The translations under genes were made by a program, and so were the position numbers. This document shows positions 1 to 46,223 of a DNA stretch of 46,223 bases, one piece after another. The DNA comes from a virus. Each line of letters opens with the position of its first letter. Positions within the stretch are counted from its first letter, which is position 1. The stretch is taken from IMG/VR virus record IMGVR_UViG_3300020420_000027, positions 1-46,223 of that record; one strand, 5' to 3'. The notes beneath the pieces were generated by a model that made no database searches, was not told the origin of the DNA, and saw nothing but the letters and a program-made list of their open reading frames with translations.

Positions 1-1
1 A

Positions 2-994
2 GATACAATGACTGTTGGAGAATTAAGTCCTAGGCAGGGTGTAGATAGAATAATGCCGGATCACTGTATTAAAAATGGTACATTGAAAAGATACAAACAT
101 AGTTTTGATCTTTCTAAAAAGGCACCTCCAATAAACACTTGGGAAGAAATATTGCATAATGCAATTAAAACAAATTGTAAAGATGGTGATATGTTGTTTT
201 TAAGTGGAGGTAGAGATTCTACTACTATTGCTAATTTTGCAATATTCAATGAAATAGACTTGGATTATGTACATATTAGCAATAGTGATGACAAGTTAGA
301 TACCCAGAGTACAAAACAATTTGAAAGTAATAATGGTATAAAAGTAAATTACTTACACCCTGATGATATAAAAGAATTTTTACCAGAGTATCATGACAAT
401 CATTGGCATGATGGTAGTTTTCGTTTTAAGTATAATGCAATGAAGACTTTAGGTAAAACACGTGGGCTTACTGGTGAATTTGGAGCAAGTGAACATGGAC
501 ATAGTAAAATTAATTATATACATCAGTGTACAGATTTAACTACTGATAAATTAGTTAACTTACATATCACAACACTTGAAGCACGTAACGATGCATCAGC
601 TACTCCTATATGGACCGATAAGGGATTTCTAAAACATGAAATAGGAAAATTACGTAAAGATGCATATGAATATATCCTAGACTATGTTGAAGACTTAATA
701 ACGTATAATTGGCAACAAGCCAATACAAAAGAACAACAACTTGAAGTTCTACTCAATATATTGAAACAGGAACATGAAAGTTATAGACTGTTTGGTTACA
801 GTCAAGACCCAGATCATACTTGGAATCATCCATTAGCTGATTGGACTTGGGCAGATATTATTATGAATACTTGTCCTATAGTTCGTAAAATTGGTAAACA
901 TGATCGTTGGGTATATAAGATGGCTACCAAAAATTGTGAATGGTTTGACGATACAGCTTGGCAATTTGGTAGACCTAGAGGAATGAGTAAATGA
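2..994 (+). CDS. Asparagine-synthase-like PP-loop ATPase (5' end probably outside window)
   Basis: The protein carries an SGGRDS signature at residues 66-71 (counting from the ATG at 8), matching the SGGxDS P-loop of the adenine-nucleotide alpha-hydrolase/PP-loop superfamily, which activates a carbonyl or amide with ATP. The first 30 residues (SPRQGVDRIMPDHC...) resemble the linker that precedes the synthetase domain of AsnB-type asparagine synthases. The frame is open to the left edge, so a glutaminase or other N-terminal domain may lie upstream. The stop overlaps the next start by ATGA. The substrate cannot be told from sequence. The + strand genes further right (SGNH, methyltransferase, radical SAM, GNAT) suggest modification of a small molecule or glycan, but that is inference. 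Confidence 0.7.
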   Translation, partial: DTMTVGELSPRQGVDRIMPDHCIKNGTLKRYKHSFDLSKKAPPINTWEEILHNAIKTNCKDGDMLFLSGGRDSTTIANFAIFNEIDLDYVHISNSDDKLDTQSTKQFESNNGIKVNYLHPDDIKEFLPEYHDNHWHDGSFRFKYNAMKTLGKTRGLTGEFGASEHGHSKINYIHQCTDLTTDKLVNLHITTLEARNDASATPIWTDKGFLKHEIGKLRKDAYEYILDYVEDLITYNWQQANTKEQQLEVLLNILKQEHESYRLFGYSQDPDHTWNHPLADWTWADIIMNTCPIVRKIGKHDRWVYKMATKNCEWFDDTAWQFGRPRGMSK

Positions 995-1503
995 GTAATC
1001 GTAAACAATGGCAAATAACCAGCGGTGATTCAATACCATCCGTTAATTTATTTAGAAGAATTATTCTTTTTGATACAGCAAAACAAGCTAAATGGTATTT
1101 AGATAATTGCTATGATCACTGGCCAAAAGTAGTCGTTATGAGTGCTGACGGTGTTTATCCAAAAAATCATACTCTTCAAAAGACAGCAAAACATAATTGG
1201 TTAAGTAATAGTGGACTAACAATATTTGTTATGGGCTGGCATAGTTTAGAAAAAATGCCTAAACCTGCAACTAAAATTGTTTTTTCATTAGATAGATTAA
1301 TTGTAGAGAGCTGTCGTGATAGAGATGATTCTATGTACAGTGAATTAATATTAGATTGGAATCCAATTAAACTTGCTCGTATCATAAGAGGGATATGTGA
1401 AACAACAAATACCAGGAATGCAGGTTTTGCATACCGAGATGTAAAAACAGATATGCACGACTTTTCTAAAGTTCCTGCGTGGCTTATTGATCTTATCAAA
1501 TAA
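991..1503 (+). CDS. Hypothetical protein, 170 aa
   Basis: I do not recognise this protein. It is soluble, with no membrane segment and no clear catalytic motif. It starts at an ATG overlapping the stop of the PP-loop gene (ATGA), so the two are probably translationally coupled. It ends at a TAA followed by a 59-nt gap holding a CTAAATA late-promoter-like box and a ribosome-binding site for the next operon. It is therefore the last gene of the upstream transcription unit. The close coupling suggests a shared task with the PP-loop enzyme, which is inference. Confidence 0.75.
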   Translation: MSNRKQWQITSGDSIPSVNLFRRIILFDTAKQAKWYLDNCYDHWPKVVVMSADGVYPKNHTLQKTAKHNWLSNSGLTIFVMGWHSLEKMPKPATKIVFSLDRLIVESCRDRDDSMYSELILDWNPIKLARIIRGICETTNTRNAGFAYRDVKTDMHDFSKVPAWLIDLIK

Positions 1504-1509
1504 TTTTAA

Positions 1510-1516
1510 CTAAATA
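1510..1516 (+). promoter_or_regulatory. T4-late-like promoter box CTAAATA
   Basis: CTAAATA lies about 47 nt upstream of the ATG at 1563, in the only real gap before the channel/transporter operon. T4-like cyanophages use CTAAATA/TATAAATA-type late boxes recognised by a gp55-like sigma factor. A purine-rich AAAAAGGAAAA ribosome-binding site follows before the ATG. Confidence 0.45.
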
Positions 1517-1562
1517 CATTACAAGAAACAAACATTAGTTAGTAAAAAGGAAAACAACTAAA

Positions 1563-2006
1563 ATGACTAGAAAATTTTTGCAATGGTGGCTTGCTTTTGT
1601 CATCCAACTATTAGCCATCTCAGGCGCCCTTTACTTTGGAGGACTTTCTTTTCTTTTGGATAACGATGTAACTTATTTGAGTTTCGTTCTTATTGCAGTA
1701 TGGTTAGTAACCAGTTTTGTAATTGGATATAAGACATATCAAGAAAAAAACACAAGTGAAACAACATGGTTCATTTCAGACTCCTGTATGACGGTAGGTA
1801 TGATAGGTACCGTTGTCGGATTTATCTATATGCTTTCAGGCAACTTTGCAGATATTAATCCAGAAGACATTAACCAAATGAGAGAAATAATTGGTGACAT
1901 GGCTACTGGTATGGGAACTGCTCTACTCACAACACTAGTTGGTCTTGTTGCTAGTTTGTTTTTAAAAATACAACTAGTTAATCAAGATGAAGAACACGGA
2001 ATTTAA
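1563..2006 (+). CDS. MotA/TolQ/ExbB-like proton channel protein
   Basis: The 147-aa protein has four predicted membrane helices (about 8-30, 37-57, 72-92, 115-138). The last two carry the family pattern: GMIGTVVGFIYML (79-91) and GMGTALLTTLVGLVA (116-130), matching the TM2/TM3 motifs of ExbB/TolQ/MotA. These proteins form the stator or motor that couples proton flow to work elsewhere in the envelope. It is shorter than ExbB (about 240 aa) and lacks the long cytoplasmic segment. It lies 3 nt upstream of an ExbD-like gene, the expected partner, and three genes upstream of an SbmA/BacA-like transporter. A motor complex in a phage is unusual. What it drives is unknown. Confidence 0.75.
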   Translation: MTRKFLQWWLAFVIQLLAISGALYFGGLSFLLDNDVTYLSFVLIAVWLVTSFVIGYKTYQEKNTSETTWFISDSCMTVGMIGTVVGFIYMLSGNFADINPEDINQMREIIGDMATGMGTALLTTLVGLVASLFLKIQLVNQDEEHGI

Positions 2007-2009
2007 TTC

Positions 2010-2660
2010 ATGAGACAGAAAAATCGTTACAATTCAGGATTGAGCCTGAATGATTTATTATTCAACGTGTTATTAGGATTTGTACTACTCTTTATAATTG
2101 CATTTCTATTAATACAACCACCAACAAAAACAGGAGATGTTCCTAGTAAAGCTGAAGTATTGATTACTTTAGAATGGGATCCAAACTCTAAAGATGATAT
2201 TGATTTGTGGGTGCAACAAGATGATTTCCCACCAATTGGATATAGTAACAAAGGTACTCAAGCAGTACATTTAGATAGAGATGATTTAGGTTCAAGTAAT
2301 GATACAGTAATGGTTAATGGTAAACCTGAAGTAATTAAAATTAATAGAGAGATTGTTACAATACGTGGGGTTGTATCTGGTGATTATTATATTGGAGTTC
2401 ATGCATATAATTTAAAAGGTACTCTAGATGTGACCGTTATGGTAATGGACGTAAATCCTTTATTTAAAGAATACTATAAGAAAACAGTAACTCTAAATGG
2501 AAGAGGAGATAAAATAAATCTTCCAGGGTTTACGTTGGATAGTACAGGTCGAATTACAGATGTATGGGCTCACAGTAGAGATTTAGGACCAAGAAAGAAA
2601 ATAGAGTATGATGACGCAATTACCAGACACAACAACAGTTTAGGAGTATCAGGACCATGA
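2010..2660 (+). CDS. ExbD/TolR/MotB-like protein with periplasmic DUF2135-like beta domain
   Basis: A single N-terminal membrane helix (about 17-36) is preceded by an Asp at residue 15 in the pattern LNDLLFNVLLGF, resembling the N-terminal helix of ExbD/TolR/MotB, where a conserved Asp carries protons. The remaining ~175 residues should be periplasmic. They contain LITLEWDPNS...DDIDLWV (51-68) and, later, a GDYYIGVHAY segment, a pattern I associate with DUF2135-type beta-sandwich domains (LxWD...DxDLxV). Fusion of an ExbD-like anchor to such a domain is not the textbook ExbD architecture. The gene follows the ExbB-like gene by 3 nt, and its stop overlaps the next start (ATGA). Confidence 0.65.
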   Translation: MRQKNRYNSGLSLNDLLFNVLLGFVLLFIIAFLLIQPPTKTGDVPSKAEVLITLEWDPNSKDDIDLWVQQDDFPPIGYSNKGTQAVHLDRDDLGSSNDTVMVNGKPEVIKINREIVTIRGVVSGDYYIGVHAYNLKGTLDVTVMVMDVNPLFKEYYKKTVTLNGRGDKINLPGFTLDSTGRITDVWAHSRDLGPRKKIEYDDAITRHNNSLGVSGP

Positions 2661-3175
2661 TATATTATTACATTGATTTCTTTACCAATATAAGCATAGC
2701 ATTAATTGTTCTCATAAGTATATTTTCATTATATGCAATTATCCTTTCCAATAAACATAGACTAATAACGTTTTTTCTTGTACCTACAATTATTATAACA
2801 GCAATTATGGCATCTTCAACAATATATTCTTTACAAGGAACACCCAAAACTCAAATTCCATTTGAAAAAAATATTGAAATAGTAGCAGTTGATGTACGAA
2901 AACCTTTGGTATTCATGTTAGCTATAGACCTTGATTCAGGCAGTCTTGAACCCAAGTACTATGCCTTTCCATATACAAAACAAAGAGCAAGAGTAATGCA
3001 AAATATTATGCATCGTGGAAAGTTGAATATGAGTAAAAAAGGAAGAATAGAACTAATGGATGGAGATAGAGGGGGCAATGAATTCGCTGAAGGTGATATA
3101 TATTTTGTTCCATTAAAATCTCCCCCACCCCCACCAAAAAATAAAGATACCCAAAATAACTTTTTGGGACATTAA
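2657..3175 (+). CDS. Membrane protein, 172 aa, with proline-rich C-terminus
   Basis: Two closely spaced hydrophobic helices (about residues 9-30 and 37-58) are followed by a soluble domain of about 100 residues and a proline stretch (SPPPPPKN) near the C-terminus. I do not recognise the family. The ATG overlaps the stop of the ExbD-like gene, and the next gene (SbmA-like) starts 9 nt downstream behind an AAGGAG site. It therefore sits inside the channel/transporter operon and is probably a third subunit of the same envelope complex, which is inference from position only. Confidence 0.75.
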   Translation: MIYYYIDFFTNISIALIVLISIFSLYAIILSNKHRLITFFLVPTIIITAIMASSTIYSLQGTPKTQIPFEKNIEIVAVDVRKPLVFMLAIDLDSGSLEPKYYAFPYTKQRARVMQNIMHRGKLNMSKKGRIELMDGDRGGNEFAEGDIYFVPLKSPPPPPKNKDTQNNFLGH

Positions 3176-3184
3176 GGAGAAAAT

Positions 3185-4156
3185 ATGTTTAGATTTTTTA
3201 CAACCAGAAAATGGTTGTTATGGGCATGGCTCGGATCAGTAGCCATCCTCTCATCACTTTGGATTCAAGTAGAAATTGACGTAAAGATAAATGAATGGTT
3301 TGGTCAGTTTTACGATATGATTCAAAAAGCTCTGGCATCACCTAATGCAATTACAATAGGAGAATACTGGGCTAGTTTATTCAGTTTTATATATCTAGCA
3401 GGTATATATGTTGCAATAGCAGTAGTGGTAAGTTATTTTACTGCTCACTTTTTATTCCGTTGGAGAACAGCAATGGTTGAGTGGTATCACTCTGTATATG
3501 ATAAAGCACGTAAAATTGAAGGTGCGGCTCAACGTGTTCAGGAAGATACAATTAAATTTACAAGAATTATGGAAGGACTAGGTACAAGTTTTATTGAAAG
3601 TATAATGGTACTTGTACAATTTGTTCCTATTCTATTTGGTTTAAGTATTGGTATTCCAATTTTCTTCTTTGGAGATTGGGAATATGGATTGATAACCGGT
3701 GCAATAGTTTGGTCAGTAGGTGGTACATTATTCTTAATTTTACTAGGCTGGTTACTTAGACTAGTAGGAGTAGAATACGATTTACAGAAAAAAGAAGCGG
3801 CTTATCGTAAAATATTAGTCATAGCAGAAGATGATGAAAATGTAAGACCAAAAACAATTAATGAATTATTTGATGATGTTCGTTCAATTCATTTTTTAAG
3901 TTACATTAGATATCTATATTTTAACGTTGGTAGAATAGCTTATCTTCAAGCTAATGTTTTATCAGCATATGTATTCCTTGCACCTGCCATTGTCGCTGGT
4001 GTTGTAACACTTGGTGTTATGCAACAGATTATCAGAGCATTTGGTCGTGTAGAAGGATCTATGCAATATCTATTAAAAGCATGGCCAACAATTATTGAAT
4101 TAATGAGTGTTTACAAGCGTCTTAGAGAATTTGAACGTCAAATTCAACAAAAATAA
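3185..4156 (+). CDS. SbmA/BacA-like peptide transporter
   Basis: The 323-aa protein matches the SbmA/BacA family over its length. Family hallmarks include FRWRTAM (91-97), EGAAQRVQEDT (112-122), the KKEAAYRK...EDDENVRP region, the later YIRYLYFNVGRIAYLQ segment, and the C-terminal YLLKAWPTIIELMSVYKRLREFE. SbmA/BacA are inner-membrane, proton-driven importers of peptides and related compounds. Compared with E. coli SbmA (406 aa) it lacks about 80 N-terminal residues but covers the family domain. Start: strong AAGGAG site 5 nt before the ATG. It is the last gene of the ExbB/ExbD-like operon. Possible roles are altering host uptake of peptides or vitamins during infection, or blocking peptide toxins. 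None of these can be read from sequence. Confidence 0.88.
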   Translation: MFRFFTTRKWLLWAWLGSVAILSSLWIQVEIDVKINEWFGQFYDMIQKALASPNAITIGEYWASLFSFIYLAGIYVAIAVVVSYFTAHFLFRWRTAMVEWYHSVYDKARKIEGAAQRVQEDTIKFTRIMEGLGTSFIESIMVLVQFVPILFGLSIGIPIFFFGDWEYGLITGAIVWSVGGTLFLILLGWLLRLVGVEYDLQKKEAAYRKILVIAEDDENVRPKTINELFDDVRSIHFLSYIRYLYFNVGRIAYLQANVLSAYVFLAPAIVAGVVTLGVMQQIIRAFGRVEGSMQYLLKAWPTIIELMSVYKRLREFERQIQQK

Positions 4157-4159
4157 CAA

Positions 4160-4188
4160 TTGACACCAATTCTATAGTATGCTATATT
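4160..4188 (+). promoter_or_regulatory. Sigma70-like promoter TTGACA-17-TATATT
   Basis: TTGACA at 4160-4165 and TATATT at 4183-4188 are separated by 17 bp. The start of transcription would fall near 4195, leaving about 29 nt before the ATG at 4224, which has an AGGAG site. The spacer holds a TATAG...CTATA inverted repeat, unlike the GTAAGA operator seen elsewhere. Confidence 0.7.
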
Positions 4189-4223
4189 ATTAGAAACAGC
4201 CATGTAAAACAGGAGATTGGCAA

Positions 4224-4421
4224 ATGGAACTGATCAGCACATATTGGTCAGTGGATAAAAAAAGACGTGCAGATATAGTACACACGTCAAAAGGATTTGA
4301 AGTAGCTCTTTATGAAAATGATGAGTATATGTATAATGTTACGGTACATGAACATAGTGAAGTCTATGCAGAAAGTGCCGCAGAAAATTTTGTAAATTAT
4401 ATAGGATCCTGGAATGATTAA
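4224..4421 (+). CDS. Hypothetical protein, 65 aa
   Basis: This is a small acidic soluble protein beginning MELISTYWSVDKKRRADIV, of a kind often seen in T4-like marine phages, but I cannot name a family. It is the first gene after a clear sigma70-like promoter (4160-4188) and has an ACAGGAG site 7 nt before the ATG, so early expression is likely. Confidence 0.7.
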   Translation: MELISTYWSVDKKRRADIVHTSKGFEVALYENDEYMYNVTVHEHSEVYAESAAENFVNYIGSWND

Positions 4422-4447
4422 TGGAGCAATGAGGCACTAAACAATCT

Positions 4448-4909
4448 ATGTCAAACTTTAACGAATTAGCGGAGGCTTTAAACCGTATGACGGAAGAACA
4501 ATCTTCAAAAGCGAAAAAAATTAACGAAAAACGAAACACCAAATGGTGGAACAATCTTTCAAGTGACGATAAATTGGAAGCCGTATATGCAGTGATCTCT
4601 AGGGTCGCTAAAGCATACGACCATGACGTTAACTATAGAGACCTATTATATAAGGAATTAAAACTTGAGCCAACGGCGTATAACGCCACTAGAGATGCAG
4701 GATTATTTGATCTACTAGAAGTACTCAAGGATGCTGATTACCTTGATGATTTACATAATGTAGAACGTTTAGAAGTCGTTGATGACGAAGGGCGTGCCTA
4801 TGTTAAAGGTAAAAACAAGGTTAAGGAAGTACATTATGTACTTCAAGACGATAAGAAGACCCTAAAAATATTCATCAATACGGAGGTTCCAGATGAAGGT
4901 ACACATTAA
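4448..4909 (+). CDS. Hypothetical protein, 153 aa
   Basis: This is a charged, mostly helical soluble protein with no motif I recognise. The 3' end overlaps the next start by 17 nt (4893..4909), and the overlap contains the next gene's GGAGG ribosome-binding site, so the two genes are coupled. Confidence 0.75.
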   Translation: MSNFNELAEALNRMTEEQSSKAKKINEKRNTKWWNNLSSDDKLEAVYAVISRVAKAYDHDVNYRDLLYKELKLEPTAYNATRDAGLFDLLEVLKDADYLDDLHNVERLEVVDDEGRAYVKGKNKVKEVHYVLQDDKKTLKIFINTEVPDEGTH

Positions 4910-5360
4910 AAATTATCCAGACGAAGATAGTATTTCATATAAATTAGGACTTTATACTCAACAGAAAGTTGACGTAAGGATTGATAAATGGGATACCTGG
5001 AGTTTGGACGAAACCCTAGCACATATTATTCACCCTGCTCTAGTACAACTTAAAAATAGTGTGGAAAGTTATCCAGGAGATAAAGAACTTGATATAGATG
5101 CTCCTATTAATCTTGAAACAGATGAAGATCGTTGGCAATGGATATTAGGTGAAATGATATTTGCGTTTAAATCAAAACTATATGATTGGGGAGAAGAGTT
5201 TACTAGTGGTGAACTTGACTATAATATTGTTAATGACGAATTAGTAAAAGGACCTAATAATACTTTTAAAATTGATCAAAAAGCAATGAAAGAATGTCAA
5301 GCCCGTATAGCAAATGGTTTTAGATTATTTGGAAAGTATTACGAACATCTTTGGGATTAA
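4893..5360 (+). CDS. Conserved phage hypothetical protein, 155 aa
   Basis: The pattern is familiar from many phage genomes: KVDVRIDKWDTWSLDETLAHIIHPAL, then ...DRWQWILGEMIFAF, and the C-terminal NGFRLFGKYYEHLWD. The protein family has no established function that I know of. The GGAGG site upstream lies inside the preceding gene. The stop is 1 nt before the next ATG. Confidence 0.8.
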   Translation: MKVHIKNYPDEDSISYKLGLYTQQKVDVRIDKWDTWSLDETLAHIIHPALVQLKNSVESYPGDKELDIDAPINLETDEDRWQWILGEMIFAFKSKLYDWGEEFTSGELDYNIVNDELVKGPNNTFKIDQKAMKECQARIANGFRLFGKYYEHLWD

Positions 5361-5361
5361 C

Positions 5362-5715
5362 ATGGATAGCGAATTAAAAAGATTAAAGAAAGTCGAAAAA
5401 GAGTATAATAAATTATCAGATCAAGCTTCAACCTTAGAAGAAAAAATTGAAAATGTGGTTGCTGGAAAAGTTACTCCTTTATACGATAGATCTTGGTATA
5501 TTAAATGGATAGCAAGTTTTTGTATTTTAATTGGAGTATTATGTCGTTCAGTAGATGAAGTTCCAAAAATTTATGATATAGTCTTTAGTGCGTTTGGTAC
5601 AGCCGGTTGGTTTTGGGTCGGTATGTTATGGAAAGACAGAGCTCTCATAATGCTGAATGCGGTTTTATGTTTCATTTTATTAATGGGCATTGTTAGATTT
5701 TTATTCACAATATAG
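5362..5715 (+). CDS. Membrane protein with N-terminal coiled coil, 117 aa
   Basis: The first ~35 residues are a charged coiled-coil-like helix (heptad pattern with many K/E). It is followed by two or three hydrophobic segments in the C-terminal half (around residues 50-65, 72-85 and 95-115). I chose the ATG at 5362, directly after the upstream stop, rather than 5314, which would overlap the previous gene by 47 nt without a ribosome-binding site. Membrane topology fits a small inner-membrane protein. Function unknown. Confidence 0.7.
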   Translation: MDSELKRLKKVEKEYNKLSDQASTLEEKIENVVAGKVTPLYDRSWYIKWIASFCILIGVLCRSVDEVPKIYDIVFSAFGTAGWFWVGMLWKDRALIMLNAVLCFILLMGIVRFLFTI

Positions 5716-5716
5716 T

Positions 5717-6691
5717 ATGGAAAATAATAATATAAGAATAGTTTGTTTAGGAAGTAGTCATACTGAAGGCGGTTCATCTGCGGCTGGCATACCAAAAGAC
5801 TTTGAAAATAGTTGGCCAGGAAAATTACAGGAACAAACAGGATATGATATTCTTAATGCTGGTGAAGCAAGTTATAGTATAGATTTTTGGCCTACTAAAT
5901 TACTAAACGTAATTGATTATTATAAGCCCACACATCTAATAATGGAAATTAATCGTCCAGAGAAACTGGACGTTGAAATAAGTCGTGATCTAACAGAAAA
6001 ATCACCACAAGATGCTAAAGATTATCATCCTTTACTAACTAGACAAAATATTACAAGTGCAACAGATAAAACAAATCAGAGATACTGGCCTTTTAGAACA
6101 AGTGTAAGTAATAGTGAAGCAATAGATTATTATACTATTTTTAATAAATTAAATAGAGAAGATGTTGAAGAATATTATAATGGTAACTTTCCAAAGGCTG
6201 TAGGTGATGCATATAATGAATTGGCTGATGGTGTAATTACAGATATTGAAAAAAGCTGGGTAGCTGATAAACTAAATGAGATTGTTGAAGGAATGGGCGG
6301 TCACAAAAAAGATTTAGATTTATTGATTAATTATCTATATTTTAGAGCAGTATATTATGCTGGTAGCGATCAAGATATGGCTAATTATTTTCAAAATATT
6401 AATCATATGAAAATGATATGTGATGTAAATAACATTAAGATGTATTGTTTTACTATGCATAAAAAGGAATGGTTAGATAATCAGATATACAAGGATAATT
6501 ATAAAAAGTTATGGAAAGATATTTGGTTATTTAACGATATAAATTTTCGGCTCAAAGGATGGGTTCAGGAAAGATTTAGTGACAAATACAAAGATACTCT
6601 GTGTGATTCCATACATTATTATCCATGGGTATGGGAGATCTGGTGTAAAGAAATGTTAGTTCCTTGGGTAAATACAGAGTGGGAAAAATAA
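5717..6691 (+). CDS. SGNH/GDSL-hydrolase-like protein
   Basis: The N-terminus has a block-I-like motif IVCLGSSHTEGG with the candidate nucleophile Ser at residue 13 or 14. The C-terminus has a DxxH pair (D297, H300 in DSIHYY) that fits block V of SGNH hydrolases. The middle half (about 100-290) is divergent. SGNH enzymes act as esterases or acyl-transferases on lipids, glycans or peptides. The start at 5717 is just behind the previous stop. It heads a tight run with a methyltransferase, a radical SAM protein and a GNAT acetyltransferase, suggesting a joint modification pathway, which is inference. Two further SGNH-like proteins occur at 20175..20765 and 30277..30861. Confidence 0.65.
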   Translation: MENNNIRIVCLGSSHTEGGSSAAGIPKDFENSWPGKLQEQTGYDILNAGEASYSIDFWPTKLLNVIDYYKPTHLIMEINRPEKLDVEISRDLTEKSPQDAKDYHPLLTRQNITSATDKTNQRYWPFRTSVSNSEAIDYYTIFNKLNREDVEEYYNGNFPKAVGDAYNELADGVITDIEKSWVADKLNEIVEGMGGHKKDLDLLINYLYFRAVYYAGSDQDMANYFQNINHMKMICDVNNIKMYCFTMHKKEWLDNQIYKDNYKKLWKDIWLFNDINFRLKGWVQERFSDKYKDTLCDSIHYYPWVWEIWCKEMLVPWVNTEWEK

Positions 6692-7441
6692 ATGATTAGA
6701 TTAAACAGAAAAATTATTCCAGATTTGGCAAAGTTTATCGAGATGAGATACGATGTTAAAATCCATGATAACAAACATCCTGAGATTATGAAATCTTTTT
6801 TAAGATTACAATATTGGCTAAATGAAGAAATACTAGCAAGATACTTCCAATATAATGACGAAGGTAAAGAAGAAGGTGTATACTGGAAACAACAACTTCA
6901 ATTTGACACAAGAAAAACTGGGCAACGACTAAAAGACAAACTTCAAAAAATGATTGATGAAAATCCTGATACTAAAATTTTAGATCTTGGTTGTGGGGAT
7001 AACGATTGGAAAGATCGATTAGGTGATAATGTTTTTGGTGTTGATCCATATAATGAAAAAGCAGATGCAAACGTACATATGAGAAATATAGTAAAGAATG
7101 ACGGTAAATGGGACGTTGTATTATGCTTAGGTAGTATTAACTTTGGTGATGAAGAATCAATTAAAGCTGACCTTGCTAAAGCAGTACATTTATGTAAACC
7201 AAAAGGAACACTGATATTTCGCTTAAATCCAGGAATAACACATGATACTCAATATGCAAAATGGGTAGACTTTTTTGAATGGGACGAAGATAAAATTAAA
7301 GAATATGCAGACCATTTAAAATGTGACATTGTTGAAATGGATTGGGATCATGAAGAAAATGGTCAATCAATTCGTTGGGGCAATAGACATTATGTTGAAT
7401 GGAGAAAGCGAGGCGGTTTAAGAGGTGTGGAAAAAGTTTAA
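6692..7441 (+). CDS. SAM-dependent class I methyltransferase
   Basis: Motif I is ILDLGCGDNDW at residues 96-106, followed by the acidic end of beta-2 in VFGVDPY (114-120). Motif IV-like VVLCLGSINFGD and a post-motif CKPKGTLIFRLN complete a Rossmann methyltransferase core. The N-terminal 90 residues are helical and may bind substrate. The ATG follows the SGNH stop directly, and the 3' end overlaps the radical SAM gene by 17 nt. The acceptor substrate cannot be deduced. Confidence 0.85.
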   Translation: MIRLNRKIIPDLAKFIEMRYDVKIHDNKHPEIMKSFLRLQYWLNEEILARYFQYNDEGKEEGVYWKQQLQFDTRKTGQRLKDKLQKMIDENPDTKILDLGCGDNDWKDRLGDNVFGVDPYNEKADANVHMRNIVKNDGKWDVVLCLGSINFGDEESIKADLAKAVHLCKPKGTLIFRLNPGITHDTQYAKWVDFFEWDEDKIKEYADHLKCDIVEMDWDHEENGQSIRWGNRHYVEWRKRGGLRGVEKV

Positions 7442-8075
7442 GAGTATTGATTTTTGTATAACCAGCTATTGTCAAGCAAAATGTCCTAGCTGTCCTAGAA
7501 CAGATCCGAATAAAGAAGGCTATCCTAAAGCGGCTTGGTTACCATTAGTACACGTTGATTTTAAAAATTGGACCAATGTTTTACAAGGACAAGATTGGAA
7601 AGATCATACTTTCGTTTTTTGTGGTGAACATGGTGATCCAATGATGCACCCAGACATTACAGACTTCGTAAAATACGGATACGATAACGCCAATATAATT
7701 CATATACATACAAATGGCGGACTTAGACAGCCAACATGGTATACAGAAATGGCTGAACTATATGGCAAAAAATTATTCATAACATTTAGTATAGACGGAC
7801 TATCTCAAGAAACAAGTGAGAAATATCGAATAGGAGTTAACTGGAAACGATCATGGGATAATATGATTGCTTTTAGAAACCAGTTAGAAAAAGAAGATAG
7901 ACTTGGTAAGTTAGTTTGGGATTATATTGTATTTGAACATAACTGGCATGAAATACCAGATGTAGTTAAACAAGCAAAAGAATTAGACATAAGATTACGT
8001 ATGAAATTAAATACAGGTATCTTTGGTAAATTAACATCAAAAGAAGGGTTGGATTTATTTAATGAATACGTGTAG
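7425..8075 (+). CDS. Radical SAM protein, core domain (split from SPASM-like C-terminus)
   Basis: The [4Fe-4S]/SAM motif CQAKCPSC has Cys at 16, 20 and 23 (CxxxCxxC). Further core features are a GEHGDPMMHPDI segment (the GGEP-like position), IIHIHTNGG and FSIDGL. The start is a GTG inside the methyltransferase gene, with a GAGG site about 12 nt upstream. The frame stops at 8075, just before a region encoding a Cys-rich SPASM-like tail in the +1 frame (8062..8391). In most relatives core and tail are a single protein, so this is either a real two-gene arrangement, a programmed +1 shift, or an assembly indel. The chemistry is unknown. Confidence 0.82.
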   Translation: MWKKFKSIDFCITSYCQAKCPSCPRTDPNKEGYPKAAWLPLVHVDFKNWTNVLQGQDWKDHTFVFCGEHGDPMMHPDITDFVKYGYDNANIIHIHTNGGLRQPTWYTEMAELYGKKLFITFSIDGLSQETSEKYRIGVNWKRSWDNMIAFRNQLEKEDRLGKLVWDYIVFEHNWHEIPDVVKQAKELDIRLRMKLNTGIFGKLTSKEGLDLFNEYV

Positions 8076-8391
8076 AGTAGATTGCAGTGCATTAGAAAAT
8101 CAGGAAGTTGATGTAGACTTTAATTTAAAAGTCTGGCCCTGTTGTATTATGCAAAATCAATATGCTGAATATGGAAAAGTAGGTGATGATTATATTGATA
8201 ATCTACCAAAAGATTGGAATCAACTAGGAACAAAAACATGGAAACAAATACTAGAACACCCTGTATTCAAAGAATATTTAACACAAAAGATTTGGAATAG
8301 CAATAAATGTTCTCCAGTATGTGCCAAATTTTGTGGCAAAGAAGGATTTATGAATTATGACGTCAAAGAATTTTTACCTCAAAAGGATTAA
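8062..8391 (+). CDS. SPASM-like Cys-rich C-terminal domain of radical SAM enzyme (separate frame)
   Basis: The 109-aa frame has DCSALENQEVDVDF and VWPCC followed by CSPVCAKFC: the spacing of an auxiliary Fe-S cluster (SPASM-like) domain that normally follows the radical SAM core. It overlaps the core gene by 14 nt in the +1 frame. The ATG at 8062 lacks a good ribosome-binding site, so expression could rely on termination-reinitiation or frameshifting. The 3' end overlaps the acetyltransferase gene by 35 nt. As a stand-alone protein it would have no radical SAM core, so it must act with the product of 7425..8075. Confidence 0.7.
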   Translation: MNTCRVDCSALENQEVDVDFNLKVWPCCIMQNQYAEYGKVGDDYIDNLPKDWNQLGTKTWKQILEHPVFKEYLTQKIWNSNKCSPVCAKFCGKEGFMNYDVKEFLPQKD

Positions 8392-9052
8392 TTTTGAACA
8401 GATAACACCTATCTGGAATATACTATGGAAAGATAGAAAACAAGAACCTTTCAGTTCAATGACAATGAAAGGAACATTTGATTCAAAAATTAAAGATCTA
8501 TATAAATTTAGTGCCTTTGGAGTATATGAAAGTGGTAAACTAATAGGAGTGAACGCAGGGCATAAGTCTGGGCAACTAGAATATCGTACACGTGGTCTAT
8601 GGGTCGCACAGGACTATAGAGGTAATGGCGTAGCTCAAATGTTATTTGCTAAACTGGAAGAACAAGCTAAAGCAGAAGGTGCTCGTTGGCTATGGAGTTT
8701 TCCTAGATTAAGTAGTTTACCAGCATATATAAGAGCTGGTTATAATTCATATGGAGATCCTGAGAAAGCAGAGTATGAGCAGAATGTTAGAGCTAAAAAG
8801 GATTTAAGTATTGTTACAACTGTTACATTTAGAGAAGGACAGTTAGATAAAAAGTTTGAAGATGAAATTGAAGTTCTAGAACGTCAGCATAAATTACTAG
8901 GACAAAATACTGAAGTAAGAAATGGAATAAATCATGTAACTCAGCATTGGTGTAATGATCATTACATTATGTGGAAGTCAGAAAGAAAAGGATTACCTAA
9001 ACCTGCAACAATGATTGTTGGTGATTTAGATAATCCTAATCACGTTTTATAA
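8357..9052 (+). CDS. GNAT family N-acetyltransferase
   Basis: The acetyl-CoA-binding motif A is visible: RGLWVAQDYRGNGVAQMLFAKLEEQA, with the R/Q-x-x-G-x-G/A loop in DYRGNGVAQ (86-94), followed by LPAYIRAGY (motif B-like). The last 100 residues are an extension of unknown role. It is the last gene of the + strand cluster. Its stop codon lies within the 3' strand of the P1 helix of the RNase P-like RNA encoded on the opposite strand, so the two transcription units converge with no spacer. Confidence 0.82.
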   Translation: MTSKNFYLKRINFEQITPIWNILWKDRKQEPFSSMTMKGTFDSKIKDLYKFSAFGVYESGKLIGVNAGHKSGQLEYRTRGLWVAQDYRGNGVAQMLFAKLEEQAKAEGARWLWSFPRLSSLPAYIRAGYNSYGDPEKAEYEQNVRAKKDLSIVTTVTFREGQLDKKFEDEIEVLERQHKLLGQNTEVRNGINHVTQHWCNDHYIMWKSERKGLPKPATMIVGDLDNPNHVL

Positions 9053-9204
9053 TAATCTATAACCCGGATTCTGTATTAGATTATCATTTACCTTAGCGTC
9101 CTACCCGTTGTCCTGACAGTCGTTAACAACCTATTTGGACTTGCACATATCTGCCTGTGTCCGGTGTTTCCTCAGTTACCTGCGATAATCTGATTATTAT
9201 AAAA
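9045..9204 (-). ncRNA. rnpB: Minimal RNase P RNA lacking the specificity domain
   Basis: Read 9204 to 9045, the sequence follows the bacterial RNase P RNA core in order. P1 is a perfect 13-bp helix (9204-9192 with 9057-9045). P2 is a perfect 8-bp helix AGAUUAUC/GAUAAUCU (9191-9184 with 9085-9078). P3 is only CAG-GUAA-CUG (9182-9173). CR-I is GAGGAAACACCGG; P4 pairs AAC-(A)-CCGGA (9168-9160) with UCCGGGUU (9068-9061). P5 is CACA/UGUG (9159-9156 with 9147-9144), closing an 8-nt loop where E. coli has the whole S domain. Next come GCAAGUCCAAAUAGG, a P15-like hairpin (9130-9126 with 9111-9107), CGGGUAGGACGCU, and CR-V ACAGAAUCCGGGUUAU. P18 is absent. The bulged nucleotide in P4, almost always U in bacteria (U69), is A here. 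The probable role is tRNA 5' maturation during infection. It begins 2 nt after a 37-aa ORF's stop and has no visible promoter of its own, so it is probably processed from the upstream - strand mRNA. Confidence 0.93.
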
Positions 9205-9206
9205 TT

Positions 9207-9320
9207 CTATAATTCTTTCCACCAAAGATAGACGAGTAGTATAATACCGCAGACTCCTACGATACCTAAAACTTCCCAATCTGTCAATAGTAAACTTTCG
9301 TATGTATAACGGTGTTCCAT
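9207..9320 (-). CDS. Small single-pass membrane protein, 37 aa
   Basis: The ATG at 9320 has an AAAGGAT ribosome-binding site at proper spacing and encodes a peptide with one hydrophobic helix (about residues 18-33, VLGIVGVCGIILLVYLWW). It starts 3 nt after the stop of the upstream metallopeptidase gene. Its stop is 2 nt before the first nucleotide of the RNase P RNA P1 helix. Function unknown. The tight fit argues for cotranscription with both neighbours. Confidence 0.65.
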   Translation of the reverse strand: MEHRYTYESLLLTDWEVLGIVGVCGIILLVYLWWKEL

Positions 9321-9323
9321 TTC

Positions 9324-9773
9324 TTATCCTTTATCTTGAGCCCAATCAGCATCGGCATAGCCAGCTTCTTTAGCCCAACGTACAAATAATCCTACTTCAC
9401 GCCCATGAGCCTCAATTTCCCAGGGGGTATCCCAATAAGCAACTTTTTTAGGACTATAGGTTTTGCCACGCCATATAAAACCATCGCCTGTAAGTTCACG
9501 TCTTGCATACTGTTTCACATGAACCACTTCGTGTGCAACAGTTTCTAGCAATCTGCGAAGACTCTGCTTCTTATATAGCTCGACTTCAAATTCACGATTA
9601 GTATTAGCCAAACACTGGCCTAAACAATCGTCCTCTAATTTAGATTTTAGGATAAATTCAACGTCCAAAGTACGAATCTTTGGCATTAATTGTTTGATTG
9701 AATACAAGGCAATACTCTTGACCAACTCTCGTTGTTTCTTATTGCCACCTTTTACGTCAACGATATTTGTCAA
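9324..9773 (-). CDS. SprT-like zinc metallopeptidase
   Basis: The zinc-binding HEVVH motif is at residues 81-85, in LLETVAHEVVHVKQYA. A third ligand is probably Glu121 or His123 in PWEIEAHGREVG. The fold and size (149 aa) fit the SprT-like/gluzincin proteins common in T4-like cyanophages. It would cleave a protein substrate, but which one is unknown. It has an AGGAG site upstream and a CTAAATA late-type box 19 nt before the ATG. Confidence 0.75.
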   Translation of the reverse strand: MTNIVDVKGGNKKQRELVKSIALYSIKQLMPKIRTLDVEFILKSKLEDDCLGQCLANTNREFEVELYKKQSLRRLLETVAHEVVHVKQYARRELTGDGFIWRGKTYSPKKVAYWDTPWEIEAHGREVGLFVRWAKEAGYADADWAQDKG

Positions 9774-9791
9774 TTTCTTCTCCTATAGAAC

Positions 9792-9798
9792 TATTTAG
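9792..9798 (-). promoter_or_regulatory. T4-late-like promoter box CTAAATA
   Basis: On the - strand CTAAATA is followed by GTTCTATAGGAGAAG and then the ATG at 9773. This is the same box as at 1510-1516 and would drive the metallopeptidase gene, the 37-aa membrane protein and the RNase P RNA. Confidence 0.45.
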
Positions 9799-9834
9799 CC
9801 AAAATCCAAAATTATTAAAACTGTGCTTTAAGTA

Positions 9835-10326
9835 CTAATTTAATGACGAATTAAGTACAGTTTTATTGTCTCCCTCAATTTTGAGAATACACGTGTTAGT
9901 AGATAGATTATCTACGTTGCCTACGAATTTGCCAACAAGATGCTCATATTCAGTACCCTTTTGGAAACCGCCTACAATATACCCACGTTTCATGTACCAA
10001 TCATTACTCTTTTTACCCTTACGGATTTCTCTATCACAATATAGAGTATCCCAACCCTTAGGGTCATATTCCTTTTGATCTTTTACAAAATCTGACTCAT
10101 AATCATCAGATACTTCCCAGATATCTACCAAAATTTCCATATAAACCAAGTTATCTTTAGTATCTGTTATCAAAGGAATAACAGTCTCAGCCTCTTCTTT
10201 TGAAGAAGCCTCAACAATATAAGTTGAACCAGACTTATTTTTCCAATAAGTTGACTTACCATCCCAATCTTCATTATGGGCGGCATAGTTTTCTTCAACT
10301 CTGGTTAAAATTGCAAATTTTGTCAT
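9835..10326 (-). CDS. Hypothetical protein, 163 aa
   Basis: This is a soluble acidic protein starting MTKFAILTRVEENYAAHN, with no recognised motif. The ATG is preceded by AAGGAG and by a promoter with a palindromic operator (10357..10385). It therefore belongs to the set of genes that share this operator, probably expressed early. Confidence 0.75.
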   Translation of the reverse strand: MTKFAILTRVEENYAAHNEDWDGKSTYWKNKSGSTYIVEASSKEEAETVIPLITDTKDNLVYMEILVDIWEVSDDYESDFVKDQKEYDPKGWDTLYCDREIRKGKKSNDWYMKRGYIVGGFQKGTEYEHLVGKFVGNVDNLSTNTCILKIEGDNKTVLNSSLN

Positions 10327-10356
10327 CTAATTCTCCTTATTTCTAACTATACTCTT

Positions 10357-10385
10357 ACTATATACTAAGATGTCTTACTTGTCAA
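10357..10385 (-). promoter_or_regulatory. TTGACA-17-TATAGT promoter with GTAAGANNTCTTA palindrome
   Basis: On the - strand TTGACA (10385-10380) and TATAGT (10362-10357) are 17 bp apart. The spacer holds GTAAGACATCTTAG, a near-perfect inverted repeat shared with sites at 10609..10637, 15920..15948, 16390..16420 and 32527..32555. The position between -35 and -10 is typical of a repressor operator. Confidence 0.8.
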
Positions 10386-10392
10386 CCTTTTT

Positions 10393-10581
10393 TTAGGGTT
10401 GAAATCCGTGTTCTTTGAACAAAATATCAAGGATTTCATCGATTGTTTCCCTATCTGTTGATAACTTCTTTTGTGGAGTTAGGTTAATAATCCGCTTAAT
10501 ATGGAAGATTTGTGTATACCTATCCGAATGTTTAGGTATAGCGCCTGCTACTAAAATGGCAAATTGCTTGGTTGTTAGCAT
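10393..10581 (-). CDS. Hypothetical protein, 62 aa
   Basis: This is a small soluble protein beginning MLTTKQFAILVAGAIP. No family is recognised. It has an AAGGAG site before the ATG and lies directly downstream of the second operator-type promoter (10609..10637). The promoter of the next gene starts only 8 nt after its stop, so it is probably a single-gene unit. Confidence 0.7.
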   Translation of the reverse strand: MLTTKQFAILVAGAIPKHSDRYTQIFHIKRIINLTPQKKLSTDRETIDEILDILFKEHGFQP

Positions 10582-10608
10582 TTATGGCTCCTTTTCTAAC
10601 TATATTTT

Positions 10609-10637
10609 ATGATAACAAGACATCTTACTATTGTCAA
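10609..10637 (-). promoter_or_regulatory. TTGACA-17-TATCAT promoter with GTAAGANNTCTT palindrome
   Basis: On the - strand TTGACA (10637-10632) and TATCAT (10614-10609) are 17 bp apart, with AGTAAGATGTCTTG in the spacer. The operator is displaced about 2 bp toward the -10 compared with the other copies. Confidence 0.72.
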
Positions 10638-10650
10638 CCTTTTAGTCATA

Positions 10651-10676
10651 AAAAAAGCCTTGAAATTCAAGGCTTT
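10651..10676 (-). terminator. Rho-independent terminator after 10696..11019
   Basis: On the - strand AAAGCCTTG pairs with CAAGGCTTT around a 5-nt loop, followed by a run of T. It lies 20 nt after the stop of the gene at 10696 and just before the next promoter, so it insulates the two units. Confidence 0.85.
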
Positions 10677-10695
10677 AGAAAAGATTTGAAGTTTT

Positions 10696-11019
10696 TTATA
10701 CTGCCATTTCCATAAGATCGTCAAATTCCCATACAGTTTTATTACTAGCGCCACCGAATACTCCAATGCCCACACCCTTAATAACGGGCTCTTCCTTGCC
10801 CATATACGTGATATTAGGGCCCTGTAGCTCTGCATCTGACATACGGGCTAACTTATGCAGATATTCTGGTTTCATACCGTGTCTTTCAGTCATATCGTAC
10901 ATTTCGAAGTTATTTGTGGTTCCTACAAATTTAAGCTTCACCTGAACCGCTTCAAACTCAGTCATTATAACACAATCATTCTTGCCATTAATAGTTACAC
11001 TCCATACTTTTTGATTCAT
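10696..11019 (-). CDS. Hypothetical protein, 107 aa
   Basis: This is a soluble protein beginning MNQKVWSVTINGKNDCVIM with mixed beta/alpha character and no motif I can name. It is followed by a strong terminator, so it ends the transcription unit that runs from the sufB region. The ATG is 10 nt behind the stop of the lyase-like gene, with an AGGAG-type site. Confidence 0.75.
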   Translation of the reverse strand: MNQKVWSVTINGKNDCVIMTEFEAVQVKLKFVGTTNNFEMYDMTERHGMKPEYLHKLARMSDAELQGPNITYMGKEEPVIKGVGIGVFGGASNKTVWEFDDLMEMAV

Positions 11020-11028
11020 TCTAGACTC

Positions 11029-11592
11029 CTATCCTATTTTTTCAAACGTTACATTAGTATAAGTCTGCTTTACATCACATATTGCATTCCATCTGTACAC
11101 TCCGAATTTTAAATAAAGCCCGGTAGTAATATTGGAATCAAAAATTACTTCATCTTTATAATCTAAAACAATTTTTATTTTGGCAGAACTACCGCCATTG
11201 TAATTAAAATCTGTTTCTATATGATGTTTGCCCGTATATTTTTGAGGAATTTGTGTTTTACCGTCTTCGGAATTAATAAAAATTTTTCGATCATTTATAG
11301 TTACAGAAGCAGAAGGACTGCCATGATTTCTATCATCATGTAATTGCATTAAATAAAATACAGGAGCATGAAATAGTTTATCTGCCAATATCTCTACATC
11401 AGCATTCCATACATAGTGACCAGGACCAAGATAATCAGTACGTGCTTCTTGACGTTCTTTAAACAAGTATTTTCCTGGCATGGGTTGATTATCTCCAACT
11501 GCCGATCCAATTTGTCCTTTATAAGATTTAAATATAAAAGTAGTGGAATTTGGCTGTTCCCAAGTTGAACTACCACTAGGTACCCAGCACAT
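11029..11592 (-). CDS. Concanavalin-like beta-sandwich protein, possibly polysaccharide lyase
   Basis: The sequence alternates short beta strands. It carries patterns typical of concanavalin A-like polysaccharide lyases or lectins: GHYVWNADVEI, APVFYLMQLHDDRNHG in the middle, and GLYLKFGVYRWN near the C-terminus (compare the YxKxGxYR signature of several lyase families). I chose the ATG at 11592 (187 aa). The longer frame from 11688 would overlap the queC-like gene by 89 nt and add residues that look unrelated. A glycan-degrading role (host capsule or slime) is inference. Catalytic residues cannot be assigned. Confidence 0.6.
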   Translation of the reverse strand: MCWVPSGSSTWEQPNSTTFIFKSYKGQIGSAVGDNQPMPGKYLFKERQEARTDYLGPGHYVWNADVEILADKLFHAPVFYLMQLHDDRNHGSPSASVTINDRKIFINSEDGKTQIPQKYTGKHHIETDFNYNGGSSAKIKIVLDYKDEVIFDSNITTGLYLKFGVYRWNAICDVKQTYTNVTFEKIG

Positions 11593-11599
11593 ATTCTTC

Positions 11600-12247
11600 T
11601 TAAGTATATCTTTCAAATCCCCAATACCTTTCTTTACAAAACCAACAAGTACCACAATGTTTACTGAAGTCATTTGTATATTCTTCACAACTCCTTGTTA
11701 GTGGAAATAATGTTTCCATTACTCCCAATGTATTGTATAATTCGGCTACACCTTTCTTATCAATGTTTATTAATGGTCGAAAACTTTTAAACTCAACTGT
11801 TGGACGTAATTCTTTACCTGCATTACGATCATCAGCAGGACCAAAATCCCAATGATCAATTACTTCACTTGGAGGATTTTTTGTAATGCCAACATAGTGA
11901 CATTGTATTTTTTTACTTAGATATAAACTTTTAACTAAATTCCTTTGGGTAGAATCATATTGTGAAGCTTCTGGACAGTGTCTTACATGATGTTCACCAA
12001 ATATATTTCCAAACACATCTGTTAAATGTTTAATGACACTTTTTGCAAATGGTTCTTGAAATTCTTTATCTTGATGATTAACAGTAATTGGAATAATAGT
12101 TATATCTTTACGTTCTTCTGAAACATACTTCGACAACATATAGGCAACTATAGCACTATCGGTGCCGCCACTTATTTTAAGACCAACTTGTTTAAAGTTA
12201 GTGGGTAAATCAATTGTAATATCTTGCTGACTATTTTTAATAATCAT
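11600..12247 (-). CDS. queC: QueC-like PP-loop enzyme (7-cyano-7-deazaguanine synthase-like)
   Basis: An ATP-binding SGGTDS motif is at residues 26-31. The C-terminus has four cysteines, C187, C198, C201 and C204, in CEEY...HCGTCWFCKER, matching the zinc site of QueC. QueC converts carboxydeazaguanine to preQ0 with ATP and ammonia. Length (215 aa) fits QueC (about 230). A QueD-like gene lies at 29020..29541. QueE and FolE are not seen here, unless the radical SAM gene plays the former role. In phages preQ0 is used either for DNA modification or tRNA queuosine. It could also be another PP-loop enzyme of the same superfamily. Confidence 0.75.
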   Translation of the reverse strand: MIIKNSQQDITIDLPTNFKQVGLKISGGTDSAIVAYMLSKYVSEERKDITIIPITVNHQDKEFQEPFAKSVIKHLTDVFGNIFGEHHVRHCPEASQYDSTQRNLVKSLYLSKKIQCHYVGITKNPPSEVIDHWDFGPADDRNAGKELRPTVEFKSFRPLINIDKKGVAELYNTLGVMETLFPLTRSCEEYTNDFSKHCGTCWFCKERYWGFERYT

Positions 12248-12257
12248 ATATTGGCTC

Positions 12258-13697
12258 CTAGCCTACACTGCCTTCTAATGTGACTTCTAGTAATTTGTTT
12301 GCTTCAACTGCAAATTCCATTGGTAACTTGCTTACAACTTCTTTAACAAATCCGTTAACAATTAAATTCATTGCTTGTTCTTCATTTAGTCCACGTTGTC
12401 TTAAATAGAATAACATCTCTTCTGAAACTTTCGATGTTGTAGCTTCATGATTTAAAGATGCCCGTGAACCGCTTTGTTCAATATATGGTACAGTATTAGC
12501 TGAACATTTATCACCAATTAACATACTATCACATTGTGTAAAGTTTTTAGATTGGCTGTTTCCAGCACGACTGTTCATTTTTACTAAACCTCTATATGTT
12601 TGTTTTCCTTGTTTTGCACTAATACCCTTTGATACAATCGTTGATGTAGTATTTTTACCCAAGTGTATCATTTTTGTTCCTGTATCTGCTTGTTGTCTAT
12701 TTGTAGATACGGCAACTGAATAAAATTCACCAGTTGATTCGTCACCTTTTAAAATACAACTAGGATATTTCCAAGTGACTGCTGATCCTGTTTCAACCTG
12801 TGTCCAAGTAATTCTACTTTTATAACCTTTACATAATCCTCTTTTAGTAACAAAATTATATACTCCACCTTTACCTGTTTCAGGATCTCCTGGATACCAA
12901 TTTTGTACTGTTGAATATTTTACTTCTGCTCTTTCTTTAGCAACAATTTCTACACAGGCGGCGTGTAATTGATTTTCATCTCTAGCTGGTGCCGTACAGC
13001 CTTCTAAATAACTTACATAAGCATCGTCTTCACATACAATTAATGTTCTTTCAAACTGTCCTGTATTTGCTTGATTAATTCTAAAGTATGTGCTGAGCTC
13101 CATAGGGCATCTAACACCCTTTGGAATATAACAAAAAGAACCATCTGTAAATACTGCTGAATTTAAACAAGCGAAGAAGTTATCTCCGTATGGTATAACC
13201 GTACCTAAATATTTTTTAACTAAATCAGGATGCTCTTGTACTGCTTCACCAAATGATGAAAATATAACTCCTACCTTTTCTAAATCCTTTTTAAACGTTG
13301 TTGCTACTGATACACTATCAAATACTGCATCAACTGCTACACCTGCCAAGGCCGCTTGTTCCTGTGTTGGAATACCTAGTTTCTCAAATGTTGCTAGTAC
13401 TTCAGGATCAACTTCGTCCATTGATTTTAATTTTGGTTTTGGTGCTGAATAATATGATATAGCTTGGTAATCAATTGGCTCAATATCTAAATCTGCCCAG
13501 TTAGGCATTTCCATTGTTTTCCAACGTGCGAATGCTTTTAATCTCCAGTCTAATAACCATTGTGGTTCTTTTTTAAACTTGGATATTCTTTCTACTACTG
13601 ACTCGTCCAGACCTGGAGGTAGTGTAAAAGATTCAACGTTTGTAGTGAATCCTTGTTCGTATTCTTTCGCTAGGTGTTGATCTAATGCTTGAGCCAT
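12258..13697 (-). CDS. sufB: SufB, Fe-S cluster assembly scaffold protein
   Basis: The 479-aa protein matches SufB end to end: [14 protein letters not shown] near the N-terminus, the beta-helix core with [20 protein letters not shown] and [15 protein letters not shown], and the C-terminal [11 protein letters not shown]...[11 protein letters not shown]...LEGSVG. The Cys in [14 protein letters not shown] corresponds to the conserved assembly-site cysteine of SufB. SufB normally works as SufBC2D with SufC ATPase and SufD. Neither is in this window, so the phage protein may plug into the host complex. Related genes (sufE, nfu, A-type carrier, sufT) follow at 19.8-28.7 kb. It starts 10 nt after the stop of a small membrane protein gene. 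Confidence 0.96.
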
Positions 13698-13707
13698 GTT
13701 ACTATCT

Positions 13708-13953
13708 CTATTTATTACTTGGGTTTCTTGGATCTTGTTCTAAAATTTCTGGTGTCTTAAATTTCTTACCAATAACCTTTGCAACGTAAACAATGGTTGC
13801 TATTAATAATGCTGACGATAACATAATGTACATTGTCTTATGAATGTTATCAAATAACCACATTTCATAATCTGATTGTGTTCTTACCATTATATTCCAT
13901 ATTGCGAATGCGAGTGCTTCGTAAATTAAAATAGTTCTAAATAAATTATTCAT
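13708..13953 (-). CDS. Small membrane protein, 81 aa
   Basis: Two hydrophobic helices are predicted (about residues 5-22 and 38-62), followed by a short charged tail ([19 protein letters not shown]). No family is recognised. It belongs to a run of nine very small genes (13708..15475), almost all joined by 1-10 nt overlaps and ending just upstream of sufB. Its start abuts the stop of the preceding gene. Confidence 0.72.
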
Positions 13954-14144
13954 TATTCAAACCACTTTCTTGTCCATATTAGGAAACCAACACTAACAAC
14001 CATTACTGCTATTGCTGTCGGATATGGAAATTTCCAACCACCAACAAATAGTGCAATGCCTCCAAATGTAACAGGTAATATTACTTTTAAACCTTGAAAT
14101 AGTTCTTCAGGGAATATATCCCAATGTGATTTTTTCTTTTTCAT
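13953..14144 (-). CDS. Small membrane protein, 63 aa
   Basis: A basic N-terminus (MKKKKSHWDIFPEE) is followed by two hydrophobic stretches (about 20-36 and 42-58). I chose the ATG at 14144, which overlaps the upstream stop as TAATG, rather than 14174, which lies inside the previous gene. Function unknown. Confidence 0.7.
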   Translation of the reverse strand: MKKKKSHWDIFPEELFQGLKVILPVTFGGIALFVGGWKFPYPTAIAVMVVSVGFLIWTRKWFE

Positions 14145-14368
14145 TACCAGCCCATATATCCTTTGTATATACATCCTGCAATAACTATAAGTCCTACTAA
14201 TACTCCAGGTATCAATACAGCCGGGTGCATTCTTTTCATTATATCTTCGTTGTCTTTATCTATTTGTTCTGCTTGTTCTGCTTCTTTTGCTTTACGAGAA
14301 TATTCTTCTAATGCTCTTTTTTCTAGTTCTTCTCTTCTTTTAAACTCTTCCAGTTTTGATTTAATCAT
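14144..14368 (-). CDS. Coiled-coil protein with C-terminal membrane anchor, 74 aa
   Basis: Residues 1-45 are a highly charged K/E/R helix with heptad character. Residues 49-68 (AVLIPGVLVGLIVIAGCIY) form a membrane helix. It resembles small spanin- or anchor-like proteins in layout only; no lipobox or signal peptide is present. The start overlaps the upstream 50-aa ORF by 8 nt. Confidence 0.7.
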   Translation of the reverse strand: MIKSKLEEFKRREELEKRALEEYSRKAKEAEQAEQIDKDNEDIMKRMHPAVLIPGVLVGLIVIAGCIYKGYMGW

Positions 14369-14513
14369 CTTCCTCTTTTTTTATGTGTTTGTAATCAAGA
14401 TACTGAGAACACCATTCATAAAAAGCACGATCAGTATCAGGCCAGCATTCAGCAAAAACTGGATCTTTCCTATGCTCTTTATATTCTGCTCTCACTTGTT
14501 TTTCACTCAGCAT
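14361..14513 (-). CDS. Hypothetical protein, 50 aa
   Basis: The frame reads MLSEKQVRAEYKEHRKDPVF and ends IKKEEDD. It overlaps the upstream 58-aa gene by 11 nt and the downstream gene by 8 nt. It is soluble and rich in aromatic and charged residues. Its support is the perfect nesting in the coupled chain and normal amino-acid composition. Confidence 0.6.
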   Translation of the reverse strand: MLSEKQVRAEYKEHRKDPVFAECWPDTDRAFYEWCSQYLDYKHIKKEEDD

Positions 14514-14679
14514 CTAATTCTTTTATTGTTAATTTACCATCATACAATTCTTGAAGTTTTTTATACTTTTCCAAGCATTGCTTGACTGTAAGTTTTTTCC
14601 ATTTTTTAATTCTTGGATTATTTAAGGGAGGGAAAGTTACTTCGTAGTTACGTTTCTTTCTATCCTGCATTACCATCAT
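14503..14679 (-). CDS. Basic hypothetical protein, 58 aa
   Basis: The protein is lysine-rich (QDRKKRNYEVTFPPLNNPRI, then a K/L-rich helix). The first ATG (14679) overlaps the upstream stop as ATGA. Two further in-frame ATGs lie within four codons. The high positive charge suggests nucleic-acid binding, but no domain is visible. Confidence 0.62.
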   Translation of the reverse strand: MMVMQDRKKRNYEVTFPPLNNPRIKKWKKLTVKQCLEKYKKLQELYDGKLTIKELDAE

Positions 14680-14933
14680 CTTATACTACCCATCATTACT
14701 AATATACAAATATAGAAAAATGCAAACACTAGAACTGGTGCCGCATTTGATATTTTCTTTGTTGTTTTCGGTTCTGGTTTTATCCAATCTGCTGGCATAA
14801 TATCTCTATCCCAAGCATCACGTCTTGTATCTTTTTTACGTTGATCAACGTGTATGGATAGAGGATCTACTTTATAATCTTCAGGGTTACCCATATTTTT
14901 TACTCCAGTTAATTGCCAAGCATTAAACGTCAT
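14676..14933 (-). CDS. Tail-anchored small membrane protein, 85 aa
   Basis: A hydrophilic N-terminal part of about 60 residues (with NPEDYKVDPLSIHVDQRKKD) is followed by a single C-terminal helix (about 63-82, AAPVLVFAFFYICILVMMG). It overlaps the upstream gene by 11 nt. An internal Met at residue 14 is an alternative start. No family is recognised. Confidence 0.7.
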   Translation of the reverse strand: MTFNAWQLTGVKNMGNPEDYKVDPLSIHVDQRKKDTRRDAWDRDIMPADWIKPEPKTTKKISNAAPVLVFAFFYICILVMMGSIR

Positions 14934-15198
14934 CTTTTTTAGGCTCGCCCCAATATCCCCATTGATTATGACTAGGGTCTTGTTGCTGTCTGATATGTTC
15001 TTCTGAATATTGTGAACTAGTCATATTCATTAATGATGGTTCATCAACAGATTTTTCTCTCTCTAACATTTGTTTTAAGTTAGCTATTCTTTTTTCGATA
15101 TCGTTTTGTTTTTTCATAAGTTCTACTTGTTGCTCCATAACTTGAAATAATCTTCCTTGTTCATATGAAATGTCGCTATATACTGAAACGTTTTTCAT
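14923..15198 (-). CDS. Coiled-coil hypothetical protein, 91 aa
   Basis: I placed the start at 15198 (MKNVSVYSDISYEQG) because a GGAGG site immediately precedes it and its ATG overlaps the stop of the 50-aa gene upstream (ATGA). The longer reading from 15252 lies inside that gene. Residues 15-55 form a probable coiled coil; the C-terminus is Q/N/W-rich. Confidence 0.7.
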   Translation of the reverse strand: MKNVSVYSDISYEQGRLFQVMEQQVELMKKQNDIEKRIANLKQMLEREKSVDEPSLMNMTSSQYSEEHIRQQQDPSHNQWGYWGEPKKDDV

Positions 15199-15347
15199 CC
15201 TCCAACTTCCTTTCTTCGCTCTTCCTGTGCAATTCTTAGTTTTTCCTCCCATATCGTTATGATATTTGAGATTTTTTGAAATGGATAGTTTTTTGCAACC
15301 ATCTCATTTCTATACTCTTTTAATTCTTCTAATAGTTCTTCTATCAT
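15195..15347 (-). CDS. Hypothetical helical protein, 50 aa
   Basis: The frame begins MIEELLEELKEYRNEMVAKN and ends EERRKEVGG. It is joined by ATGA overlaps at both ends (15347 with the gene upstream, 15198 with the gene downstream). Its last codons form the GGAGG ribosome-binding site of the next gene. Confidence 0.62.
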   Translation of the reverse strand: MIEELLEELKEYRNEMVAKNYPFQKISNIITIWEEKLRIAQEERRKEVGG

Positions 15348-15475
15348 AAAATTTTCATTAATATTATAACTTGTATGATTAATATAGCAACTGGGAGAAT
15401 TGTTCTAATCAATTCCATAGTATGATTATATTCATCAAGTTTTCTTTCTAACCAATTTCTTTTATATTTTTTCAT
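15344..15475 (-). CDS. Small membrane peptide, 43 aa
   Basis: The frame encodes a basic N-terminus (MKKYKRNWLERKLDEYNH) and one hydrophobic C-terminal helix (about residues 22-42, LIRTILPVAILIIQVIILM). It starts 3 nt after the stop of the upstream gene and overlaps the following ATG. Function unknown. Confidence 0.6.
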   Translation of the reverse strand: MKKYKRNWLERKLDEYNHTMELIRTILPVAILIIQVIILMKIL

Positions 15476-15478
15476 AGA

Positions 15479-15679
15479 TTAATGTAATAAGTGTCCAGAT
15501 GCCACTGCCATTTCTTTTTCAAGATATTGCTCAAAATCCTTAATTTCTTGAATCTTTGTATTTCTCATAGCTTCAAGAACATTAATTGCTTTTTTGAGAG
15601 CATCATTAGGACGTTTAAGAGAAGTTAACATTTCAAGAGCAATGTCTAACTCTTCTACGTCTTTTAACAATTCAATCAT
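15479..15679 (-). CDS. Hypothetical helical protein, 66 aa
   Basis: This is a predicted all-helical acidic protein (MIELLKDVEELDIALEMLTS). It overlaps the upstream gene by 4 nt (ATGA). No family is recognised. Confidence 0.68.
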   Translation of the reverse strand: MIELLKDVEELDIALEMLTSLKRPNDALKKAINVLEAMRNTKIQEIKDFEQYLEKEMAVASGHLLH

Positions 15680-15885
15680 TGATATTTGCTCCAGTACTCA
15701 TTCCATAACATATCAAGACCTTCTTCCCAATTATCTTCATCTGAGGAAGATGCTAATAAGCCTGTATGTTTTTTCATGTGATCATAAAGTTCGGAAACGT
15801 GTTCACATTCACCAACTTTATCCTCTGCAATAGTGTAGAATTTCTCTACATTATCTTCAATTAAACTGTACATCTTTGCACCCAT
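15676..15885 (-). CDS. Hypothetical protein, 69 aa
   Basis: This is a small acidic protein (MGAKMYSLIEDNVEKFYTIA). It is the first gene behind the operator-type promoter at 15920..15948, with an AAAGGAG site. It thus leads the operon of small genes that runs into sufB. Confidence 0.7.
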   Translation of the reverse strand: MGAKMYSLIEDNVEKFYTIAEDKVGECEHVSELYDHMKKHTGLLASSSDEDNWEEGLDMLWNEYWSKYQ

Positions 15886-15919
15886 TTTATACTCCTTTTT
15901 ATTATTAATTTATAGTCTA

Positions 15920-15948
15920 ATAATATAGTAAGAACTCTTACTTGTCAA
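15920..15948 (-). promoter_or_regulatory. TTGACA-17-TATTAT promoter with GTAAGANNTCTTAC palindrome
   Basis: On the - strand TTGACA (15948-15943) and TATTAT (15925-15920) are 17 bp apart, with the perfect palindrome GTAAGAGTTCTTAC in the spacer. It drives the long cassette of small genes, probably through sufB and the queC-like gene. Confidence 0.82.
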
Positions 15949-15960
15949 GTATTTTTTAGA

Positions 15961-15990
15961 AAAAAAATGGGGGCAAAAAGCCCCCATTTT
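15961..15990 (-). terminator. Strong rho-independent terminator
   Basis: AAAATGGGGGC and GCCCCCATTTT are perfectly complementary around a 5-nt A loop (T on the - strand), followed by a T run on the - strand. It terminates the winged-helix gene at 16011 just upstream of the next promoter. Confidence 0.93.
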
Positions 15991-16010
15991 AGTTAGATTT
16001 GGAGCCTTAA

Positions 16011-16268
16011 TTATGCAAAAGCTCTTCTTCTTGAAATTGTATAAGAAAGAGTTGGTCTTCCTTGGTAACCAGAATCAGCTACTGTTGCTTTTACGTTAAA
16101 GCCAGCTTCTCTGATCTCTGATAATCTAGCACCTGGAGATGCGATATCTAAATCGCTTCTTAGGTCATCTAGAGTAAATGAGTTACCGTTACCCCAGTAA
16201 TTTGCTAGGATAGTTTGATTTTGTGTACCTTCTTTAAAGAATTTAGTACCTGTTGCTTTTTTAGCCAT
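16011..16268 (-). CDS. Winged-helix/HTH-like small DNA-binding protein, 85 aa
   Basis: After a basic N-terminus (MAKKATGTKFFKEG), the pattern TLDDLRSDLDIASPGARLSEIREAGFNVKAT resembles a helix-turn-helix/winged-helix domain (helix, turn, recognition helix ARLSEIR, then a beta wing ending in YTISRRRAF). I chose the ATG at 16268 because of the AAGGAG site and promoter in front; the longer frame runs into the promoter. The gene stands alone, between a strong promoter and a strong terminator, suggesting high expression. It is the nearest candidate regulator for the GTAAGA operators, which is inference. A nucleoid- or phage-DNA-binding role is also possible. Confidence 0.65.
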   Translation of the reverse strand: MAKKATGTKFFKEGTQNQTILANYWGNGNSFTLDDLRSDLDIASPGARLSEIREAGFNVKATVADSGYQGRPTLSYTISRRRAFA

Positions 16269-16313
16269 GTTAATGCTCCTTATTTTTTTTATTATATTGT
16301 TTAACATAGTCAT

Positions 16314-16342
16314 AATATACACTATTTCGCAATTCTTGTCAA
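16314..16342 (-). promoter_or_regulatory. Sigma70-like promoter TTGACA-17-TATATT
   Basis: On the - strand TTGACA (16342-16337) and TATATT (16319-16314) are 17 bp apart. The spacer has TTGCGAAATAG rather than the GTAAGA palindrome. TGCGAAAA words recur upstream (near 16355 and 16374), so a different regulator may bind here. Confidence 0.78.
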
Positions 16343-16389
16343 CCAAGAATTTAATGCGAAAACAAGGTTTTAGTGCGAAAAATACGTTT

Positions 16390-16420
16390 TTGGTGTGTAG
16401 TAAGACGTCTTACTTATAGT
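16390..16420 (+). promoter_or_regulatory. Operator palindrome GTAAGACGTCTTAC with TATAGT -10 box
   Basis: This is the fifth copy of the palindrome (16400-16413), here perfect, followed by TATAGT (16415-16420) on the + strand. The -35 is weak (TTGGTG with a 19-bp spacer). It would drive the only rightward gene of this half, 16521..16844. Confidence 0.6.
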
Positions 16421-16448
16421 ATAACAAATTAACTAAATGCTTATATAT

Positions 16449-16511
16449 AGCGATTTCGAATAAATAGTGGTAGAGAGATTTCGAAAATCGCTCTAATTTG
16501 CAAATTAAGAG
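16449..16511 (+). promoter_or_regulatory. Leader with two inverted repeats and a TAAATA late box
   Basis: AGCGATTTCGAA (16449-16460) can pair with TTCGAAAATCGCT (16480-16492) with one bulge. Directly after it, a second inverted repeat centred on AATTTGCAAATT flanks CTCT/AGAG (16491-16511). A TAAATAG late-promoter-like box (16461-16467) sits in the loop of the first hairpin. The second repeat abuts the AGAGAGAAG ribosome-binding site of the 16521 gene, so translation could be affected by folding. Confidence 0.5.
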
Positions 16512-16520
16512 AGAAGTAAC

Positions 16521-16844
16521 ATGATCAGACAAACTAAGATTTATACAGGTGATTTCACACCAACAGGTTGGGAAAGTGGCATTCAAATCCAATCAGCTCA
16601 AAAACTACTAAAAGCTGAAGAAAATAAGATTGCTGATATCGAATATGGTGTAAATTCAAAAGGTACCGCGGCATACCTAACACTTATCTTTGAAACTGTA
16701 GAAGATAGAATGGCATTCCGTAATACAGGTGGTGCATCAACAGATGGCAATACAGCGAAAGCTGGTGCAATCGCAAAACCAGAAGGTACTAAATATGATG
16801 ATGATGGTGCAGTAACTATCGCCGAATACATCGAAACTTTATAA
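16521..16844 (+). CDS. Hypothetical protein, 107 aa, only rightward gene in this half
   Basis: This is a soluble protein (MIRQTKIYTGDFTPTGWESG...), with a G/A/T-rich low-complexity segment around residues 68-90 and an acidic C-terminus. I do not recognise it. It lies on the strand opposite to all neighbours, with its own divergent control region (operator-type promoter, late box, structured leader) and a shared bidirectional terminator. Together these suggest a strongly and specially regulated product. Confidence 0.75.
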   Translation: MIRQTKIYTGDFTPTGWESGIQIQSAQKLLKAEENKIADIEYGVNSKGTAAYLTLIFETVEDRMAFRNTGGASTDGNTAKAGAIAKPEGTKYDDDGAVTIAEYIETL

Positions 16845-16852
16845 TGCATTAT

Positions 16853-16887
16853 AAAAAGGAGAGGATTACAAAATCCTTTCCTTTTTT
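16853..16887. terminator. Bidirectional terminator between convergent genes
   Basis: AAAAGGAGAGGATT pairs with AATCCTTTCCTTTT (one G-U pair) around a short ACAA loop, flanked by A and T runs. It serves the + gene ending at 16844 and the - gene whose stop (16866) lies within the stem. Confidence 0.85.
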
Positions 16888-17840
16888 GTCTCTATAATTT
16901 TCCAACGCCAATCAGTAGGATTATCAGCATACAGTATATGTTTTAACGTTTTAAGTCTATCAGTATGTTTACCTACTTGTAGTTTCTCAATAAAAGTTTT
17001 ATATCTTTCAATGTTAGGTATAATTTGAAAATAATCACAAATGAAATGATAGTATTCTATACTACTATCAAGCTCTTCAAATAAAATATGTTCTAGGTTT
17101 ACAATAAACGAATTTTTATTATACATATTTCTTTTGACAAAATTATGATTTTTATGTAACCACCAGTTATTATTTAAATTATCAAGAGAGAAATCTTTAT
17201 CGAAACATTTCTTAACTGCCCACATAGGTCTTTGCAATAGTATTTCTTTAAGGTTCTGAGCAGTAATATTCCATCCTTTTCTTTTTATAATTTCTTCTGC
17301 TATTGTTAAAAGATGATCATTAGATTCACTTATATACACAGGTTCGTCTAAATATAAGTTAAGGTTTTTATCAATACGCCATATCTCTGTGAACTCATTT
17401 ACTAGTTGATAATCATTACTTGTATATAATTCAAAGGCATGAAACAATGAATCATGATCTGTATTTTCTACAGAATATGTTCTGCAATCTCTGAGTAATT
17501 CTTTGGCGACTTTATGAGGACAAAACTGTGGTAATATTTTTGTATTTTCTTTTGTTTCTAAAAAAGGATTATCATATGGATCTTTACATTGTCGTAATTT
17601 TAAAAGAAAGTGATTTGCATATTCTTTAAAGTGAGAAGGTCTAACTACATCTTTTACTACTTCATCTATTAACCTATATGCAAAATCTATAGGTTTACCA
17701 TTTAAAAATATTGTATTGGTTCTTGGTAAAAATGCTATACCTGTTGATTCAGTAGGAATTGCACATACATCATGACTAAAACTTAATATATGAGATATTA
17801 TTTTATGTCTGGGATCTGCGTTAATAGGTACAATAATCAT
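16866..17840 (-). CDS. Hypothetical protein, 324 aa, possible sulfotransferase-like fold
   Basis: The N-terminus (MIIVPINADPRHKIISHILS) has a beta strand, short loop and helix like the start of the proteins at 19043..19780 and 37342..38136. I suspect a divergent P-loop/sulfotransferase-like family. No canonical Walker A motif is present. It is translationally coupled to the clamp-loader gene (4-nt overlap). In T4 the gene after 44 is 62, but length and sequence do not resemble gp62. Function unknown. Confidence 0.7.
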   Translation of the reverse strand: MIIVPINADPRHKIISHILSFSHDVCAIPTESTGIAFLPRTNTIFLNGKPIDFAYRLIDEVVKDVVRPSHFKEYANHFLLKLRQCKDPYDNPFLETKENTKILPQFCPHKVAKELLRDCRTYSVENTDHDSLFHAFELYTSNDYQLVNEFTEIWRIDKNLNLYLDEPVYISESNDHLLTIAEEIIKRKGWNITAQNLKEILLQRPMWAVKKCFDKDFSLDNLNNNWWLHKNHNFVKRNMYNKNSFIVNLEHILFEELDSSIEYYHFICDYFQIIPNIERYKTFIEKLQVGKHTDRLKTLKHILYADNPTDWRWKIIETKKERIL

Positions 17841-18760
17841 TTCAATGCTTTGGCAAGTTCTATCATAGTAGCACTTAGGTTAATCTCTACATCTGCAACC
17901 TGTGTATGTTTAACTAATCCATTCCTTATTGCCAAAACGCATTCATCATATTGATCATCTGTTTTTGCATACAAATCAATATTTCTATACAACCAAGTAT
18001 AGATATCATTGTATTCATCATTACGGGCTTTACTAATAATTAATCTACGTGCTTCTTGTATCTTACCTGCTTTAAATAAGTCAACCATTTGCATACGCCA
18101 CTCTGCACTAGCACCTTCTTCTTCTGGTTTATGTAACTGCCCGTCAACAACACTCATTTGTACTGTATTGATAGTCTTACGTAAATCAGGATAATTAGCC
18201 CTAACCATTGCATCGAGTGTTTCGATATCAAATGTAACTGTATTGTCTGCTAGAATTTCACCAACCCTAACTGTAAAATCTGTTTGATCTAATTGTTCAA
18301 TATGGAATCCTTGACATCTTGAGTGGATTGCTGGAATAATCATATGCTGATAATTACAAGTTAAGATAAATCTAACTGTAGTGTGATATTGTTCCATTAC
18401 ACCACGTAATGCCGCCTGTCCTTCTGGACTAATATGATCTGCCTCATCTAGTAGGATAATTTTAAAACTTCCCCAAGGCATAGTTTCACTAAATGCCGTA
18501 ATCTTCTTACGTATCATTTCAACACCATTATCTCTACTGGCATTAATATATAATACGTCAGCCTGTTCAACTTCAAGTTCTTTAATTAATACTTTTGCTA
18601 GTGTAGTTTTACCTGTACCAGGACTACCACTAAACAACAAATGCGGAATGCCTCCATCTTTAATCCAAGTTTCAACCTGTCTACGTTGATTACTATCTTT
18701 AAATACGTAACTCTTTACACTATCTGGGCGATACTTTTCTACCCACAATTCAGATGCCAT
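17837..18760 (-). CDS. 44: Sliding-clamp loader large subunit (T4 gp44-like AAA+ ATPase)
   Basis: WVEKYRPDSVKSYVF opens the protein as in gp44/RFC. Walker A is GSPGTGKTT (45-53), Walker B is LLDEADH (103-109), sensor 1 lies in FILTCNY, and the SRC motif is in AIHSRCQGF. Length 307 aa fits gp44 (319 aa). The protein loads the gp45-like sliding clamp for the gp43 polymerase found at 33449..36100. gp45 and gp62 are not recognised in this window. It lies 1 nt from a small membrane protein gene and is followed by an overlapping gene of unknown function. Confidence 0.93.
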   Translation of the reverse strand: MASELWVEKYRPDSVKSYVFKDSNQRRQVETWIKDGGIPHLLFSGSPGTGKTTLAKVLIKELEVEQADVLYINASRDNGVEMIRKKITAFSETMPWGSFKIILLDEADHISPEGQAALRGVMEQYHTTVRFILTCNYQHMIIPAIHSRCQGFHIEQLDQTDFTVRVGEILADNTVTFDIETLDAMVRANYPDLRKTINTVQMSVVDGQLHKPEEEGASAEWRMQMVDLFKAGKIQEARRLIISKARNDEYNDIYTWLYRNIDLYAKTDDQYDECVLAIRNGLVKHTQVADVEINLSATMIELAKALK

Positions 18761-18982
18761 TTACTTTTCTCCTCTTGAAGTCCACCATTTATCCAGTACA
18801 TAATACCAGATTGAATTTACTAAAGGTTCTACTATTGCATCTGTTATTGCTACCCATAATGCAATACCTGGATCCAATATCTTTAAGATAGTGGCCGCAA
18901 TAAAGAAATGACCAATAGTAAAGATTACAGTACGTAAAAGAGAACCTTTATTACGACTGTAAAAATTAGTCAATATTTCCAT
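18761..18982 (-). CDS. DUF2061-like membrane protein, 73 aa
   Basis: The pattern RNKGSLLRTVIFTIGHFFIAATILKILDPGIALWVAITDAIVEPLVNSIWYYVLDKWW matches the small DUF2061 membrane family (two helices, conserved R..SLLRT and YYxHxRxW-like end). Function unknown. It starts behind a TTGCAA-16-TATATT promoter with an AAAGGAAAG site and leads the clamp-loader transcription unit. Confidence 0.78.
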   Translation of the reverse strand: MEILTNFYSRNKGSLLRTVIFTIGHFFIAATILKILDPGIALWVAITDAIVEPLVNSIWYYVLDKWWTSRGEK

Positions 18983-19000
18983 ATTCTTTCCTTTCTTATT

Positions 19001-19028
19001 AATATAACATATTTCTTTGATTTTGCAA
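19001..19028 (-). promoter_or_regulatory. Sigma70-like promoter TTGCAA-16-TATATT
   Basis: On the - strand TTGCAA (19028-19023) and TATATT (19006-19001) are 16 bp apart, about 19 nt before the ATG at 18982. No GTAAGA operator is present. Confidence 0.6.
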
Positions 19029-19042
19029 GTGTTTTAATTAAC

Positions 19043-19780
19043 CTATTGATTGCTGACTATTTCCTGCCAAGACATCTCATTAATGTCTTTCAGCATACTA
19101 TTAGAGCATTGGTTTATAAACATATATTCGTCCATTAATTCTTGAATGTTTTCTATCTGCATTGTCTGCATATTTTCAGGGATTTGATCTATAATAGAAC
19201 TAAAATCTTTATTGAATAAGTTATTAACATTTACTATTTTATAGTCTTTACTTTCATTCAATAGACTTTGTTCACTTTTATGTTTCTTTACTAATCTTCT
19301 ACATAATACTTTAAAATCTATATCTAGTGAATAATCCACAGACTCTGCGGCACCTGTACTATACTCCATCATCAAATGATGATGTCTATGTTTACTATTA
19401 GGTAGATCAAGTATTGTAGTAAATTTTATATTATCTTTAAAAATATTAGCTATTGATCTAATATCAGGAGTATTAAAATAAAAACTCATTTCTTTACGAT
19501 CATGAAATTCTTTAAGTTCATTAGCTAGATTTACTACTTGTATAAATTTTTCAAACTTACTATCAGCATTTGGTTCTCTTATATCATTATAGGCTGTTTG
19601 TAAATATTTGTTTCTATGTATTCTATAATCATCACAATGTCTAAGATATAAACCTAATGTACCAGGATAACACTGCCACATATCTATATCTTTTTTAAAC
19701 ATTAATCGATTAATGATTCTACTAGTTAATTCATTTAATGTATGCCCTGGACCGGCAACAACTATTATCCTTGATGTCAT
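19043..19780 (-). CDS. Hypothetical protein, 245 aa, possible sulfotransferase-like fold
   Basis: The start MTSRIIVVAGPGHTLNELTSRIINRL gives a beta strand, a G-P-G-H-T loop and a helix, the layout of the nucleotide-binding start of sulfotransferase-like P-loop proteins. The rest is helical with no clear PAPS 3'-phosphate motif. Related layouts appear at 16866, 24902 and 37342. It overlaps the sufE gene by 4 nt. Function unknown; the sulfotransferase idea rests on pattern only. Confidence 0.65.
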   Translation of the reverse strand: MTSRIIVVAGPGHTLNELTSRIINRLMFKKDIDMWQCYPGTLGLYLRHCDDYRIHRNKYLQTAYNDIREPNADSKFEKFIQVVNLANELKEFHDRKEMSFYFNTPDIRSIANIFKDNIKFTTILDLPNSKHRHHHLMMEYSTGAAESVDYSLDIDFKVLCRRLVKKHKSEQSLLNESKDYKIVNVNNLFNKDFSSIIDQIPENMQTMQIENIQELMDEYMFINQCSNSMLKDINEMSWQEIVSNQ

Positions 19781-20178
19781 TTACACGCCTTCATCATTTC
19801 AACCATTTGATTAAATCCATTGGCTCTATTCATTGATAACAAACTTCTTAATCCCATTTCAGTAAATGTTTCCGTTGTAACTTCTGCAATTTCTTCAGGA
19901 GTAGCATTATTGAAACAATCAACTAGTATAGCCGCATAACCAGCACTAATCATTCCATCGCTATATGCTTTATACTGATCATTTTCTTTATCAACATGAA
20001 GTTTGAATTGACAGTAACTAACTCTATTTTGTTCTGTTCTTTTATTTTCACTTAATTCATTATCTTTTAGTTTTTTACCTAAATCAATTACATGGGTATA
20101 AACGGCAGTTTCATCTCCCATTGAACCAATTAATTCAAGTTCTTCTTTATAATGAGCTATACGTTCTTTCATACTCAT
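19777..20178 (-). CDS. sufE: SufE-like sulfur acceptor protein
   Basis: The 133-aa protein matches SufE. Its Cys56 in NRVSYCQFKLHV occupies the position of the sulfur-accepting cysteine. YKAYSDGMISAGYAAILVD aligns with the SDA.I.kGl.alL segment, and MGLRSLLSMNRANGFNQMV aligns with the C-terminal LSpsR.NGl motif. SufE takes persulfide from the cysteine desulfurase SufS and passes it to SufB. SufB is encoded at 12258..13697; SufS is not seen. The ATG at 20178 overlaps the upstream stop (ATGA), so I preferred it to the longer frame from 20214. Confidence 0.88.
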   Translation of the reverse strand: MSMKERIAHYKEELELIGSMGDETAVYTHVIDLGKKLKDNELSENKRTEQNRVSYCQFKLHVDKENDQYKAYSDGMISAGYAAILVDCFNNATPEEIAEVTTETFTEMGLRSLLSMNRANGFNQMVEMMKACK

Positions 20179-20765
20179 AATTCTAAATACTCCTTTAAGT
20201 ATTCTGCTAACCAATTATGTTGATCTTGATCAGGGTGTTGTTGTTTTCTATCTTTTGCACTTTTATCAGTATCTTCATAATATGCATCGTTCCAACATTT
20301 GTTATTCCATAATGTAGGTACATCTACTTTTACTACATCATTAAAACTAAAAAAGAAAACAGGCTTTACTCTCATATTAGAAAGTATCATATATGTTCCT
20401 TCAACTAAATTTTTACTCTGCATATATAACATCTCATCATTATTAAAAAATGATTCAAACTCTTTAGGGTGAGTACTAGGCTTTATAGTAGTTTGCCCTA
20501 ATCTATCTTTGCGTTCATGAAAATGTTGAAATGCATTTATTCTACTATATGCTGACCAGCCAATTATAGCAATATCTGGCTTCACTCTATTGCAATATTC
20601 TACAGTTCTATTTGCTATTGCTTGGTTGCTAGACCCACTCCAGGCATCATTGTGGGCTTCTATGAGCGCCGGAAAGGCTGTTTTCGTGTTGTCTATGTTT
20701 AATGGATTGTTGTCTACAAGCTCTTGCCCCATTACAAATGAACAACCGTTGGCGTATAATTTCAT
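20175..20765 (-). CDS. SGNH-hydrolase-like protein
   Basis: Block I is YANGCSFVMGQEL with the candidate Ser at residue 9. Block II-like WSGSSNQAIANRTVEYC and block III-like IAIIGWSAYSR follow. The C-terminus has DQDQHNWLAEYL, fitting the DxxH of block V. Length 196 aa is normal for the family. It overlaps both the 2OG-oxygenase gene upstream and sufE downstream by 4 nt. The substrate is unknown. Confidence 0.72.
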   Translation of the reverse strand: MKLYANGCSFVMGQELVDNNPLNIDNTKTAFPALIEAHNDAWSGSSNQAIANRTVEYCNRVKPDIAIIGWSAYSRINAFQHFHERKDRLGQTTIKPSTHPKEFESFFNNDEMLYMQSKNLVEGTYMILSNMRVKPVFFFSFNDVVKVDVPTLWNNKCWNDAYYEDTDKSAKDRKQQHPDQDQHNWLAEYLKEYLEL

Positions 20766-21358
20766 CCTACTACCACATTTTTCATTAGAACACTATGTCT
20801 GGTTCTAGTACATTGTGGAACACTATGAAATGTATTAGGTCCACAGTTAAATATCCATGCTCTGTTAGGTAACATATCAATTGGTTTATCGTTAAGTCCA
20901 CTACTATCAGTTATATCGTGTAGTAATACACCATCTTCATGAGCCAGATCGTCCAACGGTAGATATATCTGTAAACTTACAATATGTTTATTATTCTTTT
21001 TAATATCGTTATGCTCACCTAATCTAAATCCTTTTTCACACTTATGAATATCACACCGCATAAAATTAAACTTTTCTTGAATTTTAAACCTGTTTCTTAA
21101 TACATCAGTAATTATATCACTTTCAAAAACACGATACCAATCATTCCAGAATTCTTTATGTTCTGTTGATTCTCTGGTATCAATAATAGTTTGAAATTCT
21201 TTAGCGGCACCTTCTTTAATTCCAGTATTAGTTTGTTCAACTACTTCTACAATTTCTTCAAATACATGATTGGGCAGAAAATTATCAATAATTAAATGTT
21301 CCCATGGTTCTGTTTGCATAGGTGCCCATTGAATTTTTTCAGCCAAAGATTCTATCAT
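20762..21358 (-). CDS. 2-oxoglutarate/Fe(II)-dependent oxygenase
   Basis: The iron-binding facial triad is visible: H116 and D118 in GEHNDIKKN and the distal H178 in NTFHSVP, followed by R187 in TRTRHSVL for 2-oxoglutarate binding. The double-stranded beta-helix core IVSLQIYLPLDD lies between. These enzymes hydroxylate proteins, nucleic acids or small molecules, and T4-like marine phages commonly carry several. The target is unknown. It overlaps both neighbours by 4 nt. Confidence 0.88.
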   Translation of the reverse strand: MIESLAEKIQWAPMQTEPWEHLIIDNFLPNHVFEEIVEVVEQTNTGIKEGAAKEFQTIIDTRESTEHKEFWNDWYRVFESDIITDVLRNRFKIQEKFNFMRCDIHKCEKGFRLGEHNDIKKNNKHIVSLQIYLPLDDLAHEDGVLLHDITDSSGLNDKPIDMLPNRAWIFNCGPNTFHSVPQCTRTRHSVLMKNVVVG

Positions 21359-21573
21359 TTATATTTTTCTCCCATTTCCAACATTCGTTCTTTATATTCT
21401 TCATAAAGAGCTGGATCTGATTTACTGCCAGTACCGTCTACTCCAAAATTACAACTTGCTAATACTAGCATGATGAATACTATAACCCATCCTACTTTTT
21501 TAGATATACGTAAAAAATGATCATAGGCTTCTTCCGCCTGTTGTTGTGCAACTTTTTTTACTTCTTCACTCAA
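21355..21573 (-). CDS. Small membrane protein, 72 aa, TTG start
   Basis: A charged helix is followed by one membrane segment (about residues 27-43, VGWVIVFIMLVLASCNFGV) and a hydrophilic C-terminus. The start codon is TTG, supported by a GAGAGG site 7 nt upstream and by the lack of a nearby ATG. The LVLASC segment resembles a lipobox but lies too far from the N-terminus for a normal lipoprotein signal. Function unknown. Confidence 0.65.
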   Translation of the reverse strand: MSEEVKKVAQQQAEEAYDHFLRISKKVGWVIVFIMLVLASCNFGVDGTGSKSDPALYEEYKERMLEMGEKYK

Positions 21574-21577
21574 TTGA

Positions 21578-21754
21578 TTACCTCTCTAATTTGTTGAATC
21601 TTACTGAGAATAGTTTCTTCTTTCCTTTACCAGTTATAATAACAGGTTGTCCGTGATCATCAAGTTCTATACCCTTAATTTTAGTATTGACATTTTTAAA
21701 ACGTCCTGCCTTAATCTGATCACCAACTTTAATAGTTAGCTTGTACTCTTTCAT
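21578..21754 (-). CDS. Basic hypothetical protein, 58 aa (KOW/SH3-like)
   Basis: The frame MKEYKLTIKVGDQIKAGRFK... ends KKKLFSVRFNKLER. The alternation of strands with VGDQIKAGRF and VIITGKGKKKLF looks like a small SH3/KOW-type beta barrel. The ATG overlaps the upstream stop (ATGA) and the TAA is 4 nt before the next TTG start. Nucleic-acid binding is a guess. Confidence 0.65.
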   Translation of the reverse strand: MKEYKLTIKVGDQIKAGRFKNVNTKIKGIELDDHGQPVIITGKGKKKLFSVRFNKLER

Positions 21755-22005
21755 TTGGCTTTCCCAGGCTTATCAGAACGAGGAATAAATTTTACTTTTT
21801 TATTGTTTTTCTTATTTTTATTGTTTTGCCACTTTTGTTTTTTCTTTTCTCTTTTTTCCGCTTTTTCTTTGCGGTACTCAGTAACAATAGCTTTTAACTT
21901 AGAAAAACTTTCATCGTCCAAACCTGCAAATATTCCTTTGCCGTCTGATCTACTTTGCCTTTTATCTCTATTAGGATTATATTTTTTTCTATTTTGGTCT
22001 TTCAT
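21751..22005 (-). CDS. Highly basic hypothetical protein, 84 aa
   Basis: Lysine, arginine and asparagine make up more than half of the residues. There is one short folded-looking segment (FAGLDDESFSKLKAIVTEYR) between disordered basic tails. It probably binds nucleic acid. No family is recognised. It starts 3 nt after the ParB-like gene. Confidence 0.7.
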   Translation of the reverse strand: MKDQNRKKYNPNRDKRQSRSDGKGIFAGLDDESFSKLKAIVTEYRKEKAEKREKKKQKWQNNKNKKNNKKVKFIPRSDKPGKAK

Positions 22006-22008
22006 ATT

Positions 22009-22416
22009 TTAATTTAGTTTCATATTTTTCATTAATTCAAATAAATCAAGAACTGTATTTGGAGCCGCCCAATATTCTTTCTCAATCCACTCTTGCTTTT
22101 TTGTTATGTAAGGTGTAGAAAAACTATGGTCTCCGTTCGAATTACTAAATGTACAATAATTCCACACTCTACATATACACGGTAACGCCGTCATTCCTAG
22201 GCGAGGTGCTAGGTAAATTCTGTGGTTACCAGTATTTAATCGTACTCTGCGACTAAAAACTCCAACACCAATCTCTACTGGCTCAGTAATGCCATTTTTC
22301 ATGATGTCTTCTATAAGTTCCAAATCATTATTAGGACTTGGTGTTTCACAACGCCAATCTTTTAAAATTGGCACCGGTATATTCTGTATCATTTCTCGTG
22401 GGTAATTATGTTCCAC
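22009..22416 (-). CDS. ParB/Srx-like domain protein, 135 aa
   Basis: The segment DIMKNGITEPVEIGVGVFSRRVRLNTGNHRIYLAPRLGMTALPC fits the ParB/sulfiredoxin N-terminal fold (GI.ePv.v ... GnHRi.aA..lG...vP). Such stand-alone domains in phages are of mixed and mostly unknown function (nuclease, NTPase, DNA binding). A second protein with a shorter version of the pattern occurs at 29646..30323. It lies 5 nt after the nfu gene. Confidence 0.6.
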   Translation of the reverse strand: MEHNYPREMIQNIPVPILKDWRCETPSPNNDLELIEDIMKNGITEPVEIGVGVFSRRVRLNTGNHRIYLAPRLGMTALPCICRVWNYCTFSNSNGDHSFSTPYITKKQEWIEKEYWAAPNTVLDLFELMKNMKLN

Positions 22417-22421
22417 TTATA

Positions 22422-22769
22422 TTATTCCGGTAATGTATCTGTATTTTCCCCGTCCCAAACTGCATAGCCTCTGCCATCATTATTTGGTTTGTAGTAGGGA
22501 TCATTGAAGTTAGGATCATCTATACCTGTAACTCTTTTTACTTCAGGTACATAATGTTTTAACATCTGCTCAACTCCCATTTTAAGAGTTATACTACTAC
22601 TAGCACAACCACTACAACTACCACTCAATAGCATAAGAGCATCTCCAGTTTCCATATCAAAGTCTTCAAGTTTAACAACTCCACCATGAGATGCCACTGC
22701 TGGTTGAACTTTAGATTCAACTACTTGATTTATTTCTTTGACTATTTCTTCTTTCGTTCTTTTTTCCAT
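22422..22769 (-). CDS. nfu: Nfu/NifU C-terminal-type Fe-S scaffold protein
   Basis: The 115-aa protein has the NifU C-terminal domain: VQPAVASHGGVVKLEDF and the cluster-binding CxxC in SGSCSGCASSSITLKMGVE (C52, C55). Such proteins carry a [4Fe-4S] cluster from the Suf machinery to targets. The last 35 residues (WDGENTDTLPE end) extend beyond the domain. It lies in the same strand-wise run as sufE, the A-type carrier and sufT. Confidence 0.92.
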   Translation of the reverse strand: MEKRTKEEIVKEINQVVESKVQPAVASHGGVVKLEDFDMETGDALMLLSGSCSGCASSSITLKMGVEQMLKHYVPEVKRVTGIDDPNFNDPYYKPNNDGRGYAVWDGENTDTLPE

Positions 22770-22869
22770 TTGCTTTCTTCTTTATTATTGATAGTAGCTT
22801 TCTAGCTTTTCTTACTTTTCCTAAACAGTTGGCTATTAAAAATTGTCTAACTAACTTCTTAGATTTCAC
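22717..22869 (-). CDS. Possible basic peptide, 50 aa, GTG start
   Basis: A frame opens at a GTG that overlaps the stop of the clpP-like gene (TAGTG) and runs KSKKLVRQFLIANCLGKVRK with many K/R, overlapping the start of nfu by 53 nt. It fills an otherwise empty 99-nt gap. The support is weak: no clear ribosome-binding site and a long overlap. Confidence 0.3.
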   Translation of the reverse strand: MKSKKLVRQFLIANCLGKVRKARKLLSIIKKKANGKKNERRNSQRNKSSS

Positions 22870-23513
22870 TAATATGTCTCTACTATTTTATCTGCAATCT
22901 TATATTTAACTGCTTCTTCTGCACTTAACCATACATCTTCAGCTGGTAATAATACTTCTCTAATTACTTTTTCTGATAATCCTGTACACTTTTTATAATG
23001 TTTCAGCATACGTTCTGTTGATAGTTCAAACTCTTTAACACGAGCAAATAGTTCGTGTTCTTTACCGCCTGATCCCCAACTGTACTGATGTGATAGAATA
23101 CTAGTATTAGGCGTAATGACTCTGTTTCCTTTTTCACCTGCCATAAATGTTAGTATACCACAACTTGCAATAAGTCCTAGACCTACTGTATGTACTGGAA
23201 TTGCTGAACCTTTCATAGTGTCAATTAATGCAAAGGCGGCATGAACACTGCCTCCTGGGCTATTAATAACTAATGTAAGTTTCTTTGGTCTTTCTGATTC
23301 TGGAAGTAAGTTCTTTTCCATTATCCATTTAACTATAGGAGCAGTCGCTTCATAAGTAAATCCATCTGCCATATAATAATAGCCACTATCCCATAACACC
23401 TGTCCAGGTTGTTTTGGTGGGATCATTGGATTCTTACCCGGACTTGCTCCTCCGGTTTCTTTTAAAGCTTCGCTCATCGAGCCGATAGCTTTGTGTAGTT
23501 TTTCTACGTCCAT
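22869..23513 (-). CDS. ClpP-like serine protease
   Basis: ClpP-fold signatures are LTLVINSPGGSVHAAFALIDTM (80-100), the nucleophile Ser117 in GLIASCGILTFMAG, His142 in SILSHQYSWG, and a candidate Asp193 in AEDVWLSAEEAVKYKIAD. The N-terminal 30 residues are a low-similarity extension. In ClpP these form a barrel that degrades unfolded proteins fed by ClpA/X. It could alternatively act as a self-contained processing protease, since ClpP folds also serve as prohead proteases in other phages. Its neighbours (GroES-like, Fe-S genes) argue for a proteostasis role. No Clp ATPase is seen here. Confidence 0.88.
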   Translation of the reverse strand: MDVEKLHKAIGSMSEALKETGGASPGKNPMIPPKQPGQVLWDSGYYYMADGFTYEATAPIVKWIMEKNLLPESERPKKLTLVINSPGGSVHAAFALIDTMKGSAIPVHTVGLGLIASCGILTFMAGEKGNRVITPNTSILSHQYSWGSGGKEHELFARVKEFELSTERMLKHYKKCTGLSEKVIREVLLPAEDVWLSAEEAVKYKIADKIVETY

Positions 23514-23518
23514 TTAAT

Positions 23519-23821
23519 TTACTCCATGGGGTTAGTATCAGAAATGCCAAGACACTCTTCGTTATCCAGTAAGTATATCATTTCATCGTTTATTTTTACA
23601 CCGTTACTCCAACGGCCATGTGATACGTAAAGATACTGACCTTCATTAACCCAGTCAATATTTTTACCAACACTAATTGCTTGGAACCATCGTGGTCGAA
23701 TACCACTAACATCTTGATCTTTATCCGCTAGTAGAATTCCGCTTTTAAGTTTTCTGTAGCCACCTGGTTTTTCTACCATATGTGCTAGTATTTTATTTGG
23801 TAATGCCTTAACTTGCGACAT
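23519..23821 (-). CDS. 31: GroES/gp31-like co-chaperonin
   Basis: The 100-aa protein starts SQVKALPNKILAHMVEKPGGYRKLKSGILLADK, matching the GroES fold opening (K.L.drvlv......  .GiilP), with the mobile loop region between about 20 and 40. It ends in NDEMIYLLDNEECLGI, like the GroES C-terminal strand (e.yli...dIlai). T4 gp31 replaces host GroES for folding of the major capsid protein; this is its likely role. I chose the ATG at 23821, which overlaps the upstream gene by 14 nt. It sits next to a ClpP-like protease gene. Confidence 0.82.
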   Translation of the reverse strand: MSQVKALPNKILAHMVEKPGGYRKLKSGILLADKDQDVSGIRPRWFQAISVGKNIDWVNEGQYLYVSHGRWSNGVKINDEMIYLLDNEECLGISDTNPME

Positions 23822-24152
23822 CTCTTTCCTCCATACTGCCATCTGAATATTCAATCTCTACATACTTAGACCCATCTTCACGGGTTCTTTCTGTTTCATT
23901 TAATATGGTAATTTTAGTCTCTTTTGCATCTTCACTATCTTGTTTGATGCTAACTTTTTCAGCCGATTTCTTTTCTGCTTTATAATATTCTTTAGCAACT
24001 TTTTCACGGCTTACTTTTACGTTACCTCGACTATCAATAATGTCTCCTCTTGCATTAACAGGTACATTACTAATTGCTCTAGTATCTCCCTGTTTCTCTG
24101 CAAGGGCAGACATATTGATATTCTTGCCTCTTGCTGTCTTTACTGTTTTCAT
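23808..24152 (-). CDS. Hypothetical protein, 114 aa
   Basis: This is a highly charged, probably partly disordered protein with the segment GDTRAISNVPVNARGDIIDSRGNVKVSREKVAKEYYK, a pattern I have seen in T4-like marine phages but cannot assign. It overlaps the DnaE-like gene upstream by 4 nt. Confidence 0.72.
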   Translation of the reverse strand: MKTVKTARGKNINMSALAEKQGDTRAISNVPVNARGDIIDSRGNVKVSREKVAKEYYKAEKKSAEKVSIKQDSEDAKETKITILNETERTREDGSKYVEIEYSDGSMEERDVAS

Positions 24153-24634
24153 TTTAGAAACTCCTTGATATCAAGTTTATATTTTACACTGTCAACACGA
24201 TGTACGCCCAACAGATTAAGACAATAACTCGCGACACTACTGCCTCTGCCAACACCTAATATGATGTTGTCATTTTCACAAGTATCTACCAGATACTTAA
24301 GAAACTTTAAAACTGGAAACATTCCACGTTTTTTAAATTCTTCTAATTCTAATTTTACCCGATTCTGATAATCAGAATTAACTGGGCATTTATCTATTAA
24401 GTATTTATATAAGTCCAGATTATAATATTCTTCTGGCATATACCATTGACTAGTACACCTTTCAACAAAATCATTTGACTTATCTTCTGCTTCAACTTTT
24501 ATTTTTTCATCTATATCTGTTGTTTGGCACATATGATTATAGATGTTAATAGGATCTATATCCGAAAATATAGCTGAATCGATATCTTTATTATTAAGCC
24601 AAGACGTAATTACGTCTTGCTCATTTAGTATCAT
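24149..24634 (-). CDS. DnaE-like (C-family DNA polymerase) fragment protein
   Basis: The C-terminal 60 residues align by eye with the start of the DnaE palm: NRVKLELEEFKKRG, then a DTCENDNIILGVGRGSSVAS stretch (compare VGPGRGSAAGSLVAY), then VDSVKYKLDIKEFL (compare DPLKYdLlFERFL). The catalytic aspartates of the palm, fingers and PHP domain are absent because the protein ends there. It cannot be a polymerase alone, since the family B enzyme at 33449 is the replicase. It may bind nucleotides or DNA, or interfere with host Pol III. An upstream ATG at 24697 (182 aa) is possible; I prefer 24634 because the longer form overlaps the previous gene by 77 nt. Confidence 0.65.
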   Translation of the reverse strand: MILNEQDVITSWLNNKDIDSAIFSDIDPINIYNHMCQTTDIDEKIKVEAEDKSNDFVERCTSQWYMPEEYYNLDLYKYLIDKCPVNSDYQNRVKLELEEFKKRGMFPVLKFLKYLVDTCENDNIILGVGRGSSVASYCLNLLGVHRVDSVKYKLDIKEFLK

Positions 24635-24902
24635 CTGGTTGTTCTTGTTCAATTGAACCAATCTCCAATGTTCCTTGTTCTTTTTCTTTTCTTCCATTTA
24701 AACCCATCTTCATTTCAGTTATCATATCTGCTTTCTTTTCAGCAATAATATCTATAACTGCTTTGATCTGGTGTTGTATTTCTAACTGTTGACTTATTGC
24801 TCTATCATAATTTTTCATAACCATCTTTTCATAGTTACAAACTTCTTCAAAAGACAATTCATCTAACTTTTTACCTTCGTATACTAACATATCTTCAATC
24901 AT
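24621..24902 (-). CDS. Hypothetical coiled-coil protein, 93 aa
   Basis: This is an acidic helical protein (MIEDMLVYEGKKLDELSFEE...) with a probable coiled coil in the middle and a Q/E/D-rich tail. No family is recognised. It starts with a 1-nt overlap with the upstream gene. Confidence 0.7.
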   Translation of the reverse strand: MIEDMLVYEGKKLDELSFEEVCNYEKMVMKNYDRAISQQLEIQHQIKAVIDIIAEKKADMITEMKMGLNGRKEKEQGTLEIGSIEQEQPDDTK

Positions 24903-25573
24903 TAGTCAAACCTTTTATAGAGTCTTTCAGCATAATCTAGGCCTTTCTTGGTATGCTCCAAGGCATCTTGGCACTCTTTTTTCCAATTATCTATTGGTGC
25001 TTGTTCGATAAACATCAATAACTTGTGATATTCTTTTTCATCAGCATCCAATAGGGCTCCGCAATCTACATAATGTATTGGAGCATGATCATACTTCTCA
25101 AAACGGTACATTTCTGTATATAGCCATTCATGCCAATTTGTTGGATATCCATGTACCTGATTTCTCATATCTATGAGTCCATAATTTTTGTCTTTAATAT
25201 ATGGAATGATTATTCCTTTTGTTTTAATTGGTTTTAGATACTGATTGTATTGTTCATCAGTAATCATACACCCATGATCTGGTTGTGTTTTAGAGCATAC
25301 TTTTTTCCAATTTTTATTAGTATGAGATCCATTTTTATTTACAAAATGATCAATATGTTCTTGATAGGTAGTTTTATGTCGTTTGTGTTTTGGTTCTTCA
25401 TTATCTATCCACATCCACCAACAACCATTAAATGTATGATGCTCACCATTATCCCATCTTTCTAAATCTGTAAATCCTGGGAAATCCTTATGTTGATTAA
25501 TTAACCAAGAAATCCATGTTCCCATTAATCCCCTGGTATATAATACCCAATATTGATCAAAATCAGAGGTCAT
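24902..25573 (-). CDS. Putative sulfotransferase-like protein, 223 aa
   Basis: The N-terminus DQYWVLYTRGLMGTWISWLINQH resembles the beta1-loop-alpha1 of sulfotransferases or small P-loop enzymes, with TRGLMGTW in place of the usual PSB loop. Many aromatic residues and the phrase HYVDCGALLDADEKEYHKLLMFI further on fit family behaviour (the residue after the last beta strand, then helix). I placed the start at 25573, where the ATG overlaps the MazG stop by 11 nt. The assignment is tentative. Confidence 0.62.
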   Translation of the reverse strand: MTSDFDQYWVLYTRGLMGTWISWLINQHKDFPGFTDLERWDNGEHHTFNGCWWMWIDNEEPKHKRHKTTYQEHIDHFVNKNGSHTNKNWKKVCSKTQPDHGCMITDEQYNQYLKPIKTKGIIIPYIKDKNYGLIDMRNQVHGYPTNWHEWLYTEMYRFEKYDHAPIHYVDCGALLDADEKEYHKLLMFIEQAPIDNWKKECQDALEHTKKGLDYAERLYKRFD

Positions 25574-25976
25574 TTTCTTTTCTATTCTCACTTTTATAAA
25601 CGGAAAACTCTCCACCAGGATATCTGGATTTTAGTTTCTCAACATTTTCCGCCATTACTTCAGCTGGGTCAAGCCCCAGAGCACGACAAGAATTGATCCA
25701 ATACCACATAATATCACCAAGTTCTCGTTTGCAATGAAATATAGTTTCATCGTTAAGAGGTTTACCTTGGAAGATACATTTTTTAATAATTTCACTAAAC
25801 TCTCCTCCTTCGCTAGCCATTCCAATAGCACCAGTTAATAATAATGCCATCTTTACTTTTGTTTGTGTTTCCAGTTCAACCATACGTTCATTCATAAATG
25901 AACTATAATTGGACTGATCACTTGTAACTGCTCCTACGAATTCGACATAGGCGCCTAAGTCAATCTCTTTAGTCAT
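25563..25976 (-). CDS. mazG: MazG-like nucleotide pyrophosphohydrolase
   Basis: The MazG metal-binding signature is visible: ASEGGEFSEIIKK (compare EELGEL...K), then CKRELGDIMWYWINSCRALGLD (ELGDxxWY), then NVEKLKSRYPGGEF (N.eKL..RyP.g.F). These enzymes hydrolyse (d)NTPs or (p)ppGpp-like nucleotides. They are very common in T4-like marine phages, where they are thought to adjust the nucleotide pool or the stringent response. Length 137 aa fits the single-domain form. Confidence 0.9.
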   Translation of the reverse strand: MTKEIDLGAYVEFVGAVTSDQSNYSSFMNERMVELETQTKVKMALLLTGAIGMASEGGEFSEIIKKCIFQGKPLNDETIFHCKRELGDIMWYWINSCRALGLDPAEVMAENVEKLKSRYPGGEFSVYKSENRKENDL

Positions 25977-25988
25977 TGATTTTTTTCC

Positions 25989-26186
25989 TTATAGATAATT
26001 TGTTCTAATGTATGTTGTGATTTTATCATAAAAATTTTCGTAATCTTTTACAATGGGATAGTTATCATATTCGTCTTTCGGTGAAGCTTCTTTATTTTCA
26101 ACCTGCCCCAGAGTATTTAGATTAAGATATGTATCATATACTGCACGTAAATTTTTAGCTCTTTTTCCAAATCTGCCAGTAGCCAT
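25989..26186 (-). CDS. Hypothetical protein, 65 aa
   Basis: This is a small soluble protein (MATGRFGKRAKNLRAVYDTY...) with a basic N-terminus and tyrosine-rich acidic C-terminus. No family is recognised. It starts 1 nt behind the stop of the zf-CHCC gene. Confidence 0.68.
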   Translation of the reverse strand: MATGRFGKRAKNLRAVYDTYLNLNTLGQVENKEASPKDEYDNYPIVKDYENFYDKITTYIRTNYL

Positions 26187-26351
26187 TTATTTCTCCTTTC
26201 TTACAAATTTTATATTACAGTATCCACAAACAGCAAATCCATTTTCAGGAATACTATAATACACTTTTGGGTGATCGCCTTCCGGCTCGCCAGTACAACT
26301 GACTCTATCATCATCAACTTCAATTACTTTTTCATTAGTCTCTGAAGTCAT
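26187..26351 (-). CDS. zf-CHCC zinc-finger protein, 54 aa
   Basis: The pattern VSCTGEPEGDHPKVYYSIPENGFAVCGYC with one Cys, one His and a CxxC (C..G......HP.VyY.I...g...CgYC...F) is that of the zf-CHCC family. The family is known from alphaproteobacteria and from the mitochondrial complex I subunit NDUFS6. Its function in bacteria is unclear, though it is linked with respiratory and Fe-S proteins. In this phage it directly follows, and overlaps, an A-type Fe-S carrier gene. I chose the ATG at 26351 (MTSETNEKV) over that at 26369. The family points to an alphaproteobacterial source. Confidence 0.82.
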   Translation of the reverse strand: MTSETNEKVIEVDDDRVSCTGEPEGDHPKVYYSIPENGFAVCGYCNIKFVRKEK

Positions 26352-26727
26352 TATCCATGCCATCATCAAATGCTTGTTGATTTTGTTCTACCATATCCAT
26401 ATCAAAATTAACACTTTCACCACAACCACAAGCTGACTCAGCCGCAGGTGTTTCAATTTCAAGAGTAGCACCAAATACATCTTTCTTGTAATCAACAGTC
26501 GCACCAAACAAGTACATTAAACTTGGTCCGTCCACTACTAATTTTGAACCGTTATATAAATCAATTACTTCATCATTCTTTGTATCGATTTGGGATTCAT
26601 CAATTAGTGTCCAGTCATAACTAAAACCAGCACAACCACCGCCTTTAACGCCTAGTTTTACTAGTTTTTCTTGAGCATCGCCAATACCTTTAATATGATC
26701 AGCGGCACCTTCTGTTATGTTTATCAT
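26335..26727 (-). CDS. A-type Fe-S carrier (SufA/IscA/ErpA-like)
   Basis: The three cluster-binding cysteines are C32 in KGGGCAGFSYDW and C100/C102 in ESACGCGESV, with the normal spacing of A-type carriers. The C-terminus extends about 25 acidic residues beyond the family. The ATG at 26727 overlaps the apt stop (ATGA). A-type carriers pass clusters from SufB-type scaffolds to client proteins. Phage clients could be the radical SAM enzyme, ferredoxin or host enzymes. Confidence 0.93.
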   Translation of the reverse strand: MINITEGAADHIKGIGDAQEKLVKLGVKGGGCAGFSYDWTLIDESQIDTKNDEVIDLYNGSKLVVDGPSLMYLFGATVDYKKDVFGATLEIETPAAESACGCGESVNFDMDMVEQNQQAFDDGMDNDFRD

Positions 26728-27260
26728 TTCTCTATCTCCAATGCAGACCAAATGTCGAGGTTAACTAAATCAGGATTATTAATATATTTTAAATTAATAA
26801 TAGTAGTTACTCCTTCAACTCTTGCACCGGTTTGACCAATAAGTTTTGATGTAGCAATCATGCTACCACCAGTAGCAATAAGGTCATCAGCTATTAAAAC
26901 TCTACTTGTATGCCCTAATATACCTTCTTGTAGGGTAAGTGTATCAGTGCCATACTCTAGCTGGTAAGATTCTTCTAATAGCTTACCCGGGTATTTAGCA
27001 CCTTTTTTACGTACCATACAGAAAGGAATATTCATTACTTGTGATAATGCTGATCCATATACAAAGCCTCTGCTTTCAATGCCTATAATATGTGTAGGAT
27101 GAATGTGACTCATTTCTTCTGCCATTTCCATTACTAATGGTGTCCACAAGTCGCTTGAGAATAAACTATTTACATCATAGAAGTTAACTCCCTTTACAGG
27201 GTAATCAGGTACTGTTCTAACGTTCTTTTTAATTAAATCTTTATATGTGTTTGTTCTCAT
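26724..27260 (-). CDS. apt: Adenine phosphoribosyltransferase
   Basis: The 178-aa protein follows Apt: VPDYPVKGVNFYDV near the N-terminus (compare dfP.pGi.F.Di), IGIESRGFVYGSALS, VRKKGAKYPGKLLEESYQLEYG, and the PRPP-binding loop VLIADDLIATGGS (121-133). It makes AMP from adenine and PRPP and so salvages purines during infection. It lies immediately upstream of the A-type carrier, sharing an ATGA overlap. Confidence 0.93.
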   Translation of the reverse strand: MRTNTYKDLIKKNVRTVPDYPVKGVNFYDVNSLFSSDLWTPLVMEMAEEMSHIHPTHIIGIESRGFVYGSALSQVMNIPFCMVRKKGAKYPGKLLEESYQLEYGTDTLTLQEGILGHTSRVLIADDLIATGGSMIATSKLIGQTGARVEGVTTIINLKYINNPDLVNLDIWSALEIEK

Positions 27261-27263
27261 TTT

Positions 27264-27389
27264 CTACTCCTGATCTTCACACTTACAGAATCCGCATACA
27301 TCATTTGCACACTTTTTACATATACCATCACCTTTACAATGGCAGGGGTGACCGCATCTTTTACACTTTTTCTTATTATCCTGTTCTAT
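27264..27389 (-). CDS. Possible Cys-rich zinc-ribbon peptide, about 41 aa, no canonical start
   Basis: A frame between apt and the ABM-like gene encodes CKRCGHPCHCKGDGICKKC followed by VCGFCKC and stops at TAG (27264-27266). It has ten cysteines in CxxC-type pairs, which is very unlikely to arise by chance. No ATG, GTG or TTG opens the frame after the last upstream stop. The possible starts are ATA (27389) or ATT (27410). Either a rare start codon, a +2/-1 continuation from the upstream gene, or a sequence error hides the true start. Confidence 0.5.
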   Translation of the reverse strand: MEQDNKKKCKRCGHPCHCKGDGICKKCANDVCGFCKCEDQE

Positions 27390-27754
27390 TGTTTTAGTTC
27401 GCTTTCCAATTTCTTTATTTTGTCTCCAAGGATCTTAAGTTCATCTAAACCTCTATATCCATATTCTGTATATCCTATATCAGCCTGTGTTTCAACATGA
27501 TATCCTTTTGCCCAATGATACCATTCATTAGATCTCTTCTTTGCTTCAATATGATCAGGGTGTTTACGCCACTTTTCTACAGATACTTTATCTTTCCATG
27601 TACTAACAGTAATTTCAATGTCATCTATTTCTTCACTAGTAATATCTAAAAATCCTTCTTGCTCTTCAGCAAGTTCTCTAATCTTTTTACTCATATCCTG
27701 ATATTCAGAATTTAAATCTTTAATTTTTGCAATGAAAAATACTTTAACTGCCAT
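27386..27754 (-). CDS. Antibiotic-biosynthesis-monooxygenase-like (dimeric alpha-beta barrel) protein
   Basis: Residues 4-95 follow the ABM/dimeric alpha-beta barrel pattern: KVFFIAKIKD, a helix ending ELAEEQEGFLDITSE, a strand ITVSTWKDKVSVEKWRKHPDHIEAKK, and then a helix and final strand. The last 25 residues are a charged helix. Members range from quinone monooxygenases to haem-degrading enzymes. Specificity cannot be read here. It has a GGAG site and follows a protein of similar size (27769..28053). Confidence 0.72.
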   Translation of the reverse strand: MAVKVFFIAKIKDLNSEYQDMSKKIRELAEEQEGFLDITSEEIDDIEITVSTWKDKVSVEKWRKHPDHIEAKKRSNEWYHWAKGYHVETQADIGYTEYGYRGLDELKILGDKIKKLESELKQ

Positions 27755-27768
27755 CCACTTCTCCTTTC

Positions 27769-28053
27769 TTATTGTTCTATTGCATCACATGGTTGCTCGA
27801 TATCTATATGGTGTTGACAATTCCATGTAAATAATTCATCTATTTGTTGATCTAATCTAGCGAATTCCCAAAACTTATTAAAAGAATCTTTGTTATTCCA
27901 GCAACAAACTATAGTTACAACATCTCTGACCATAGCATACTCAGCCCAACAACAATCTTTTTGATCTCTGGAAACTTCTAATGAATTTTCGATCCATGAA
28001 ATTGCTTCATCTTTATCTTTACAACCAGCAATGAAAATATGCTTCATAGCCAT
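27769..28053 (-). CDS. Hypothetical protein, 94 aa, possible alpha-beta barrel
   Basis: The opening MKHIFIAGCKDKDEAISWIE and the later TIVCCWNNKDSFNKFWEFA mirror the strand-helix-strand layout of the neighbouring ABM-like protein. The two may be diverged copies or partners of a heterodimer. It is rich in Cys and Trp. It lies 5 nt after the ferredoxin gene, which hints at a redox role (inference). Confidence 0.65.
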   Translation of the reverse strand: MAMKHIFIAGCKDKDEAISWIENSLEVSRDQKDCCWAEYAMVRDVVTIVCCWNNKDSFNKFWEFARLDQQIDELFTWNCQHHIDIEQPCDAIEQ

Positions 28054-28058
28054 ATAAT

Positions 28059-28418
28059 TTAATCTCCTTTACCTGGGTTCTCACTAAGATCTGCCATCTT
28101 ATCTGGAACGTCAGGATTATCTACTCTATTGTACTTATCTGCATCTGGTAGCTTCTCCAACTGTTTTGTTAGATTAGGCCACTGTTCTGCAAGTCTTTTG
28201 TTTAAGGCAACCCAATCAACTGGATCGTCTGGTGATAATTCTGCGTCACTAACAATAGCTTCTGCAGGACATTCTGGTTCACATACTCCACAATCAATAC
28301 ATTCATCTGGATTAATTGCTAAAAAATTTTCACCTTCATAAAAACAATCTACAGGACAGACTTCTACACAATCCGTAAATTTACATTTTATACAATTCTC
28401 TTTGACTACGAAAGTCAT
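28059..28418 (-). CDS. fdxA: FdxA-type 7Fe ferredoxin
   Basis: Cysteines at 9, 12, 17, 21 and 25 and at 40, 43, 46 and 50 give the two cluster-binding sites of the [3Fe-4S][4Fe-4S] ferredoxin Fdx[23 protein letters not shown] and [17 protein letters not shown] are typical of the alphaproteobacterial form. The C-terminal 60 residues ([20 protein letters not shown]) match the usual FdxA tail. It is an electron carrier; possible partners are the radical SAM or 2OG enzymes, or host enzymes. It lies 15 nt after the sufT-like gene. Confidence 0.93.
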
Positions 28419-28433
28419 ACATGGTTCCCTCGC

Positions 28434-28733
28434 TTACCAGCCTAAAATCAGTTTAGCTTCGTCGCTCATTTTATCAGGTCCAAAAGGCGGATCGAAAGTA
28501 ACATCAACATCACAAGTTTCAATGCTTTCTGCTTTACACACGGCTTCATGTACATCAGATACAATCATATCAGCCGCTGGGCAAAATGCACTTGTCAGGG
28601 TCATTGTAATATTAACGTGTGACTCTTTAATATCAATGTTATATATGAGACCTAAATCATATACATTAATACTTATCTCAGGATCGTAGACTTCCTTAAG
28701 ATTTGTAATTATTTCGTCCTTTATTTTGTCCAC
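28434..28733 (-). CDS. sufT: SufT-like DUF59 (MIP18) Fe-S maturation protein
   Basis: The 99-aa protein shows the DUF59 pattern: LKEVYDPEISINVYDLGLIYNIDI (12-35), MTLTSAFCPAADMIVSDV with the conserved Cys51, and CDVDVTFDPPFGPDKMSDEAKLILG. SufT-type proteins help load clusters into targets. I place the start at a GTG (28733) that overlaps the upstream stop as TAGTG and has a GGAAG site 6 nt before it. The ATG at 28784 lies deep in the upstream gene. Confidence 0.88.
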   Translation of the reverse strand: MDKIKDEIITNLKEVYDPEISINVYDLGLIYNIDIKESHVNITMTLTSAFCPAADMIVSDVHEAVCKAESIETCDVDVTFDPPFGPDKMSDEAKLILGW

Positions 28734-28921
28734 TATATCTTCCAACTTTTTAGCTGATCTTTCGTAGGTTTCATAGGTTCGCACTTTTCTATCTTACCAC
28801 CTTTAGCTAAAAATTTTGCCATCTTTTCATCTAGGTTTCTTTGATTCTCTGCTGGCGAAGGGATTAAATAATCTTTCTTTGTTTTATTACTTTTTGTCGT
28901 TTTTGAATCTTTGTTCATCAT
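28733..28921 (-). CDS. Hypothetical basic protein, 62 aa
   Basis: The N-terminal half is disordered and basic (DSKTTKSNKTKKDYLIPS). The C-terminal half reads NLDEKMAKFLAKGGKIEKCE, a short motif (FLAKGGKIxKxxP) that recurs in small T4-like phage proteins. Function unknown. It overlaps the 41-aa membrane peptide by 35 nt. Confidence 0.65.
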   Translation of the reverse strand: MMNKDSKTTKSNKTKKDYLIPSPAENQRNLDEKMAKFLAKGGKIEKCEPMKPTKDQLKSWKI

Positions 28922-29012
28922 GTTTCTCTATGGCTTTTAGGATTATAAACATTACAAAGACACCAAAAGGTACGCCTATCATTAACATTAATATTCCATC
29001 ACTTACTGACAT
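28887..29012 (-). CDS. Small membrane peptide, 41 aa
   Basis: The ATG at 29012 has an AGGAG site 5 nt upstream and encodes one membrane helix (about residues 6-26, GILMLMIGVPFGVFVMFIIL), then a charged tail ending FKNDKK. It starts 7 nt after the queD stop. Function unknown. Confidence 0.62.
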   Translation of the reverse strand: MSVSDGILMLMIGVPFGVFVMFIILKAIEKHDEQRFKNDKK

Positions 29013-29019
29013 AAATCTC

Positions 29020-29541
29020 CTAACATCCTTGTTCGGTTAAATCATACATATCCATTGGATCACTTGCATCTGATTCAACAATTTTTTGAACTGAAAACGG
29101 AGTATAGATAGCACTATTGGCTCCATGTTCTGAGCATTCAACCTGCTCAACCCAACAACGTCCTTCTGACGCATCTCTAACAAGTTTGTCAGCAAAGTCA
29201 AAGGCGTGTTTTGCAAATTTTTCTACACCAACACCATTAAACTCTACTACTTCACATAAGTCTTTTTCTTGTAAATTATAAAACTCTTGTTTATGTGGAT
29301 CATTAACATCTATACAAGTTTTGTGATCAAAGTGATCTTCGAGCCACTTCTTTAAAGGTTTTAAACCGCCAAAGTCTACTGCCCAATTTTTGTTATCTAA
29401 TTCATTACAACCAAATGTAAACTTAAATGCAAGGCTGTAACCATGTAGCAAATGACAATGTGAATGATCAGCATTAGGTTGTCTAAATACTGCACTCAAT
29501 CCAATGTTATGCCCATATGTTTTTGTACTATAAAAAGCCAT
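29020..29541 (-). CDS. queD: QueD-like 6-pyruvoyl-tetrahydropterin synthase family enzyme
   Basis: The zinc and catalytic motifs are present: DHSHCHLLHGYSLAFKF (His28, His30 and His33 region), AVDFGGLKPLKKWLEDHFDHKT (compare V.DF..lk..v...lDH), and the late VEQVECSEHGANSA segment with the Glu of the family. QueD makes 6-carboxytetrahydropterin on the way to preQ0. With the QueC-like enzyme at 11600 it gives two steps of the 7-deazaguanine pathway. It is slightly longer (173 aa) than host QueD (about 120). It is driven by a TTGACA-17-TATTAT promoter. Confidence 0.88.
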   Translation of the reverse strand: MAFYSTKTYGHNIGLSAVFRQPNADHSHCHLLHGYSLAFKFTFGCNELDNKNWAVDFGGLKPLKKWLEDHFDHKTCIDVNDPHKQEFYNLQEKDLCEVVEFNGVGVEKFAKHAFDFADKLVRDASEGRCWVEQVECSEHGANSAIYTPFSVQKIVESDASDPMDMYDLTEQGC

Positions 29542-29616
29542 TTATTTTCTCCTATATTGTGCGGCAGAGTATTTTACGAGGGATGACGCTCTAGACCTCT
29601 TGTTATTCATATTATT

Positions 29617-29645
29617 ATAATAAGCTAAAAACATAGATTTGTCAA
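29617..29645 (-). promoter_or_regulatory. Sigma70-like promoter TTGACA-17-TATTAT
   Basis: On the - strand TTGACA (29645-29640) and TATTAT (29622-29617) are 17 bp apart. Transcription would start near 29610, about 70 nt before the queD ATG, which has an AGGAG site. No GTAAGA palindrome is present. It marks the start of the queD-sufT-fdxA-apt-A-type-carrier transcription unit. Confidence 0.75.
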
Positions 29646-30323
29646 TTACTTATTATTTAAATAATGCCATAAATCCATAGCATATTTTCTCCATTTTTGC
29701 TTAAATCCTAAGAAATTAGGACCTTCGCTAAATCTTATATTTTCCCAATCTTTATCACTGCTTGGCGGATTCCATTCAGCATCTTTTGGGTTCTTTTCAA
29801 ATGCAGGGTAAACTTCATACCAGGGTTCAATATCACGTTGTTTAATATCTTCATGCATCAGACTATAAGAATTTGTAGCTAAAGATAAGGGAGGAACAAC
29901 CATATTATGTTCTGGCCAATGTACATAAATTGCTTTTACATTAGGCTTTTTTGCTAACCACAATGCCATTAATCTGCCACTGCCTGGATGAACTCTGTAT
30001 CTATTGTTCCAGGGCTCATGTAATAATTGCACTGGAAACATTAATTGTCCATATTCCTGTATTTGATCTTTTAACCACCAAACTTTGGCGGCATCGTCTA
30101 GTATAGTCCTATTCCACATATTGTTATCTGTAACTTCAGTCTCAACAAAATCCATTATATTTTCAAATGGTATTTGTTTAAATTCATCAAATAGTTTATC
30201 TATTTCTTTTTGTGGATTACCTAACCAATCCCAATCACAAAAAGTAGTATATACTTCACCACCAAGCTCTGTATGTTTAGAGAACCATTTTTGGAGTACT
30301 GATATGTTTGAATATTGCTTCAT
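29646..30323 (-). CDS. Hypothetical protein with ParB-like motif, 225 aa
   Basis: The middle part, FPVQLLHEPWNNRYRVHPGSGRLMALWLA, resembles the ParB/Srx-like pattern (pv.l......yrv.pG.gRl.al...). The rest, rich in Trp, is not recognised. I chose the ATG at 30323 (MKQYSNISV), which reduces the overlap with the upstream SGNH gene to 47 nt; an ATG at 30359 is possible. It is the last gene before the queD promoter region. Confidence 0.65.
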   Translation of the reverse strand: MKQYSNISVLQKWFSKHTELGGEVYTTFCDWDWLGNPQKEIDKLFDEFKQIPFENIMDFVETEVTDNNMWNRTILDDAAKVWWLKDQIQEYGQLMFPVQLLHEPWNNRYRVHPGSGRLMALWLAKKPNVKAIYVHWPEHNMVVPPLSLATNSYSLMHEDIKQRDIEPWYEVYPAFEKNPKDAEWNPPSSDKDWENIRFSEGPNFLGFKQKWRKYAMDLWHYLNNK

Positions 30324-30861
30324 GCCATTCTTTACCAGGATGAGTTCCATCTGATCCATAACTATTCATTTGAGCATGATCAAAAGGTTTTGTTACTGTT
30401 AATTCTTTTATATCTATATTTAGTGCCATACAATAACATTGTAATAAGAGTTGATTTTTTTCATAATTATAATTGTCAGAAAACTCGTTTGATTGTTCCA
30501 ATGCTGATGCAAACCAAGCGGTGTTATAATTTGCTTCAGTTTTAAATCTTAATGTTTCCCCAGTATCGTCTATTATTTCTCTACGAGTAGCAAATGTCCA
30601 CATTACATAAATTTTTTCTGGCTTAAATTCGTTACAATAGTTTATAGCCATTCTAACAATTTTATCGTTACTATTTCCTTCAAGCCCACAATTAACAATA
30701 CCTAGTAAACTAGGCCAAGTTAGTTTTTCTTCAACACCTGTACCTTTTGTAAAACTACAGCCAAAGGCGGCTGGAACTCCAGGTCCTGGTTGGACTAGAG
30801 TTCTCAATTTATTATAATCGTCGCCTATTTGTGGTTTTGAAAAATCACGATCAAAATACAT
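30277..30861 (-). CDS. SGNH-hydrolase-like protein
   Basis: Block I is AAFGCSFTKGTGVEEKLTWP (Ser in GCSFT) and block V is SDGTHPGKEWH with the DxxHP pair. Block II-like NCGLEGNSNDKIVRMAI and block III-like IYVMWTFATRRE lie between. This is the clearest of the three SGNH-like proteins in the window. The ATG at 30861 overlaps the upstream stop as TAATG. The substrate is unknown; its position next to the cell-wall hydrolase may hint at envelope chemistry. Confidence 0.78.
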   Translation of the reverse strand: MYFDRDFSKPQIGDDYNKLRTLVQPGPGVPAAFGCSFTKGTGVEEKLTWPSLLGIVNCGLEGNSNDKIVRMAINYCNEFKPEKIYVMWTFATRREIIDDTGETLRFKTEANYNTAWFASALEQSNEFSDNYNYEKNQLLLQCYCMALNIDIKELTVTKPFDHAQMNSYGSDGTHPGKEWHEAIFKHISTPKMVL

Positions 30862-31523
30862 TAGGGTCTGCCCCAACGATAAAATATATGTTGACCAATC
30901 TGTGTTACCTTTGCCATTCCACGATCATGAATCCAATTAGGTTTTACGTATGATGCATGATAATGAGTTGACCCTTCTGTAATATCTGCTATTGCATATC
31001 CATTATCCCAAGCATCAAAAATTATACCTGCAATATCGTTTGCTAAAATAAATGCATCGTTATCATACATGACATCTTTTTTACCATCACAATACCAACT
31101 GAACTGACACCTATTCTTTTTAGGCCAATATATACGTTCTTCATCAGCTAAATCTTTATGTTGCCTAGTTTTCCAGCTTTCTTTAACAGGGCCTTCTTTA
31201 ACTACTGCACATACTCCATCTGGATATCGATCATCTAATACCCTATTCATTGTTACTAGAGCTACTGCATACATACCAGCATAACCATCACTTCGTGCTT
31301 CGTGATACATATTTTGTACTAGACAGGAAAATTCTTCAGCATCTAAAGTAGCAAAATTATCCATATCAATATAAAATTCATTATCAATTTCTAAATAATT
31401 TTGTGGTGGATTACCTGTTGTATCTGCCTTAACTTGAGTTGGCGGGTAATGTGAAAATACAAATACTCCAATCGCTAGTGTGAGTCCAAAAAGAGTATTA
31501 AAAATACCTGATAATATTTTCAT
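30861..31523 (-). CDS. SleB/CwlJ-type cell-wall hydrolase (probable endolysin)
   Basis: The N-terminus is a signal anchor or signal peptide (residues 1-25, ILSGIFNTLFGLTLAIGVFV). The catalytic domain shows NMYHEARSDGYAGMYAVALV with the catalytic Glu75, then RCQFSWYCDG, and THYHASYVKPNWIHDR...GQHIFYRWG, the signatures of the Hydrolase_2 family, which cuts peptidoglycan glycan strands. With an N-terminal export signal it may be a secreted (SAR-like or Sec-exported) endolysin, so a dedicated large holin might not be needed. It abuts the next gene upstream by a 1-nt overlap. Confidence 0.9.
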   Translation of the reverse strand: MKILSGIFNTLFGLTLAIGVFVFSHYPPTQVKADTTGNPPQNYLEIDNEFYIDMDNFATLDAEEFSCLVQNMYHEARSDGYAGMYAVALVTMNRVLDDRYPDGVCAVVKEGPVKESWKTRQHKDLADEERIYWPKKNRCQFSWYCDGKKDVMYDNDAFILANDIAGIIFDAWDNGYAIADITEGSTHYHASYVKPNWIHDRGMAKVTQIGQHIFYRWGRP

Positions 31524-31822
31524 TATCCTTCTACCTTTCTTTTAATCATTGATGCATTAATTTTTGTAACAGTTCTACCAAAAGGAGTAGCCTGTGCTAG
31601 ATCTTGAACTTCAACAGTTTTACGATTCATTTTTATAATCGTACCCTGTTTAGTTAGACCTCCATACTCCCATTCAATTTTATCGCCTCGTTTAAGACCA
31701 GTTCTATTTTTATTACCAATAAATGTTTGTTGCCTTCTCCAAGCATCAGCAATAACATTTAGATCACCCTGGTTATCAATTCTACGAAGAGCTTCTAAAA
31801 CATCATTAAGTTTTTCTGACAT
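31523..31822 (-). CDS. KOW/SH3-like hypothetical protein, 99 aa
   Basis: The C-terminal half (LKRGDKIEWEYGGLTKQGTIIKMNRKTVEVQD) looks like a small SH3/KOW-type barrel. The N-terminal half is helical. T4-like marine phages often carry such a protein, of unknown function. It overlaps both neighbours by 1 nt. Confidence 0.7.
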   Translation of the reverse strand: MSEKLNDVLEALRRIDNQGDLNVIADAWRRQQTFIGNKNRTGLKRGDKIEWEYGGLTKQGTIIKMNRKTVEVQDLAQATPFGRTVTKINASMIKRKVEG

Positions 31823-32169
31823 TATGCAACCTCCTTAAAACCAAAACTAGCAACCACGTGTTTGTTGCCATCAGGGTCAATTACAATATCACCAACACTG
31901 ACACTATGCATAGGAGCAAGTCGTTCAATGTTTTCTTCAGGACCAATATTACCAGTTTCAAAAACACCTTCAAGACCTTTTGTAGTCGTAATGTTTGAAA
32001 CGTGGGTATAATAACCTTTATCAAATGCTGATTTTGCAATAGAGCCTGCATTATCTGCAAAAGACATATCCAATTTCATTTTATGACTTTCTACAGAGTT
32101 ATGTCCTTCAGCATTAATTTTGTCTACTTCTGCTTCTGTTAGACGAATTTGATGTACCTGATACTGCAT
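31822..32169 (-). CDS. Hypothetical protein, 115 aa
   Basis: The sequence (MQYQVHQIRLTEAEVDKINA...) ends in a small beta module (SVGDIVIDPDGNKHVVASFGF). I placed the start at 32169 behind GAGG, just after the upstream gene; the longer frame from 32196 has no site. The family looks conserved in T4-like cyanophages, but its function is unknown. Confidence 0.72.
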   Translation of the reverse strand: MQYQVHQIRLTEAEVDKINAEGHNSVESHKMKLDMSFADNAGSIAKSAFDKGYYTHVSNITTTKGLEGVFETGNIGPEENIERLAPMHSVSVGDIVIDPDGNKHVVASFGFKEVA

Positions 32170-32170
32170 A

Positions 32171-32494
32171 TTAAAGTCCTCTCTGTTGCATTTCAATTCT
32201 AATACACTTCATATAGTTCTCTTTACTAGGAACCATATTGTGCTTCTTACAAAGTTTCTTAGCCTGTGGCGTAACAAACCCTTTAGATTCCAATATATCT
32301 AATGGACTTTCACCTGCCTTATACCTACCAAAGTATTCGTCAGTAGTGAAATTCTTGATTAAGAAATTTTTAAAAGCACCTGCAAACTTAACATATTTGA
32401 ATCTAGCAACAAATTCATTGTTACCATAATGTTGTCCAGGTAAATTGTATGTTAAATACATACCATCATAATTAAAATTTTCTTTTTTAAACAT
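32171..32494 (-). CDS. Hypothetical protein, 107 aa
   Basis: This is a basic, aromatic-rich protein (MFKKENFNYDGMYLTYNLPG...). The ATG at 32494 has an AAGGAG site 7 nt upstream, better than the ATG at 32503, which touches that site. It is first in its unit behind an operator-type promoter (32527..32555). Confidence 0.72.
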   Translation of the reverse strand: MFKKENFNYDGMYLTYNLPGQHYGNNEFVARFKYVKFAGAFKNFLIKNFTTDEYFGRYKAGESPLDILESKGFVTPQAKKLCKKHNMVPSKENYMKCIRIEMQQRGL

Positions 32495-32526
32495 ATATTG
32501 CATCTCCTTTTTTAACTTATACTCTT

Positions 32527-32555
32527 ATAATATAGTAAGATGCCTTACCTGTCAA
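32527..32555 (-). promoter_or_regulatory. TTGACA-17-TATTAT promoter with GTAAGG/CTTAC palindrome
   Basis: On the - strand TTGACA (32555-32550) and TATTAT (32532-32527) are 17 bp apart, with GTAAGGCATCTTAC in the spacer (one mismatch from the perfect palindrome). The arrangement is identical to the site at 15920..15948. Confidence 0.82.
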
Positions 32556-32626
32556 CCTTTTTATGCGTTTTTTTCGATAAAAAACATCAATAAAATCAAG
32601 GCTTTTTAATTTTTTTTGAAATAAAT

Positions 32627-32968
32627 TTAAGGATTTTGAACAAAATCTGCTGGAATAAACGTTTTCCAGCCCGTACTATGGTAGCCTTCATACAAATTTA
32701 GTGTACTATTATACCATATTGTACCTACTACAGGATTAGATGGTCTTGTAACTGGATCAGTTGAAACTTGAGATCCTACTATATCTGTAGGAATAGCTGA
32801 TTTCCATGTTGAAGGTGTTCCCTGATACACTTCAAATAGATCTGTTTCTGTATTATAACGTATGAATCCTGAGTCTGCTGAAAGAACTGGCTGTGATGTA
32901 AATGGGCCTGCCGGTGCTATGATTGTTTGATCTGGATTGGTAGTTAAATCGTTAATTGAAATAGTCAT
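32627..32968 (-). CDS. Structural protein with YN...EGY..W repeats, 113 aa
   Basis: Two copies of a short beta motif are visible: GFIRYNTETDLFEVYQG followed by WK, and GTIWYNSTLNLYEGYHSTGWK. The same motif appears in the next gene (MWFNTDTKMFEGYNGTEWK). Such repeats are common in fibre, neck or whisker-type virion proteins of T4-like marine phages. It overlaps its neighbour by 1 nt. It probably forms part of a fibre or decoration. Confidence 0.7.
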   Translation of the reverse strand: MTISINDLTTNPDQTIIAPAGPFTSQPVLSADSGFIRYNTETDLFEVYQGTPSTWKSAIPTDIVGSQVSTDPVTRPSNPVVGTIWYNSTLNLYEGYHSTGWKTFIPADFVQNP

Positions 32969-33414
32969 TATGTTGTCTCGTTATATGTAGAAGGAATAAG
33001 TTGTTTCCATTCTGTACCATTATAGCCTTCAAACATTTTTGTATCAGTGTTGAACCACATTTGACCTTCTACTGGACTTGTAGGTCTTGCGGCTGTACTT
33101 CCTTTTGGAAGAACAAATGTTGTTGAGATTTCGACTTCAGTGGCTTCTAACTTATCAAGAGTTAGATCTGCTTTTGATATTTGTAAAGGATTGACGTCAT
33201 TAGGAGTTGCTGAAGTTAATGTTACACTGTCAATTAAGTAAAATTTTTGTTCAGCACTATCTCTTACTAAACCGGTATATGTATTTGCACCAATTTTTCC
33301 TAGAATACCAATATCAGTAGGAGTAGTATTCCCTTTACCAAGAACCATAAGGCTATCGGTAAAGTCAACTACTTCACTTGTTGTTACTGCTAGATTAATT
33401 TTTCTAAAAGCCAT
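32968..33414 (-). CDS. Virion protein, fibre/decoration-like, 148 aa
   Basis: The protein has a beta-rich N-terminal half and ends in the motif GQMWFNTDTKMFEGYNGTEW shared with the next gene. It starts MAFRKINLAVTTSEVVDFTD. A late-type box with AGATAAATA (33449-33441) and an AGGATAA site precede it. It is likely exposed on the virion, which is inference from the motif. Confidence 0.7.
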   Translation of the reverse strand: MAFRKINLAVTTSEVVDFTDSLMVLGKGNTTPTDIGILGKIGANTYTGLVRDSAEQKFYLIDSVTLTSATPNDVNPLQISKADLTLDKLEATEVEISTTFVLPKGSTAARPTSPVEGQMWFNTDTKMFEGYNGTEWKQLIPSTYNETT

Positions 33415-33440
33415 CTGTTATCCTATATTATATACACAGA

Positions 33441-33449
33441 TATTTATCT
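33441..33449 (-). promoter_or_regulatory. Late-type promoter box AGATAAATA
   Basis: On the - strand AGATAAATA lies 26 nt before the ATG at 33414, at the end of the polymerase gene. It fits the T4-like late box and would separate late structural genes from the replication gene upstream. Confidence 0.5.
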
Positions 33450-36100
33450 TATCCAAGCTCAAATAGACTACTAAATGTATTCTTACCCTCGCTGGCTGAC
33501 AAATCCCACTTCATAACGCCTAAAAGATTATCTATTTTCTTAGTAATAATAGCTTGTTCCATAGCATCGTCATCAAATGGCAGTTCTTTAAACCAATGTG
33601 GAATACGTTGTTCATCTGTAGGATAACCAATACTAGTGATTCCCATAGGATTACGTTTTAGCTTACATACAATAGTTTTCATACCATCATTAATTGATAT
33701 ACTGTGCTGATCATTGTGCATATCTTTAAGCCTATTCCAATTAATTGCGGCTAGGGCATGACCCACACTACATTTACCAGTACGTTCAAATGTTTTTGTA
33801 TGATTAGTTAAATTGTTTACACGTTTAGGTGTTCCTTTTTGCCAACTTGGCATTTGTCTAAATTCTTTACGAAACTGTAGAATACGTTCCATTACTTTAT
33901 CCTCAGTTTTATCAGTCAATACCATAACAAGTAATTCATTTAAAAACTCTTGCATAAATGCTGGCGTATCACTACGTTTTAAATCCAATCCCATTGCTTT
34001 AATTTTACCTGGCTTGCCGTCCACATCTGTACGTTTACCTTCATCATCATATACTAAAATTGCATAACGTTTTTTAGTAATAAAGATTCCTGCACTACCT
34101 ACAATTTCTCTACCTGCTTCAATAATTTTACCTAGTTCTTCAGTTGTATGAAATGCGTCCTGCATATATTTTGGAAAACTATCGTTAACTTCTTCGCAAA
34201 CTGCTTCATAGAATTGAGTAATTTTTTCTTTACTCCATTCAACAGTACCAGCTTTAATATCATCTTTTAAAATAGGATATGCACTAAAATATGCTGAATC
34301 AGTATCACCATAAACAATAGCATCTCCATAATGATCATACTTGCCTGTAATAACTTCATTAAGTTTTCCTGCCATATGTTTTGCAATACATCTACCAGTT
34401 AGAGTAGTACTCTGTCCTAAACGTGCATCAAAAAATCTACTACCAGGATTCAGTAATGCACCATATAAACTGTTCAAGTTAATCTTTTTAACAAGTTGAC
34501 GTTTATCCCAATATTCAAAACGTTCATTATCGCCTTCCTGTCTAGATTGAAATGCTTTTGTTCTCATTTCTTTACGTTCTTCATACCAATGTTCTAGTAG
34601 TCCAGGAACGATTCCTTTTTTCTCATAAGTAAATATTGTACCATTTGCCGTTATAAGCCAGGGTTGATCATTTTCAAAAATTAGTTTATATGCTTCAGCA
34701 CCTGTTGCCCTAACATTAGAACCATCTTCAAAGTCAATGATAAGTGTTTCTTCCTCATCTTTTGCCATTACAAGATCATATTCTTTTGTAGCAAATTTAC
34801 CTTCCCAGGCTTTTGCAATTTCTCCATTATGCTCTTCAATCATTGCATCTGTAAATGTATGCCTTACTTGTCCAACAATAGTTTCTGTACTCATATTCAA
34901 ACTACGTAAGATACTAGGATATAGACTGTTCAAGTCAATACTACCAATCCATTTATGCATACCTTTTTTAGGAGTTGCTACATATGCACCTGCGGCTTGA
35001 TTATTCTTACTTGCACCACGTACTTTGTCAGGAACAATGAACCCACGTGCATGAGCTTCATTAATAATAGCCATATCAGTTTGTGCAACCGCACCCATTG
35101 TTGTTTGAAGTAAAACTGTATTAGAGTGTGCTAATACATTTGCTAGATCAATAAATTGTAGTTTATCATCAAGACGTACAATTAGATCAACATCCTGTCT
35201 ATTATAAGAAATAAAAGTTTCGAAATCCTGATTATAGAGTTGATCTAGTGTGCCGTCATATGCAACCTTACGTTCACCCAATTCATGTTCACCAATAGCA
35301 TCTAAACTGTAACTATGCATTTCATGATATGTATACTTACGATATAATGCTAGATAATCTAAATGTACTCTACCTTGTAGAACATATGTTTGTTGTTCTC
35401 TACCAAATTGTGTAATAGTTTTACTTTCAGGAACTTTATTCCATAAGCAGAGTTTACGTGTATGGCTTTTACTTAAAACTTTGTTTATACGATTAACTAT
35501 ATATGGAATATCATATGTTTCACTATTCCAGCCAGTTAACACATCTGCATCATCAATTAAATCCAGGAATGCTTCAAGCATTTCTTTTTCTGTATCAAAT
35601 AAAATTGTATCTTCAAACTTGTTTATAATTTCCTGTGCCTGCTCTTTTCGCATAGATTTAGGCTTAACACAAAAACAAAACGTTCTATGTAACCAATTTA
35701 AATGAACACCAATAGTATTAATAGCATTAAATGGATCAGCAGGTTCAGCAAATCCACGAACACTATTAAAATCAACCTCAATATCAAAGTATGCAATATT
35801 AAGTTTAGGAGCATCCTTAGACATATAATTATCAGCTAAACAACGGAATACAGGGTTGACATCACTTTCAAATAGACCTTTATTGGCGTGTATCTTCTTT
35901 TCAGTAGCAAATTTTTTGCCAGAGTTACTTACTACACGTTCAAGTTTATCTCCAAATATACTTGTATACTTTCCCCTAGGATCTGGATAATAGAAAGTAT
36001 ATCTAGCAGGATATTCTTTAAATACACGTTTTCCGTCTATACGTTCTACAACGTGTACAATATCTTTATCACGATCAATATATGCGTCTACATAGCTCAT
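33449..36100 (-). CDS. 43: Family B DNA polymerase (T4 gp43-like)
   Basis: The 883-aa enzyme has the 3'-5' exonuclease site with D106 and E108 in YFDIEVDF, GWNSETYDIPYI (Exo II) and YNRQDVDLIVRL (Exo III). The polymerase motifs are SIDLNSLYPSILRSLN (motif A), KKINLNSLYGALL (motif B) and YGDTDSAYFSA (motif C). Length is close to T4 gp43 (898 aa). It is the phage replicase, working with the gp44-like loader at 17837. The ATG overlaps the upstream methyltransferase by 4 nt. Confidence 0.98.
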   Translation of the reverse strand: MSYVDAYIDRDKDIVHVVERIDGKRVFKEYPARYTFYYPDPRGKYTSIFGDKLERVVSNSGKKFATEKKIHANKGLFESDVNPVFRCLADNYMSKDAPKLNIAYFDIEVDFNSVRGFAEPADPFNAINTIGVHLNWLHRTFCFCVKPKSMRKEQAQEIINKFEDTILFDTEKEMLEAFLDLIDDADVLTGWNSETYDIPYIVNRINKVLSKSHTRKLCLWNKVPESKTITQFGREQQTYVLQGRVHLDYLALYRKYTYHEMHSYSLDAIGEHELGERKVAYDGTLDQLYNQDFETFISYNRQDVDLIVRLDDKLQFIDLANVLAHSNTVLLQTTMGAVAQTDMAIINEAHARGFIVPDKVRGASKNNQAAGAYVATPKKGMHKWIGSIDLNSLYPSILRSLNMSTETIVGQVRHTFTDAMIEEHNGEIAKAWEGKFATKEYDLVMAKDEEETLIIDFEDGSNVRATGAEAYKLIFENDQPWLITANGTIFTYEKKGIVPGLLEHWYEERKEMRTKAFQSRQEGDNERFEYWDKRQLVKKINLNSLYGALLNPGSRFFDARLGQSTTLTGRCIAKHMAGKLNEVITGKYDHYGDAIVYGDTDSAYFSAYPILKDDIKAGTVEWSKEKITQFYEAVCEEVNDSFPKYMQDAFHTTEELGKIIEAGREIVGSAGIFITKKRYAILVYDDEGKRTDVDGKPGKIKAMGLDLKRSDTPAFMQEFLNELLVMVLTDKTEDKVMERILQFRKEFRQMPSWQKGTPKRVNNLTNHTKTFERTGKCSVGHALAAINWNRLKDMHNDQHSISINDGMKTIVCKLKRNPMGITSIGYPTDEQRIPHWFKELPFDDDAMEQAIITKKIDNLLGVMKWDLSASEGKNTFSSLFELG

Positions 36101-36753
36101 TTTTTAATTATACTACCATCTATCATGTTGTCAATATTATCTTTTGTTACTCTTCTGTATTCTAGAGGATCTAGCCAAAAATCATTAATTGCAGAAGTGT
36201 AAACTCCTATAACTGATGCACGTCTACTAAACGTTTCACTTTTATCACTCATTTTATTAAGTGGGTCATCAGTAAAACTATAAATTGTCCAACCATTATC
36301 TATAGCTTGAATTATTTGATTTTGTTCAATACACTCTGTACCATTTGCAATATTTCTACCAATTTCTTCTTTTATAAGAATTGGAAAGTGTCCTACATAA
36401 TGTTCATGAAATTGTTTCCATCTTAGTGTATTATGTTTACTATCGTCAATAACAAACTTAACATCATGCCCTTTAATAGTTTTTACCATTTCAGGAGTAA
36501 AGGCCTCTGTTTCCCAATAACTTATAAATCTATTATCAGGTACTGACGCAACATAAACACTAGAATCTTTAATATCAACACCAACAATATTTCCTGTTGT
36601 TAATTGACTCCAACGTTCATGGCTTCCACCACCACCTATACCTAGTTCACACATATTAATATCTGTGCCGGTGTATCCTAATAATAGATCGTAGAATTCA
36701 CCATACCCTCTTTTCCATTTAGGGTCGTCAATTACTGCTTCATTAAATTTCAT
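36097..36753 (-). CDS. Class I methyltransferase-like protein, 218 aa
   Basis: The motif INMCELGIGGGGSHERW, followed by GNIVGVDIKDSS, is a class I methyltransferase motif I and the acidic end of beta-2. HDVKFVIDDSKHN is motif IV-like. The pattern resembles cephalosporin-hydroxylase/CmcI-type methyltransferases. The ATG at 36753 overlaps the upstream stop (ATGA); the ORF could be read longer but would enter the membrane-protein gene. The substrate is unknown. Confidence 0.78.
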   Translation of the reverse strand: MKFNEAVIDDPKWKRGYGEFYDLLLGYTGTDINMCELGIGGGGSHERWSQLTTGNIVGVDIKDSSVYVASVPDNRFISYWETEAFTPEMVKTIKGHDVKFVIDDSKHNTLRWKQFHEHYVGHFPILIKEEIGRNIANGTECIEQNQIIQAIDNGWTIYSFTDDPLNKMSDKSETFSRRASVIGVYTSAINDFWLDPLEYRRVTKDNIDNMIDGSIIKK

Positions 36754-37037
36754 CCTAATATCCCATTGTAAATTAACGTGGCTAATGCTATACTGTTCAT
36801 TGCCGTAAACCAACAACATAAAACAAACGCCGTACTCTTACGACGCCATGTACTAAACATTGCACAGATACTACCAATCCAATATAATGGAATGAATATA
36901 TGTGTTGCAGGATCCAATACCGTAAATGTTAATGTTGCACTAGCTGTCACAAGTATGACAGTTTCAAAAATCTCAACAACAGTTGCTAGTGGGTCTCTGG
37001 TATAGCTTTCACGAAAGAAGGAGACGAGCTTAATCAA
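36750..37037 (-). CDS. Membrane protein, 95 aa
   Basis: Three hydrophobic helices are predicted (about 19-42, 46-62 and 69-90). The N-terminus is charged (MIKLVSFFRESYTRDPLATV). T4-like phages carry similar small membrane proteins of unknown function near gene 43. It follows the DsbA-like gene with no gap and overlaps the methyltransferase gene by 4 nt. Confidence 0.72.
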   Translation of the reverse strand: MIKLVSFFRESYTRDPLATVVEIFETVILVTASATLTFTVLDPATHIFIPLYWIGSICAMFSTWRRKSTAFVLCCWFTAMNSIALATLIYNGILG

Positions 37038-37286
37038 TTAACTTCGCCCGACTGCTTCAAGAATTGCTTCTAGTTCCTCAAACTCTTCACGAGTTTTACC
37101 TTGTTCTGCTTTATATGCAATACGAATTGCTTTGTTTAATACTGCTGGTTTAATTCCCATTTCTTCTGCTACTGCTTTAATTGTATCACGAAGTCCTTCT
37201 TTTAGTGTATCGACTTCTTGATTTACAGTAATGCCTTCAGAAATAATACGTTTTAGTTTATCTTTATCTGCTTCTGAATAATTCAT
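37038..37286 (-). CDS. dsbA: DsbA-like double-stranded DNA-binding protein
   Basis: The 82-aa helical protein reads DKLKRIISEGITVNQEVDTL, then EGLRDTIKAVAEEMGIKPAVLNKAIRIAYKAE. This matches by eye the T4 DsbA family (a helical dsDNA-binding protein, about 89 aa, that stimulates late transcription). It is the first gene behind a strong promoter at 37317..37345 and has an AGGAG site. This would place it early or middle, before the late genes it may help. Confidence 0.8.
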   Translation of the reverse strand: MNYSEADKDKLKRIISEGITVNQEVDTLKEGLRDTIKAVAEEMGIKPAVLNKAIRIAYKAEQGKTREEFEELEAILEAVGRS

Positions 37287-37316
37287 TATTTTCTCCTAGG
37301 TTTATGAATAGTCTAT

Positions 37317-37345
37317 AATATACATGATATTCTGCTAGTTGTCAA
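37317..37345 (-). promoter_or_regulatory. Sigma70-like promoter TTGACA-17-TATATT
   Basis: On the - strand TTGACA (37345-37340) and TATATT (37322-37317) are 17 bp apart. The spacer lacks the GTAAGA palindrome. It drives the dsbA-polymerase unit. The upstream gene's stop codon (37342) lies within the -35. Confidence 0.78.
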
Positions 37346-38136
37346 GCAGGAATTCCAAGCAATTCACACGCCTTTGCTGGGTGTTGGTTCTTAGTCATAT
37401 GCATAAATTTTATAGCCGCTGACTTACCAGATGTATATAATACTTTTTCTAAAATCATCATATGGCTTGTTAGTCTAGCTAATATGCTATTATCTTCTAT
37501 AAATGTATTAATATCCGTGAAGTTATTTTTTGTTAGATATTCGGATCTCCAAGTAAATGCACTTTCATTTTCCTTAATGCCCAAGTGACTAAATGGATTT
37601 CCGTTAAGCCAAGTATCTACATTAATTAATATTGCATCACTATTATCATACATATTTTCTATATATCTTGCTCCAAGTTTTGCCCATGCATTATCTGCAT
37701 CAATAAACTTATTCATAATATTATTATATTCTCTTCTTAACCATAACTGTACATATGGATAAAAATTTCTACCCATTGTTGTCTGTATTACAGATCCTTT
37801 AGGTAAAAAGGTTGATAACTCACTACTGTTCTCAGCATGAGTAAATATTGCTAAATTTTTGTTGATAGTTGATTCATTAAACTTATTAACTAACTCTTGT
37901 ACTACATCTACTGATAATACTTTAGCATTTCTTATTGATCTATTATAATACTTTGCAAAATTATCAGGTATGTTCCACCAATCATTAATCGTAGCGGCAT
38001 GGCCAAAATCACCAGTTTCAGATAGCCATAAATTATTATGAGTAACATTATAGAAATCTGGACTTTGATTTATCATGTAGGTTAACGCACTAGCACTTAT
38101 CGCACTATGCGTACAAACTATATATAATTGTTTCAT
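37342..38136 (-). CDS. Hypothetical protein, 264 aa, possible sulfotransferase-like fold
   Basis: The N-terminus MKQLYIVCTHSAISASALTYMIN gives strand, T-H-S loop and helix, as in the proteins at 16866, 19043 and 24902. The later ...NSDAILINVDTWLNGN and helical C-terminus could fit a small sulfotransferase-like or nucleotide-binding fold. No decisive motif is present. It starts 1 nt after a membrane-protein gene and ends inside a promoter. Confidence 0.65.
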   Translation of the reverse strand: MKQLYIVCTHSAISASALTYMINQSPDFYNVTHNNLWLSETGDFGHAATINDWWNIPDNFAKYYNRSIRNAKVLSVDVVQELVNKFNESTINKNLAIFTHAENSSELSTFLPKGSVIQTTMGRNFYPYVQLWLRREYNNIMNKFIDADNAWAKLGARYIENMYDNSDAILINVDTWLNGNPFSHLGIKENESAFTWRSEYLTKNNFTDINTFIEDNSILARLTSHMMILEKVLYTSGKSAAIKFMHMTKNQHPAKACELLGIPA

Positions 38137-38388
38137 TTAAAATCCTATGACTATTGCTATGATTATTATAACTGTTAGAACTTGAACTAAAACCATTTTA
38201 CCAATTTTCTTTCCTGTATCTTTTGCAGGCTGTTTCCATGTTTCTAACTTTCCTAGTTTAGCCCATTCTTCTTTGCTTGTCCATAATCCGCCAACGTGTT
38301 TAAGCCATTCTTTAAACGACTTATCACTATGACGTTTACGTTCTTTACGCCATTCTGTTAATATGTCTATTATATCACTTGGCTTCAT
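38137..38388 (-). CDS. Small tail-anchored membrane protein, 83 aa
   Basis: A basic soluble part of about 62 residues (MKPSDIIDILTEWRKERKRH...) is followed by a C-terminal membrane helix (about 65-83, MVLVQVLTVIIIIAIVIGF). Function unknown. It abuts both neighbours without a gap. Confidence 0.7.
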   Translation of the reverse strand: MKPSDIIDILTEWRKERKRHSDKSFKEWLKHVGGLWTSKEEWAKLGKLETWKQPAKDTGKKIGKMVLVQVLTVIIIIAIVIGF

Positions 38389-39102
38389 TTAAATCCATTT
38401 TATGATATCTGAAAATTCTGGACTCGGATACCATTTCTCAACCTCTGTTGGACGGAAAGGAATAGATTTTATTTTGTCTATTCTGGGATCAACATAATCA
38501 TATAGTGTATCATTATCTTTTCCATACCCGACACCCATTATAAACCTAAAGTCTAATGCTCTTTCATCGTTGTCAATTTCAAAAATTTCTGAGGCACGTT
38601 CATAATTATTACATATATTTTGACACATACCAGATTGTATTCCTCTGTTAGCCATTGCTAACATAATGTAAGCACTAACGATTCCTATTTCAATATTTTC
38701 TGTTTGTGTTTGCCTTTGACTTTTTTCTGATACTGATCTTTTCTTTCCTTTTCCAAGGCCATCAAGTTTTCCTCTAACAGATGTTTTTTCATATCTTCTT
38801 TCTAAGTCAGCAACATATCTTGCATTAAAGCCTATAAGCCAAGGGGCAAGTATTTGTGGATTACCAGGATCATCTTCAACAGACAATCCTTTATTTCGAT
38901 GACATATACCCATTATCTCTTTACGTATTTCGGGATCATCATTTCTTAGTATTCTTAATTGATATGGAAATTGTCGATTTTTACTTGGTATATGTTCAAA
39001 CACTTCTTTAAGTACATCTTCGATTAATTCTTTTTCTGGAATTCTATCTTCATCCCAGGCGAATGTTGTATGTCGTGATTTTATTACATCTAACCAGTTC
39101 AT
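38389..39102 (-). CDS. Nitroreductase-like flavoprotein
   Basis: The N-terminus NWLDVIKSRHTTFAWDEDRI and PSKNRQFPYQLRILRN fit the FMN-binding opening of nitroreductases (I..RrS.R.f.......  PS..N.QPw...). ENIEIGIVSAYIMLAMANRG is the conserved central helix (D.gia.q.l.LaA...G). The segment between about 110 and 140 is basic and unusual. These enzymes reduce nitro-aromatics, quinones or flavins with NAD(P)H. The phage role is unknown. Confidence 0.72.
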   Translation of the reverse strand: MNWLDVIKSRHTTFAWDEDRIPEKELIEDVLKEVFEHIPSKNRQFPYQLRILRNDDPEIRKEIMGICHRNKGLSVEDDPGNPQILAPWLIGFNARYVADLERRYEKTSVRGKLDGLGKGKKRSVSEKSQRQTQTENIEIGIVSAYIMLAMANRGIQSGMCQNICNNYERASEIFEIDNDERALDFRFIMGVGYGKDNDTLYDYVDPRIDKIKSIPFRPTEVEKWYPSPEFSDIIKWI

Positions 39103-39114
39103 TAGTATGACCTT

Positions 39115-39354
39115 TTATTTTGCTTTTTTTTCAAGCTCTTCTAGACGTTTGTATATAGTTGGGAATTGTTTTTTAAATTTGTTTTCAGTTTTAAACATTT
39201 CTAAATCATAACGATCAGCCGCCCAATTCATACATTGATTGACTTTAGCAAAGAACCAAATACCAATATATGTATTAGCAAACCATTTAGAAAAAGCATT
39301 ACCAATAATACTTCCACATATTGCTTTAATTAAGAAATAATATAGTTTAAACAT
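39115..39354 (-). CDS. Hypothetical protein with N-terminal hydrophobic segment, 79 aa
   Basis: Residues 4-20 (LYYFLIKAICGSIIGNAF) are hydrophobic and could insert in the membrane. The C-terminus is charged and helical. It overlaps the upstream gene by 8 nt. No family is recognised. Confidence 0.65.
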   Translation of the reverse strand: MFKLYYFLIKAICGSIIGNAFSKWFANTYIGIWFFAKVNQCMNWAADRYDLEMFKTENKFKKQFPTIYKRLEELEKKAK

Positions 39355-40423
39355 TTTTACTTTCGTCCAGTTGAGTATCTTTAATTGATACTGTTCCTAA
39401 TTTTTTAAATAAAACACCTGTTTCAACAAAGAGTCTATGACGTTCAGCTCTTGAAGAACCATCGTCTCTTACTTTACCTGGTGAATATGTATATCTAACT
39501 TTAAACAGTAAATTTTTTGGATTACCTTTTTCGTGTACTAATACTGTAGGTTGTCCGCCAGGCTTTACTGAACTTTCTAAATCTACCTGCGTTAAGTTTC
39601 TATGCATTTTTCTAACAGTCTGTGCTGAATAATCACCTTTTAGAATATTTACAATATAAACTCTGTGATCTTTTTTAGCAATATGTTCACTCATAAAGTT
39701 TACAACGTTAGTAACTAGTTGTGATTCTTTATCATCATTATCGCCCATTGTAAAGCCATTAAGATCATCTGCCACTTGTTGCATAACTGACGCAACGTGT
39801 TTCTTTGGATCTTCACTCCAGTTGTCAATTGGCTTTAAAGTAATTCCTAATTCTTTAAAAAATACTACCATATTATCAAATGTTCTAGGACTTGCTTGAC
39901 CAATTAAATCACTTCCGGCTTTTAAACTCCAACCTTTAATGATTTTGTTTTCTCCATTAGGCATAGCATACATTAAAAATATATCTGCTTTTGTACCTTT
40001 TTGATCTTCTTCACCAGCCGCTTTAACAATAATTTGATCTGGTTTTCCGTTTTCTGCAAATATCTTTGACCATTTAGCTGAAGCAACATCACTATTTGCA
40101 AATTTAACTGCACCATCTAGTTCTGCTCCCATTACGGCTACTAATGCGTCTACATCCTTTGCATCAGCAATATTTTTCGCATTTTTAATAATATTGGTAA
40201 ATTGAATTTCATCACCTTCAGAACCTATAAATTTTTCTGAAAGATTTTCTGTTGCAGAAGTTTTCTGCATAACACTGATAGCATCTTCTCTAGTTACTGG
40301 CTTTGCACCCTTAACCATTTTTGCTACTACAGATGCACCCAATAGGTATTCTGCTAGGTGACCTTTAGTGGAACCATGCTTTAACTTATCAGTATCTGCC
40401 TCGAATAACTCTGTTGCTCTCAT
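39347..40423 (-). CDS. PD-(D/E)xK-like protein with capsid-targeting-like N-terminus
   Basis: The first residues MRATELFEAD resemble the T4 internal-protein capsid-targeting sequence (MKTYQEFIAEA), which gp21 protease cuts after (L/I)xE before A or G. Here LFE|A is a perfect match. Later EDQKGTKADIFLMY and IIKGWSLKAGSDLIGQASP give a D...(x)SxK layout typical of restriction-endonuclease-like folds. I infer that this is a DNA-binding or nuclease protein packed inside the head. An ATAAATAG late box sits 5 nt before the ATG. It could also be a purely structural protein. Confidence 0.6.
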   Translation of the reverse strand: MRATELFEADTDKLKHGSTKGHLAEYLLGASVVAKMVKGAKPVTREDAISVMQKTSATENLSEKFIGSEGDEIQFTNIIKNAKNIADAKDVDALVAVMGAELDGAVKFANSDVASAKWSKIFAENGKPDQIIVKAAGEEDQKGTKADIFLMYAMPNGENKIIKGWSLKAGSDLIGQASPRTFDNMVVFFKELGITLKPIDNWSEDPKKHVASVMQQVADDLNGFTMGDNDDKESQLVTNVVNFMSEHIAKKDHRVYIVNILKGDYSAQTVRKMHRNLTQVDLESSVKPGGQPTVLVHEKGNPKNLLFKVRYTYSPGKVRDDGSSRAERHRLFVETGVLFKKLGTVSIKDTQLDESKNV

Positions 40424-40445
40424 ACTTCTATTTATCTACTATAGT

Positions 40446-40580
40446 CTACTTGCCTTGTGCTACGTATTTCTTGAAACTTCGTCTTTTATGCTTATTCATC
40501 GAACTCATATTCATACGATTGCCGGCTCTACCTATACTAGTTCGCTTTCGGTTTGTTCCCCGATACGTTCCCCTAGCCAT
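40446..40580 (-). CDS. Very basic small protein, 44 aa
   Basis: The ATG at 40580 with an AGGAG site 6 nt upstream encodes MARGTYRGTNRKRTSIGRAG, with about 14 Arg/Lys, ending KKYVAQGK. This type of tiny arginine/lysine-rich protein recurs in T4-like marine phages and may bind DNA or form part of the head. It is too short for the usual gene callers. It ends 22 nt before the next start. Confidence 0.7.
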   Translation of the reverse strand: MARGTYRGTNRKRTSIGRAGNRMNMSSMNKHKRRSFKKYVAQGK

Positions 40581-40583
40581 AAG

Positions 40584-40886
40584 TTACTCCTTTATTAAAA
40601 GTTTTAACTTTTTACCACCTGGGATTACTCTATGGTAAGTGCCCGATGGTATTTTTATTGTTTTAAGAAATGATAAAGACTCCGGCAATTGATTGTCAAA
40701 TTGAAATAACCAATTACTTCTAGAGAGTACTATAACAAATCTTGAATTTTTATCTCTATGCCAAACTAGATCTTTAGCATTTATTGTACTTGGATTGAAT
40801 TCACGGTAAATCCATTTTCCGAAGCGTCTTTCGCTATATGGTTTACCACCAAGTTCCGCCACCAGATAACCCCAAACTTTTCGCAT
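40584..40886 (-). CDS. Cupin-like hypothetical protein, 100 aa
   Basis: The pattern DLVWHRDKNSRFVIVLSRSNWLFQFD, then LPESL, then IPSGTYHRVIPGGKKLKLLI looks like a small cupin (metal-binding WH.D, then P..t.Hrv..G...l...I). The same protein is conserved in T4-like cyanophages. I placed the start at 40886 (MRKVWGYLVAELGG); an earlier ATG would overlap the neighbour by 119 nt. Confidence 0.68.
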   Translation of the reverse strand: MRKVWGYLVAELGGKPYSERRFGKWIYREFNPSTINAKDLVWHRDKNSRFVIVLSRSNWLFQFDNQLPESLSFLKTIKIPSGTYHRVIPGGKKLKLLIKE

Positions 40887-41652
40887 AACGTGGTAAACGA
40901 CATGACCAATATCCTGGTTTTGTTTTATCGTTTTTCTGTTCACAGTTATGTCTATCAGCAAATGCCTTTCTCGCTTTCGGATCTTTTAACTTAACAGCTA
41001 AACTACCACCACCGCCAGCGGCTCCAAAGGCTACTTTTTTAACTTTGCCTGTCTTTGGATTTCTAGTGTATACGTAGAACTTTTTACTTCCACCACGTTT
41101 TGGTTTATTTAATTGAACTTTTTTGCCTTGATATTCAGCTTCTTTAAGTTTCATTTGTTGTTCTACTTTTTTTAGTCTTGCTTCTAAATCTTTAAATTTT
41201 TCATCATGATGTTTATCCATACGTGAATCTGTTGCTTTATTTTTTACAACATCTGCTAATAGAGCAGATAGTAAATTATCTGCGTGTGGATATTTTGCTT
41301 TTAGTTGTACAATTTGTGCCTGTGTTTTAGCATCAAAGCCTTTAAGCATATTTTCTTCTTTTTCCATATATGCACCTTCAGAAAATACTACGTCATTTTC
41401 TTCATCAATAATCATATCTAATGGAACACGACCTATACCTTTTAAATTTACCCATTCGCCTAATTGAGTATCACGTAAAATTTCTTCATCATATACATCT
41501 AAATCTTTAAGTAATCCTTTATTGTACAATTCACGAGCTTCTTTAAATAGACGAAAATAAGCATCACTACCAAAACGAAATATATTTTCGTGTAGGTTGA
41601 TTTTATTGTCTATATGGTACTGTACACCTTTGTTTATACTATGTATTCTCAT
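40843..41652 (-). CDS. Conserved T4-like phage virion-associated protein, 269 aa
   Basis: A central coiled coil (residues about 140-190, KFKDLEARLKKVEQQMKLKE) is followed by a basic Gly-rich C-terminus with RNPKTGKVKKVAFGAAGGGG, FADRHNCEQKNDKTKPGYWS and a GGGTWW end. The C-terminal block (..F..RHNC..K.DKtkPgYWSCR) recurs in proteins of T4-like cyanophages and pelagiphages. I chose the ATG at 41652 (MRIHSINKG), preceded by an ATAAATAG box. Its function is unknown; head or DNA association is inference. Confidence 0.72.
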   Translation of the reverse strand: MRIHSINKGVQYHIDNKINLHENIFRFGSDAYFRLFKEARELYNKGLLKDLDVYDEEILRDTQLGEWVNLKGIGRVPLDMIIDEENDVVFSEGAYMEKEENMLKGFDAKTQAQIVQLKAKYPHADNLLSALLADVVKNKATDSRMDKHHDEKFKDLEARLKKVEQQMKLKEAEYQGKKVQLNKPKRGGSKKFYVYTRNPKTGKVKKVAFGAAGGGGSLAVKLKDPKARKAFADRHNCEQKNDKTKPGYWSCRLPRYAKSLGLSGGGTWW

Positions 41653-41656
41653 ATTA

Positions 41657-41842
41657 CTATTTATTCTTTTTTTCACATTCAGAACAAGAACAGCCGTAAC
41701 AAGCCTTTATATATCTGGGTTCTTTATATCCATCTACTGGATAATCAGTTACCTCTAACCATAAAGGAGCACCACAATGACTTGGATGCCCACATATTTT
41801 ACAAGCTGTTGATTTATATTCTGGTAAAGTAATTGTTGCCAT
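41657..41842 (-). CDS. Zinc-ribbon-like Cys-rich protein, 61 aa
   Basis: CKICGHPSHCGAPLW in the N-terminal half and CYGCSCSECEKK at the end give seven cysteines in paired spacing, so one or two zinc sites are likely. The CGHPSHC motif resembles that of the no-start Cys-rich frame at 27264 (CGHPCHC). It is common among small T4-like marine phage proteins; function unknown. Confidence 0.75.
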   Translation of the reverse strand: MATITLPEYKSTACKICGHPSHCGAPLWLEVTDYPVDGYKEPRYIKACYGCSCSECEKKNK

Positions 41843-41844
41843 AA

Positions 41845-42102
41845 TTATTTAAATTTCTTTTTTAACCATAATACGATTGCGTATACTGCTAATAGATAAA
41901 CTGTAGCAACGCCAACGTCTACAATGTGTTCACGCATATGGTATATAAACTCAATACCTGCCTGTACATCACCCATATTTCCTGAAGTATTATTACTGAT
42001 ACTTGAACCATCGTTGGCTATAGTAACATTTTTAGTTCCTTCAAAATTTTCAATACGTTGTTCGTATATTGGATTCATCTCGTTTTCAAGATCTGGATTC
42101 AT
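41845..42102 (-). CDS. Small tail-anchored membrane protein, 85 aa
   Basis: Residues 1-50 are hydrophilic, with an N/S/T-rich stretch. Residues 61-79 (VDVGVATVYLLAVYAIVLWL) form one membrane helix followed by KKKFK. A holin-like role cannot be excluded but has no specific support. Its start overlaps the stop of the upstream gene by 1 nt. Confidence 0.68.
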   Translation of the reverse strand: MNPDLENEMNPIYEQRIENFEGTKNVTIANDGSSISNNTSGNMGDVQAGIEFIYHMREHIVDVGVATVYLLAVYAIVLWLKKKFK

Positions 42103-42425
42103 TATTTTTTACTCTTCTTTGTAGTATTACTAACGTTTTTAGCTTTTCCTTTTCTATTCTTATTAGGATCTTCTCTACGTTTTTTACGTACTGCCGCCGC
42201 GATGGCTTTCTTACCACCCTTGGCTCTTAAACTTGCCGCTCTTGATTTACTTAGACATTTAGGTTTACCTTCGCCTTTACCGCTATCGCCACATTTACCA
42301 ATACGTTCTCCTTTAGTATTGTAACGATCCCAGCCTCCGCCTCCGGCACCACCTTTTTTACCCTTGCCAAACCAAGCTCTTAAATCTTCGTATAATGTAT
42401 CTTGTGTTATATCATTTACTTTCAT
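42102..42425 (-). CDS. Basic conserved phage protein, GKPKCLS...KKRREDPN motif
   Basis: The opening MKVNDITQDTLYEDLRAWFG is followed by WDRYNTKGERIGKCGDSGKG, EGKPKCLSKSRAASLRAKGG and RKKRREDPNKNRKGKAKNV. This block is shared among T4-like cyanophages (possibly DUF6321). LYE|D is a weak match to a gp21-type site. It is highly basic and likely binds DNA or is packaged. I placed the start at 42425 rather than 42452, which lies in the upstream gene. Confidence 0.75.
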   Translation of the reverse strand: MKVNDITQDTLYEDLRAWFGKGKKGGAGGGGWDRYNTKGERIGKCGDSGKGEGKPKCLSKSRAASLRAKGGKKAIAAAVRKKRREDPNKNRKGKAKNVSNTTKKSKK

Positions 42426-42435
42426 TATACTATTC

Positions 42436-42729
42436 CTAATGTTTATGCTCATGTACTACTTCAGATTCAACTTTGAAGTAATCATGTGTTATATATGACG
42501 CGGTAATAAACCCTGCCGCAAAAATCATAATGTAAAGTACTGTATTTTTAATATTCTTAGCAAAGCCACCTTTACCATCGTTCTTTTTATATGCTTTCCA
42601 CATCCACCATAAACCTGCAATAGTTAAAATAACACTAACTGCAATTACCCATGGATTATTAGCAACCGCGGCGCCACTAGCACCAAATATTAAAAACAAT
42701 AAACCATTTATATAACAAGCTGGACACAT
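42436..42729 (-). CDS. Membrane protein, 97 aa
   Basis: Three hydrophobic helices (about 6-22, 27-44, 65-84) follow an N-terminal CPAC pair, and a His-rich tail (EHKH) ends the protein. Cys pairs and His-rich tails often bind metal, but no known family matches. It overlaps the large structural gene by 1 nt. Confidence 0.7.
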   Translation of the reverse strand: MCPACYINGLLFLIFGASGAAVANNPWVIAVSVILTIAGLWWMWKAYKKNDGKGGFAKNIKNTVLYIMIFAAGFITASYITHDYFKVESEVVHEHKH

Positions 42730-45098
42730 TATTTTTTCTTTGAATTACCCCAATTAGCCGCACCAACTTTTCTACATTTTGATAATGCACCTGATGCGTA
42801 TGCTGAAGGCCAAACTTTATATCTACTTTTTACTTTACGGTAACAAGCATCTTTTTCACCTGCCGCTTCATCAAATTCTGCTTCAGTCATCATTACTACT
42901 TTTGGTGCTTCAGTTAATTCTTTTGGTAAAGACATATCGCCTTTTCTCATTCTACCCATTTTACCAATAGTGTAACCAGCTTTTCTTAATTCACTTGCTT
43001 GATCTTGTAAATCTGCCAATGTAGCTTTTTTCATAAATCTTGGCTTATCACTTTTTTCTTTTCTGTAGGATAAAACATATCCTGGATAATATTCATCTTC
43101 CTGTACTGTTTCTGGTACAATTTTTTTCGATCTGTCTAAAACATCTGCTAGAGCTGTAATCGCTTTGTTCATTGTTGTAATCTGATCTGTTAAATCACCA
43201 GCACCAGTTCCTCTTTGATCTAGTCTAATTAGTATTTCAAAGTTTGATTTTAAATCTTCTACTTGTTGTTGCATCATATTTAAACGAATCATTTTTGTTT
43301 CATCTTCAACATCTTCGTTTGCATGAATTGCCGCTTGTTGTTTTTTTCTCATTGGGTGTCCTTTCGGGTGCATACCTTTTTTACGGCCATCACCTTCATT
43401 GAAGTCTGTTAGCCCATAGTATTCTGTATCTGGTTTAATTGGAGGAAGTTCTTTAATTTCTCCTGAAGTAAATATTACATTTCTTGCATCTACTACATCG
43501 TCTTTACCACCTTCAATATATAATGTACCATTGTTAAAGAAACCCTGTAATCCTGCATCATTAATAATATTCATAACCGTTTTTTCATATCCTTCTTTAA
43601 CAATATATGCTGGTTTATCTGGATCAATTCTCATATCTGGATCTTGTACTGTAATATTTCTTCTTATAATTTCAATTCTTTTTCCTGACTCACCTGTTCT
43701 TGCTTGGATCTCAGCATCTGACTTACCATTTACAATTAATTTTTGTATTAGTTTTTTTGTCATTTCTGAATAGTCTTCAGCAAGTCCAAGTTCTTTTGCT
43801 TTAATTGCAAGTTCGCCTTTTTTCTTTATAAGTTCTCTTCTTAATTCATCATCACTATTTGTAGCTGGGTTATTTTGAATAGCTTGTAATGCTTTTTTCT
43901 TAGCCATGTAATCTTCAATGTCTAACTTATTAGCCATTGTTTTTGGTGCTACTTTAAGTTCTAGTTTTGAAAGATACTTATTAACTAATTCGTCTCTACG
44001 TTTTTGATCTTCAAATTCAATTGAACCCATACGCATATGACGTCTATAAATCTTTTTAACTTCCTCATACTCTTCAGGAGTACCAAACTTCTTTAATACT
44101 TCTAATGAGTTTTCGGCGTGCATATTTTCAGCTTCATTATCATCAAAATCTTTACGTGTAAAATCTTCTGCATATGCCATCTTTGGAGCATCAACTTCTT
44201 TAGCTTGTACTCCTGCTTTGTCTAATGCCATTGCTATAATTCTAGCTGGGCTGTATGTATGAATTTTAACTACTCCTTTTCTATCATCTAGTTCACAAAA
44301 TGCTTTAACACCTTGACTAGTGATATCATTTGTAAGTTTCTGGCAGTTAACTTCTTCATTTCCTATTTCAAAATAATGCATTGTTGGTTCTGACTGTCCT
44401 TCATAACCAGCTTCTCTAAGACGGTTTATCTCATCTGCTTTCATGTCATGTTTCAACATAAGTCTTGACATTGCCATTGTACTAACAAAAGGTATATCTT
44501 CTCTGTACATTTGAATTAAAAAATCTTTATTTGAATCAATTTTATCAAATATTTTCATTAAAGGTTCTGGTGCAATCTTCTTTCCTCTTAACGGTTCATA
44601 TGCTGTTCTAAGTTTATCAATCATATCATCATTCATGACTGCTTCATTAGCTAGATCTTCATCTATTGAAGACTCATCGAACTCATCTGGTATTATATCT
44701 ACTAAACCTTCTGGATCATCTTCCATATCAGGCTCATCATCATTATCTAGTTGCTCCAAATAATAATACAATGAATCTAATTGTGCTATTTCTCCTGGAG
44801 AAAGATGTTGTTGTACTTGCTGTAGTTGTTTGAAAATATCTATTTCGTGTTCTAATTCGTCTCTACTCATTATTTCTGGGTGTTTACCAGAACTTGTCCA
44901 AGGACTTGAGCTTTCTTTTGTAAATTTTACTGGTACTGATACAGTTGCCTGTGTTTTAGGATCTAGAACAACCATACGTTCTTTACCTTTTTCAGAGTTT
45001 TTATAATCTTTTGATACTTTTCTAAAGTTCTTTTTACTAATGTTTACATTCTTTCCATCGTAAGTGTAATCATTTTCATTAATATCAGAAATTCTCAT
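42729..45098 (-). CDS. Large virion-associated protein, 789 aa
   Basis: The start MRISDINENDYTYDG resembles neighbouring MR-type N-termini. The middle is acidic and helical with long charged segments (e.g. a PEEYEEVKKIYRRHMRMGSI helix). The C-terminus has EKDACYRKVKSRYKVWPSA followed by YASGALSKCRK and GAANWG, a block recurrent in T4-like cyanophage and pelagiphage proteins. There is no enzyme signature. A head-internal or structural role is likely but unproven. The ATG is preceded by AAGGAG. Confidence 0.7.
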   Translation of the reverse strand: MRISDINENDYTYDGKNVNISKKNFRKVSKDYKNSEKGKERMVVLDPKTQATVSVPVKFTKESSSPWTSSGKHPEIMSRDELEHEIDIFKQLQQVQQHLSPGEIAQLDSLYYYLEQLDNDDEPDMEDDPEGLVDIIPDEFDESSIDEDLANEAVMNDDMIDKLRTAYEPLRGKKIAPEPLMKIFDKIDSNKDFLIQMYREDIPFVSTMAMSRLMLKHDMKADEINRLREAGYEGQSEPTMHYFEIGNEEVNCQKLTNDITSQGVKAFCELDDRKGVVKIHTYSPARIIAMALDKAGVQAKEVDAPKMAYAEDFTRKDFDDNEAENMHAENSLEVLKKFGTPEEYEEVKKIYRRHMRMGSIEFEDQKRRDELVNKYLSKLELKVAPKTMANKLDIEDYMAKKKALQAIQNNPATNSDDELRRELIKKKGELAIKAKELGLAEDYSEMTKKLIQKLIVNGKSDAEIQARTGESGKRIEIIRRNITVQDPDMRIDPDKPAYIVKEGYEKTVMNIINDAGLQGFFNNGTLYIEGGKDDVVDARNVIFTSGEIKELPPIKPDTEYYGLTDFNEGDGRKKGMHPKGHPMRKKQQAAIHANEDVEDETKMIRLNMMQQQVEDLKSNFEILIRLDQRGTGAGDLTDQITTMNKAITALADVLDRSKKIVPETVQEDEYYPGYVLSYRKEKSDKPRFMKKATLADLQDQASELRKAGYTIGKMGRMRKGDMSLPKELTEAPKVVMMTEAEFDEAAGEKDACYRKVKSRYKVWPSAYASGALSKCRKVGAANWGNSKKK

Positions 45099-45110
45099 TA
45101 TAAACTCTCC

Positions 45111-46223
45111 TTACTTGGCCGCTTTTTTAGCTGACTCTTTAGCCTTCTTGACCATATCAACTGCTACTGTCTTTAATGCTACTGAACGTTTTTCATCAAA
45201 TTCAATACCTTCTTTTTTAAGTTTTGCAATTTTAGCATCTGAATAACCAAATTTATCTTTTAACATCTTTTCTGCTTGTTTTGCAGTAGGTCCACCTAAC
45301 ATTTCTTTATTAGGATTTCTTACTGTATCTTTACAAATCTTTTCTGAATGCTTATCTGCTGATTCCTTTTTAGGAAGTGTACCTTTTGCTCTCATATCCA
45401 TATCAGCTTTGGCACCATACATTTTCTTTTCTTTTTCGTCTCTTTTCTTTTGGTTCTTTTTCTGTGTAGCCATTGCTTGAAATCTAATCATATCATTTTC
45501 TTTAAGATCTGATTTTTTAGGTTTTTCATGTACCCAACCTTTTTTAGCCCAGTCTATATGATCTTTTTCTACTTTAGCCATTTTGCCTTCACCTGTTTTA
45601 GGATCATACATCATATGTGGTTCAAACTTTTCGTCTTTTTTAGATTCTTTAACTTCTTGTTTACCATAAGTCTTACATGGATCTTGTCCACAACCACAGT
45701 TTTTCTTTTTAGCTTCTTTAATGTCTTCCATTGATTCTAAGTGTGCCATGCCTTCTTCTTGCATACCTTGTTCACTAAAGTCTACTTCGATACCAATAAG
45801 AGCAGAAATGTTTTTAGCAAAACCTGAGTCTGTATAAATTTCCCAAGGACCATCATGTTCTACTTTTACATCAATATAACCATCTCTTTGTTTGTTAACT
45901 ACGATTTTTTTAACGTGTACTGTTTCAGGATTATCATCTGCCCAGATACTATCACCTGCTAATGCGACTGCATTATTAATATTATGTGTTTTTGTATCGA
46001 CAATATCATAATCTTCTTCTTGTTCAGTAACACCTACTTCTTCTTGAGGAACTTCTACAGGAACTTCTTGATTGCCTTGCGTAGTATTGTATTCAGTGTA
46101 ACGACGTACTGCATCAATACCTTGAGCCGCCTGTGCAATTTTACTTTGAACCCATCCTTCTAAATTCTGTCTATCATCAATCATACCATGAAGTTGGATT
46201 GCATCTTTTGCTAAGAAATATAA
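45111..46223 (-). CDS. Virion-associated protein, 5' part outside window
   Basis: The frame is open to the right edge (13 codons before the ATG at 46184: ...LAKDAIQLHGMIDDRQNLEGW). That block is internal in related cyanophage proteins (L..MiDD...LegWVqSKI), so the true start lies outside. The rest is acidic, with a CGCGQDPCKTYG cysteine cluster in the middle and K/E-rich stretches. The C-terminal half (about residues 285-330 from the ATG) has KICKDTVRNPNKEMLGGPTA and a K-rich tail. I infer a structural or packaged protein. Confidence 0.7.
   Translation of the reverse strand, partial: LYFLAKDAIQLHGMIDDRQNLEGWVQSKIAQAAQGIDAVRRYTEYNTTQGNQEVPVEVPQEEVGVTEQEEDYDIVDTKTHNINNAVALAGDSIWADDNPETVHVKKIVVNKQRDGYIDVKVEHDGPWEIYTDSGFAKNISALIGIEVDFSEQGMQEEGMAHLESMEDIKEAKKKNCGCGQDPCKTYGKQEVKESKKDEKFEPHMMYDPKTGEGKMAKVEKDHIDWAKKGWVHEKPKKSDLKENDMIRFQAMATQKKNQKKRDEKEKKMYGAKADMDMRAKGTLPKKESADKHSEKICKDTVRNPNKEMLGGPTAKQAEKMLKDKFGYSDAKIAKLKKEGIEFDEKRSVALKTVAVDMVKKAKESAKKAAK

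Follow-up and report, generated by a model that had tools for sequence, protein, structure and literature searches.

A catalytic-domain-only class A RNase P RNA on a phage contig

The minus strand of a marine phage contig carries, at 9204-9045, a class A RNase P RNA of about 160 nt that has no specificity (S) domain. RNase P is the RNA enzyme that trims tRNAs, and it is among the oldest ribozymes. The contig is a linear IMG/VR record of 46,223 bp with a GC content of 0.33, analysed at its full length and called the window here. By its sequence, the RNA is of the class A RNase P type, encoded by the phage and cut down to the catalytic domain: the class A model match, P4, the core helices and L15 were all found, and two class A features are missing, namely the S domain and the U in the P4 bulge.

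An earlier note on this DNA had described an S-less bacterial-type RNase P RNA on the minus strand of a phage genome, and had proposed a search of the reverse strand with an RNase P covariance model. Both the description and the search hold up. Rfam RF00010 matched positions 9201-9044 (minus strand) with 79.4 bits (E=3.7e-26 in a single-family search of this record), and all core pairs form. The same 79.4 bits were obtained when a 701-bp local stretch was compared with all 4227 Rfam families (E=2.4e-24), the E-value for RF00010 on the whole window was 1.6e-22, and the best clan member in cmscan was the bacterial class A model, not the archaeal one. The gathering score of RF00010, its curated cut-off, is 100 bits. 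The RNA scores below this value because 158 model positions are missing, and a default Rfam scan or routine annotation thus lists nothing; the cut-off hides RNAs of this kind. In the RF00010 alignment these 158 positions, which make up the S domain, are replaced by 8 nt, the 24 positions around P18 are replaced by 0 nt, and P3 is down to 10 nt.

P1 to P5, CR-I, P15/P16 and CR-V can be read directly in the sequence, in the right order and on the right strand, as first reported. All of the following elements lie on the minus strand. P1 is formed by UUUUAUAAUAAUC (9192-9204) and GAUUAUUAUAAAA (9045-9057), which give 13 bp when read from the sequence; 11 of these pairs are counted in the comparative alignment A1 described below, where all are formed and 5 are changed on both sides. 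P2 joins AGAUUAUC (9184-9191) to GAUAAUCU (9078-9085) over 8 bp by sequence, while the Rfam alignment has 7 and assigns the eighth A to P1. A minimal P3 of 10 nt, CAG-GUAA-CUG (9173-9182), is of the same size as in two RNAs from other phage contigs, L223 and L224. CR-I, GAGGAAACACCGG (9173-9161), together with the 5' strand of P4 covers 9160-9173 (P4 strand 9168-9160), and CR-V, ACAGAAUCCGGGUUAU, together with the 3' strand covers 9061-9074 (P4 strand 9068-9061), as placed by the Rfam alignment and A1. The P4 pseudoknot formed by CR-I and CR-V has 8 of 8 bp and one bulge, at 9165, where the base is A.

The P5 hairpin, CACA-GGCAGAUA-UGUG (9144-9159), has an 8-nt loop in the place of the S domain (P7-P14). 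These 8 nt compare with 94-180 nt between the P5 strands of ten other RNase P RNAs, and the contrast in size that had been pointed out, as well as the loss of P18, with 0 nt for its 24 model positions, is therefore confirmed. Positions 9098-9140 hold P15 (GUCC/GGAC), P16 (GUUGU/ACAAC), AAAUAG and the L15 GGGU (from the sequence; A1 columns 62-105), and the region after P5 also carries GCAAGUCCAAAUAGG. The L15 segment CGGGUAGG and GCAAG, with the J5/15 adenosines, are both present, and both are invariant columns of A1; the L15 GGU/GGGU, which is the element that pairs with the tRNA 3' RCCA, is kept. The P17 stem and P18 are absent from the RNA, and all other helices of the catalytic core are present.

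A P6-like pairing is possible at the site of P6 and of the 'P6-mimic' interaction: GGCAG in the P5 loop (9155-9151) could pair with CUGUC in the P16 loop (9115-9119) over 5 bp, one of them G-U, although five pairs also arise in 7-10% of trials with shuffled loops. In engineered C-domain RNAs, the comparable pairing of P6 type joins the P5 region to the P17 loop, and the 'P6-mimic' aids the activity of the E. coli C domain (PMC5839562). Minimum-free-energy folding gives nothing remarkable for this RNA by itself (z=-2.05) and misses P2, since P2 and P4 make a pseudoknot; it is the comparative evidence that counts.

For this comparison, the window RNA was aligned over 159 columns with ten other class A RNAs from IMG/VR contigs, three of which lie beside prophages or host DNA and seven of which come from viral contigs (alignment A1). 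Over all rows, 96.3% of cells pair and 34 of 42 pairs have two-sided changes, with such compensation in every helix; the covariation score, 0.81, falls to 0.11 or less when the partners are slid. The ten other rows were trimmed to the common core and the window RNA was read untrimmed, so that its own pairings carry the weight. In it, all 42 tested pairs of P1-P5, P15 and P16 form (34 of 34 in P1, P2, P3, P5, P15 and P16), and relative to the commonest pair of the ten others there are 19 two-sided changes, none that is one-sided and none that breaks a pair; five of its pair types are found in no other sequence of A1. P4 is 100% paired in all 11 sequences, with two-sided changes at 5 of its 8 pairs, and in the window RNA 3 of the 8 are changed on both sides with respect to the commonest pair of the others. 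The covariation of P1, P2, P4 and P5 that the earlier note had asked for is thus seen, in a comparison with RNase P RNAs that all contain an S domain. Of 51 columns invariant in the ten others, 47 are kept by the window RNA, the four exceptions being the P4 bulge, a single position in J18/2 and the two halves of a P1 pair that has changed with compensation.

A fold in which 42 pairs form, and in which 19 changes are two-sided and none one-sided, indicates selection and not decay; judged by base pairing, the RNA is no pseudogene. That this RNA stems from the decay of a host gene copy, or from an artefact of metagenome assembly, is accordingly very improbable. The RNA is a singleton, one universally conserved base is changed and the contig comes without a coverage figure, all of which would suit such an origin, but a pairing record without a broken pair is the opposite of decay, and a decayed copy was rejected on this ground. 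Moreover, P3, the S domain, P17 and P18 have been reduced separately and in a structurally neat manner, which a single assembly join or deletion could not produce, and genes on both flanks recur in related phage contigs, which shows that the locus is not host contamination.

The flanking genes concerned are those at 4893-5360 and 5314-5715 on the left, together with genes on the right. The RNA lies between a plus-strand block (2-9052) and a minus-strand block (9324-46223), of which it is the last element. A few nucleotides downstream of P1, on the same strand, a terminator-like hairpin (9037-8989) is followed by the T-tract TTTTCTTTC, the whole feature covering 8980-9037. The hairpin has 15+6 bp, and its 57-nt fold has an energy of -21.4 kcal/mol (z=-6.6; 0 of 200 shuffles were as good). 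A simple terminator scan omits it because the rule allows loops of 3-8 nt and the stem has an internal loop. It sits inside the 3' coding end of a converging gene on the opposite strand, a GNAT acetyltransferase gene (8357-9052, plus strand; PF00583, 1.1e-9) whose 3' end overlaps both the RNA and the hairpin. Among the viral contigs that matched the peptide patterns of this GNAT-like protein, used as an anchor for synteny, no relative of it was confirmed. Upstream of the RNA, a consensus scan gave a promoter-like TTGACA-17-TATCGT (9259-9287, minus strand; 10/12), which is weak evidence. A 37-codon open reading frame for a membrane-peptide-like product (9207-9320, minus strand) has its stop codon just before P1, and the next gene upstream is SprT-like, for a putative metalloprotease (9324-9773, minus strand; phrog_10499, 2e-21; PF10263, E=1e-3, below the cut-off).

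The window contains genes for a T4-like DNA polymerase (phrog_262, E=1e-205) and clamp loader (phrog_168). The polymerase shares 65-74% identity with its counterparts on many other viral contigs and less than 60% with those of isolated phages, the nearest of which are jumbo phages and include Sinorhizobium phage Phosso and Agrobacterium phage Atu_ph07. The T4-like genes and the kinship of the polymerase to jumbo phages suggest that the window derives from a large T4-like phage, most of whose genome is probably missing from these 46 kb. There is no tRNA gene in the 46-kb fragment or in the loci of 36 relatives, and no RnpA gene in the fragment.

The P4 bulge departs from all comparators. The bacterial CR-I GAGGAAAGUCCGG reads GAGGAAACACCGG here ('GUCCGG' to 'CACCGG'). 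At E. coli position 68 there is C for G, with a compensating G in CR-V, and at the bulge itself, which is kept (9165, equivalent to E. coli U69; A1 column 37), there is A. All 60 bacterial RNAs in which the position could be placed, nearly all of them from Pseudomonadota and Bacteroidota, have U as the bulged base, as is the case in all ten other RNAs of A1, including the 7 of 7 from other phage contigs. Neither the position-68 change nor the U69-to-A change figured in the earlier, sequence-only reading. The bulged U of P4 has been called universally conserved, and its O4 coordinates a catalytic metal (PMC12710915, PMC9433436). In the E. coli holoenzyme, U69A has no effect on the binding of substrate and slows the cleavage step about 10-fold (from 0.017 to 0.0013 per second in a table of PMC11221534, the abstract of which gives more than 500-fold for U69 substitution), and with the RNA alone at high salt the loss is only about five-fold (PMC11221534). 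Since U69A is about 10-fold slower with normal binding in E. coli, A69 is by E. coli standards a handicap and not proof of inactivity.

The same data bring in the main alternative to an active enzyme, because U69A separates binding from catalysis: the RNA could be a decoy or inhibitor that titrates host RnpA or pre-tRNA and slows the maturation of host tRNAs during infection. In this reading, the surfaces that bind RnpA, the acceptor stem and RCCA are kept in the RNA and the metal site would be crippled by the U69-to-A change, which in the E. coli holoenzyme leaves binding unchanged and takes catalysis down about 10-fold (PMC11221534); on a model substrate, a further loss of about 100-fold comes with removal of the S domain (PMC5839562), and there are no phage tRNAs nearby to call for processing. 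We nevertheless regard this as unlikely. P4, CR-I and CR-V are otherwise kept (47 of 51 invariant positions), which is beyond the needs of an RnpA sponge; U69A is slow and not dead; and an S-less RNA binds pre-tRNA more weakly, which would make it a poor decoy.

The reading that we favour, with moderate confidence, is that of a working phage RNase P RNA consisting of the C domain only, which would form a hybrid enzyme with host RnpA and cleave acceptor-stem substrates. It would be read from the minus strand, at the end of the minus-strand gene block, with the transcript ending at the hairpin at 9037-8989, and would assemble with host RnpA, the protein that binds the catalytic domain. The hybrid enzyme would then cleave on the 5' side of a substrate made of an acceptor stem plus RCCA, with no contact to a T-loop, and would fall short of the host enzyme in both speed and selectivity. 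Candidate substrates are pre-tRNAs, of the phage or of its host, and small stem-loop RNAs, for example pre-4.5S; with no tRNA genes in the fragment or in the loci of the 36 relatives, phage substrates are not evident. In favour of a working enzyme are also the terminator-like hairpin directly behind P1 and the RNase P RNAs that other phage contigs keep inside tRNA arrays; against it stand the A at the catalytic-metal bulge, which is seen in no other RNA examined, and the absence of an RnpA gene from the fragment. A more specific proposal, possible but doubtful in our view, is that a C-domain-only RNase P with an altered metal site (A69) and host RnpA has been retargeted to other RNA stems, away from tRNA elbows, or throttles the maturation of host tRNAs.

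It is also conceivable, if quite improbable, that the RNA belongs to a processing enzyme for some phage or host stem-loop RNA and not for tRNA, with A69 as an adaptation. Since the elbow of the tRNA is what the S domain reads, loss of this domain fits a substrate other than tRNA, as would the lack of tRNAs in the fragment, and S-less RNase P cleaves small hairpins and pre-4.5S in vitro (PMC11143913; PMC5839562). However, J5/15 and the L15 GGU that reads RCCA are intact, which fits ordinary tRNA 3' ends, and no candidate substrate of this kind was identified.

Studies on engineered RNAs bear directly on the favoured reading of a working C-domain enzyme. An E. coli C-domain RNA with no S domain, no P18 and a mini P3 retains activity in vitro, whether or not the C5 protein is present; it is about 100-fold slower on a model substrate, and after removal of the S domain the further loss of P18 has little effect (PMC5839562). 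E. coli RNA with the S domain deleted, combined with protein, cleaved pre-4.5S and not a pre-tRNA, and later C-domain constructs cleave pre-tRNAs at lower affinity (PMC11143913). The window RNA shares with E. coli M1 and class A RNAs in general (RF00010) P1-P5, P15, P16, CR-I, CR-V, J5/15 and the L15 GGU, and differs from them in its S domain (8 versus 94-180 nt), in having no P17 stem and no P18, in a minimal P3 and in A for U69. It resembles the constructs Eco CP RPR and CP RPRdelP18P3Mini (PMC5839562), which lack the S domain and P18 and have a minimised P3. In contrast to these, it is natural and phage-borne, has also lost the P17 stem and has A69. It is thus a natural counterpart of the C-domain-only bacterial RNAs studied as laboratory constructs, in which evolution has made the same trims as engineering (no S domain, no P18, a minimal P3) and has added A69. 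If active, it would be a natural RNase P that functions without S domain and without U69, and a small enzyme with which to probe the need for both; if inactive, it would point to a way in which phages attack or steer the maturation of host tRNAs. In models of RNase P origin, the catalytic domain came first and the specificity domain was added later (PMC12974513).

Natural loss of most of the S domain is known for the type T/P RNAs of Pyrobaculum and other Thermoproteaceae (cited in PMC12974513, PMC4919922). These archaeal RNAs and the window RNA have in common that most of the specificity domain has been lost and that P18 is absent; unlike the archaeal RNAs, which work with archaeal proteins, the window RNA has the bacterial P15-P16/L15 layout and fits best to bacterial class A. 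An archaeal type T identity was rejected on the grounds that the bacterial class A model fits best and that the contig is that of a T4-like phage. Strong reduction is also known in fungal mitochondrial RNase P RNAs (Seif et al. 2003, as cited in PMC10352661), where it likewise surrounds a kept P1-P4 core; unlike the phage RNA, these RNAs are organellar and have different protein partners. Some ascomycete mitochondrial RNAs lack P2 (PMC12974513), which the phage RNA keeps.

The earlier note had proposed to look for the same fold in related marine phage contigs. No second S-less copy was found in any collection searched, although near-identical records could have escaped the tools, so the claim rests on one sequence. 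The suggestion that no bacterial-type RNA this small has been described stands within these collections; fungal mitochondrial RNase P RNAs of similar size are known. An exact pattern of the S-less motif gave 0 matches in IMG/VR, and an S-less pattern gave 41 in 84,980 genomes, none with an RNase P context. Two other patterns able to match S-less forms in IMG/VR returned L002, rejected as a high-GC chance match without Rfam support, and 16 matches that were likewise set aside as chance; a further such pattern gave 40 stretches, of which only L143, L154 and L155, all three already known, are RNase P RNAs. A pattern with no limit on the size of the S domain found 18 RNase P RNAs in IMG/VR, all of which have the domain. 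RF00010 had no match in 50 records of DNA polymerase relatives, and a purpose-built S-less covariance model, run on 1.0 Mb of relatives' loci and the 50 whole records, returned only the window RNA and S-containing RNAs. Neither the RNA nor the first 25 kb of the window had a blastn match in 50,697 phage records, and among seven annotated records (six polymerase-related jumbo phages and one SufB match) an RNase P RNA was present only in MW495066.

These searches indicate that RNase P RNAs are more widespread on phage contigs; no report of a phage-encoded RNase P RNA was found in a full-text search of the open-licence literature. Seven of them, L219-L225, lie on IMG/VR contigs of 20-169 kb inside tRNA arrays (for example L219:1501-1814 and L221:1501-1830). 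Around viral-contig RNase P RNAs there are up to 27 tRNAs per 15-kb stretch, with tmRNA in some (L144, L157), and phage-type ligase genes are also present with L144 and L153. L219-L225 share with the window RNA that they are class A RNase P RNAs on viral contigs, and two of them, L223 and L224, have the 10-nt P3; unlike the window RNA, they sit among tRNA genes and keep the bulged U69 as well as an S domain, albeit a reduced one of 94-137 nt between the P5 strands. Their P4 differs from that of bacteria with compensation, and L224 and L225 have short connections at the P18 site and no full P18. In architecture these RNAs could plausibly be intermediates, with no claim of ancestry.

Some further observations concern the surrounding records. 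MW495066.1, filed as 'Microcystis phage MaAM05', carries a full-length RNase P RNA (251.8 bits; L232, L233) together with sufB, and is perhaps not a phage but a bacterial contig. The window has a SufB gene of its own (12258-13697), 63% identical to a record filed as Microcystis phage. Other host-like genes in the phage fragment encode an SbmA/BacA-like transporter (3185-4156; PF05992, 2.7e-139), a MotA/TolQ/ExbB-like protein (1563-2006), a QueC-like protein (11600-12247) and a PTPS-family protein (29020-29541), the last two of which could belong to a 7-deazaguanine pathway.
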